Virus record (IMG/VR): IMGVR_UViG_3300040808_000776
Span: 1 to 36,240 of that record
Length of the DNA stretch: 36,240 nt
Source: a virus
Direction: 5' to 3' (one strand)
Shown: piece after piece, positions 1-36,240 of the stretch
Layout of the letters: the number at the start of each line of letters is the position of its first letter
How positions within the stretch are numbered: the first letter of the stretch is position 1
The notes under the pieces: model-generated
Seen by the model: only the letters and a program-made list of their open reading frames with translations
Database searches by the model: none
Told to the model about the DNA's origin: nothing
Position numbers and translations under genes: made by a program

Positions 1-155
1 GCCGCTGTATCATCAGCAACTCCATTACCAACTGCCCCAAAGTCTTTAACACTCACCACATCTTGCAGCTTTGATTCAACGGTGCGCTGCACAGCACCAG
101 TACCAGCCTGGATGAAACCTCCACCCAGGTCGGCTAAGTCACGTGTTTTTGTCAT
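1..155 (-). CDS. Second tailspike/receptor-binding protein, N-terminal part only (cut by left edge)
   Basis: The reading frame opens at an ATG at 155 and runs off the left edge after 51 codons. Residues 16-51 closely match residues 246-281 of the neighbouring tail fibre, including the VSVKDFGAVGNG stretch that opens pectate-lyase-like beta-helix domains of phage tailspikes, followed by VADDTAA. The 15 residues before this module are short and unlike the long tail-binding domain of the fibre, so this protein probably docks on the fibre or another tail part and not on the tail in the same way. The gene starts 37 bases after the fibre stop. The rest of the protein, including any sugar-binding or depolymerase surface, is outside the window. 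The family is well supported; the receptor role is inferred. Confidence 0.75.
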   Translation of the reverse strand, partial: MTKTRDLADLGGGFIQAGTGAVQRTVESKLQDVVSVKDFGAVGNGVADDTA

Positions 156-192
156 AATGTTATTGGTACTAGGTTCCTATGTTGTCTCTAAA

Positions 193-2475
193 TTAGCAGC
201 GTTTGATTTCCAGGTAGGAGCCATTAAGAACAGTCGTATCGGAGGCATTTGCTGTATTTTGAGCCACTTGAACCTTAAAAGTTCCAGCCGTGCCCAAAGT
301 TTTAATTTCTCCAGCAATGGTTGTTACTTTAGAGGCACCGGCAGCAAGAGTGCCAAGTTGAATAGTACTACCAGTGTTAAAGATTACTGGTTGCTCAACA
401 ATGGCGTTAGCAGTATTGGTAGTGATACTATTTGTAGGAGACCACCAAATAGTAGCATTTGTGGGAATAACAAACCCAAGTTTTAAGTCAGCTGCTGGAT
501 CGCCTTTGTATAGCAGATTAAGTTGAAATTGGATTATTTCATTTTCAGTCAGTTCAATAACAAGTTCAGGTACGTCTGACAATACAGTATCATTGTTGAT
601 TATTTTGTTGGTTACCACACGCGCAACTTCAACTCGTTTAATTATAGGAACAACGTTTGAAGTACTAAAGATGTTTGCAAGCTGTAAATTTGTTCTGGGG
701 CTTACCTGGATATCTGTTACAGTAGGATCTAGTGAAACCAGATCGTTGCCAGCAGAGTTGAACAGAATACTGCCATCAACTTTGATGCCCGCGGTCTTCC
801 AAAGAGCAGGTGTTGCTAGTAGACTGTTAACTCTAATAGCCTGAGGCGTAAACCTTAGATACCTATTGTTTTCTAGCGTGATAGCTGTACCTGCAACTTC
901 AACACACCTGCCTAGTGGTGTTTGCGAAACATTACCACCATCAAATGCTGAATTAAAAACTGTAGAACTATCCCAGAATGCCCATAGTTGAGTAGCTGTT
1001 TTTCTTACTCCAGCTGCTTCGGCATTAAAATAAGTATCTAAATTGTTAACAGTGAAGCGGAACCCTCGATTAGAGGGAGAGTCATCATTACCTACCCAGA
1101 GAGCATTACCAACACAGCTATTGACCATTACATTTTCAATCGTAATCTCTCCTGGATTAGCTTTGTTTACACGGCCATCTATCTCCCCATTGTCAAACCG
1201 AAACCCGTTTCCTCCATTGTCATGGATATACAGACGTTGAAACTTAGAAAGCCAAGTAGCAGCAATAGAGCGGATTCCGTCACCACCTTGATTTTTAATT
1301 TCAACGCCTTCTACGTTGGTAAACCAGCAATTTACCCCAACTTGGTCGACTGGTGAGATTAGGATACCATGATCATTGGCTGAAGAATTGCGTACTGCAG
1401 TGTTACCATCAATGATTAAATTCTCAATTCGGCTATAACGACCCTTAACACGCAAACAAGCTCCGCCAGTAAAATCTGCGTATAGGACGCTGCCTCGAAA
1501 AGCTCCTTCTCCAGTTATGCTTACACCTGTTCCGATTAGATCTAGAGTACCTGTTACTCGATAAGTACCTTTTGGCAGAAAAACAGCACCACGTTCTCCA
1601 CCTGGGTTGTATGCTGCAGTAATGGCAGCTTGAATAGCCGCTGTATCATCCGTCACACCGTCTCCAACAGCACCGAAGTCCTTAACGGAGACAACATCCC
1701 TCAGCTTGCTTTCAACAGTCCTAGTAGAAGCTCCTGTACCGCTTTGCAGGAAGTAAATCTCGCTGGACTGGTCACTGCCAACAGTGCTTAGATTGTTGAC
1801 ACAAACAATCTCGACAACATCACCAGCAGTCAGGGCTGTATTGAAAGTAACCGTGATACCATCTGTTGCAGTGTAATCTACATCACGTTGCTGTAGAACA
1901 CCGTTAGCATAGACATTCTCCCTACCTGTGGAGTATTGAAGAGTACCACCCGATTCACCAGAACCAGAGAATACAGTCTGACTAGCGGTAGCAGTAGTTC
2001 TCCATCGGGTGTATCCAGGAATATCTGTATCGCTAAGTCGGTTATCTACATACTGTTTGGTGACTGCATCAGAGTCGTTATTAGGGATACCAAGATTAGT
2101 GACTTGGTTACCTCCCATATTGAGATCACCAGCAAATGGATTGCTACCATCCGTTAGGACTGCATTGTTGGAAATCTCCTGTGTTACATATAGAGTTTGC
2201 AGATAGTTAGCGTTTAGGTCCTGAGCACGAATGCTGGAGCCTGGAGAGAATACTACCTCCTGATCATCAATGTTAGTCGATCGGTAGATGCGGATTTCGG
2301 CCCCAGAAGCAGGGGCAGAATCCATTTGTATTTGAGTATCTGTAGCAAAAGAGAAGGCAGTGGTATTTGTGTCATCCAAAGACACTAGTACGTCAGACTG
2401 CTCTAAGTATGGAAATGTGATAGAAAAGAGGACGGTAGATCCGTCCCCTACGTAGTTGTTCTCAGTTACCGCCAT
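193..2475 (-). CDS. Tail fibre protein (T7 gp17-like N-terminus, pectate-lyase-like centre)
   Basis: This 760-residue protein sits in the gp17 position, directly after the gp16-like gene, with a 14-base overlap. Residues 1-150 resemble the T7 tail fibre N-terminal domain that binds the tail (AVTENNYVGDGST, then SSIRAQDLNANYLQTLY, then GDLNMGGNQVTNLG). Residues 262-287 carry VSVKDFGAVGDGVTDDTAAI, the usual entry to a right-handed beta-helix, with many Asn-rich turns to about residue 560. The C-terminal 150 residues are beta-rich and unrecognised. It probably binds the host surface and may cleave a surface sugar, but I cannot point to catalytic residues. The central and C-terminal coding sequence looks more AT-rich than the neighbouring genes, which fits module exchange. 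Confidence 0.88.
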   Translation of the reverse strand: MAVTENNYVGDGSTVLFSITFPYLEQSDVLVSLDDTNTTAFSFATDTQIQMDSAPASGAEIRIYRSTNIDDQEVVFSPGSSIRAQDLNANYLQTLYVTQEISNNAVLTDGSNPFAGDLNMGGNQVTNLGIPNNDSDAVTKQYVDNRLSDTDIPGYTRWRTTATASQTVFSGSGESGGTLQYSTGRENVYANGVLQQRDVDYTATDGITVTFNTALTAGDVVEIVCVNNLSTVGSDQSSEIYFLQSGTGASTRTVESKLRDVVSVKDFGAVGDGVTDDTAAIQAAITAAYNPGGERGAVFLPKGTYRVTGTLDLIGTGVSITGEGAFRGSVLYADFTGGACLRVKGRYSRIENLIIDGNTAVRNSSANDHGILISPVDQVGVNCWFTNVEGVEIKNQGGDGIRSIAATWLSKFQRLYIHDNGGNGFRFDNGEIDGRVNKANPGEITIENVMVNSCVGNALWVGNDDSPSNRGFRFTVNNLDTYFNAEAAGVRKTATQLWAFWDSSTVFNSAFDGGNVSQTPLGRCVEVAGTAITLENNRYLRFTPQAIRVNSLLATPALWKTAGIKVDGSILFNSAGNDLVSLDPTVTDIQVSPRTNLQLANIFSTSNVVPIIKRVEVARVVTNKIINNDTVLSDVPELVIELTENEIIQFQLNLLYKGDPAADLKLGFVIPTNATIWWSPTNSITTNTANAIVEQPVIFNTGSTIQLGTLAAGASKVTTIAGEIKTLGTAGTFKVQVAQNTANASDTTVLNGSYLEIKRC
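1637..1746 (-). repeat. Module shared by the fibre and the second tailspike
   Basis: This stretch of the fibre gene is similar in DNA and protein to positions 1-110 of the window. Both copies encode a short linker with Thr-Val-Glu-Ser-Lys-Leu and then the opening of a beta-helix domain. The plus strand of both begins with the same 14 bases (GCCGCTGTATCATC) and diverges at many third codon positions, so this is an old shared module and not a recent duplication. Confidence 0.6.
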
Positions 2476-5400
2476 TAGCGTATGTCATGAATGAGGTACG
2501 TTGCTGCTCATTGCGTAGCTTCTGCATCTCAGCCTGCTTGGCCTGGTGATCCCGCATGCGCTTAGCGAATGTGGTACCGGGGTTGGCTAGCTTGTTAGCT
2601 GCATAGTTGTTTTGAGCATAGTTGTAGTAAGCCTTGAAGACCTTCTCGTAGAACTCCTGCTGAGGTACCTTGATGTTCTCAGCTGCTCCCTGTTCAAACA
2701 TAAGAGTAGCCGTTTCATCATCTCCCCCTTTACGCAGGTTAGGTCCGTTCTCACTGTAGAAGTAATCTTTCAGGACCTGCTCCATAGTGCGGTTACGATA
2801 TAGTGGCAGCTTAACGGATGTTGCAATCTTTGTGATTGAATTCCGATCCTCCCAAGTCAAAGGCATTCCTTGGAAGTGCTCTGGTGGTTGCTTTGGTTCA
2901 ATCCCATACTTCTCAAACGCCTTGTTGATTGGTGTACGTGATTGCTTGCTAAGCCGGATCGGCTGAGCGAAGTTAAACATGCGAACACCGACGCTAAAGG
3001 GGGACTTATCGAAGCCATCAAAGGTCAGCGCTTCACCAGTGGTTGTGTCCAGCTTCATGGGCGCAGCTCCAGGCATTACGCCAGATGCCATCTTACGCAT
3101 CAGTCCACCAAGACCTTGACCACTCATTCCCCATAGATCATCCATCAAACCTCGGGTCTGACGGGCTTCAGGGGAGATAATCTTAGCGGCCTGGTCCACA
3201 GCAATTGGGATAGGAAGTAGACCACGGGTGACCATACCACGTAGGTACCTCTCACCAGTAGCTCCAAACTTCTGATCACCTGTAGCAGCGGCCATAAGAG
3301 CCTTCATATTGTCCCACATACCCAGGGTTGTCTCGAACACGGAGTTCTTGACTACACTGTTCACAGCGATGGCTGCAGTTTGGGTCCAGGGGTTGAAGTT
3401 GCGCTTCTGAGGTTCACCCATCTCACGGAACAAGTGGCCAAGCTCCATGCCCATACCGAGGGCTTGAGCAAAGGGCTGTGCCCATGCATAGGAGATACGG
3501 TGCTCACCAAACCCAAGTGTGTAGGGCTTGCGCTGCTGATTGCTTTGGAAGAAGTCTCTACGACGATCAGGAGACATAGGACCAGCACCGTTACCCATGT
3601 CGAAGTAGCCCGCCAGCATCGCTGGGAGCATCATGATGTAACCAATGCGGAACTTACCACGCTTGTACGCCAGCTTGTGTATCTGAGCAGGGGTTAGTGC
3701 TTCCACGCCCTTCTGCTTGACCAGATCCTCCAATCCCTTCCACTCTTGATCGAACTGACGCAGAGCAATGTTGATACCAGGGGTAGCCCCAATGGCCTCG
3801 TCAAAGATCTTAGCGGGAGTCTTGAGGAATATCATACCGGTGAGCCCCTTGATGCCCGGTGCATCCGCAACTTTGTTGAGAGCTCTGAAGAATGGGCTAT
3901 TGTTCAGCTTGCCACTACGGAAGTTGAAGTAGTCACCATAGTCCTTGATCTCCTTGTAGAGAGGATGATCCTTGTTGACGGCACCTAGTTCATCGAACAT
4001 GGAATCCATCAGCTTCTGCTTCTTCTCCATAATCTCAGCAGAACGCTTAGCGATGGACTTAGATGTCCAGGGCTCATAGAAGCCCTCCAGGACCTCTGCA
4101 GCAGCTTCGCGGGTAGCAATGCTGTTGGCTGCCATGTACTGACCGATGTTCTCGGTCTTACCGATCCAGTCAGTAGGCTTACGGAGAATACCAAGCTGTG
4201 CAGCACGGCTGAAGTAGTCAGAGATAGACAGCATCATACTGCCCACAGGACCGAGGTTACCGGCCATCTTCTCACCACGGACAGCCTCTACCATCTCGAA
4301 CTCTTCCGGCTTCATGGAGAGCTTAAGTGGCATGGTATCAGGCATCTTCCAGATCTTGCCCATGACATCGTTCATGTGCATGATGGTCTCCTGCACAGAC
4401 ATCATCTCTGCAGCAGCCATTGCGCGCATCTTGCGGTCCAAGCGGCCAAAGCCGATACCGCCTACGCCCTTCATCACTGGCTCAACGGTTGTCCGCATTG
4501 TCAGGTTGACGAAGTTCTCAGCGATGGTCTTAGGATTAGCCAGGACTGTACGAGTGTGCAAGGCATCCACACCACGACCAAGAGCGGTGAGCAGGGTGGA
4601 GAATATCGGAGTAGCCTTGGCGATGTCATCAGCAGCTTCAAGAGCATTGAAGGCTTGATCCATCTGGCGCATCATGGTGCCAGTCACATCCTTGCCATTG
4701 CGGATCTGTTCGATCACTTCATCGACTGCCTTGTACAAAGCCTCTGACGATTTGTCAGACTTAACGATGTTATCAGCAACCTCTTGTGTGAACGTAGCAG
4801 CGTTCTTGGCCTGCATCTTGTGGCCGATGAACGACCAGGTACGGGCAGCATCCCGCTTGAGCCGCATCATGGACTTCATAACCTGCCACTGACGATCAAA
4901 CTGATCAGCAGTACTTAGACCGTTGAATGCAGCTTCACGACGTACGGCTCCAAGATCCTTGAAGTTCTTACGACCATTGGTGAGATAGTTATCGATCAGC
5001 GTAAGGGCTGAGCCGATCTTGGGGTTCTCACGGAGGATAACACCCTTACCTTGAAGGGTCTCGATCTCTTCACCAAGCTGAAGGCGTAGACCGTTCTCGA
5101 AGGCTTCGTAGTCACCACCACCCTTGATGTAGGCTTCAATGGAAGGGAGTGTACGTAGATTGCTCTTGGCTAGGATAGCCTTGTACTCAGCACTACGTGG
5201 ATCAAGCTTCTCGATTCCCTTGAACGCATCTATCTCAGCAAAGATCTCATTGGTCTTGCCTTGGATGTAGTTACGGGCTGCTTCAGGGCTCTTCGCGTGG
5301 TAGAGGAACTCGTTCTGAGATACTGGATAAGGATCACGCTCCAGGGTTCCCTTGACGGAGGCTCCCTGATCTACACCAAGCTCCTTGCGGGGCTTGACTG

Positions 5401-7762
5401 TGACCAGCTCATCCATCTCGTAGCCCATCTTGGTGGCCATCTTACGAGTAGTGGCCTCGGGTACCATGAAGTTCGCCTTGCTCAAAGCCTCTGATACACC
5501 CTTAGGATCGGAGAGAAGTTCAGCTGCATTCTTAGCCTGGAAGTCATTTAGGGTACCCTTGAAGAACTTCTCCGACAATGCTTCGTGGCTCATCTGACGA
5601 CGACGTAGCGCCTCCGTCATTTCAGCCCACTCATTGGACATCCCCTTTGAAGCCCCTAGAATATCCAAGCCACCAGTATCAATGACTTCCCCAGCATCAA
5701 CATCAAAGACGGCTTTCTGATCGAAGGCAGAAGCCAGCTCCTCTGCCGTCTTAGAGTCAGGCACATTGCGGCTGATCTCCATTTGGAGCTTACCGGTTTC
5801 AGGATCGATCCATCCACCAAGGTAGGTATCATCACGGCTGAGGATCTTCTGGTTGCGCTGCATCCACTCACCAAGCTGCTGGGTAATTGCTTGGCGGTTC
5901 TTGCTGAGCTGAGCACCTCCTTCACCGAATCCCACACCACGCATGGTGGGTATGTCCAGTTCGATCTCTTCAGCATCAATGCTAACCATGAAGCCAGACT
6001 TGGGCGACTCAAGGTTGTAGGGGTTGACACTGAATCCCTCTGGGTTCTCAGCAATAAGCTTGGGCAGGTCCTTGTGAGGCACCGTAGAAGATGCCTTGAC
6101 TTGGGTAGGCTCAGGAGTAGCAGTGAAATCATAGGGCTCCAGCTTACCGCCTTCACCTACAACTGCGTACTGATAACCATCAATCTCTTCGGAGAAGCCA
6201 GCACGTTGATATAGACGGGCTCTGGTGTTGCCACCACGACGCTCAGCAGCTTTGCTGATCTGAAGGTCTTCAGCAGTGTCTGTAAGGGGCTTAGCACGTA
6301 CTACCGTGCCAGGCTCCATATCAGCTGCGATGTTCTTGAACTGAGTGCGAAGCTCAGCCAGCTCAGGAACATTCTTGGAACCGTTCTCTACATCCCAGAC
6401 GATATCGTAGACATCTCTACCAAGGTTCTTGTCTGCTTCAGGTGTGGCGTACCAAGTGATAGGTGTGCCCTTGGAAGTACTGAGGTTGAACTCCAGCTCT
6501 TCAGTGGGAAGCTTAGGGAACTCCGTGGGAGAACCCATATGTGGGACAAAGCGGTTACCAGGGGTAAACAGCTCAGGATAGTCAAGGGCTACTTCATCCC
6601 AGGTAGCGTCATAGCCCGCCTCGCTGGCGGCTTTACGGTACATGTAGATGTCGAACTCCTTCTGCTCCAGGGCAGATTGAAGCTCCGTGATGTCCTTCTC
6701 GTTTTTGATGATCTCATCAGTGATCTGCTTGGCCTGTCCCATGGACATGTGGTCAGAAGCACGCACGAGCTCTTCAGGATCACCCCCGTATGCAGCAGTG
6801 TTAGCGTAGTCGTCAACCGTCTTGATGGCCTCGTTACGGGCCTGGATGGTCTCAGGGTAGGCAGCTTTCGGCCCATCCACTTCAGGGGCAATCTTGGGGC
6901 CACCTGGTTTAAGGGAACGGAAGAACGGGTTGGAATCCAGAATAGTCTTGACTGCTGGCTCAAGTGCATTGGCTACACCACGCACAGCAGAGCCCATAAG
7001 GGCGCCTTCAATACCCGCCATAGTACGGGCACCGAGTGGGTTGTCCTCGATACTCGAGATGAGCTGTGATATGGTTGTGGTGGGACCAGATAGGCCTTCA
7101 GGGGCATTCTCTGCCACCCACTGGGCGAGTTGGTTGGTAAGGGATTCTTCATCACCATGTGTAGCTACGAAGTCCTCGAGGAAGTCTCCACCCATCGTAG
7201 CGACCACTCCAGCGCCCTTAATGGGGTTATGACGTGCTGCTACCAGATAACGTACCAGAGTGCGGGCGACAGCGCCTACTGTGGTATCGTTCTCTGCGAT
7301 AAGGTTTGTACGGGCTGTGTATAGGTCTTTGCCAGTGACACCTTCTATGATATCAGCTGGTAGGTTGACCACACCCTCCACAAGGTCTTCCACACCGCCA
7401 AGGGTGGCACGGAGGCCTTCTTTCAGGACAGTACCAGCAGGACCGGTTTCAGGTAATTGGATCTTCTCCGACTTCTTCCGGTTCTCCTCTCCCATACCCC
7501 ATAGGTTTGTGCCGAGCATTTTGTCAACACCCTGGACACCGGACTTAACCCAGCCAGGAGGCTCATCAAACCTATTGTCTTCCTGTTGTTGTTGCTGTTG
7601 CGGTTGTTCTGGCTGAGGAGTTGGTTCGGCTGGGGCTACTGATGTGTCACCATAGGCGGCTTTCAGAGCCTCCAGCCTTTTTTCTTCAGCCTTTGGATCA
7701 TAATATGAGGGATCAGCAGGCACCGAACCGGTGTACTGTTTCCCGTCTCCATTCAAAGGCAT
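2462..7762 (-). CDS. Internal virion protein D-like ejection protein (T7 gp16 position)
   Basis: At 1766 residues this is the largest gene, well above T7 gp16 (about 1,300). Position between the gp15-like gene and the fibre gene is the main evidence, together with size and a helix-rich, Ala-rich composition. The N-terminus (residues 1-65) is disordered, with a Pro/Glu/Gln stretch including a run of six Gln near residue 57. Residues around 85-260 hold Gly/Ala-rich amphipathic segments. Long helical regions follow, ending in a Lys/Arg/Gln-rich tail. I see no lysozyme motif, whereas T7 gp16 carries a transglycosylase at its N-terminus; here that activity appears to have moved to the preceding gene. 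It presumably helps form the channel for DNA entry across the cell envelope. An AGGA lies upstream of the ATG. It starts one base after the gp15-like stop. Confidence 0.8.
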   Translation of the reverse strand: MPLNGDGKQYTGSVPADPSYYDPKAEEKRLEALKAAYGDTSVAPAEPTPQPEQPQQQQQQEDNRFDEPPGWVKSGVQGVDKMLGTNLWGMGEENRKKSEKIQLPETGPAGTVLKEGLRATLGGVEDLVEGVVNLPADIIEGVTGKDLYTARTNLIAENDTTVGAVARTLVRYLVAARHNPIKGAGVVATMGGDFLEDFVATHGDEESLTNQLAQWVAENAPEGLSGPTTTISQLISSIEDNPLGARTMAGIEGALMGSAVRGVANALEPAVKTILDSNPFFRSLKPGGPKIAPEVDGPKAAYPETIQARNEAIKTVDDYANTAAYGGDPEELVRASDHMSMGQAKQITDEIIKNEKDITELQSALEQKEFDIYMYRKAASEAGYDATWDEVALDYPELFTPGNRFVPHMGSPTEFPKLPTEELEFNLSTSKGTPITWYATPEADKNLGRDVYDIVWDVENGSKNVPELAELRTQFKNIAADMEPGTVVRAKPLTDTAEDLQISKAAERRGGNTRARLYQRAGFSEEIDGYQYAVVGEGGKLEPYDFTATPEPTQVKASSTVPHKDLPKLIAENPEGFSVNPYNLESPKSGFMVSIDAEEIELDIPTMRGVGFGEGGAQLSKNRQAITQQLGEWMQRNQKILSRDDTYLGGWIDPETGKLQMEISRNVPDSKTAEELASAFDQKAVFDVDAGEVIDTGGLDILGASKGMSNEWAEMTEALRRRQMSHEALSEKFFKGTLNDFQAKNAAELLSDPKGVSEALSKANFMVPEATTRKMATKMGYEMDELVTVKPRKELGVDQGASVKGTLERDPYPVSQNEFLYHAKSPEAARNYIQGKTNEIFAEIDAFKGIEKLDPRSAEYKAILAKSNLRTLPSIEAYIKGGGDYEAFENGLRLQLGEEIETLQGKGVILRENPKIGSALTLIDNYLTNGRKNFKDLGAVRREAAFNGLSTADQFDRQWQVMKSMMRLKRDAARTWSFIGHKMQAKNAATFTQEVADNIVKSDKSSEALYKAVDEVIEQIRNGKDVTGTMMRQMDQAFNALEAADDIAKATPIFSTLLTALGRGVDALHTRTVLANPKTIAENFVNLTMRTTVEPVMKGVGGIGFGRLDRKMRAMAAAEMMSVQETIMHMNDVMGKIWKMPDTMPLKLSMKPEEFEMVEAVRGEKMAGNLGPVGSMMLSISDYFSRAAQLGILRKPTDWIGKTENIGQYMAANSIATREAAAEVLEGFYEPWTSKSIAKRSAEIMEKKQKLMDSMFDELGAVNKDHPLYKEIKDYGDYFNFRSGKLNNSPFFRALNKVADAPGIKGLTGMIFLKTPAKIFDEAIGATPGINIALRQFDQEWKGLEDLVKQKGVEALTPAQIHKLAYKRGKFRIGYIMMLPAMLAGYFDMGNGAGPMSPDRRRDFFQSNQQRKPYTLGFGEHRISYAWAQPFAQALGMGMELGHLFREMGEPQKRNFNPWTQTAAIAVNSVVKNSVFETTLGMWDNMKALMAAATGDQKFGATGERYLRGMVTRGLLPIPIAVDQAAKIISPEARQTRGLMDDLWGMSGQGLGGLMRKMASGVMPGAAPMKLDTTTGEALTFDGFDKSPFSVGVRMFNFAQPIRLSKQSRTPINKAFEKYGIEPKQPPEHFQGMPLTWEDRNSITKIATSVKLPLYRNRTMEQVLKDYFYSENGPNLRKGGDDETATLMFEQGAAENIKVPQQEFYEKVFKAYYNYAQNNYAANKLANPGTTFAKRMRDHQAKQAEMQKLRNEQQRTSFMTYANGGN

Positions 7763-7763
7763 G

Positions 7764-10700
7764 TCATCGAATTCCTAGGATGTTACGGATACGTTGTGAC
7801 CACTCGCGCTCAGCTTGAGGGGTCCAGGGTAGATCGTGTGGCATTGGGATATCAACTGCAAGCCCGCCATCAGGAGAAGCAGACTTATAATGGTAGCTGG
7901 TGGCAGAGTGCTCCCCATCTTCCACTGAGCCAACTTTAATCCCTTGAGCTTCAAGCATAGCGATAGCTTGATCACGCTGCGGTGTAGTGGCAAAGGCGAT
8001 GTGCTCATGGTAGTTTACTCCACCATGATCATCGCGGAACCCACCATGGGAGCGATCACCAGTCAAATACTCAATTACTTGTAAATTCTGCTTGCCACCC
8101 ATAGCCTGTTGGTCATGTGGGTTGCTAGTTTTACCAGTCCTATTCAGATAGTCATTGACTACCTTGCGAGCCTTGGACATGTGCCGCTGGTACGACTTGT
8201 TATTGTAGGCTCCCCAGGCACCAAGGCCTTGGCTATCAAGGATCGACTTAGCTGCACGGACATTGTTGCCGAGATCATAGAGATCCTCGTTGCTCTGCAG
8301 TCCAAACTGACGTAGACGCTGTGGTCCCATACCACCGATCATGTTGATCTGGAAGGCACCATAGCTTAGGTCTCCTGTGTCTGGGTTGTCATTGAGAGCC
8401 CTGGGACTACCCATACCTTCTCCCATGGCAATGGCCAGCATTTGCACCAGCTTGTCCTCTGGTACTCCTGCAGCAACCATCTGACTCACAACGTGCTCAG
8501 GGTTGGTGGGATCAGTGGCACCTTGGGCTGCACCCATTTGGAGGTGCTGTGGATCAGGTCCCACTTGAAGCCGCTGGAGATCTCGCCTTGCGGCGGCCTT
8601 CTGTGCGGTTGTAGCGTTACGTGACTTCAGAACATTCCAGGTTGTAGGTGCCTGCTGCTTGACGATCTGAGCAAAGCGAGCATACTTCTCAGCAGCTGTA
8701 CCATAGTTGCTCAGCTTACCGAACTCCTTCTCGACACCCGCTGTGAACATCTGAGCACTCTCGTGGGTCATGCCCATGGAGCGAGCCCAGATTGCTGCTG
8801 TACCGTAGCTGAAGTCAGGGGAATCAGATCCAGGAGGATTCCACTTGAAGCTGCCAGAATCGCCAAGGAGGCGGATCTGTGCACGGATGATGCTGGGCAC
8901 TGTGCGGCCTGTAGCATCGGCCACAGCGAGGACTGAAGGGGGAATATAGTTGGGTTCCGTCTCCATCCGGTTGATCTCTGCTGCTGCCTGGGATCCACTC
9001 TCAAAGACGGCAATGCTGTCAACATCACCAGCCTTGATACCAAGCTTGCGCATCTGTAGGGAGCTCAGGTCACCAACGTAGTCAGTGTTATCCAGCTCAG
9101 GGATCTTACGCTGCTTGGCTGTGATCTGGTTCCACTCCAGCTCTACCTTGTCCTGACTACGCAGACCTTCAGCGGCGCCTGCAACGTTACCAGTGAGGTA
9201 GCGCTTAGGAGCTTCACCAGATAGGTGTGTCCTGGACCATTCGCTGAAGAGGTTGGGGATATCTGCAGCGTCTTCGGTGATGTCAATGTTTGGATTGGAC
9301 CGAAGGTAGTTGACGAAGTCTCGCATCGCTGCAGATTTGGCAAGCTTGAGACGCTCATCTGGGTTGATGAAGTTCTCTGCCTGTATCTCCGGTGTGAGCA
9401 CACGCTCGAGCTCGAGATCAATGTTCTCGAAGACAACGGCGTGCTTCTCCTTGATAGCCTTGCCGAAGTCAGCATACTTCATCAGGTCAGCACGCTGAGC
9501 CTCGGGGATGTTGGTATCAGCCAGAAGCTGCTCAGCCGTCTCTGCTGCATCCATGGGATCCATCAGCTCCAACTTGCCCTTGAGCTCCTTGAAGCGGTTC
9601 TGGGCTATCGTTGGGTTGTACAGCTTGGTCAGCATCTTACTGCGCAAGACAGCATTCTCTGGACCGGGGAACATCATCTCCACCTCGTCTCTAGCACCGG
9701 CTAGGCGCTCCTGAGCATCTTCATAGGTCATATTGCCGTTGACAATATCAGCTATGACAGAGTCTGTGAACTGGGTGGCTGTTGTGTCCTTCTGCTCCTG
9801 GTACTGCTTGTGAGCCTTCTCCTCGTAGGCTTCCAGCTTGGCATCCAGATACATCAGAGGTCTGGCCTGGCCCTGGAATAGGGTGCGCAGGTCTTGCTCT
9901 AGGGCTGTAGCTCTATCAAGCTGGTCAAAGGGTGTAGCCAGGATCTTGGAGGCACCTAGCTTGGCCAGCTGCATGGAGGCTTCAACTAGGTCACCACCAC
10001 GAGATGCTGTCATCTCACGGAGCTGCAGTCCTAGCTCTTCAACACGCTCGGTTGGGAGCATTCCTTCAAGGGAATCAAATGCACCGTAGGCATCGTTATC
10101 GGCCTTGTTCTCCAGTTGTTGCTTGTACTGCTGGGTGCGCTCCTGTGTGCCACGAGCACGGATTCCCATGTCAGCAGCATTAGCTTGACGATGGAAGTAC
10201 TTGTGGACTACAGCAGGGTTGATAGCTACAAGACCTTTCTCCTTGAAAAAGTCACGGCGAGCTTCGCGTAGGGCGTCAGCTTCGACGAGTGCAGGGTCAG
10301 CACCAGGCGGCATATTAGCCAGTGCTTCCACCACCTTGCGGTTAGCATAATCTGGATAGTCAGATGCTGCAGCTTGAGCCAGTCCCTCTTGGACCCCGTA
10401 TAGGTAGAACTTGTTGCTATTACGGATGTGGTTAGCATCGTTCTGAAGCCCCGCTTTTTCGAAGGCATCTGCGGTAGCCATAGTCCGCTCAAGGCCAGAG
10501 ACCTTGGCGTTGTTGATGGCTCCCATGTTGTCCAGAACATGCTGGAACTGGGTTGGGTCGGCCTGTGCGGCCATCATACCTTCAACTTGGAGGTTGTAGT
10601 TCTCCTCGTTGATGCGGTTGGCTTCAGCCTCCCAAAGGGATTTACTGAAGCTCAGTGCAGTCTTACCAAGTTCAGTCACAGCACGGACATCGTCCTGCTG

Positions 10701-11066
10701 CATCTGCATTTGCATGCGACCTACTTGGTCTTTATTCTGCAGCTCAACGTTAGCGTTGTTGATACGCTGTTCGTTAAGACGGCGAGCATTATCCAGCTTG
10801 GCCTGGCCACGTTGATCCTTGAGTCTGTTCTTCCACTCAGCTGCACGAGCTTGTTGCTCGAACATCAGCTGTTGGTTCGCCATTGTCTGGCGCTGGTTCT
10901 CAAGTGTATTCTGGTTGCTCAGCTCGTTGTTACGGTTGACCTGCTGCTGGACTGCTGCAGCATTCTCTTGGTAGTTGGAGTAGATCTTATTGACTGCTCC
11001 AGACATATCTACGGCACGGCCTTGCACACCGCCGCGCTTGGCCTGCCTGCCTCTGTACTGTGTCAT
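7764..11066 (-). CDS. Internal virion protein C-like (T7 gp15 position) with C-terminal lysozyme-like and M15-peptidase-like domains
   Basis: This 1100-residue protein is longer than T7 gp15 (about 750). Residues 1-840 are helical and Gln/Ala-rich, as expected of an internal core protein. Residues 858-977 look like a lytic transglycosylase: a probable catalytic Glu883 in AIAMGEGMGS, then LSYGAFQINMIGG, then GNNVRAAKSIL and GLGAWGAY. Residues 991-1100 form a second domain with NYHEHIAFA, then SYHYKSASPDGG and LAVDI, resembling the zinc peptidase-like domain at the end of many phage tail proteins; His1014, His1020, His1022, His1059 and Asp1072 are candidate ligands. Together they could cut both glycan and peptide bonds of the wall during DNA entry. 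The ATG overlaps the gp14-like stop by four bases. The domain assignments are from motif memory. Confidence 0.82.
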   Translation of the reverse strand: MTQYRGRQAKRGGVQGRAVDMSGAVNKIYSNYQENAAAVQQQVNRNNELSNQNTLENQRQTMANQQLMFEQQARAAEWKNRLKDQRGQAKLDNARRLNEQRINNANVELQNKDQVGRMQMQMQQDDVRAVTELGKTALSFSKSLWEAEANRINEENYNLQVEGMMAAQADPTQFQHVLDNMGAINNAKVSGLERTMATADAFEKAGLQNDANHIRNSNKFYLYGVQEGLAQAAASDYPDYANRKVVEALANMPPGADPALVEADALREARRDFFKEKGLVAINPAVVHKYFHRQANAADMGIRARGTQERTQQYKQQLENKADNDAYGAFDSLEGMLPTERVEELGLQLREMTASRGGDLVEASMQLAKLGASKILATPFDQLDRATALEQDLRTLFQGQARPLMYLDAKLEAYEEKAHKQYQEQKDTTATQFTDSVIADIVNGNMTYEDAQERLAGARDEVEMMFPGPENAVLRSKMLTKLYNPTIAQNRFKELKGKLELMDPMDAAETAEQLLADTNIPEAQRADLMKYADFGKAIKEKHAVVFENIDLELERVLTPEIQAENFINPDERLKLAKSAAMRDFVNYLRSNPNIDITEDAADIPNLFSEWSRTHLSGEAPKRYLTGNVAGAAEGLRSQDKVELEWNQITAKQRKIPELDNTDYVGDLSSLQMRKLGIKAGDVDSIAVFESGSQAAAEINRMETEPNYIPPSVLAVADATGRTVPSIIRAQIRLLGDSGSFKWNPPGSDSPDFSYGTAAIWARSMGMTHESAQMFTAGVEKEFGKLSNYGTAAEKYARFAQIVKQQAPTTWNVLKSRNATTAQKAAARRDLQRLQVGPDPQHLQMGAAQGATDPTNPEHVVSQMVAAGVPEDKLVQMLAIAMGEGMGSPRALNDNPDTGDLSYGAFQINMIGGMGPQRLRQFGLQSNEDLYDLGNNVRAAKSILDSQGLGAWGAYNNKSYQRHMSKARKVVNDYLNRTGKTSNPHDQQAMGGKQNLQVIEYLTGDRSHGGFRDDHGGVNYHEHIAFATTPQRDQAIAMLEAQGIKVGSVEDGEHSATSYHYKSASPDGGLAVDIPMPHDLPWTPQAEREWSQRIRNILGIR

Positions 11067-12043
11067 GGACCGTTACTTCCTGGTTGTTTGATCAATGCAT
11101 TGGCCTGCATGCCTGTCTGAATGCCTCCCAGGACAGCTCCACCAAGACCCGATACAAGGCCAAGGCCACTAGGTCCAGGAGCGGAAATAGGCTTGCTCTG
11201 CCATGCGGTAGCACCCATAGGTGGCAGCTTGGTCTGCAGATCAGCTAGGATTGGGGCATCAGGGAAGGGGCTGTAGATAGGGGCTTGCGGAGAGGGGCCT
11301 AGGATAGGCCGCATGGGCATTGGAGTCAGCTGGCTTATTGCCGCTGCTTCCTGTGCTCCACGCTCAATGAAGGCGTTTGTAGCCTGCGTATAGTAGTCCT
11401 CTGTAGCTGCCTCCAGGTTGGCGTTAAGCAGTGTTGCTTCACGTCCGTAGCTAGCAAGAGTATCCATCTCGAGGATACCGATAGTCTGGCCTTGTTGACC
11501 ACGAGCAAGAACAGCGCCCTGAGCTTTCAGGGTTGTCCCCATCAGCTTCTCGCCTTCGAAAGCCGCACGACGTGCTTCATCTTCGAGAGCTGACTGTGCA
11601 TCAAGGAGCTTACCGCTAAGCCCCATGTCCATGAACTTCTTCTGGAGAGAGAAGGCGTCACGCTGGAGATGGTATTGCGCCAGGTCATTGCTGTACTTGC
11701 TAGCTTGCTGAAGGTTGTTGAAATTGGATTGTACAACAGACTGGTAGAATGCCTGGCTTTGTCTGATGTTACTAAAGTTGACTTGTTGCGTCTGCATCAG
11801 CGATTGCTGAACCATACGCTTATTGTCCAGAGTGATCGCTCTATTGTTTGAGCGCATCTGGAACTGCATCTGTTGCAGCTGCAGCTGGTTGGCATTGATC
11901 TGAGCTTGGCTCTGATTCATCCATTGCTGGCGGGCCATCGCATTCTGATGGGCCACTGCGTTGGATTGTGCTTGGTACTGGCCAATTGCGCCAATACCGC
12001 CAACAACGGCAGATGCAACGCCTAGTGCTACTGGTGCGCACAT
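11063..12043 (-). CDS. Internal virion protein B-like (T7 gp14 position)
   Basis: This 326-residue protein begins MCAPVALGVASAVVGG, a Cys-2 and small hydrophobic start like T7 gp14, followed by a long Gln/Asn/Met-rich helical region (residues 25-210) and a Pro-rich C-terminal third. T7 gp14 is ejected first and sits in the outer membrane; the N-terminal hydrophobic stretch (about residues 3-20) would suit membrane insertion. The start overlaps the end of the gp13-like gene by 16 bases, and its stop overlaps the next start by four bases, so the ejection genes are probably translated as a coupled series. No clear Shine-Dalgarno precedes the ATG. Sequence similarity to T7 is weak; order and composition carry the call. 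Confidence 0.78.
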   Translation of the reverse strand: MCAPVALGVASAVVGGIGAIGQYQAQSNAVAHQNAMARQQWMNQSQAQINANQLQLQQMQFQMRSNNRAITLDNKRMVQQSLMQTQQVNFSNIRQSQAFYQSVVQSNFNNLQQASKYSNDLAQYHLQRDAFSLQKKFMDMGLSGKLLDAQSALEDEARRAAFEGEKLMGTTLKAQGAVLARGQQGQTIGILEMDTLASYGREATLLNANLEAATEDYYTQATNAFIERGAQEAAAISQLTPMPMRPILGPSPQAPIYSPFPDAPILADLQTKLPPMGATAWQSKPISAPGPSGLGLVSGLGGAVLGGIQTGMQANALIKQPGSNGP

Positions 12044-12477
12044 AGCTTTGCGAACTCCACGAAGGTTACATTTGAGGGTGCTTTGAAACAGGCTAGCTTC
12101 TTGAACCCAAGCAAATGCAGGAGCTTCAAGTGTAGTTTGTTTCTGGTGTCTGCTGAGTTGTACAGCATAACGTATGGTAGAGCATTGAGATACTCTTTAG
12201 CGGTGCGAAGGAATGGTCTAGGGTTCTCCCCCTTTAGCGCCTCTAGAGTCAACATCCAGATCCGGCCAATGCCATCACTCTCAGGGATCACTCCACCGAA
12301 GCCTAGGAGCGTCCCTGAGGCGGTTTCAAAGGCCACTGGGTGTGGTGTTATCTCCACGGAAAAAGGGAGGCCTTCCAGGGGATTTAACCCACTAGCAATG
12401 AGCTCACGCTTATCTTCAAACGTGAGAAAGGGGGAGGCCAAAGCGGCCTCCTTGACTGTAGTGGGACGGACGATCAA
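12028..12477 (-). CDS. gp13-like internal virion/assembly protein, TTG start
   Basis: A longer ATG frame (from 12573) runs deep into the tail tube gene, so I place the start at TTG 12477, one base after the TAA of the gp12-like gene. This gives a 149-residue protein beginning M-I-V-R-P-T-T, which matches the beginning of T7 gp13 (I-R-P-T). The body (residues 25-145) reads like a GNAT acetyltransferase-type fold: a TLLGFGGVIPE segment, a WMLTLEAL segment, then LHLKLLHLLGFKKL, as in proteins that assess a substrate for assembly. No acetyl-CoA motif is obvious. T7 gp13 is needed for correct virion assembly but is not kept in the mature particle. The gene overlaps the gp14-like start by 16 bases. 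Confidence 0.72.
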   Translation of the reverse strand: MIVRPTTVKEAALASPFLTFEDKRELIASGLNPLEGLPFSVEITPHPVAFETASGTLLGFGGVIPESDGIGRIWMLTLEALKGENPRPFLRTAKEYLNALPYVMLYNSADTRNKLHLKLLHLLGFKKLACFKAPSNVTFVEFAKLCAHQ

Positions 12478-12478
12478 C

Positions 12479-15148
12479 TTAGAACGTCTTGATCCCTCTG
12501 TCGGTGTAGATACCATACCAGGTGGCTGTGACAAAGGATATAGGGAATGGGGTTGCTGTGTACAGAGACACACCTACTTCAGTACCCTTACCCATAACTG
12601 GTATGGTGTTGAGTTGTACAGAAGGTAGAGGTGGTGTGTTCAAATTGTACTGGTTAGCAATAACCTGCGGAATGTCAATCGAACGATCTGGCCTACCAGC
12701 ATTGCTAACAGTGGCTGTGTAGGGACCAGAGTCGGTTGACTCGATCTCAATGCGGGTCACACGGGGAATGTTCACCGTATCAGAACGCACTGTACCGGGC
12801 TGTGGGGTTTGCTTAACATAGAAACGGGGAAGCGTAATTCTACTCTCGAATTGATACCCGATCGTGACTGCGTCAGCTCCGGTAAAATCTCCAGGCACGA
12901 GAACGAAGTCCCCGCCGCCATCGGTCTGAACGTCAGCATCAGTAAAATAGTAAACTCGCCCACGGTCAAGATCGTCTACGTCAACAACTACAACAGGATT
13001 CAGTCCAGCGATATGGGATATACTGAGATATACCTTGGTGTCATCCGATACTGATCTGTAGGTCACAGTATCCTGTGTATCCAGGAAGTCCAGACGGTAG
13101 TTCCAAGGAGCACCAAGGCTGTTGGTCTGGGTACCAGAGGTGTCGGAGTCCAGGGCAAACACACCTGCAACATAGTTGTTGTTGCAATTGGATACCACGT
13201 AAAGGTCAGAGTGGTGGAAGAAGAAGTGCTCCACTTCGCAGGGCATGTCCCAGGTGAACCAGGATGCCAGGACCCTGTTACCCCCGTTTGAGAAGTACTT
13301 GAATAGGTACATCTTCTTAGGATCTGATGCACTCAGGAAGATGATCAAGTGGGCATCAGGGGAACAATCGACCAAGCGGAGGTCAGAGGGGATCAGGTTA
13401 GGATTGGTCTTACTGAGATCAGCTGTCTGAGGCTTACGGTTGGCAGACGGGATAGACATCTCCGTTACCGTTGAGAAGCTCTGGTTCAGATCACAGAAGA
13501 CAATAGACTCACCTGTATCGACTGGCTCGATGTTCGGGTTTGTGCTGAAGGTACTGTAGCGCTTCACCGATGCAGAGCTAGCTGAGAATTCAGCAGCACC
13601 TGTCTCCACATTCAGGATGAACTGAGCATGCTCGGAGAAGATAACCAGACCACCTTGGTCAGGGATAGCGTACTTCAGCTTCACAGGACGTAGTGAGCCA
13701 CAGGCCAGGTCCACAGCATCAGCATCTGTAGCAACCAGGGCAGAATTCCTGAAGAAATTGAAGAAACTACCTGGCTGAGAGGCTAGTACATTACCCTCTG
13801 AAAGTAGAATCAATCTATTTTTGAAGAAAGTAATGCCAGAGATTGTGTAGCCATTGAAGCTGGGCCAGGGGTTTGTCTCCAGGTCACCCACACGACGCTC
13901 CACCCAGTAGAGATCCTCTCCAGCTTTGTCAGCTTCGTTCAGGGATCTGAAGGTGAAGGTATCGTTGGCTTCATGGATCACCACGTGTGGCATGGTGTCA
14001 GGATCCAGGTAGACCAGTTCGCCTGGCTTTACTGTTTCCTCCCATACACCAGCACCGTACTTCTCGTCACCGTCCACGATGAACTTGACGTAGTAGTCAT
14101 CAACGATGTCACCTTCCAGGTTGGCCACCTTGAACACGAAACCGTCTTCACAGCGGACAGGGAGGCGAGACACGTTAGGCACTGAGCCTTTGTATGCTGT
14201 GATGGCTGATCCAGAAACACCACCGTCAGCATCGACAGTGAAGTTACGAATCTCTGTACCGACAGTGGCTACATCAATAGTGAAGCCAGAGCCTGTACCA
14301 CCGATCTCAGTGTTGGCAATGGTCAGCAGGGTGTCTGTAGCTGCATAGCCATACCCAGCATCTACGATCGTTACAGTGGTTACTACACCTCCAGCTACTG
14401 TGATGTCAACCTTGTTCAGTGATCCAGAACCACCAGTAAGGGCTACGTCCTCGTAGGTCCCATCTGTGTAGCCAGAGCCACCTACAAGGTTGTTGAAGGT
14501 CAGGATACCACCAGCCTTGGGGCGTAGGGTGAATCCATTACCAACGGCTGCTCCAGTCCATCCTTGTGGCAGTGAGGTGATGATCCCCGTTATGGTCCCT
14601 TGGATCGAGATGTTACCCGTTGCAGGGGTTGTGTATGTGTAGGCGTTGTTGTTGATGTAGACGTTGTACTTGGTATCGTAGCCAACACCATTCACTTGGA
14701 TGAAGGCTTCAGGGTCCCGAACAGTAGAGGTGGTGCTCAGGGTTCCCGTAACCTTGGTACGGTTAAGTACGAAGTTGTAATCGTTAACCTGTAGAACGTC
14801 AAAGTCCGACCGTGCTACACCAGCGATGTATGCTTTAGCTTGGGTTGTTGGTACGTTGACTGTCTTCTCTACACCAGTCTGGGCATCCCATACTCTGAGT
14901 TCCCCTGTTGCTGAGAACTGACCGAAGAACTTCTCATCGGTAGTCTCTACGATGTTGAACCAAACGCCATCACTGGCAGCGTTAGTCAGCTGATCCACCA
15001 ACTGCATTCCTGGCCTGCGCTTCAAGCCGAAGGTAATGTCAGGCAGGTAGTTATTGCACAGTACTGCCTGGCCTGGCTGCTTCAGTGAATCTGGCTGTTG
15101 GCTAACACCTCCAAGAAACGATGGAATTCGTTGAGCAATAGCTCCCAT
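12479..15148 (-). CDS. Tail tubular protein B (T7 gp12-like nozzle)
   Basis: This 889-residue protein opens with AIAQRIPSFLGGVSQQPD and CNNYLPDITFGLKRRPG, the clear signature of T7-type gp12 nozzle proteins. Six copies form the tip of the short tail, to which fibres attach. It is about 95 residues longer than T7 gp12. Most of the excess can be assigned to an insertion at residues 220-300 with Gly-Ser-Gly-Tyr-Thr-Asp-Gly repeats (see findings). Downstream blocks such as NGYTISGITFFKNRLILLS and LDFLDTQDTVTYRSV are typical of the family. The ATG has a good AGGAG six bases upstream, and the gene begins two bases after the gp11-like stop. Confidence 0.94.
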   Translation of the reverse strand: MGAIAQRIPSFLGGVSQQPDSLKQPGQAVLCNNYLPDITFGLKRRPGMQLVDQLTNAASDGVWFNIVETTDEKFFGQFSATGELRVWDAQTGVEKTVNVPTTQAKAYIAGVARSDFDVLQVNDYNFVLNRTKVTGTLSTTSTVRDPEAFIQVNGVGYDTKYNVYINNNAYTYTTPATGNISIQGTITGIITSLPQGWTGAAVGNGFTLRPKAGGILTFNNLVGGSGYTDGTYEDVALTGGSGSLNKVDITVAGGVVTTVTIVDAGYGYAATDTLLTIANTEIGGTGSGFTIDVATVGTEIRNFTVDADGGVSGSAITAYKGSVPNVSRLPVRCEDGFVFKVANLEGDIVDDYYVKFIVDGDEKYGAGVWEETVKPGELVYLDPDTMPHVVIHEANDTFTFRSLNEADKAGEDLYWVERRVGDLETNPWPSFNGYTISGITFFKNRLILLSEGNVLASQPGSFFNFFRNSALVATDADAVDLACGSLRPVKLKYAIPDQGGLVIFSEHAQFILNVETGAAEFSASSASVKRYSTFSTNPNIEPVDTGESIVFCDLNQSFSTVTEMSIPSANRKPQTADLSKTNPNLIPSDLRLVDCSPDAHLIIFLSASDPKKMYLFKYFSNGGNRVLASWFTWDMPCEVEHFFFHHSDLYVVSNCNNNYVAGVFALDSDTSGTQTNSLGAPWNYRLDFLDTQDTVTYRSVSDDTKVYLSISHIAGLNPVVVVDVDDLDRGRVYYFTDADVQTDGGGDFVLVPGDFTGADAVTIGYQFESRITLPRFYVKQTPQPGTVRSDTVNIPRVTRIEIESTDSGPYTATVSNAGRPDRSIDIPQVIANQYNLNTPPLPSVQLNTIPVMGKGTEVGVSLYTATPFPISFVTATWYGIYTDRGIKTF
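14249..14491 (-). other. Inserted GGSGYTDGTY-type beta repeat within the nozzle protein
   Basis: These bases encode residues 220-300 of the gp12-like protein. The block reads GGSGYTDGTYEDVALTGG, then a Gly/Val-rich VAGGVVTTVTIVDAGYGY, then TIANTEIGGTGSGFT. Units of this kind recur in structural proteins of cyanophages and other marine phages and are thought to form small beta modules. T7 gp12 has nothing similar that I recall, so I read it as an insertion on the outside of the nozzle. Confidence 0.6.
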
Positions 15149-15150
15149 TT

Positions 15151-15747
15151 CTATCTCCTGAGTGTTTGATAAGGCATGTATGTGTAGACAGGGTTCTGGC
15201 CATCTCTCGTTCCGAGTACGTTCGGGTTAGAGGTGCGCGTATCATACTCAATACAGGCTGCACGTAGCAGCTGTTCATCCTGTACGATAAGCTCATAGGT
15301 CTCCTTGGACCCCACATAGCGCGCTTGGAAGTTACGTCCAGCACGAGCTGTCACGTACTCCTTGAATGGTTGTGGCATATCCTCGAAGTCAACAAGCCAC
15401 ACTACATCGCACTTGAGCTGCTCATCAAACTGATACACGTGGTACCGCTTGTCGTAGATCTTACCTTCACGTACCACCAGCTGGTAGTCGTTACCGTGCT
15501 CCTCGAGGTTGGCCTCGAAGTAGATCAGGTTGCTTGGGATGCTTATCTCTTTAGTAACTGAGTCAGGAGTAAACGGATACTTCTGCTCTGAGTTGAAGTC
15601 CCAGCCTTCAGACAGGACACTACGTGTCACCTCATCTAGGATGGCGATGGCACTGTAGATCTCTGGGTTGTCATTATCGATAGTGTTTACTGCTGAGGCA
15701 CCGATGTAAGACAACATCTGGTTGACAGCATCAAGCTTGGTTGTCAT
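15151..15747 (-). CDS. Tail tubular protein A (T7 gp11-like adaptor)
   Basis: This 198-residue protein matches T7 gp11 (196 residues) in length and position. The start TTKLDAVNQMLSYIGASAVN, then ILDEVTRSVLSEGWDFNSE, then a C-terminal part with FKEYVTARAGRNFQARYVG are typical of the gatekeeper/adaptor ring that joins portal and nozzle. It lies directly after the terminator that follows the capsid gene, and is translated just ahead of the nozzle gene. There is no visible Shine-Dalgarno before its ATG; a short GC-rich hairpin (stem TGCCCC/GGGGCA on the coding strand) lies in the leader. Confidence 0.93.
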   Translation of the reverse strand: MTTKLDAVNQMLSYIGASAVNTIDNDNPEIYSAIAILDEVTRSVLSEGWDFNSEQKYPFTPDSVTKEISIPSNLIYFEANLEEHGNDYQLVVREGKIYDKRYHVYQFDEQLKCDVVWLVDFEDMPQPFKEYVTARAGRNFQARYVGSKETYELIVQDEQLLRAACIEYDTRTSNPNVLGTRDGQNPVYTYMPYQTLRR

Positions 15748-15785
15748 GTGCTTAAGGGAGTATGCCCCGGTCTGGGGGCAAGCGT

Positions 15786-15818
15786 AAAAAAAAAGGGGGC
15801 AGCCGAAGCCACCCCCTT
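15786..15818 (-). terminator. Strong intrinsic terminator after the capsid gene (T7 T-phi position)
   Basis: On the coding strand an 11-bp stem (AAGGGGGTGGC pairing with GCTGCCCCCTT, two G-T wobbles) is closed by a TTCG tetraloop and followed by nine T residues. It begins five bases after the capsid stop. T7 has its only strong phage-polymerase terminator, T-phi, at exactly this place between genes 10 and 11, so expression of the tail and ejection genes is probably set below that of the capsid gene. Confidence 0.9.
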
Positions 15819-15822
15819 AGGA

Positions 15823-16833
15823 TCAGGCCAGGTTACGAAGAGCGCCAGCAACGGACACGCGGACAGAACCGCAACCCATTGCAAGACGACCCACGATCAT
15901 GGAGCCTTGGTATTGAACGTTGAAGTCACCGCTGGTGGTCTGCACGCTGGGGCCGATGGCCTCGACGGTAGCAGCAGCATCACGGTGGAAGATGAGACCA
16001 CAAGCGTTGGAGAAGTCGGTGGCGTCACCGTATCCATTCTTCTCGTTGGTGTCATCATTGTCCTCGATGGTAGTACCAGTGGAGGTACCATACTTGCCGA
16101 GGAACGGAATGTTGTTGGACTTGTAGATCTTGATACCGGCGATCTCATACAGACCTTCACCGGAGTTCAGCGAACCCTGGGTGGAAGTACCGATGTCACG
16201 GTTCAGGATGTTGGTGTCCACGCTGGAGATCAGGCTGTAGTACTGGCGAGGCGACAGCACTGCAACACGACCTTCCTGAGGAGCAGAACGCTCGTCAAGC
16301 ACAGCAGCAGCTTCGAAGAAGCCGTCCACGATGGCCTGTGCGTTGTACTCGTTACCCACACCGATGTTGACTCGGAAGCCACCGGGCTCACCAGTCACAG
16401 CAGCGCTCTCGCCCGAAGCCAGATCGAGGGTGCGGAACACACGACGATCATAGTGCTGAGCAAGTTGGTAACCGATCTGACGGCTGATGGGGCCACGCAG
16501 ATCGTAGTGGGAGAGAACTTCTTCCAGGTCATACAGGAAGGCGCTCGACACCAGGAGCTGGTCCATGGTGATCGTGGTCTCTGCCACTGGGGGCTCACCC
16601 GCAGTACCCAGAATGGGGGTACCAGGAGTGTGGTAGCCAGAGCTCATGGCTCCGGTGTGAATGAACTGAGTCTCCTTCTGTCCACGCAGGGTGCGGTTCA
16701 TCACCAGACCCTTGGAGATCAGGTTGTTACGAAAGGACTCATACACTTCGCCACTGAACAGCTTAAGGAACAGAGCCCTTTCATCACCGGCACCATTTAC
16801 CTGGCCGGGAGACGTAATGTTGACGTTGGTCAT
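15823..16833 (-). CDS. Major capsid protein (T7 gp10-like)
   Basis: This 336-residue protein has the length of T7 gp10A (345) and the right position between scaffold and gp11. The N-terminus (TSPGQVNGAGDERALFLK) and segments RTLRGQKETQFIHTGAMSSG and YQLAQHYDRRVFRTLDLAS are characteristic of HK97-fold capsid proteins of T7-like phages. It ends ALRNLA. The coding sequence uses a narrow set of C/G-ending codons more strictly than its neighbours, as expected for the most abundant virion protein. Its own leader (16834-17044) and the terminator that follows make it nearly a single transcription unit. No Shine-Dalgarno is visible just before the ATG. I see no slippery site that would suggest a gp10B-type frameshift product. 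Confidence 0.95.
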   Translation of the reverse strand: MTNVNITSPGQVNGAGDERALFLKLFSGEVYESFRNNLISKGLVMNRTLRGQKETQFIHTGAMSSGYHTPGTPILGTAGEPPVAETTITMDQLLVSSAFLYDLEEVLSHYDLRGPISRQIGYQLAQHYDRRVFRTLDLASGESAAVTGEPGGFRVNIGVGNEYNAQAIVDGFFEAAAVLDERSAPQEGRVAVLSPRQYYSLISSVDTNILNRDIGTSTQGSLNSGEGLYEIAGIKIYKSNNIPFLGKYGTSTGTTIEDNDDTNEKNGYGDATDFSNACGLIFHRDAAATVEAIGPSVQTTSGDFNVQYQGSMIVGRLAMGCGSVRVSVAGALRNLA

Positions 16834-16879
16834 TGGTCTAGATTAAAGACAAGGTTTACGTTTGAGGCAAAGACTTGTC

Positions 16880-16894
16880 CCTAGGGGTCACTAT
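16880..16894 (-). promoter_or_regulatory. Candidate phage RNA polymerase promoter in the capsid gene leader
   Basis: On the coding strand this reads ATAGTGACCCCTAGG. The published Syn5 cyanophage RNA polymerase promoter, as I remember it, is ATTGGGCACCCGTAA. With one gap the two agree as AT-G-G-ACCC-TA. The site lies 47 bases before the capsid ATG, where T7 has phi-10. A 10-bp palindrome (GAAACGTTTC, 16898-16907) lies just upstream. I found no second copy by eye in the window, so the call is tentative. Confidence 0.35.
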
Positions 16895-16933
16895 TTGGAA
16901 ACGTTTCGTTGGTCAGTCAGGTTATTCAATTGT

Positions 16934-16946
16934 AAGGTAAAACCTT
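16934..16946 (-). other. Short perfect inverted repeat in the capsid leader
   Basis: On the coding strand AAGGT, three T residues and ACCTT form a five-bp stem. Together with nearby GAGG/CCTC and GGCC/GGCC pairings (about 16955-16985) it suggests a folded leader between the scaffold terminator and the capsid gene. The 211-base gap 16834-17044 holds no convincing ORF on the coding strand. Confidence 0.35.
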
Positions 16947-17007
16947 TCATTGAGGGTATCCTCTCGGGCCTCTTGCAAGGGCCAGTTTTTAACGAGCATG
17001 GCGGCTC

Positions 17008-17037
17008 AATAACAAGAGGGGGAATCGAATCCCCCTT
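17008..17037 (-). terminator. Terminator-like hairpin after the scaffold gene
   Basis: Eight bases after the scaffold stop the coding strand has AGGGGGA, a TTCGAT loop and TCCCCCT, followed by a loosely T-rich TCTTGTTATT. The stem is seven bp and strong, but the T tract is interrupted, so it may attenuate, or mark an mRNA 3' end or processing site, and not stop all transcription. Confidence 0.6.
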
Positions 17038-17044
17038 TGACCAT

Positions 17045-17881
17045 TTAGATCAAGTCACCAGACCTTGCTAGCTTTGCTTCTACATCCATCCGGTATGCTG
17101 GATCCTCGTTGTAGCGTGGATCACGGATAGCTGCTGCCAGTTCAGCGTGCGAGCGGAAGCCCGGTTGAGGTGCAGGCGCACGTCCTCCAGAATACCGCTT
17201 ACCTTGGCTGCCATTAGCTTCGGCGTACTTGGACTTGAGTCCTTGTACTGCCCAGTATGCGGCGTCAAGGTTGCCGCTGTTGACGACTGAATCGTAAGCT
17301 CCAATTTCTTCTGCAGAGAGATTCTCAGCAGCCCATTGGGTCATCTCTACGTAGGATTGCTGACCACCTACCGATTGGTAAATACGCTGAACCTCGGCGT
17401 TTGACACCTGTGCTTGTTCAGCTTGACCGCGGGACTCTGAGATGTACTTTGCCCAGGTCTCAACGAGCGTGCGGGAGTCAAGCTCCGACAGCGCGTCAAG
17501 AGTCTCAGGGGAAATGCTTCCACCTTCATCGAACTCCTGAGCAGCTTTCTCCAGACCACGACGGACTAGATCTACTTCTACCTCTTCAGCCTGCTCTTCA
17601 GCGGGCTCAACGGGGGCTTCTTCTTCAGCGGGTGCTTCAGTCTTCTCACCAAGCTTCTTCTCCAGCTCCTTGTAGGCACGCTCCAGCTCTTCAGCTGACT
17701 TGTACTTACCGGCATACCGGACCTGCTCTTCCTGCTCTGCACGAGCTTGCTGGAAGCGACGTTGTGAATCGTCCTCTTCAGCTTGTGCTAGGCGCTCACC
17801 CTCGGCCAATGCTCGGGCTTCAGCTGCCTTCACCGCCTGGTCATCTTCAGACGGATCGTAGAATGTGGATGTGTTTGACAT
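17045..17881 (-). CDS. Capsid assembly scaffolding protein (T7 gp9-like)
   Basis: This 278-residue protein is very acidic in its first half (Glu/Ala/Gln-rich coiled coil, residues 10-110). It continues with a helical region (QRIYQSVGGQQSYVEMTQW within residues 165-190) and a C-terminal Arg-rich segment (SHAELAAAIRDPRYNEDPAYR) typical of T7-like scaffolds, which bind the capsid protein through the C-terminus. Position between portal and capsid and length (T7 gp9 is about 307) agree. The protein is expected inside proheads and is lost on packaging. The ATG lies two bases after the stop of the 57-residue ORF, without a clear Shine-Dalgarno, which suggests coupled translation. Confidence 0.92.
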   Translation of the reverse strand: MSNTSTFYDPSEDDQAVKAAEARALAEGERLAQAEEDDSQRRFQQARAEQEEQVRYAGKYKSAEELERAYKELEKKLGEKTEAPAEEEAPVEPAEEQAEEVEVDLVRRGLEKAAQEFDEGGSISPETLDALSELDSRTLVETWAKYISESRGQAEQAQVSNAEVQRIYQSVGGQQSYVEMTQWAAENLSAEEIGAYDSVVNSGNLDAAYWAVQGLKSKYAEANGSQGKRYSGGRAPAPQPGFRSHAELAAAIRDPRYNEDPAYRMDVEAKLARSGDLI

Positions 17882-17883
17882 GT

Positions 17884-18057
17884 TCAGTGGGTTACGGTGC
17901 GAACGCCGCCAAAGGTTGGCTTGACCTTGTCGGCTGGCTTGTACTTACGCTGCTTAGGGGTAAGCACTTCTGGCTTCTTCTCCTCCTTCACCTCTGGTTC
18001 CGGGAGGTTAGCCGGCTGCTCCACCTTGAGGGGGGGCTTCTTGCGGGGTGCTGTCAT
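17884..18057 (-). CDS. 57-residue Lys/Pro-rich ORF between portal and scaffold
   Basis: The frame starts at ATG 18057, inside the last 50 bases of the portal gene in another frame, and ends two bases before the scaffold start, so it fills a gap that would otherwise be 126 bases without a gene. The product is highly charged: it begins TAPRKKPPLKVEQPANLPEP, continues with a Glu/Lys run, then LTPKQRKYKPADKVKP, and ends TFGGVRTVTH. It looks disordered and basic overall. I do not recognise a family. It could be a small virion or assembly factor. The tight fit with both neighbours and sensible codon use argue that it is real. Confidence 0.6.
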   Translation of the reverse strand: MTAPRKKPPLKVEQPANLPEPEVKEEKKPEVLTPKQRKYKPADKVKPTFGGVRTVTH

Positions 18058-19663
18058 TTATCTGATCGAGAATTCCTGGGTTCTTAGAGGGGTCCATGAC
18101 TGGTGTGCCTGCCAGCTGTCCAGCTTGATCCATAAGGGACTGCTGCTGTGCTGCTTGCTGGGCTGCCTGCTGCTCCTGCTGACGCTCTTCTGCAGTCTTG
18201 ATCAGGTTTAGCTGATCGATACCTGCGGAGGTAGCAAGGCGCTTGGTGAACTCCTCGAGGTTTACAAAGGTTGGGATCTTGTCAGGACCAATGGTCTGGC
18301 CCAGAGTCTGGATGAATCCAGTCAGGGCTTGCAGGTCCTGGCCACGGCCAACACCGGACAGGCCGGCTACGACAGTGGGGAACACGAGATCCTTGGGCAG
18401 CTTCGGTAGTTCCTTCTTGCGTTGGAGTTCCGAGAGCTTACGGTTGAGATAAGGTGTAAGCAGCTCAATGGTGAGGCTGCTGTAGATACCACCCAGCTGC
18501 TCATCCAGCTCAGACTTGGTAGAGCGGATCTCTTCTGCGGTAGTCCGCTCAGAGTCACGCACGTTCAGGCTGAGGAATGCATCGCTGAGGCGTTGCGTCA
18601 ACATGTTGATCATGTCGTACGCTGTCTTGAAGTCAGCCGTCTTACCGACTTGTACAACTCCGACTTCATCAGGGCGGCCCTGAATGACGGAGCCGTTGTG
18701 GGCTTCGGCCAGCTGCTTCGGCTTGGTTGTGGAGCTGGGGCTAACGAGGAAGACGACCTTGGATGCAGCACTGCTGCCCTCCACGATCGACTGCATCAAG
18801 CTATCCAGGGAGCGGAGATCACCAAGGAACTCCTCCACACGTCCACGTCCATAGCTCTCACCGTCTACCATCTGGAACCGCAGGGGGATCCAGGGTGAGG
18901 TGTTCTTGGGAGCACTGCTCTCTGTATCGGGTAGTGGCTTGCCATCTACCTCTTGGTACCAGGACCAGCGCCCATTCTCGAGAGTCACCCAGGTGTACAG
19001 GGCTGCCTCGTCAAGGTCTGGGTTGATGACAAGATCACCAGTGATGTTACCACCACCACCTTCGCCGACATGGTTGCCGGGCATCATGTCACCGCCACGC
19101 TGAAACTCTTCAGGCAGGGTTTCACGGGGCACAGCCTCGAGTGTAACGATCTCAATGACGTTACCATCGCCATCTCTGTTCACTACATAGCGGTCAAGCG
19201 GGTACATCTTGAGACCCTTTGAGCCCATGAAAAGCAGGGCATTGCCGCATGTGACCAGATGACGCATGGCCTGTGAGATGATCACACGGTCAGCTGTCTC
19301 TGCAATGTTCTGCATGACCACGCGCTCCATCTTGGAGAGCACTTGATCGATCTCAGAACGTGCCTTCATATCCAGCTCAGGATCCTTGGCCAGTTGGCCG
19401 TCGTTGATCTGTAGCTTGAAGAAGGTTTGGTTGATTGGGAACAAGGCCAGCATCAGTTTGCTAGCCATTACGTTTACGCCTTTGGCGCCCACTGATTGCC
19501 ACGGTGTTGGGAGGTAAACTCCGTTCGAGTGGCCTGAAGGGGGCAGTAGATATGGAAGCGTTAGCTTCGAGCAGTCACGGGCGATGTCCAGAAACTGTTG
19601 GCGTGTGGAGCTGAGGCGTACATACCGCTGCTCAGCTGATAGTCTCTCTTTACGATCGTCCAT
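18008..19663 (-). CDS. Portal protein, head-tail connector (T7 gp8-like)
   Basis: This 551-residue protein matches T7 gp8 (about 536). The N-terminus RYVRLSSTRQQFLDIARDCS and then LPPSGHSNGVYLPTPWQSVG, then VNVMASKLMLALFPINQTFF, are hallmark blocks of T7-like portals. Later blocks DGESYGRGRVEEFLGDLRSL and LNVRDSERTTAEEIRSTKSE are also typical. Twelve copies form the ring through which DNA is packaged and ejected. The C-terminus (from about residue 495) is a Gln/Ala-rich helix followed by a Pro/Gly tail, which overlaps the next small ORF. A GGAG lies eight bases before the ATG. Confidence 0.95.
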   Translation of the reverse strand: MDDRKERLSAEQRYVRLSSTRQQFLDIARDCSKLTLPYLLPPSGHSNGVYLPTPWQSVGAKGVNVMASKLMLALFPINQTFFKLQINDGQLAKDPELDMKARSEIDQVLSKMERVVMQNIAETADRVIISQAMRHLVTCGNALLFMGSKGLKMYPLDRYVVNRDGDGNVIEIVTLEAVPRETLPEEFQRGGDMMPGNHVGEGGGGNITGDLVINPDLDEAALYTWVTLENGRWSWYQEVDGKPLPDTESSAPKNTSPWIPLRFQMVDGESYGRGRVEEFLGDLRSLDSLMQSIVEGSSAASKVVFLVSPSSTTKPKQLAEAHNGSVIQGRPDEVGVVQVGKTADFKTAYDMINMLTQRLSDAFLSLNVRDSERTTAEEIRSTKSELDEQLGGIYSSLTIELLTPYLNRKLSELQRKKELPKLPKDLVFPTVVAGLSGVGRGQDLQALTGFIQTLGQTIGPDKIPTFVNLEEFTKRLATSAGIDQLNLIKTAEERQQEQQAAQQAAQQQSLMDQAGQLAGTPVMDPSKNPGILDQINDSTPQEAPPQGGAAG

Positions 19664-19666
19664 TTA

Positions 19667-20494
19667 TCATACTCCGATAGCGAGGCCACTAGATGTGGTC
19701 ACATCGTCAGGAGTAGCAAGGCCAGTAGGACCTGTAGCGTCACCAATAGCGAGGCCTGTATCATTTGATGTGTCGAGTACTTCATCTGTGCCTTGACCAT
19801 TAACGTCAGGTACTGAGGTTGCTGAGTCTTGTGCGCCAGTCTCGAACTCACCACGGATGGTGTCGGTAGGCTCAGCTGTGGATACATCTGTATCGCCAGC
19901 AATTCCAGCCATGATTTCACCCATGGATTCCTCCATACCGGTCAGTACCGAGTCCATAGCTGTAGCGAAGTCTTCTGCCCAAGCATTCTGCTGGGCTGCC
20001 ATCTCATTGAAGAATGACTCAAAGTCAATGGCGTAGGGATCTTCAACTGCTGGCTCTGTAGACTCAACAGCTACATCTTGTACAGGATCTGCGACATCAC
20101 CTACGGTACCACCAGCACTGATAAGACTATCTAAGGTCTTGTCATTCTTGCTGATCTGATCATAGAATCCGCCACTCTTGTTGTAACCAAAGGCTTGATT
20201 CTTTCCTGGGGTAGCACCCTGGATAGCCTTCTGCGTCTTGGATAGATTGGAGATCCCAAGATCACCAAGAGCTTGGCCAAGGAAGGCCTCCTTCTGGTAA
20301 GCCGATTCGTTCTGATTCTGATAGTATTTAGTAGCGCTCTGCTCCAGGCCTACACCCTGCTTGTTAGCTTGAGAGTAAACCTTGTCCAGACTAGCGCCTG
20401 TGCTCTTCTTAATCTGCTTGGCTTCCTTCCTAGACAGGGTGGAGCCTGCATTCTTGAGAGCCTTACGTACTCCTTGATTGTTCTTCTTTGCCAT
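19667..20494 (-). CDS. Unrecognised pre-portal virion-region protein with C-terminal Gly-Leu-Ala-Ile-Gly repeats
   Basis: This 275-residue protein begins with a basic stretch (AKKNNQGVRKALKNAGSTLS), has a middle region with Gln/Asn-rich helix, then an acidic low-complexity half (residues 130-245). It ends with two copies of a short motif: TGLAIGDATG and SSGLAIGV, with TGLATPDD between them. The stop is three bases before the portal start, and its ATG shares one base with the preceding TAA. T7 has the small tail/assembly proteins 6.7 and 7.3 in this place, and T7 7.3 is also basic with a Gly-rich end, so a role in tail assembly or as a minor virion protein is possible. That is inference from position only. 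Confidence 0.7.
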   Translation of the reverse strand: MAKKNNQGVRKALKNAGSTLSRKEAKQIKKSTGASLDKVYSQANKQGVGLEQSATKYYQNQNESAYQKEAFLGQALGDLGISNLSKTQKAIQGATPGKNQAFGYNKSGGFYDQISKNDKTLDSLISAGGTVGDVADPVQDVAVESTEPAVEDPYAIDFESFFNEMAAQQNAWAEDFATAMDSVLTGMEESMGEIMAGIAGDTDVSTAEPTDTIRGEFETGAQDSATSVPDVNGQGTDEVLDTSNDTGLAIGDATGPTGLATPDDVTTSSGLAIGV

Positions 20495-20985
20495 TAGCCT
20501 GCGATTGATAGTCCTGGGTTAGATTTAGCTACTAGTTGTCCGGTACCCATCGACCTGTTCTGGTTCCGGTCCCGTGGTTTGATACGACGTGCTTCGTTCT
20601 CATTCACGGTGGGTTGAAGTCCCTGAGCTTTCAGGGCTGCCATCTCAGACTCCTTGGCTAGCCGACGATTCTCCATCATCTGTGCTGCCATCTGTTGCTG
20701 TGCCATCTTCTGGCTAGCAGCAAACTGCATCATCTGAGATTGCATCTGCATAGCCGCTTGCTGCGACTGCTGCGATTGTGATAGTTTGAATTGTTGGAAT
20801 GCGTTGTACTGGCCTTCCTTGAATGTACGCTCATTCTGCGCCACCATTTCGTTGTGACGTTTCTGAGCCTTCCTCTCGGTGCGCTTGTACTGGCGCTTCA
20901 TCTGCTTTTCGGAGCGCTTCTGAGCCTGCTCCTGCTTCTTCATGTCAGAAGAAGAAGGTCCCGAAGGACCTCCACCACTACACAT
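20494..20985 (-). CDS. Gln/Met-rich small protein, possible T7 gp7.3-like tail assembly protein
   Basis: I choose ATG 20985 (163 residues) over the earlier ATG at 21021, because it overlaps the preceding stop by only eight bases and gives the start MCSGGGPSG. Residues 15-55 are a Lys/Arg-rich helix, residues 65-115 are a Gln/Met-rich coiled coil, and the end is GTGQLVAKSNPGLSIAG. The last residues resemble the Gly-Leu-Ala-Ile-Gly ends of the next protein and the Gly-rich end of T7 gp7.3. The Met-Cys start and Gln-rich helix also recall the gp14-like ejection protein. The function is not known from sequence; location before the portal suggests a virion component. Confidence 0.68.
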   Translation of the reverse strand: MCSGGGPSGPSSSDMKKQEQAQKRSEKQMKRQYKRTERKAQKRHNEMVAQNERTFKEGQYNAFQQFKLSQSQQSQQAAMQMQSQMMQFAASQKMAQQQMAAQMMENRRLAKESEMAALKAQGLQPTVNENEARRIKPRDRNQNRSMGTGQLVAKSNPGLSIAG

Positions 20986-21160
20986 GGGGTTTCTCCAGTT
21001 CTTGTTTGAGGTGTCGAACAACAGAAACTTGACCAGCCCGGTAGGCTACCTCCCTAGGGTCCAGCATGTGGTCCGGGTAGGTGTCCGGGTAGAGCTGCTC
21101 AAGTTTGTTGATGAGGCGCTTGAGTTGAGCTGAGCTGAACTCTAAGGTGGGGTCAATCAT
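20978..21160 (-). CDS. 60-residue unrecognised protein after NrdJ
   Basis: The ATG overlaps the nrdJ stop by four bases and the stop overlaps the next start by eight bases, a good sign of a real, coupled gene. The product is mostly helical: FSSAQLKRLINKLEQLYPDT, then DPREVAYRAGQVSVVRHLKQ. I do not recognise a family, although the pattern of a short two-helix protein is common among small phage regulators and assembly factors. No cysteine or membrane segment is present. Confidence 0.75.
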   Translation of the reverse strand: MIDPTLEFSSAQLKRLINKLEQLYPDTYPDHMLDPREVAYRAGQVSVVRHLKQELEKPHV

Positions 21161-23397
21161 TGAGGTTTCTTCTCAGAGAAGAGGCACTTATCCCCGTCGC
21201 AAGCCGCTGGGCCACTGGCCTCGTGGGCAGTTCCATAAACTGACATAGCCAGAGCAAAGTCGTCAGTGATACGACGCTCCAGTACATCACGTTCCAGCTG
21301 CTCGTATGTCTCCCGATCAATAGGTTCAAACGGGAGGCGAGGGAATGTTTCATTGGCATCGAAACGAGCCAGCAAGGCGGCAGAGATGTATCCTTCATCA
21401 GCTTGGATAGCCTTGTGGATGAGGGTAGACAACTCTTCGATCTCGTGCTCGCGATACTCCAGCGTTGCTGAAGTGTTGTGGGTTGTGTAATACTTCTGCA
21501 CTTGCATGTAGAAGTCCCACTGTGCGTTGATTCCAAAGCCGTTAATGTTGTACTGGTCGCAGCCAGGAAGATCAGCCCAGGGTGTCTGGACAGGGATCTC
21601 TACAAGCCACTCAGTGCAGCGGGGATCACGAGGATCGTCCAGCAGAGCACCTGTCTCGTCACGATCTGACTGAGACGGAATGATCTTGTAGCCGTAAGCC
21701 TCACAAGCCAGAGCGACAGGATCGTTCTTGGCAAAGGTGATGCGACGGATAAACCGTGCTGCCTTGGGCGGGTGCCAGCCAGGAGCAGCCCCGGTGAGAA
21801 GGGACTTGGTTCCGGCAGGTTGTACGGTGGTGAAACGGTTGGGGATGCGCAGTCCGTGGCGGTTGCAGTACTCAGTGACTGTCTCCTCTACGGTACGACG
21901 CCAGAAGTCAAGGTAGTTGCTCTCGACAATGCGATAGCCAAGACCTTCAGGACCATTGGGGCGGCCCTTCTCCCACCAATCAAGCCAGCCTGCTCCGAAT
22001 GCCTTCACGAAGAAGTCGAAGAGACCAGTGAAGCTGACACCAATGATGGGATCGACTTCACGGCTGAACTGATAGCGGGGAACTTTGAACTCATGATGGA
22101 GCAACGCTGCGGCTGCAATTGCTCCTGCCTTGAACGCACGATGCTGGGCATCCCAGTCATTGGGATCCAGCTGGTTCAAGTGGATCTCAGCAAGGTTACA
22201 GTGGAAGTCCTTGCCAAGTATTTCACCACAGGGGTTCAAGCCGTAGCGACCCATGCGGTGTTCAATGTGGTCAGCACCTAGATCCTCGAGGTATCCTGCT
22301 GCGAGATCTGGGGATGCCTCGTAGAGATAGAGGAACTGGCGCTTCTTGTCGTCAGTATCCAGGAAGTCAACGCTACTCCGAGCAATAGCCTCGGGGGCGT
22401 ACTGGATAGCACCTTCTCCTGAATAGAATTGCTTGGTAACACTAGCTTTAACCTCGTCAAACGTAGGCTTGGCGTGGAATACCCGAGTGTGATTAGCCAT
22501 GCGTAGCGCATCACGCTCAGGATCAATCCGCCACTTACCATCTTCGCCCTGTTGCCAGAGATTGTCTTTTGCTACTGCTGCTGCTTCATCGTCACCGTGG
22601 AACTGGCGCATGCCAGCAGAACGGCGAACGTTACCTGCCACAACGGCGAGGCTCGATTCATCTAGCAGTAGGCAGCACTCAACAGAAGTGAGCTTACGAC
22701 CGTGTGCCTTGGAGAGAATTTCTCCAGCACGTCGATAGAAATGGGCGAGCTTAACTGGGTTGGCCACCCCACCGAAGCCGGCAATGGGTGAGCCAGGAGC
22801 CCGGACATGTGATAGATCGATTACTACCTTTTCGATCTTGTCCGGGCCACAAGCTAGATTAAGGAGTGAGAGGAAGGCGTCACACCAACCTTCTCGTGAA
22901 TCGCCAACGGTAACAATGGCTTCTTCCTTGCTAATGGCCGCAATCGTGTGCTCAACTGGGTTTTCTTCTTCCCCAATTTTCTCCAGGATATCTAATGTAA
23001 AGTTTTGTCTCACTACTGGGAGCTTCTCAAAGGTGCGGGGCTCAATGATTGCTCCGGTACCAGAGCCCATCATCAGGAGCTCCATCTGCAGGCTGAAGGC
23101 CTCGAGATCTTCCAGGTCAGTGTTGGTGCAGTTGTAGGCACCACTGAAGTTCTTCTGCTGCTCAATCCAGGGGGTGCCACCTACCCACAGCCATCGGCCA
23201 GAGGGTAGAGCCTTGAGCTCAGACATCTGCTCACGGATCAGAGCAGCTTCATCTTCTTCCAGGTGTCCCACACGGGTAAGGCCAGATACACACCGCTCAA
23301 CGGTGTCTTGCCATGTCTCTTTACCGTTCTCTGTGCGGCGTGAGTAGGTGCGGAAGTAGACGGGATTAGCGCAGGGTGCTTGCTTGGGAAACGACAT
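21157..23397 (-). CDS. nrdJ: Ribonucleoside-triphosphate reductase, monomeric class II (adenosylcobalamin-dependent)
   Basis: This 746-residue enzyme has the length and motifs of the Lactobacillus-type monomeric class II reductase. It carries LPSGRWLWVGGTPW at residues 64-77, Cys90 (AYNCTNTDLED), MGSGTGAIIEP at 110-120, the radical-site motif NPCGEI with Cys390, Cys400 (DFHCNLAEIHLN) as the likely partner of Cys90, and a C-terminal CDGDKC pair that would be reduced by thioredoxin or glutaredoxin. It converts ribonucleoside triphosphates to deoxyribonucleotides and needs vitamin B12 from the host, which most marine cyanobacteria make in the pseudo form. Class II enzymes are common in cyanopodoviruses. 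The placement after thyX and a MazG-like gene makes a nucleotide-supply block within the replication cluster. Confidence 0.95.
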   Translation of the reverse strand: MSFPKQAPCANPVYFRTYSRRTENGKETWQDTVERCVSGLTRVGHLEEDEAALIREQMSELKALPSGRWLWVGGTPWIEQQKNFSGAYNCTNTDLEDLEAFSLQMELLMMGSGTGAIIEPRTFEKLPVVRQNFTLDILEKIGEEENPVEHTIAAISKEEAIVTVGDSREGWCDAFLSLLNLACGPDKIEKVVIDLSHVRAPGSPIAGFGGVANPVKLAHFYRRAGEILSKAHGRKLTSVECCLLLDESSLAVVAGNVRRSAGMRQFHGDDEAAAVAKDNLWQQGEDGKWRIDPERDALRMANHTRVFHAKPTFDEVKASVTKQFYSGEGAIQYAPEAIARSSVDFLDTDDKKRQFLYLYEASPDLAAGYLEDLGADHIEHRMGRYGLNPCGEILGKDFHCNLAEIHLNQLDPNDWDAQHRAFKAGAIAAAALLHHEFKVPRYQFSREVDPIIGVSFTGLFDFFVKAFGAGWLDWWEKGRPNGPEGLGYRIVESNYLDFWRRTVEETVTEYCNRHGLRIPNRFTTVQPAGTKSLLTGAAPGWHPPKAARFIRRITFAKNDPVALACEAYGYKIIPSQSDRDETGALLDDPRDPRCTEWLVEIPVQTPWADLPGCDQYNINGFGINAQWDFYMQVQKYYTTHNTSATLEYREHEIEELSTLIHKAIQADEGYISAALLARFDANETFPRLPFEPIDRETYEQLERDVLERRITDDFALAMSVYGTAHEASGPAACDGDKCLFSEKKPQ

Positions 23398-23560
23398 ATG
23401 CTTGGTTGAGTTGGTTGACTTTGGGATCGACTAGGTGAAAGGAAGAGACCCAGCCGATCTCTTCCCCGACATGTATTTCTACACAGTCTTCATGGGTAAT
23501 TATTTCCGGTTGCGGCGGCAACAGCTGGGTAGACTCCAACGAAGATTCTACGGATTGCAT
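23366..23560 (-). CDS. 64-residue ORF bridging thyX and nrdJ
   Basis: This frame overlaps the end of thyX by 71 bases and the start of nrdJ by 32 bases, and covers the 92-base gap between them. The product begins QSVESSLESTQLLPPQPEII and continues THEDCVEIHVGEEIGWVSSF, then HLVDPKVNQLNQAYVV. It is acidic, with alternating hydrophobic residues that suggest a small beta fold. I recognise no family. The long overlap with thyX lowers confidence, but the non-overlapping part has normal codon use, and no other frame fills the gap. Confidence 0.45.
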   Translation of the reverse strand: MQSVESSLESTQLLPPQPEIITHEDCVEIHVGEEIGWVSSFHLVDPKVNQLNQAYVVSQASTLR

Positions 23561-24122
23561 CAGCTACTTCTCTATGTTCTAGTTGGGTTGCGGGGTCACA
23601 GCGGACCTTGAAGTAATGGATCCACGAGCGGACTGTACCTGACATGTACATCCGAGTGGGTGTTGATAGTGGAAGCACGCGGCGTGCGCACTCCTTGGCC
23701 ACACCAGCATCCAGCATGGACTGGTAGAGGTCGTAGCCTGCCAGGTTGTGGCGTGCGATAGCCTCCTGGTAGCGCTCTACGAGCTGCTCTGGGAGGTCGT
23801 CTGTGCTGTTCTGCCTGTTCTTAAGGTCTTGTCTACGCAGAGCAGGCACGACGGGCAGTGGGGCCTGAGCATAGCGTTGGCTGAACTCTTGGAAGGAGAA
23901 GCTCCGGTGGCGTAGTATTTGGGCTGCGACATCACGTTCGGTTTCAATTTCAACGCACAGCGAGGCCATCTCAAATGGTGACCAATGCGCGTGGTTGATT
24001 AGGTACTTGATGAGTTTGGGGGCTGTGGCATCGTTGTTCTCGTTAGCTGGGTTCGAGACACGTGCCATCTTGGCGATCAACTGGTCGCCTTCAGGGGTAG
24101 CCCATACAAGCTTTACGTTCAT
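23490..24122 (-). CDS. thyX: Flavin-dependent thymidylate synthase
   Basis: This 210-residue protein carries the ThyX signature RHRSFSFQEFSQRY at residues 71-84, preceded by HWSPFEMASLCVEIET (46-61). The C-terminal part has RMYMSGTVRSWIHYFKVR, which holds the conserved Arg/Ser contacts for dUMP. It makes dTMP from dUMP using methylenetetrahydrofolate, NADPH and FAD. It lies after the MazG-like gene with a four-base overlap, and before the reductase, so dUTP/dUMP turnover and dTMP synthesis are linked. The length is normal for the family and no key residue appears to be missing. Confidence 0.95.
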   Translation of the reverse strand: MNVKLVWATPEGDQLIAKMARVSNPANENNDATAPKLIKYLINHAHWSPFEMASLCVEIETERDVAAQILRHRSFSFQEFSQRYAQAPLPVVPALRRQDLKNRQNSTDDLPEQLVERYQEAIARHNLAGYDLYQSMLDAGVAKECARRVLPLSTPTRMYMSGTVRSWIHYFKVRCDPATQLEHREVADAIRRIFVGVYPAVAAATGNNYP

Positions 24123-24499
24123 ACGAGATCAATCAGGGTAGGGGGTTGGTAGTTGGGGCCTTTCAGAACCTTACCGTCTTCACGGCGGATTGGCTTACCG
24201 TCAACAAGCTTGGACATGTTGGAAGCTTGAACCCGATCAAGGGCCTCATCCAAGTCCCAGCCTACTGCAGCAGCAAGCTGGTAGCAGACGTAAACGAGGT
24301 CTGCCAGCTCCTTGAGGGCCTCCTCTCGTGCGCGCTTGTTGCGCAGGTCGTCTGATGCGAGATACAGGGCTTCAATGAGCTCCTGGAACTCTTCTGAGAT
24401 CAAGGTGCGTTGGAACTTCACCACATCCCTACTGAAGAGGTTGAGTGTCTGGCCCATTGCCAAACGGAAGTCAACGGCTTGCTGCTGGTGGCTCGACAT
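24119..24499 (-). CDS. MazG-like nucleotide pyrophosphohydrolase
   Basis: This 126-residue protein has the all-alpha NTP pyrophosphatase pattern: SEEFQELIEALYLASDDL (the first Glu-x-x-Glu pair) and EALKELADLVYVCYQLAAAV (the second Glu and Asp), followed by WDLDEALDRVQASNMSKLVD, with the conserved Asn-Met-Ser-Lys seen in phage members. Such enzymes hydrolyse nucleoside triphosphates, often dNTPs such as dUTP or dCTP, to monophosphates. That would supply dUMP to ThyX next door. Cyanophage MazG has also been proposed to act on ppGpp, but that is not supported by this sequence alone. ATG 24499 is preceded by CCATCACACAAC, similar to other leaders here; Met15 (24457) is an alternative start. Confidence 0.88.
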   Translation of the reverse strand: MSSHQQQAVDFRLAMGQTLNLFSRDVVKFQRTLISEEFQELIEALYLASDDLRNKRAREEALKELADLVYVCYQLAAAVGWDLDEALDRVQASNMSKLVDGKPIRREDGKVLKGPNYQPPTLIDLV

Positions 24500-24725
24500 G
24501 TTGTGTGATGGAAACGAGTTTGTTGATGTACGCCTGTGCCTTAAGCAGGTCGTCTAGGCTGCTCTCGTGGGCCTTGTGGCCTGCTCTGCAGATGTACTTG
24601 ATAACATTGCCTTCCAGGTAGCCAAGCTGCTGGTCAGCAATGAAATCCCATACTTGAATCTTGCCACGTTGGTAGTGGGCTGGTGAATACTTACACATTT
24701 GGGATGGTGGTGGAAAATCATTCAT
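24471..24725 (-). CDS. DUF3310 family protein (T7 gp1.7 nucleotide kinase-related)
   Basis: I choose ATG 24725 (84 residues), which overlaps the preceding stop by eight bases, over the longer frame from 24767. The core YSPAHYQRGKIQVWDFIADQ, then LGYLEGNVIKYICRAGHK, then DDLLKAQAYINKLV is the usual DUF3310 pattern. T7 gp1.7 contains this family and acts as an unusual nucleotide kinase (dTMP and dGMP) that forms high-order oligomers. Here the domain stands nearly alone. It fits the nucleotide-metabolism block, but kinase activity for such short members is not established. Confidence 0.82.
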   Translation of the reverse strand: MNDFPPPSQMCKYSPAHYQRGKIQVWDFIADQQLGYLEGNVIKYICRAGHKAHESSLDDLLKAQAYINKLVSITQHVEPPAASR

Positions 24726-24963
24726 CTTCGAGTCCAAGATCTTTGCGGATTTCTGAAGCCATGTCATAGTACTTCTTGGGTACGTACCCGATCTTCATGT
24801 AGAACCTCTCTAGATATATTTCAGCCAGAAGCTTCACCTTTAAGACTTTAGACTCCACAAGGTGCTCAAAGCGGATGACTTGCAACTGAACCCAGCGCAT
24901 AAAGTGGGGTTCAAGGGCAATAGCTACAATGATGATTGTGAACAGGAAGTAGTAGACGTTCAT
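24718..24963 (-). CDS. Small membrane-anchored protein, 81 residues
   Basis: Residues 3-20 (VYYFLFTIIIVAIALEPH) form one membrane helix with a very short N-terminus. The rest is a charged helical tail (RWVQLQVIRFEHLVESKVLK, then RKDLGLEDE at the end). The ATG overlaps the exonuclease stop by four bases, and its own stop overlaps the DUF3310 gene start by eight bases. I recognise no family. It may tether something at the cytoplasmic or thylakoid membrane; there is no cleavage site for a signal peptidase. Confidence 0.75.
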   Translation of the reverse strand: MNVYYFLFTIIIVAIALEPHFMRWVQLQVIRFEHLVESKVLKVKLLAEIYLERFYMKIGYVPKKYYDMASEIRKDLGLEDE

Positions 24964-25682
24964 GGGGTAAAGAGAATAGGTTTACCAGCTGCATCAATCA
25001 TGTCAGCTGTGAGGATTGTTGCTAGGCGGACGGAAGTGATAGCATCTTCCTCGGTGTGGCCGGCGTCAAGAAAGGCGTCACGGACTACTGGCCAGTAGTC
25101 CCCATCCTTGACTTGACTGAGCAGCTGGTGGGCGCGCTTAGGGCCGATGCCACGAGCACCGGGGTAACCATCTGTCTGGTCACCGGTCAGCGCTTGCTCC
25201 CAGCGTTTGTAGATAGCAGCTTCTTTAGTTTGCTGAAAGAGTTCTTTGTTGTTCCAGATTTTGACTGGGAACTGTTGGAGGTCTTTATCTGGAGAGCAGA
25301 GGATGAAGTCGGGGTGTTTCCCGCTTGTGCAAGCGACTCCAAGAAGGTCGTCAGCTTCGAGCCCTTCCCTTTCGTAGGTAGGCCAGGTGTCTTTGGCCCA
25401 TTTCTTGAGCTTAAGATACCCAGAAGGTTTCCGCTTGACTCGGTTTCCTTTGTAGTCTGGGAAGACTGTTTTCCTGAAGTTAATTGGGCTAGTTGTGAAG
25501 CAGAGCACATGTGTAGAATCGAAACGGGTCATGAGTTCCCGCATCAGCTGCTTGACGATCTGTTTGCCGCGCTTGAAGTCCCCGATGACAACAGTACATT
25601 CGGGGTTAAACTCCAGCTCGGTCTCAGATGTTGAGGCAGCTCGATACAGGATAGGGTCGAAGTCAATCAGTAGGAGGGTCAT
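24960..25682 (-). CDS. 5'-3' exonuclease (T7 gp6-like)
   Basis: This 240-residue protein has the flap-nuclease/5'-3' exonuclease pattern: LLLIDFDPILYRA at the start (first metal Asp), FPDYKGNRVKRKPSGYLKLK in the arch region, EADDLLG (metal pair), SPDKDLQQFP and the helix-hairpin-helix region TGDQTDGYPGARGIGPKRAH. The order and length are close to T7 gp6 (300), though shorter. It removes RNA primers and degrades host DNA to nucleotides for phage synthesis. It sits just after the polymerase and endonuclease VII-like genes, as expected. The start overlaps the preceding gene's end by 20 bases, and no Shine-Dalgarno is seen. Confidence 0.93.
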   Translation of the reverse strand: MTLLLIDFDPILYRAASTSETELEFNPECTVVIGDFKRGKQIVKQLMRELMTRFDSTHVLCFTTSPINFRKTVFPDYKGNRVKRKPSGYLKLKKWAKDTWPTYEREGLEADDLLGVACTSGKHPDFILCSPDKDLQQFPVKIWNNKELFQQTKEAAIYKRWEQALTGDQTDGYPGARGIGPKRAHQLLSQVKDGDYWPVVRDAFLDAGHTEEDAITSVRLATILTADMIDAAGKPILFTP

Positions 25683-26094
25683 TGTGTTTGGTGAGGTATA
25701 CGATGGCTTTAGCGAGCCTGAACACTTCCTCGTTCAGTAGCCCGATGGAGGTGTTGCAGTTGCTGCATAGGTAGCCGCGTATCTTGTTGGTGGCGTGACA
25801 ATGATCTATGTGTAGCTTATCGGTTGCCTGGCAAATACCGCAGTAGGGCTCAGCGTTTAGTATTGCCCTATCCTCGTGGGTTAGATTGAAGCCATACTTG
25901 TGTTTGAAGTCTCTACAAGCCTGACACTCAGATGTGTGCCTCCATCTTTTTTCTCTGACAGACCACCTAGATGGGGCAGTCTCATACCCACAGTGCCTGC
26001 AGTTCAGGTACCTCTTAGTGGGTGTCTCCCCAATTTGCTCCGCTAACGACTTCGCACTCAAGAGCGATTCGGAAGTTGAATTTGGTTTGGACAT
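25663..26094 (-). CDS. Recombination endonuclease VII-like HNH nuclease
   Basis: This 143-residue protein has the endonuclease VII family core: CQACRDFKHKYGFNLT, a CGIC zinc pair, then DKLHIDHCHATNKIRGYLCS with the catalytic His/Asp, and a second zinc pair CSNCNTSIGLL. An extra N-terminal Cys pair (LNCRHCGYETAP) precedes it. T4 endonuclease VII resolves branched DNA; small relatives in T7-like phages, often inserted next to DNA polymerase genes, act as free-standing homing-type nucleases. The ATG at 26094 lies 80 bases inside the polymerase gene, so the true start could be later: in-frame TTG at about 26073, or a start nearer the polymerase stop. The overlap suggests recent insertion beside the polymerase end. 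Confidence 0.85.
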   Translation of the reverse strand: MSKPNSTSESLLSAKSLAEQIGETPTKRYLNCRHCGYETAPSRWSVREKRWRHTSECQACRDFKHKYGFNLTHEDRAILNAEPYCGICQATDKLHIDHCHATNKIRGYLCSNCNTSIGLLNEEVFRLAKAIVYLTKHNDPPTD

Positions 26095-27778
26095 CAGTCA
26101 TTGATTGGTGTAGGTACTTGGTGACATCTTCGAGATCCTTGGGGTCAACCGACAACTGCACCTCGTCATGTACGAAAGCCATGTGCTGGACATCCATACC
26201 CTTGAAGTATCCGTTCATGTTGACCACCCAGTTCTTGCAGATGACAGCTCCAGCGCTTTGCAGTAGGTAGTTGAGGGCAGCGTGTGGCTTCTTGATCCTG
26301 ATGATGCGGCCATCCAGGCCCTTGAGTTGTCCGCTCTCAGCCTTACTGGACACAGCGTCCATCAGTTCCTTGAAACCTGTAAGACCGTCCATAACAGCCT
26401 TTCGGATAGCCTTACCACGAGAGACAGCCTTGGCCTTACTAGCGCCTGCTGCCAGGCCCAGCTTGGCGTTACCGCCGCCGTAGATCATGCAGTAGGTTAC
26501 GGTCTTACCGTTCTTCCGATCGGTGCCGTAGATCTCTGCAAGCTTTGTGTGGATGTCTCCCTCAAGTAGTTCCTTGCCGAAAGCCCCGCCATCGTAAGGA
26601 GCCAGATAGTGAGCAAGGCAGCGTAACTCCAAGCCACTTGCATCACTGCCGACTTGAAGTCTTCCAGGTCCGGGATTAAAGAGCTCTCGGTATTCGTGTC
26701 CGCTTGGGACTTGTGCGAGGTTGGGTCGGTTGTGGGCATTGCGTCCTGTGGCAGTGTTTAAAATACACGAATGATGGAGCCGGTTATCACTTTCAACAAG
26801 CTTAAGCCAGCTGTTATCTCCCTCCGACAAAAGGCCCAGAAACTTCCGAAGCTCCATGATGCGGGCGAACTTGTCTGCATCTGGGTGACCAACAGCCCGT
26901 AACACGGTGTCGTCGATCTTTGCTTTGCCTGTTTCAGTAAGCTCTGTGAATGTGTGACCATGGAGGGTGGTGAAGATCCAAGCAATGTGATCACGAGAGC
27001 CAGGATTGAAGTCCTTGAGCTTCGTGAAAGGGCAACCAGCAACATAGCCCTGTCTCTTGTTATCCCTCTTCGGGGTGAACTCTGCGCCTTGTACGAAGAC
27101 GTATTTCGAAGTCATCTCGTCCGAGAGCTTCTCGATCTCCGTACGCAGCTTGTTATCCAGGCGCTGCGCAGCCTCAATGTCAAAAGGGTAGCCAGACTGC
27201 TCCTGCTCAGCCATGATGCGCTGGCATTCGTGCTCCAGCTGAATGGGATCAGCATAGAGCTTGACCTTGGGGCGGAACATCTGCACGAGCTTGGTCGTTA
27301 CACGTACGTCCTGCTCACAGTAGTCTTCCATCTCACGGCTGTACACCTGCCAGTCGCAGGTCTTACCGAACTCACCCTTGCGGAACTTGAGTCGGTATCC
27401 CCAGCTCTCCAGGCTGTGACGGCCATAGAGGTTAGGGGGCATGTCCCGTGGCTTGCTACCCAGGTCCCGGTCAAGGATGTCCGTGAAGAACAGGCGGGAC
27501 AGGATCAGGGTGTCGTAGATCTTAGCCTCGATCTCCTTGAAGTAGGGGTAGAGGCGTTGGATAGCCGGGATGTCGAAGTTGACGATGTTGTGGCCCCAGA
27601 TCTCATCGGCTTCCATCAGAAGCTCGTTGATACCTACGTTGATGTTCCGCTCTTTCGAGTCAGGCTCATCATTAAATCGATAGACCTCACCAGTCTCAAC
27701 GTCCTGAATAACCAGACAATGGATACGATCGAAAGTACGTACAAGGCCATTGGTCTCAATGTCAAAGGTTAGAATCAC
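26015..27778 (-). CDS. DNA polymerase, family A (T7 gp5-like)
   Basis: I place the start at GTG 27778 (587 residues), because it gives MILTFDIETNGL, with exonuclease Asp6 and Glu8 at the same place as T7 Asp5 and Glu7. The proofreading domain continues with HNIVNFD and YCEQDVRVTTKL. Polymerase motif A is SDASGLELR (Asp379), motif B is RKNGKTVTYCMIYGG (about 422-435) and motif C is FVHDEVQLSV (Asp538, Glu539). All catalytic residues are present. T7 gp5 has 704 residues. A clear shortening lies at about residues 225-265, the thumb loop that binds host thioredoxin in T7, although GYVAGCPFTKLKDFNPGSRD is still recognisable. The start overlaps the thioredoxin-like gene by 17 bases. Confidence 0.95.
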   Translation of the reverse strand: MILTFDIETNGLVRTFDRIHCLVIQDVETGEVYRFNDEPDSKERNINVGINELLMEADEIWGHNIVNFDIPAIQRLYPYFKEIEAKIYDTLILSRLFFTDILDRDLGSKPRDMPPNLYGRHSLESWGYRLKFRKGEFGKTCDWQVYSREMEDYCEQDVRVTTKLVQMFRPKVKLYADPIQLEHECQRIMAEQEQSGYPFDIEAAQRLDNKLRTEIEKLSDEMTSKYVFVQGAEFTPKRDNKRQGYVAGCPFTKLKDFNPGSRDHIAWIFTTLHGHTFTELTETGKAKIDDTVLRAVGHPDADKFARIMELRKFLGLLSEGDNSWLKLVESDNRLHHSCILNTATGRNAHNRPNLAQVPSGHEYRELFNPGPGRLQVGSDASGLELRCLAHYLAPYDGGAFGKELLEGDIHTKLAEIYGTDRKNGKTVTYCMIYGGGNAKLGLAAGASKAKAVSRGKAIRKAVMDGLTGFKELMDAVSSKAESGQLKGLDGRIIRIKKPHAALNYLLQSAGAVICKNWVVNMNGYFKGMDVQHMAFVHDEVQLSVDPKDLEDVTKYLHQSMTDVQTKFNFRIALECEVVSGANWGDTH

Positions 27779-28040
27779 AGTTGTACTCCAGATGGTGGAC
27801 GATTGAGATAAGCCTGTCTGCATTCAGGCAAGCAGTGCCCTCAAGGCGGAACACCTCTTGGTTGTACTTGTCTAAGAGCAGAATTGTTGGGAACTTGTGC
27901 ACCTCGTACGAGACGAGGATGGACTTGTGATACTGCGCCTCAAGCAGTGGTAGGTGTTGGTGGTAGTCGGTATCCTGCAGCACGTAGTTGCGGATACTTT
28001 TGAGAAGCTCACCCTCAGGGCTCTCATCTATGATGAGCAC
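27762..28040 (-). CDS. Thioredoxin-like protein lacking the active-site CxxC
   Basis: A longer ATG frame runs into the primase gene, so I place the start at GTG 28040, four bases after the primase stop. This gives 92 residues. The second half is thioredoxin-like: VSYEVHKFPTILLLDKYNQE, with the cis-proline loop (Phe-Pro-Thr), a beta hairpin and a final helix (NADRLISIVHHLEYN). The first half has a strand (MLIIDE) and a helix but no CGPC motif; the only cysteines are late (TACLN, and Cys near the end). It therefore cannot be a normal disulfide reductase. Its place immediately before the T7-like polymerase suggests a structural partner of that enzyme. The function is inferred, and the lack of a visible Shine-Dalgarno leaves the start slightly uncertain. 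Confidence 0.72.
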   Translation of the reverse strand: MLIIDESPEGELLKSIRNYVLQDTDYHQHLPLLEAQYHKSILVSYEVHKFPTILLLDKYNQEVFRLEGTACLNADRLISIVHHLEYNCDSNL

Positions 28041-28044
28041 TACG

Positions 28045-29610
28045 TTAGAAATCGGTAGTGTCGATAGATGGTAGTACCTCAGCAGCTTGCATTCTTCCTG
28101 TTTGTTTGTTGTAGATGAGTTCTCCTGCATCTCCTGTGGCTCCATTGAAACGGTTTTTGAGTACTCTGAGTCTTGCACAGTCTGCTCCGGTAGATACAGC
28201 CCGTTCCAGGCCGATGACAACATCTGAAAGCTGCGAGATTGAATGTGAACCTCGAAGCTGCGACATAGAGATCTGAGCCCCATCCTCATGGCCTCGATCA
28301 TCTCGACCCCTCCTAAGGTGAGAAATAAGGAACAAGCCAACACCAGTCTCCTCTACGAATGAGCGGAGCTTGGTCATAGTGACATCGATCATCTTGCGCT
28401 CATCATCATGGTAGGTACCAGACAATAAGATGCTGAGGTGATCGAGGATCAAGAACTGCACGCCCTTAGCTTTAACTAAGTAGCGCATATCGTTCAGGAT
28501 CACGTCAGGATCGATAGAGCCAAAGCCGTCTCGAAGATACAAATTCCCAGAACCAACGCTGAGATCAAAAGCGCGCTTAAAGTCTCGTTCATCTAGGGTG
28601 TTGTCGAGGTGTAGTGGTTTGTTGGCAACAACAGTCATCAGTCTGAGACCAGTACGTTGTACTGACTCTTCTAATGCGATGTAGCCGACCTTAAAGCCTT
28701 GAGCGATAAGATGCTGGGCGAGTTCCCCGCAAAGGGTGCTCTTACCAGCTCCGGTACCGGCTGTGATGGTGATAAGCTCCTTGAGCCTGATGCCACCAGT
28801 AACGGTATCGATAGCAGTCCAAGGCCAAGAGCAGTCCCTGCCAACCATTGGAGCCCTGAGAAGATCATAGATCTCAGCTCCTGATATGATTGACTTAGGG
28901 GTGTAGCTCTGGGCGTTCCAGATAGCTTGTCTGATCGCCTCACCGTCAACAGCTTGCAGCGCCTCTGATGCATCCTTGTATCCTCCAAGGCTAGCGATCT
29001 TAACCTTGTCTGGTGGGAATAATTGAGCGCACTCAAGTGTTGCAGCTTGTCCTGGTTCATCAGCGTCGAATAGAAGAACGATCTCCTCAAAGCCCATCAG
29101 CCAAGTTAGCTGATGCTCGAGATCCTTGCGGGCTCCCTTAGCTCCTGAGAAGATAGAGACTACTGGCCATTTGGGCATTGCCTGATAGACAGACAACGCA
29201 TCCATTTCGCCCTCAGTGATTACGACTCTCTTGCCGCCACCAAAGAGCTGTTGGCCGAATAGGCGCTTCTCAGCGTTCTTGCCCCGCCACTTGAAGTTCT
29301 TCTCTTGGTCTTTCTCCTTGTAGCCAACAACGCGGCCAGCTACATCGGTGTAAGGGAACCTTATGTGAGGCCCCTCGACCTTGACGTTGAACTTACGGCA
29401 GACTTCTTCGCTGATCTTGCGAGCACGCAATGCGCGATGCTCACCAAAGTAAAAAACAAGGCCCTCAGATGGGGCCTCGCTGTCTTCTGTGCTTGTCACA
29501 TGGTTACATGAGAAACAGTAGGTGTGGCCATCAGTGTATAGACTGTTGGCGTCTGAGCTACCGCAATTGTCACAAGGGATGTGACGTACGAACTCAGAGT
29601 CTGAGCTCAT
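28045..29610 (-). CDS. DNA primase-helicase (T7 gp4-like)
   Basis: This 521-residue protein has the full T7 gp4 layout. The zinc-binding primase domain uses Cys13, Cys16, Cys32 and Cys35 (PCDNCGSSD, YCFSC). The TOPRIM domain carries ITEGEMDALSVYQ at about 131-143 and LLFDADEPGQAA at 189-200. The DnaB-type helicase has Walker A AGTGAGKST (284-292), then LILDHLSIL (Walker B) and SHLRRGRDDRGHEDGAQISM. It unwinds DNA at the fork and makes primers for the polymerase. A strong GGAGG lies six bases before the ATG. The C-terminus (LPSIDTTDF) ends with acidic residues and Phe, as in T7 gp4, where this tail contacts the polymerase. Confidence 0.96.
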   Translation of the reverse strand: MSSDSEFVRHIPCDNCGSSDANSLYTDGHTYCFSCNHVTSTEDSEAPSEGLVFYFGEHRALRARKISEEVCRKFNVKVEGPHIRFPYTDVAGRVVGYKEKDQEKNFKWRGKNAEKRLFGQQLFGGGKRVVITEGEMDALSVYQAMPKWPVVSIFSGAKGARKDLEHQLTWLMGFEEIVLLFDADEPGQAATLECAQLFPPDKVKIASLGGYKDASEALQAVDGEAIRQAIWNAQSYTPKSIISGAEIYDLLRAPMVGRDCSWPWTAIDTVTGGIRLKELITITAGTGAGKSTLCGELAQHLIAQGFKVGYIALEESVQRTGLRLMTVVANKPLHLDNTLDERDFKRAFDLSVGSGNLYLRDGFGSIDPDVILNDMRYLVKAKGVQFLILDHLSILLSGTYHDDERKMIDVTMTKLRSFVEETGVGLFLISHLRRGRDDRGHEDGAQISMSQLRGSHSISQLSDVVIGLERAVSTGADCARLRVLKNRFNGATGDAGELIYNKQTGRMQAAEVLPSIDTTDF

Positions 29611-29743
29611 CGAGCACCTCCACGTAATCTACAAGAGCATTACGCAGGTCGCTGATGTTGACGTGGAAGTCGTGCTCGTATTCATCGACGATTGCATCAA
29701 GCTCGCGCATGAAGATGTCGATGTCAGGATTCACTTTAGCCAT
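29594..29743 (-). CDS. 49-residue acidic ORF between endonuclease I and primase-helicase
   Basis: The ATG at 29743 overlaps the endonuclease stop by 13 bases, and the stop lies 17 bases inside the primase gene. The product is acidic and helical: AKVNPDIDIFMRELDAIVDE, then YEHDFHVNISDLRNALVDYV, then EVLDELRL. It is the only frame that fills the 120-base gap. It has no cysteine or membrane segment, and I recognise no family. In T7 this position holds lysozyme 3.5, which also inhibits the RNA polymerase; nothing here resembles it. The strong Shine-Dalgarno of the primase lies within this ORF, so translation of the two may be linked. Confidence 0.65.
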   Translation of the reverse strand: MAKVNPDIDIFMRELDAIVDEYEHDFHVNISDLRNALVDYVEVLDELRL

Positions 29744-30090
29744 GATTCGGGAATGGAGGGACCAATACACCATGGGAACCCGTGCTTGTCTGCCCAGGCC
29801 CCGTAGGTTGTCTTTGAAGATTTTGATAGCTTGTTGTTGGCTTGGAATACAAACCTTATGTCTAGACTGGGATGAGCCTTCTTAACCGCAAGCATCTTGG
29901 TTCGGTCTGCTGGCTTGAAGAAGCCTTTAGCCTCAAGGATAACGCCGTTAGGAAGTTCAAAGTCTGGGGTGTAGGTTCGTTTGCATACATAATCGAGGTG
30001 CCTGCACTCATAGAGATAGGGCACCCCAACCTTGTCGAGTAGGGCAGCAAGGCGTTGCTCGAACTTAGAACGGAAGTTCTCAGAAATCAT
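29731..30090 (-). CDS. Endonuclease I, Holliday-junction resolvase (T7 gp3-like)
   Basis: I choose ATG 30090 (119 residues), which has AAGAAGG just upstream and an 11-base overlap with the SSB gene; ATG 30111 (seven residues longer) is possible. The active site of T7 endonuclease I is intact: Glu11 (FRSKFEQRL), Asp43 in YTPDFELPNGV, and Glu53/Lys55 in ILEAKGFF. The end matches too (KTTYGAWADKHGFPWCIG). It cuts branched DNA, resolves replication intermediates and helps break down the host chromosome. It lies in the same order as T7 (2.5, 3, 4). Confidence 0.93.
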   Translation of the reverse strand: MISENFRSKFEQRLAALLDKVGVPYLYECRHLDYVCKRTYTPDFELPNGVILEAKGFFKPADRTKMLAVKKAHPSLDIRFVFQANNKLSKSSKTTYGAWADKHGFPWCIGPSIPESWLK

Positions 30091-30661
30091 AGCCGCCTTC
30101 TTCTTCAGCATCGGGCGCTACCTCAGCGGCTACCACATTGGGAGCACTGAGCTTGAAGCCGTCACGCTTACCGAACAAGGCAGCTACGTCCTCTTGTGCT
30201 AGGTCACCGGAATCGACCACCTGCCCGCTGTTGAGCTCAAGTACCTGAGCACCAAGGACGATCAGCTTTGTGCCCAGCTTGGGCTTGGTGTATGGCTTCT
30301 GCTGGACAATGAGGACTACCTTGGTGCCCTTGCGGATGCCCTTGCGGGTTTCAAGGGGGATGATGTCGCCATCAGTGTCTACGAAGACAACCTCAGGCAG
30401 CTTTGTCACCCCCTCCTCTTGCTGGTTGTAGGTGTACTTAACCAGCCCTTCCTCATCCCACTTGGGATCGTTGGTGCGCTTGGTGGTGCCTTTGCTGGCT
30501 GCCCATTCCAGCAGCTCAGCTCGGTCAGGCTCGACCTGCCCTTTCAGTACCTCAGCAGGGATGCGGAAGCTGAAGCAGCAGTTCTGGAACTTACCGCTTG
30601 GCTCGCCAACGTTGACGAAGCCCTCAAGGGTGGTCTCAAAGGTGTAGCGGTTGTTGGTCAT
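30080..30661 (-). CDS. Single-stranded DNA-binding protein (T7 gp2.5-like)
   Basis: This 193-residue protein has the position and shape of T7 gp2.5: a beta-rich OB-fold region (residues 1-170), then an acidic tail (VAPDAEEEGGYDF) ending in Phe, which in T7 mediates contact with polymerase and primase-helicase. Segments FVNVGEPSGKFQNCCFSFRI and KPKLGTKLIVLGAQVLELNS fit the family. It coats single-stranded DNA at the replication fork and aids annealing. The ATG overlaps the stop of the small membrane ORF by four bases. Confidence 0.9.
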   Translation of the reverse strand: MTNNRYTFETTLEGFVNVGEPSGKFQNCCFSFRIPAEVLKGQVEPDRAELLEWAASKGTTKRTNDPKWDEEGLVKYTYNQQEEGVTKLPEVVFVDTDGDIIPLETRKGIRKGTKVVLIVQQKPYTKPKLGTKLIVLGAQVLELNSGQVVDSGDLAQEDVAALFGKRDGFKLSAPNVVAAEVAPDAEEEGGYDF

Positions 30662-30759
30662 TTGTGGATGTGTGCGATGTAGTTGATGATGGTGGGCAAA
30701 CCGAACCCGACCAAGATGATCGGGATCAGCATGTAGTGGGTGTCAGGAATAAAGATCAC
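30658..30759 (-). CDS. Tiny membrane ORF between RNA polymerase and SSB
   Basis: The frame starts at GTG 30759, one base after the polymerase stop (33 residues), or at ATG 30732 (24 residues), and its stop overlaps the SSB ATG in an ATGA. The product, MLIPIILVGFGLPTIINYIA in the shorter form, is almost entirely one hydrophobic helix followed by HIHK. It exactly fills the gap between two certain genes, which is the main support. The function is unknown; single-helix peptides in phages include membrane-active and polymerase-modulating proteins. Confidence 0.55.
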   Translation of the reverse strand: MIFIPDTHYMLIPIILVGFGLPTIINYIAHIHK

Positions 30760-30760
30760 A

Positions 30761-33136
30761 TCAGCAGAAGAAGTAGTGGGAATGGTTGACTTGATCTAGG
30801 TCTAGGTCTCCGATGATCATGTCATCAGGAACCTTAAGGCCTAGCTGTTTGGCCCAATCCTTAAGTGGGTCTCCTTTGTACATCTCAGCAAAGTGCAGCC
30901 TGATGCCCTGCTGCATGTCATCCATGTCGCAAGAGCGGCCAAGGATGCAGTCATGAATGCAGGTAAAAGGCTTATCCCATTCGCTGAACATGAAATGCAG
31001 CAGTGATGCATCTAGAGAGTGGATGAGGTTAGGGCTGATAGAAGAGGAATGCCTGCCAGAGTCTGGCGTGTGATTCTCTTCATCTCTAGCTATGCTCATC
31101 TTTCTGACTGAGCCCATGATTCTGGTCTTAACGATATCGCAGTTCCACTTGTGGTGGATCTGGTGAACGATAAAGCCAGAGGGAGTGACCCAGCTGATCT
31201 CCTTGTTCCCATTCCTGATTAGATCTCTAGCTGACTTCTGCAGCCAAGACATAACGGAAATAGGGCCAGGGAACACCTCAGGCACTGCCTTACAGAAGAT
31301 CGCGTTCACGATCTCAGTCTCATAGGGCTTCAGCTCCTCATCTGTCCTACCCTGCTCTTGTAGAGCCATGTAGATGTAGTGCCTAGCTGACTCCTTAGTG
31401 ACGCCATAGGGTAGCGTCATCACTGTCCGCTTGGTGACCTTACGATCGATCCAATCTCCTACATGCTTGGGTAGGAACTTTCTAGCCCGTTCTGCCACGG
31501 TCCTGTAGCCATCAGAAGGCACAGGGGTGGGCACCACATTAACTTGATAGGCTGCATCTCTATTCAGCGTTAAGGCTGAGAGATGCTGCAGACCAGAGCA
31601 TGTGGCATCTACGCCAATGGGTAGGCCAGAGGTGGCCTTAGTCTTGGCGATCAGGCAGTCGTGGATCTCAATGGCAGCAGCCAAGAACATCCAAGGCTCA
31701 TCAGCTTTTGACCAGATAGGGAGAGCTTCCACGGGGTCAGCAGCTATGATGGTGAACATCTCGTGCTGTTCCTTAGCCCAAGCGATGCGATCAGCATGTG
31801 TCTTCTTGTCTAGACCCCAAGTGGTGCCGGCGTGCCAGTACAGCCAATCGGCGTTTATGGGGCCTTCCTCAGCAAAGTAGAACAGGCTCTTTTGGAAGTC
31901 TGTACCCTGTGGCTGAAGAGAGGTGCATATGCTGTAGACACGGCCACGATAGTCAAAGTTCCACGGTAAGTAGAACTCTGGCTCATCCTTAAAGATGTTG
32001 GCTACGTACATAGCCTCAGTGGTCTGCCAGTTCTTGGCTGTGAGCTTACAGTTCTCATCTTCAACTGCCTTACGGTAGCGACGATAATCCCTGATCTCTT
32101 CCTTGGTGGCATCCTCAGATAGCCAAGACTCAACAACAGTTGCGGCCTTACGATGGAAGCAGCCAACCTCCATCCAGTGGTCGTAGCAGTACTGAGCCGC
32201 ATCAAGGACAGGCCTGTTGAGCCTGTATGCCACGGTCTGTAGGTTGTTGAGCATCTCAAGGGGAAGCTCGTTCTGAGCCTGTGGCGTGCCTTTATGGCCT
32301 CGCACAAGGGTATGGGATCTAGCGTCAGCAGTAAGGTACCCACCATGTTGCTCTGATGACCAAGGGACTGGCTTACAAAGCATTGGCCACGATAGGTAGG
32401 CCATGTTGCATGCAGCATTCATAATTGAATCCCGTATGCCTAACAGCTCCCTCGTGGGGTAGATAGTGGTGACCTTCTTGTTCTTGCCGATCATGTGGGT
32501 CTCTATTGTGAACCACTGGTTTCCAGTAGCCTCAGCGACCCAGTTCAGCATTTTAGCCCCTATCTTGTTGGTCTGTAAGGGACTCCAAGCCTTCCACTCT
32601 ATGCCTTGTTTGTTCATAGAGCGGGCCATACCTGTGACACGATAAGCAACGGACTTATGTCCGTGCTCATTCCAGCTTCGCTCTATGTGGTCGTAGAGCT
32701 TTGGTGCCTGCTCTCGATATGATGAGAGCCTAGCCTCATGGTGTATTGCTGCACCAATCTTGCTAGTGACACTCTTTATCTCGTTATCTACGACCTGTTT
32801 CTTGTTCGGCCTGTCCTTAAGGAGCACTGAGTCCATCACCACCTTAAGGGTGATAACGACCAGAATCTCGGGGTCCATCTTGCCAACGGTGTTAGCCACA
32901 AGGGCCATATCACGACCAGCCACACCCCTGAGAGTGTGGTTGATGTTGGCTTGAAAGGTACTTGCACAGGCCTCTACGGCGGCTTTGATCAGCTTTGAAC
33001 CGGTAAGGGTCTGTGAGCCCCTACCCTTATCCTCAGCCTTGTTAGTGCGGCTTAGAAGGCGCTCTACCGCCTCATTGTGTGAGCGTGTCTCGAGTGCGAG
33101 CTGCCGGCTTACAGCAGCTAAAGACTCATCACTCAT
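30761..33136 (-). CDS. DNA-directed RNA polymerase, single-subunit (T7 gp1-like)
   Basis: This 791-residue enzyme is shorter than T7 RNA polymerase (883), mainly in the N-terminal half. The catalytic blocks are present: GVDATCSGLQHLSALTLNRD with catalytic Asp510, TKRTVMTLPYGVTKESARHY (the O-helix region with Lys and Tyr), PNLIHSLDASLLHFMF and HDCILGRSCDMDDM with Asp729. The C-terminus is HYFFC, comparable to the aromatic FAFA foot of T7. It would transcribe the replication and virion genes from phage promoters once made by the host polymerase. A GGAG lies five bases before the ATG, inside the overlapping 48-residue gene. Confidence 0.97.
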   Translation of the reverse strand: MSDESLAAVSRQLALETRSHNEAVERLLSRTNKAEDKGRGSQTLTGSKLIKAAVEACASTFQANINHTLRGVAGRDMALVANTVGKMDPEILVVITLKVVMDSVLLKDRPNKKQVVDNEIKSVTSKIGAAIHHEARLSSYREQAPKLYDHIERSWNEHGHKSVAYRVTGMARSMNKQGIEWKAWSPLQTNKIGAKMLNWVAEATGNQWFTIETHMIGKNKKVTTIYPTRELLGIRDSIMNAACNMAYLSWPMLCKPVPWSSEQHGGYLTADARSHTLVRGHKGTPQAQNELPLEMLNNLQTVAYRLNRPVLDAAQYCYDHWMEVGCFHRKAATVVESWLSEDATKEEIRDYRRYRKAVEDENCKLTAKNWQTTEAMYVANIFKDEPEFYLPWNFDYRGRVYSICTSLQPQGTDFQKSLFYFAEEGPINADWLYWHAGTTWGLDKKTHADRIAWAKEQHEMFTIIAADPVEALPIWSKADEPWMFLAAAIEIHDCLIAKTKATSGLPIGVDATCSGLQHLSALTLNRDAAYQVNVVPTPVPSDGYRTVAERARKFLPKHVGDWIDRKVTKRTVMTLPYGVTKESARHYIYMALQEQGRTDEELKPYETEIVNAIFCKAVPEVFPGPISVMSWLQKSARDLIRNGNKEISWVTPSGFIVHQIHHKWNCDIVKTRIMGSVRKMSIARDEENHTPDSGRHSSSISPNLIHSLDASLLHFMFSEWDKPFTCIHDCILGRSCDMDDMQQGIRLHFAEMYKGDPLKDWAKQLGLKVPDDMIIGDLDLDQVNHSHYFFC

Positions 33137-33279
33137 ACGATCTCCGATAGGGTGTACTCAAGCTGACCAGCGAGATAGAGGCTGTATTCCTCATCTGTGA
33201 GCTGTTCAGCGGCCTCTTGAGACAGTGAGATGATGTATCCCTCAGTGTCTACGTAGCATTGGTCATCGAGAATGATCAT
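33133..33279 (-). CDS. 48-residue acidic protein before the RNA polymerase
   Basis: The frame starts at ATG 33279 and its TGA overlaps the polymerase ATG (ATGA). The product begins IILDDQCYVDTEGYIISLSQ and continues EAAEQLTDEEYSLYLAGQLE. It is strongly acidic and probably a small beta-alpha fold. The Shine-Dalgarno used by the polymerase lies inside this gene, so translation is likely coupled. The leader has the TAATCACCATCACAC motif that recurs in this region. I recognise no family. Confidence 0.7.
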   Translation of the reverse strand: MIILDDQCYVDTEGYIISLSQEAAEQLTDEEYSLYLAGQLEYTLSEIV

Positions 33280-33283
33280 GGCG

Positions 33284-33298
33284 TGTGATGGTGATTAA
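33284..33298 (-). promoter_or_regulatory. Recurrent TCACCATCA leader motif, copy 1
   Basis: On the coding strand TTAATCACCATCACA lies four bases before the ATG of the 48-residue gene, in a 32-base non-coding gap. Similar blocks precede the genes starting at 34513 and 35130. It may be a translation-initiation leader in place of a Shine-Dalgarno. The role is inferred. Confidence 0.4.
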
Positions 33299-33311
33299 GT
33301 GGGTCTGACTA

Positions 33312-33521
33312 CTAGGCTTCAAGCTCATCAGCGAGCAAAAGCAGTTGTGAACAATCGACAACCTCCACATCAAGGAGCTTGTATTTCAGTTGATCTGCAG
33401 CAGCTCGCAGGGCGGCAGCAGCAACCCAGCGAGATTCGTTGAGACAATCATCTGGGCCATAGGATTGAGCACCATTGGCAGCATCAAGCACCGCCTTCGC
33501 GGCGGGGGAGAGGTCAGTCAT
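33312..33521 (-). CDS. 69-residue Ala-rich protein
   Basis: This small protein begins TDLSPAAKAVLDAANGAQSY, has WVAAAALRAAADQLKYKLLD in the middle and ends LLLLADELEA. It is helical and acidic. The start TDLSPAAKAVLDA is common in small hypothetical proteins of cyanophages and cyanobacteria, often followed by a variable helix, but no function is known to me. A 15-codon ORF (33514-33561) ends across its start codon and could serve as a coupled leader, with little support. Confidence 0.75.
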   Translation of the reverse strand: MTDLSPAAKAVLDAANGAQSYGPDDCLNESRWVAAAALRAAADQLKYKLLDVEVVDCSQLLLLADELEA

Positions 33522-33698
33522 CGGGCAGGGCCTCCAGGGCGCGGTGTGGATGTGGTTTCATGATGGGTTAAAGCGGGTTTGAAGCAGAGGTGGTGATGCT
33601 GTGGTCTCTATTCCATCGGTCACCTCCGGTCTAATGGAAGGGGCCTCAGGGTTGTCTCCCCTTGGGCTGTTAATGGCCTGTATCTCAATAAGGGCTGG
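33522..33698 (-). other. 177-base gap with possible RNA structure and no convincing gene
   Basis: The coding strand holds a second possible pairing (AAGGGG with CCCCTT, about 33643-33668) and a third (TCCAT with ATGGA) that encloses a very good GGAGGT followed by an ATG-GAA-TAG minimal ORF. I see no ORF above 25 codons with a sensible start. It is one of the two longest gaps outside the capsid leader, and the place where a processing or regulatory site before the polymerase operon would be expected. Confidence 0.45.
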
Positions 33699-33707
33699 TT
33701 ATTGAGA
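33683..33707 (-). terminator. Nine-bp hairpin across a stop codon
   Basis: The coding strand reads TCTCAATAA, a CCAGCCC loop, and TTATTGAGA, a perfect nine-bp stem that contains the TAA of the 74-residue gene. It has no T tract, so it is less likely a normal terminator than an mRNA-processing or stabilising structure. The type given is the nearest available. Confidence 0.5.
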
Positions 33708-33923
33708 ATCCTCATCGGGGTCCACCTCAACCAGCTGTATGCCGATACCCCATTCGGTAGCGATGCTCTTGAGGTCTAGAAAGACCTTTGCAGCATGCTC
33801 TTTGTCGTCGCATGCCTTAGCTGCGTCAAACTGCGCTCCCAGGGCATCACAGCGCTCACACATCTCTATGTAAGACTGCTCAATGGGGGTGGGTGCTTGG
33901 CCCCGCTTGTGTCGTTCTGTCAT
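33699..33923 (-). CDS. 74-residue unrecognised protein
   Basis: I choose ATG 33923, since the longer frame from 34043 lies inside the preceding gene. The product begins TERHKRGQAPTPIEQSYIEM, has CERCDALGAQFDAAKACDDK with three cysteines, and ends LVEVDPDEDSQ. It is acidic and helical. The Cys-x-x-Cys plus a later Cys could bind a metal, but there is no fourth ligand that I can be sure of. The start overlaps the preceding gene by 44 bases. Confidence 0.65.
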   Translation of the reverse strand: MTERHKRGQAPTPIEQSYIEMCERCDALGAQFDAAKACDDKEHAAKVFLDLKSIATEWGIGIQLVEVDPDEDSQ

Positions 33924-34221
33924 GGTGTGGTGCCGTGATTGTGAAAGTTGGTAAACCGGGAACCTCAGAGGGAAGCTCCCGAATGATTGGTTGAGGCTCC
34001 TTAGCCTCAGGCCAGCTTGCAACTGCTCTGTTGATCTCAGCATCTACCTTTGCGTCTATCCAATGATCCTCAAAGAACCTAAGGATGCCGTCGAGTAGAT
34101 GCTCGAGAATAATCTTCAAAACTGGATGTAGGTTGCGGGTATAGACCCGTAGCTTACGCCTCAGAACTCTGAATTTAGAGAGTTTAGGTGACCAGCTAAC
34201 CTTAAATGCTGCCAGGCTCAC
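33880..34221 (-). CDS. 113-residue basic/acidic two-part protein, GTG start
   Basis: A GTG at 34221 is preceded by GGAGG with five bases spacing, the best ribosome-binding site in the early region, and overlaps the preceding gene's stop by 20 bases. I prefer it to the ATG at 34251. The N-terminal half is basic (KLSKFRVLRRKLRVYTRN), the middle is helical and hydrophobic (LHPVLKIILEHLLDGILRFF), and the C-terminal third is Pro-rich and probably disordered. The helix could be membrane-associated. I recognise no family. The last 44 bases overlap the 74-residue gene. Confidence 0.6.
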   Translation of the reverse strand: MSLAAFKVSWSPKLSKFRVLRRKLRVYTRNLHPVLKIILEHLLDGILRFFEDHWIDAKVDAEINRAVASWPEAKEPQPIIRELPSEVPGLPTFTITAPHHDRTTQAGPSTHPH

Positions 34222-34513
34222 AATAGCCTCCGAGAGTAAGGTCACGCACAAGTGCGCTCACTCGTCCTTTCTCAACAGCTGTAAGCTCATAGCCCAGTTC
34301 CTCACCGAGCTGCTCCCTGATAAAGCTGGCGACTTGACCCCTTGCAAAGGGCGTAGCGCCCACTAGCTCAGCTTGTACGGTGTCGCTGCAGTAGATGCGG
34401 GCTGCCTCCCTGCCTAACTGCTTAAGGGCAGCTACAGGCGCAGCCATAGCCTGACCAGCGAGCAATAGAGCGGCCCCAAGGGGCAGGGCAAGTGGTGCAA
34501 GTTTGTTGGTCAT
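34202..34513 (-). CDS. Exported 103-residue protein with signal peptide
   Basis: I choose ATG 34513, preceded by GAGG and the TTCACCATCACAC leader. Residues 2-24 are a clear signal peptide: Lys near the start, a hydrophobic APLALPLGAALLLAG core and an AMA-AP cleavage site. The mature part is helical (ALKQLGREAARIYC, GQVASFIREQLGEEL) with two cysteines, one near each end, that could form a disulfide in the periplasm. An exported early phage protein is unusual and might modify the envelope or block a second infection; that is a guess. No family is recognised. Confidence 0.75.
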   Translation of the reverse strand: MTNKLAPLALPLGAALLLAGQAMAAPVAALKQLGREAARIYCSDTVQAELVGATPFARGQVASFIREQLGEELGYELTAVEKGRVSALVRDLTLGGYCEPGSI

Positions 34514-34524
34514 GGTGTGTACCT

Positions 34525-34538
34525 CGTGTGATGGTGAA
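34525..34538 (-). promoter_or_regulatory. Recurrent TCACCATCA leader motif, copy 2
   Basis: The coding strand reads TTCACCATCACACG directly after the stop of the 55-residue gene, followed by AGG and then the exported-protein ATG 12 bases on. The GAGG formed at its end may act as a Shine-Dalgarno. Confidence 0.4.
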
Positions 34539-34706
34539 TCAGAAGATGTCTTCGATCTCGAGCTCCCATGCTGCACACTCTTCGAGGTAATCTCCAAGGG
34601 CAGCTAGGGCTCGAGCCTGAGCGAGCATGTCATGCTCACTGTAGAACAAGATGCGCTCAACCAGAGTTGAGTTGGGATGTGGGTGTCGGTTACTGCCAGT
34701 CGTCAT
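34539..34706 (-). CDS. 55-residue unrecognised protein
   Basis: I choose ATG 34706, which overlaps the preceding gene by 17 bases; the longer frame from 34838 would lie wholly inside that gene. The product begins TTGSNRHPHPNSTLVERILF and ends with an acidic helix (ALAALGDYLEECAAWELEIE). No domain is recognised. The overlap arrangement and normal codon use support it, but it is short. Confidence 0.6.
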   Translation of the reverse strand: MTTGSNRHPHPNSTLVERILFYSEHDMLAQARALAALGDYLEECAAWELEIEDIF

Positions 34707-34869
34707 TGTTGTTCGTGATGATGTGGGTAATGGAGTTGGGGTGCTGGTGGATGTGAGCGTTGAGCTCCATTGCTGCGATCCGCGCCTCATAGACGCCAGT
34801 CGCATAGCAACAGAAGTGACGGCGCTGGTTGCGCTCATCCTTATAGATGACGGTGTAGTGCATGGGCAT
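34690..34869 (-). CDS. 59-residue His/Asn-rich small protein
   Basis: ATG 34869 has GAGG eight bases upstream; a second in-frame ATG at 34863 is possible. The product reads MPMHYTVIYKDERNQRRHFC and then CYATGVYEARIAAMELNAHI, then HQHPNSITHIITNNNDDWQ at the end. The pattern (short strand, helix, strand) looks like a small alpha-beta domain. The gene begins three bases after the preceding stop, and its last 17 bases overlap the next. The function is unknown. Confidence 0.68.
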   Translation of the reverse strand: MPMHYTVIYKDERNQRRHFCCYATGVYEARIAAMELNAHIHQHPNSITHIITNNNDDWQ

Positions 34870-34872
34870 CAG

Positions 34873-35130
34873 TTAGGCCTCAAGGGTTGATAGGTACTGA
34901 TCAGCCTGAGCTAGAAGGCGCTCAGCGGCGTCTAGAAGGGCCTGTAAGGCTTGCTTAGCTAGGCGTTGGGCCTTCTGTACCTTAGAGCGCCTAGGAAGGC
35001 GTACAAGGGCAGTCAGCTGATTGTTGGCCTTGTGGACAAATGATCCAAGCGTGTAGCCCGCAACATATACGGCTACACAAACCTTGACAAAGATGCGCAC
35101 GTAGCGCTCAAGACGTTGTTCGAAGTCCAT
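34873..35130 (-). CDS. 85-residue protein with one membrane helix
   Basis: Residues 11-31 (VRIFVKVCVAVYVAGYTLGSF) form a probable membrane helix after a short charged start. The remainder is basic (RLPRRSKVQKAQRL) and then an Ala/Leu-rich amphipathic helix (KQALQALLDAAERLLAQADQ). It could be a membrane-bound small effector. The ATG is preceded by the TTCACCATCATCA leader and two strong hairpins. I recognise no family. Confidence 0.72.
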   Translation of the reverse strand: MDFEQRLERYVRIFVKVCVAVYVAGYTLGSFVHKANNQLTALVRLPRRSKVQKAQRLAKQALQALLDAAERLLAQADQYLSTLEA

Positions 35131-35138
35131 TGGTTGAA

Positions 35139-35153
35139 TGATGATGGTGAATT
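35139..35153 (-). promoter_or_regulatory. Recurrent TCACCATCA leader motif, copy 3
   Basis: The coding strand reads AATTCACCATCATCA and lies eight bases before the ATG of the membrane-helix gene, between that start and a strong hairpin. There is no Shine-Dalgarno in this leader. Confidence 0.4.
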
Positions 35154-35155
35154 GG

Positions 35156-35193
35156 TAGGGTGCGAGAACACCCTAGAGAGGCCCGAAGGCCTC
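35156..35193 (-). other. Two adjacent perfect hairpins in an early intergenic gap
   Basis: On the coding strand, GAGGCC-TTCG-GGCCTC (35178-35193) is an extra-stable C(UUCG)G tetraloop hairpin. Two bases on lies TAGGGTG-TTCTCG-CACCCTA (35156-35175) with seven perfect pairs. Neither is followed by a T tract, so they look more like RNA processing or mRNA-end structures than intrinsic terminators. Confidence 0.6.
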
Positions 35194-35203
35194 AGTAGGA
35201 TGA

Positions 35204-35452
35204 TCAGAAGGTGAGCTCATCAGCTGTGTGCTCAGGGCGCCAGCCCATGGCCGTGTGAATGCACTCGTTGAAGCGCTCAGCAGCGCCGGGGCGACCACAG
35301 TCTGCAAGCACTGCCCAGCCACGGGCCATGCTAGCGGCGTGATCCATATCAGCGAGGTAGTAGGGACGGACTACCTTGGCGGGAGCCTTGTCAGCTGCAA
35401 AGACATCAGCCTCAGCAACGGTACGGAAGGCAGCTTTGGTGGTGGTGTTCAT
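35204..35452 (-). CDS. 82-residue unrecognised early protein
   Basis: I choose ATG 35452; the longer frame from 35560 reads through two hairpins and the previous gene. The product begins NTTTKAAFRTVAEADVFAAD, then KAPAKVVRPYYLADMDHAAS, with GWAVLADCGRPGAAERFNEC toward the end. It is helical with two cysteines. The start is 13 bases after a strong hairpin, the same arrangement as the gene at 35938-36096. No family is recognised. Confidence 0.7.
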   Translation of the reverse strand: MNTTTKAAFRTVAEADVFAADKAPAKVVRPYYLADMDHAASMARGWAVLADCGRPGAAERFNECIHTAMGWRPEHTADELTF

Positions 35453-35465
35453 GGTGCTTAAAGGA

Positions 35466-35513
35466 GCCAGCCTCAGTGGCTGGCAATTGGTGGGACAGGG
35501 ATTGCACCTGTCC
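35466..35513 (-). other. Tandem hairpin cassette, copy A
   Basis: On the coding strand, GGACAGG-TGCAATC-CCTGTCC (35493-35513) is followed by GCCAGCC-ACTGA-GGCTGGC (35466-35484). The second hairpin is identical to one at 36108-36126. The cassette fills the gap between the stop at 35529 and the ATG at 35452. Confidence 0.7.
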
Positions 35514-35528
35514 TCCCGCTTTAACGGA

Positions 35529-35771
35529 TCACCAGGCCTCATCATAGTCGATGGGCTCATAGACTGCTTGAGATCTATCGACGTAGATCTGAGCTATCTC
35601 AGCATCGGTCATGCAGCGATAACCCTCGATGGCATCGGCCCATTCCTCAGAGTTAGGAGCAGCCTCCATCTCAGCGAGTTCGTAGATGATGTCATCGATC
35701 TGTGCATCCCAGTCCTCATCACGAGCAGCTGGGAAGAGATAGCCAAGCGTTGGGCATGTGCGTGTGGTCAT
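35529..35771 (-). CDS. 80-residue acidic early protein
   Basis: The product begins TTRTCPTLGYLFPAARDEDW and is strongly acidic after residue 17 (DAQIDDIIYELAEMEAAPNS, then EEWADAIEGYRCMTDAEIAQ, ending YEPIDYDEAW). Such a net negative charge would suit a DNA mimic or a binder of a basic host protein; this is speculation. It starts three bases after the stop of the preceding small gene. No domain is recognised. Confidence 0.72.
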   Translation of the reverse strand: MTTRTCPTLGYLFPAARDEDWDAQIDDIIYELAEMEAAPNSEEWADAIEGYRCMTDAEIAQIYVDRSQAVYEPIDYDEAW

Positions 35772-35774
35772 GGT

Positions 35775-35933
35775 TCAGGCCTTAATGAGAGTGACGATTT
35801 CAAGAGCCTTAGCCTTTGGTGGCTTGGCTGACCAGTCAATAGGCCGGTCAACTTTTTTGCCCTTGAGCTGATGGTAGATCCTGCCCTTGCGAGCAGTCTT
35901 GCCAGAGCACTTAACGGATGTCATCGATTGCAT
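35775..35933 (-). CDS. 52-residue basic early protein
   Basis: I choose ATG 35933, which has GAGG nine bases upstream inside the end of the preceding gene; the ATG at 35924 is an alternative. The longer frame from 36128 runs through the previous gene. The product is basic: QSMTSVKCSGKTARKGRIYH, then QLKGKKVDRPIDWSAKPPKA, ending ALEIVTLIKA. It may bind nucleic acid, given the charge. No family is recognised. Confidence 0.65.
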   Translation of the reverse strand: MQSMTSVKCSGKTARKGRIYHQLKGKKVDRPIDWSAKPPKAKALEIVTLIKA

Positions 35934-35937
35934 GAGA

Positions 35938-36096
35938 TCAAGCCTCGTGATGATGGTGAACTTTAGCCATGAATGCCACGAACCGTGGATCAGCAGCAGG
36001 ATCGAAGCGATAAGCCTCAGCCCTGTCACCGCCTTGAGTCCGTGGGTCGGTGTGGTTAGCCAGCTTACGGGAGCCAGCAGCAGCTTGTAGAAGCAT
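35938..36096 (-). CDS. 52-residue early protein with His run
   Basis: The ATG at 36096 lies 11 bases after a strong hairpin, and the stop is four bases before the next start. The product begins LLQAAAGSRKLANHTDPRTQ, then GGDRAEAYRFDPAADPRFVA, and ends KVHHHHEA. The four histidines are encoded by a CACCATCATCAC stretch that also resembles the non-coding leaders elsewhere. This ORF is below usual length cut-offs; the spacing on both sides supports it. No family is recognised. Confidence 0.6.
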   Translation of the reverse strand: MLLQAAAGSRKLANHTDPRTQGGDRAEAYRFDPAADPRFVAFMAKVHHHHEA

Positions 36097-36107
36097 TGTA
36101 CTAATGG

Positions 36108-36156
36108 GCCAGCCTCAGTGGCTGGCAAGAGAGGCAGTGGGATTCGATCCCTACTG
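36108..36156 (-). other. Tandem hairpin cassette, copy B
   Basis: On the coding strand an eight-bp stem with one bulge (36135-36156; CAGT-AGGGA-type arms around a TCGAA apex) is followed by GCCAGCC-ACTGA-GGCTGGC (36108-36126), identical to copy A at 35466-35484. The cassette again lies just before a start codon (36096). Confidence 0.7.
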
Positions 36157-36170
36157 ACTGCTGTCTAGCC

Positions 36171-36239
36171 TCAGCTGCCTCTGTATTCATCCTCAGTGGC
36201 ACCGCCCCAGACTGCTCTCCAAGGAGTGATCGATCGTGA
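36171..36239 (-). CDS. C-terminal fragment of a gene cut by the right edge
   Basis: A frame open to the right edge ends at TGA 36171-36173. The visible 22 residues read SRSITPWRAVWGGATEDEYR and then GS. It ends about 15 bases before a hairpin cassette, the same arrangement as the gene that ends at 35529, which is why I prefer it to the other open frame here. The Trp-rich stretch is not recognised. A second frame open to the edge (stop near 36102) would pass through both hairpins. Confidence 0.35.
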   Translation of the reverse strand, partial: SRSITPWRAVWGGATEDEYRGS

Positions 36240-36240
36240 T

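Follow-up and report, generated by a model that had tools for sequence, protein, structure and literature searches.

The window that we analysed is a 36,240-bp IMG/VR record of a T7-like cyanophage. Its minus strand carries, in this order, the genes of an RNA polymerase, endonuclease I, a primase/helicase, a thioredoxin-like ORF, a DNA polymerase, endonuclease VII, a 5'-3' exonuclease, MazG, ThyX and a B12-dependent ribonucleotide reductase (RNR), and head and tail genes lie beyond this replication cluster. In the phage collection searched, the closest relative of the window by its polymerase is S-CBP2 (60%). The features of the helicase-polymerase region are the following:

28045..29610, minus strand: T7-like primase/helicase gene, assigned by sequence, the product ending in ...TTDF
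28309..28314, minus strand: Shine-Dalgarno-like AGGAGG, 7 nt before the ATG at 28301; the hexamer also forms two Arg codons of the helicase motif SHLRR
27762..28301, minus strand: probable full gene of 179 aa, made of an overprinted N-terminal part and a thioredoxin domain without CxxC, on the basis of ATG 28301 behind AGGAGG and of the open frame
28045..28301, minus strand: stretch probably read in two frames, as the helicase C-terminus and, in the +1 frame, as the N-terminal extension
28056..28058, minus strand: site of the ATG start of most CxPC relatives, CTA in the window
27762..28040, minus strand: thioredoxin domain, equal to the 92-aa ORF of the original prediction, from GTG 28040 to the stop at 27762
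28011..28022, minus strand: SPEG, where the CxPC active site stood
27885..27893, minus strand: FPT, the putative cis-Pro motif assigned from sequence, the proline being cis in thioredoxins; P138 is invariant and T139 conserved at >90% across the 50 aligned family sequences
26015..27778, minus strand: T7-like family A DNA polymerase, 587 aa from a GTG, assigned by sequence, the fold being predicted for the relative L118
26972..27148, minus strand: polymerase thumb segment of 59 residues (T7: 101), with a remnant of the thioredoxin-binding loop

The sequence of the polymerase is of the T7 type, and the starts of its relatives make GTG 27778 (587 aa) a more likely initiation codon than ATG 27823, which would give an overlap of 17 nt between the thioredoxin ORF and the polymerase gene. 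The original prediction had described a gene of 92 aa overlapping that of the polymerase; the overlap stands with the GTG start, but the gene is probably longer, with 179 aa.

The ORF between the primase/helicase and the DNA polymerase descends from a thioredoxin, an identity that rests on its orthologues at the same place, which are CxPC thioredoxins with which the window ORF is both homologous and syntenic. Taken alone, the 92-aa ORF gives weak profile matches (Pfam Thioredoxin_2 at E=0.029, under the cut-off, the window protein scoring 15.8 bits against a curated threshold of 27), and the same profile is matched at E <=0.1 by 42 of the 50 family members. For the window protein, AlphaFold2 predicts strands and helices in the order typical of thioredoxins, with pLDDT block means of 70-92 over residues 81-179 and a whole-model pTM of 0.54; almost all of the 50 best Foldseek matches (lowest E 8.5e-5) bear titles of thioredoxins, thioredoxin domains or designs, and VIA-align of the model gives Z values up to 9.2. 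The ORF announced between helicase and polymerase, thioredoxin-like, with FPT as its cis-Pro motif and lacking CxxC, is indeed seen on the minus strand, and the thioredoxin fold is the one predicted for it. The description of this protein as cysteine-less applies to the active-site pair, which is absent, but not to the protein as a whole, which has cysteines elsewhere.

The distribution of the family was followed in 186 loci with a helicase end and a polymerase start, picked by polymerase or thioredoxin similarity among the matches listed (best 80 per list) and including repeats of one contig (e.g. L001/L009, L002/L008, L004/L015, L014/L191, L150/L174 and L153/L175) and of one phage (L086/L177, L087/L096, L088/L132 and L090/L123). 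The search covered the helicase-polymerase interval and found a family member there in 104 loci (77 with CxPC and 27 without) and none in 82. The 27 comprise 25 loci and the two records of S-CBP2, whose CENC lies in the overlap, outside the thioredoxin domain, and which were therefore counted without CxPC; iterated-profile matches in the helicase overlap of the window's clade were excluded as profile drift. CxPC orthologues are found in Syn5 (gp25, CGPC), S-TIP28 (S-TIP28_27, CKPC, annotated as thioredoxin), S-CBP42 (S-CBP42_50, CQPC) and P60 (gp15, CGPC) and also on many IMG/VR contigs. According to PMC9381782, most clade A phages have a thioredoxin gene and clade B phages do not, and this gene would be the one studied here. 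Matches of Syn5 gp25 are also found among T4-like cyanomyoviruses, S-RIM2 and Syn9 being examples in the best 40 of 111 records; that of Syn9 is annotated as a putative thioredoxin. The CxPC form is thus not restricted to phages with T7-like polymerases, which suggests an older role independent of this polymerase. A second thioredoxin was looked for with PF00085 in the window, where none was found, and with PF00462 and phrog_22 on the window, the 44.6-kb contig of L150, S-CBP2, Syn5 and P60, which gave the known gene only. That gene was recovered in P60 and, by phrog_22, in Syn5, where PF00462 missed it; all profiles missed the window's own protein, so that a further divergent thioredoxin could still be present.

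In a polymerase tree of 81 rows (quick IQ-TREE, SH-aLRT support only), the extended rows without CxPC form one clade (SH-aLRT 97) nested among the CxPC rows, and L013 represents a separate loss of CxPC, in which no extension was gained and other cysteines are present (CPTC at the cis-Pro site). The gene without the active-site pair is kept by purifying selection: for eight pairs of loci lacking CxPC, two of which approach saturation at synonymous sites, the dN/dS ratio downstream of the helicase stop is 0.03-0.24. The part of the original prediction that finds support is a phage thioredoxin without its active-site pair, under purifying selection and located in a replication gene cluster.

In the window, the gene probably starts at ATG 28301 (179 aa) rather than at GTG 28040, a shorter form being possible; from ATG 28301 it overlaps the helicase gene by 257 nt, and the extended proteins of the relatives count 179-190 aa. 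Of the 77 CxPC loci, 76 have an ATG no further than 36 nt from the helicase end, mostly 7-10 nt before it, where the helicase codons TAT GAC GAC TTC and the stop, read one base on, give ATG ACG ACT TCT; such an ATG is absent in 18 of the 27 loci without CxPC and kept in nine. Going upstream from the helicase stop, 93-102 codons of the +1 frame are open in 14 of the 15 non-redundant loci without CxPC (6 codons in L013) and at most 69 in 66 CxPC loci, while among 67 gene-less loci one reaches 101 and another 78, these numbers being those left after loci with fewer than 450 helicase bases or with identical ends had been dropped. A Shine-Dalgarno sequence, an ATG or GTG and an open frame are found together at the SHLR[RK] motif, which lies within the helicase gene at a depth of about 85 codons, in 14/14 loci without CxPC (five lineages), in 0/61 CxPC loci and in 0/15 gene-less loci; scoring was done on loci with the motif, and 1, 5 and 52 loci without it, respectively, were left out. 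When codons are shuffled so as to keep the helicase protein, the chance of such a long frame is 0.0013-0.28 per genome (L013 apart), and the combined chance for one genome per lineage is 3e-7, or 2e-6 with L150 replacing S-CBP2. The AlphaFold2 model of the window protein has pLDDT <50 at residues 5-23 and 34-77 of the extension. Two other ideas about this region were rejected. The missing ATG had raised the suspicion that helicase and thioredoxin are fused by a frameshift at the helicase stop, but the extended members tested have a Shine-Dalgarno sequence and a start of their own upstream. A basic extension replacing the basic loops of T7 is not a conserved trait of these proteins, since the net charge is +6 to +16 in six lineages, -2 in the window and +1 in L006, and since the +1 reading of the same codons in 76 CxPC loci has a mean charge of +4.5.

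The use of both frames can be sought in the synonymous changes of the overlap. Four independent pairs, picked from ten after the numbers were known, differ at 20/171 fourfold sites in the overlap versus 150/607 upstream (p=0.0002); the ten pooled pairs, which share branches, give p=6e-6. The drop comes from L150/L153 (0/50 vs 50/186) and L182/L183 (7/38 vs 69/168). It is not significant in L179/L181 (1/42 in the overlap vs 10/185 upstream), it is little or nil in the deeper pairs L177/L150 (15/35 vs 92/164) and L182/L179 (17/27 vs 81/135), and no synonymous drop is seen in the overlap of the window lineage (12/41 vs 21/68 upstream in the window's pair, which is the fourth of the independent pairs, and 5/44 vs 18/168). 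The CxPC control pairs give 233/838 in the overlap and 879/3112 upstream; one of them, L016/L018, is low in the overlap too (2/31 vs 50/158), so that local recombination can mimic the signal of constraint. Third positions account for 0.52 of the overlap changes in pairs without CxPC and for 0.74 in CxPC pairs, the pairs again sharing branches. Between the window and L002, the extension changed at 10/84 residues and the thioredoxin part at 3/95. On these comparisons, dual coding is fairly well supported in parts of the clade; in the window lineage, the open frame and the start signal alone speak for it.

The model we propose, to which we give a probability of about 0.45 as a whole, starts from the descent of the protein, the loss of its active-site pair, the selection that keeps it and the new start signal and open frame common to the extended members. 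The ancestor is a CxPC thioredoxin, whose gene clade A cyanopodoviruses have between those of helicase and polymerase. The window and the isolate S-CBP2 belong to a clade in which both active-site cysteines were lost, and most of its members also lost the old ATG at the helicase end. Translation would most likely begin behind a new Shine-Dalgarno sequence, at an ATG (or GTG) that lies in the +1 frame some 85 codons deep in the helicase gene, and would add an N-terminal extension overprinted on the helicase, with initiation at 28301 in the window. The purifying selection acting on a protein without the active-site pair implies that it works without redox chemistry, and the place of the gene together with the lost chemistry would make it, most likely, a binding partner in the phage replisome. 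By analogy with the host thioredoxin bound by T7 gp5, the polymerase would be the leading candidate for the partner and the helicase the second.

The private processivity clamp of the original prediction, which would bind the short thumb loop and replace the host thioredoxin, is a special case of this model, and one that we consider doubtful. The gene has a fixed place beside that of the polymerase in the loci that have it, and the form without CxPC is kept by selection. According to PMC3997047, the redox activity of thioredoxin is dispensable for its processivity role with T7 polymerase, a precedent by which a contact with the polymerase stays plausible. The thumb loop, said to be about 40 residues shorter than that of T7, is 42 residues shorter; however, the segment has the same 59 residues in all 93 aligned relatives, whether the gene is present or absent, so that its shortness is no mark of a private partner. 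SS120-1, whose polymerase is 57% identical, and the contig L014 have the polymerase without any thioredoxin gene, the helicase abutting the polymerase directly, which argues against a strict requirement. The clade-specific residues of the polymerase are not concentrated in the thumb (1/8, for a segment that makes up 59/587 residues). Docking was looked for in one AlphaFold2 model, that of the linked thioredoxin and polymerase of the CxPC relative L118, and no sign of it was seen, which is a weak negative: the model, produced with no inter-domain error output, has a pTM of 0.69 and pLDDT <50 at thumb-loop residues 404-425 and 428-431, as expected if the domains were undocked, with block means of 93-97 for thioredoxin residues 11-90 and T7 polymerase as best structural match. 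A dedicated clamp docked on the shortened loop is thus not sustained by the thumb length, the gene-less relatives or the linked model. A coupling of the redox centre to thumb residue 252 (T in 12/12 of the extended clade, C in 28/43 CxPC rows) was tried and rejected, no simple rule being obtained because L013, without CxPC, and the gene-less SS120-1 both have C.

A somewhat less probable alternative is that translation yields mainly the short form, 92 aa from GTG 28040 in the window, the long frame within the helicase gene being incidental or giving no more than an extra form. The GTG directly after the helicase stop would be usable by re-initiation, and the overlap is without constraint in the window's own lineage. 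In addition, a short form is possible in the nine loci with an ATG nearby: relative to the helicase end, this codon stands 25 nt upstream in L192 and 14 nt downstream in L183-L187, and in L179-L181 its place is the old one. No common start exists for it, however, given the 18/27 loci without an ATG within 36 nt: L006 has a TTG one codon on, and L153 has TTA where L150 has TTG, with no usual start near. The codons of L150 and L153 just past the stop differ synonymously only, and the upstream start signal is present in 14/14 loci. Returning to the overprinted replisome partner, a more specific version, in which a structural subunit would bridge or clamp polymerase and helicase and make up for what these polymerases lack of the T7 thumb loop, seems to us unlikely; if it were true, the helicase C-terminus and a replisome partner would evolve on the same nucleotides.

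Decay of the gene after the cysteine loss, with open frames that would be mere leftovers, is very improbable. It would agree with the replacements at the old CxPC site, which by eye differ from lineage to lineage (SPEG in the window, SRRG in L006, DLIS in S-CBP2, HLPS in L150 and HHHL in L183), and with the rapid divergence of the domain's N-terminal half between the window and L006, but the dN/dS ratios indicate that the gene is not decaying, no stops have appeared over a long divergence and the start signal is found in all 14 extended members tested. Finally, a redox thioredoxin reducing the phage RNR is extremely improbable here. RNR genes are indeed close by, both in the window and in the annotated regions of S-CBP2, Syn5, P60 and S-TIP28, and the CxPC relatives keep their active site and have relatives in T4-like cyanomyoviruses, but the absence of the active-site pair in the window's clade would restrict this role to the CxPC relatives.

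Several known systems can be compared with the one proposed. The thioredoxins of clade A cyanopodoviruses (Syn5 gp25, S-TIP28_27, S-CBP42_50 and P60 gp15) are homologous and occupy the same place between helicase and polymerase, but they keep CxPC and an ATG close to the helicase end, of which the window's clade lacks the first and, in most members, the second. The host thioredoxin of T7 shares the fold and the relation to a T7-like polymerase, next door in the present case; in the window, unlike in T7, the thioredoxin is phage-encoded, the polymerase is short in the thumb and the contact with the partner is putative. In T7, the C-terminal end of the helicase gene is likewise overlapped in the +1 frame by the annotated gene 4.2, which has a homologous start (offset -275, as in L150) and, like the window frame, ends past the helicase stop; its product, unlike that of the window, is a hypothetical protein of 112 aa in which no thioredoxin motif was seen, and by eye it has little similarity to the extension beyond the shared helicase codons. 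The comparison is compatible both with an overprinted half that arose anew and with one that goes back to an old 4.2-like frame to which the thioredoxin was joined. S-CBP2_0021 (AGK86727.1), the isolate orthologue without CxPC, carries the annotation of a hypothetical protein of 81 aa that begins at an internal GTG; when extended, to 186 aa, it matches the extended form of L150 with 58% over residues 1-186 of 190. Given the start moved into the helicase gene, this public annotation is probably truncated. In the abstract openings and passages covered by our literature search, we recognised no report of a T7-like polymerase with a neighbouring phage thioredoxin that lacks CxxC, nor of an overlap between helicase and thioredoxin genes.

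In conclusion, our observations suggest, for some marine cyanophages, a thioredoxin without redox centre that works by binding and not by chemistry, and whose N-terminal half was probably gained inside the neighbouring helicase gene. The association of T7 polymerase with E. coli thioredoxin is the textbook example of a phage using a host redox protein for a structural job. A phage thioredoxin that stands beside a T7-like polymerase with its redox centre, stands there without it, or is absent in near relatives constitutes a natural series, on which the use of a thioredoxin by such polymerases can be tested. The start codon's apparent shift into the helicase gene adds to this a case of overprinting that can be traced.

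The helicase and polymerase genes abut directly, without a thioredoxin gene, in two relatives of the window (coordinates are those of each locus):

SS120-1 (L089), 2523-2526, helicase/polymerase junction
L014, 3196-3199, helicase/polymerase junction

Both loci are placed by the polymerase tree in a part otherwise occupied by phages whose thioredoxin retains the CxPC active site, and the thioredoxin gene was probably lost in each of them. In L072 and L075, two further loci with no family member between helicase and polymerase, the +1 frame across the helicase end is open for 101 and 78 codons, respectively, and continues, upstream of the polymerase, into a small protein that carries a CxxC-type motif pair. 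The helicase itself ends in EFGIV in L179-L181 and in F, mostly DF, in the remaining junctions compared with them.

An extra small gene is found between thioredoxin and polymerase in two loci:

Syn5 (L087), 3247-3498, gp26
S-TIP28 (L091), 3251-3511

The polymerase reading frame is broken or divided in two others, through either a sequencing error or a programmed shift:

S-CBP42 (L088), 3495-5260, polymerase, frame broken in the record
P-SSP7 (L095), 4929-6694, two genes that overlap, one for the exonuclease part and one for the polymerase part

Two features belong to the window:

7764-11066, 1100-residue ORF among the virion genes
27023-27025, residue 252 in the polymerase thumb

The ORF had no match in a PHROG search at an E-value of 0.001. 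Residue 252 is threonine in all 12 polymerases of the extended clade, whose thioredoxins lack CxPC, and cysteine in 28 of the 43 polymerases from CxPC loci.
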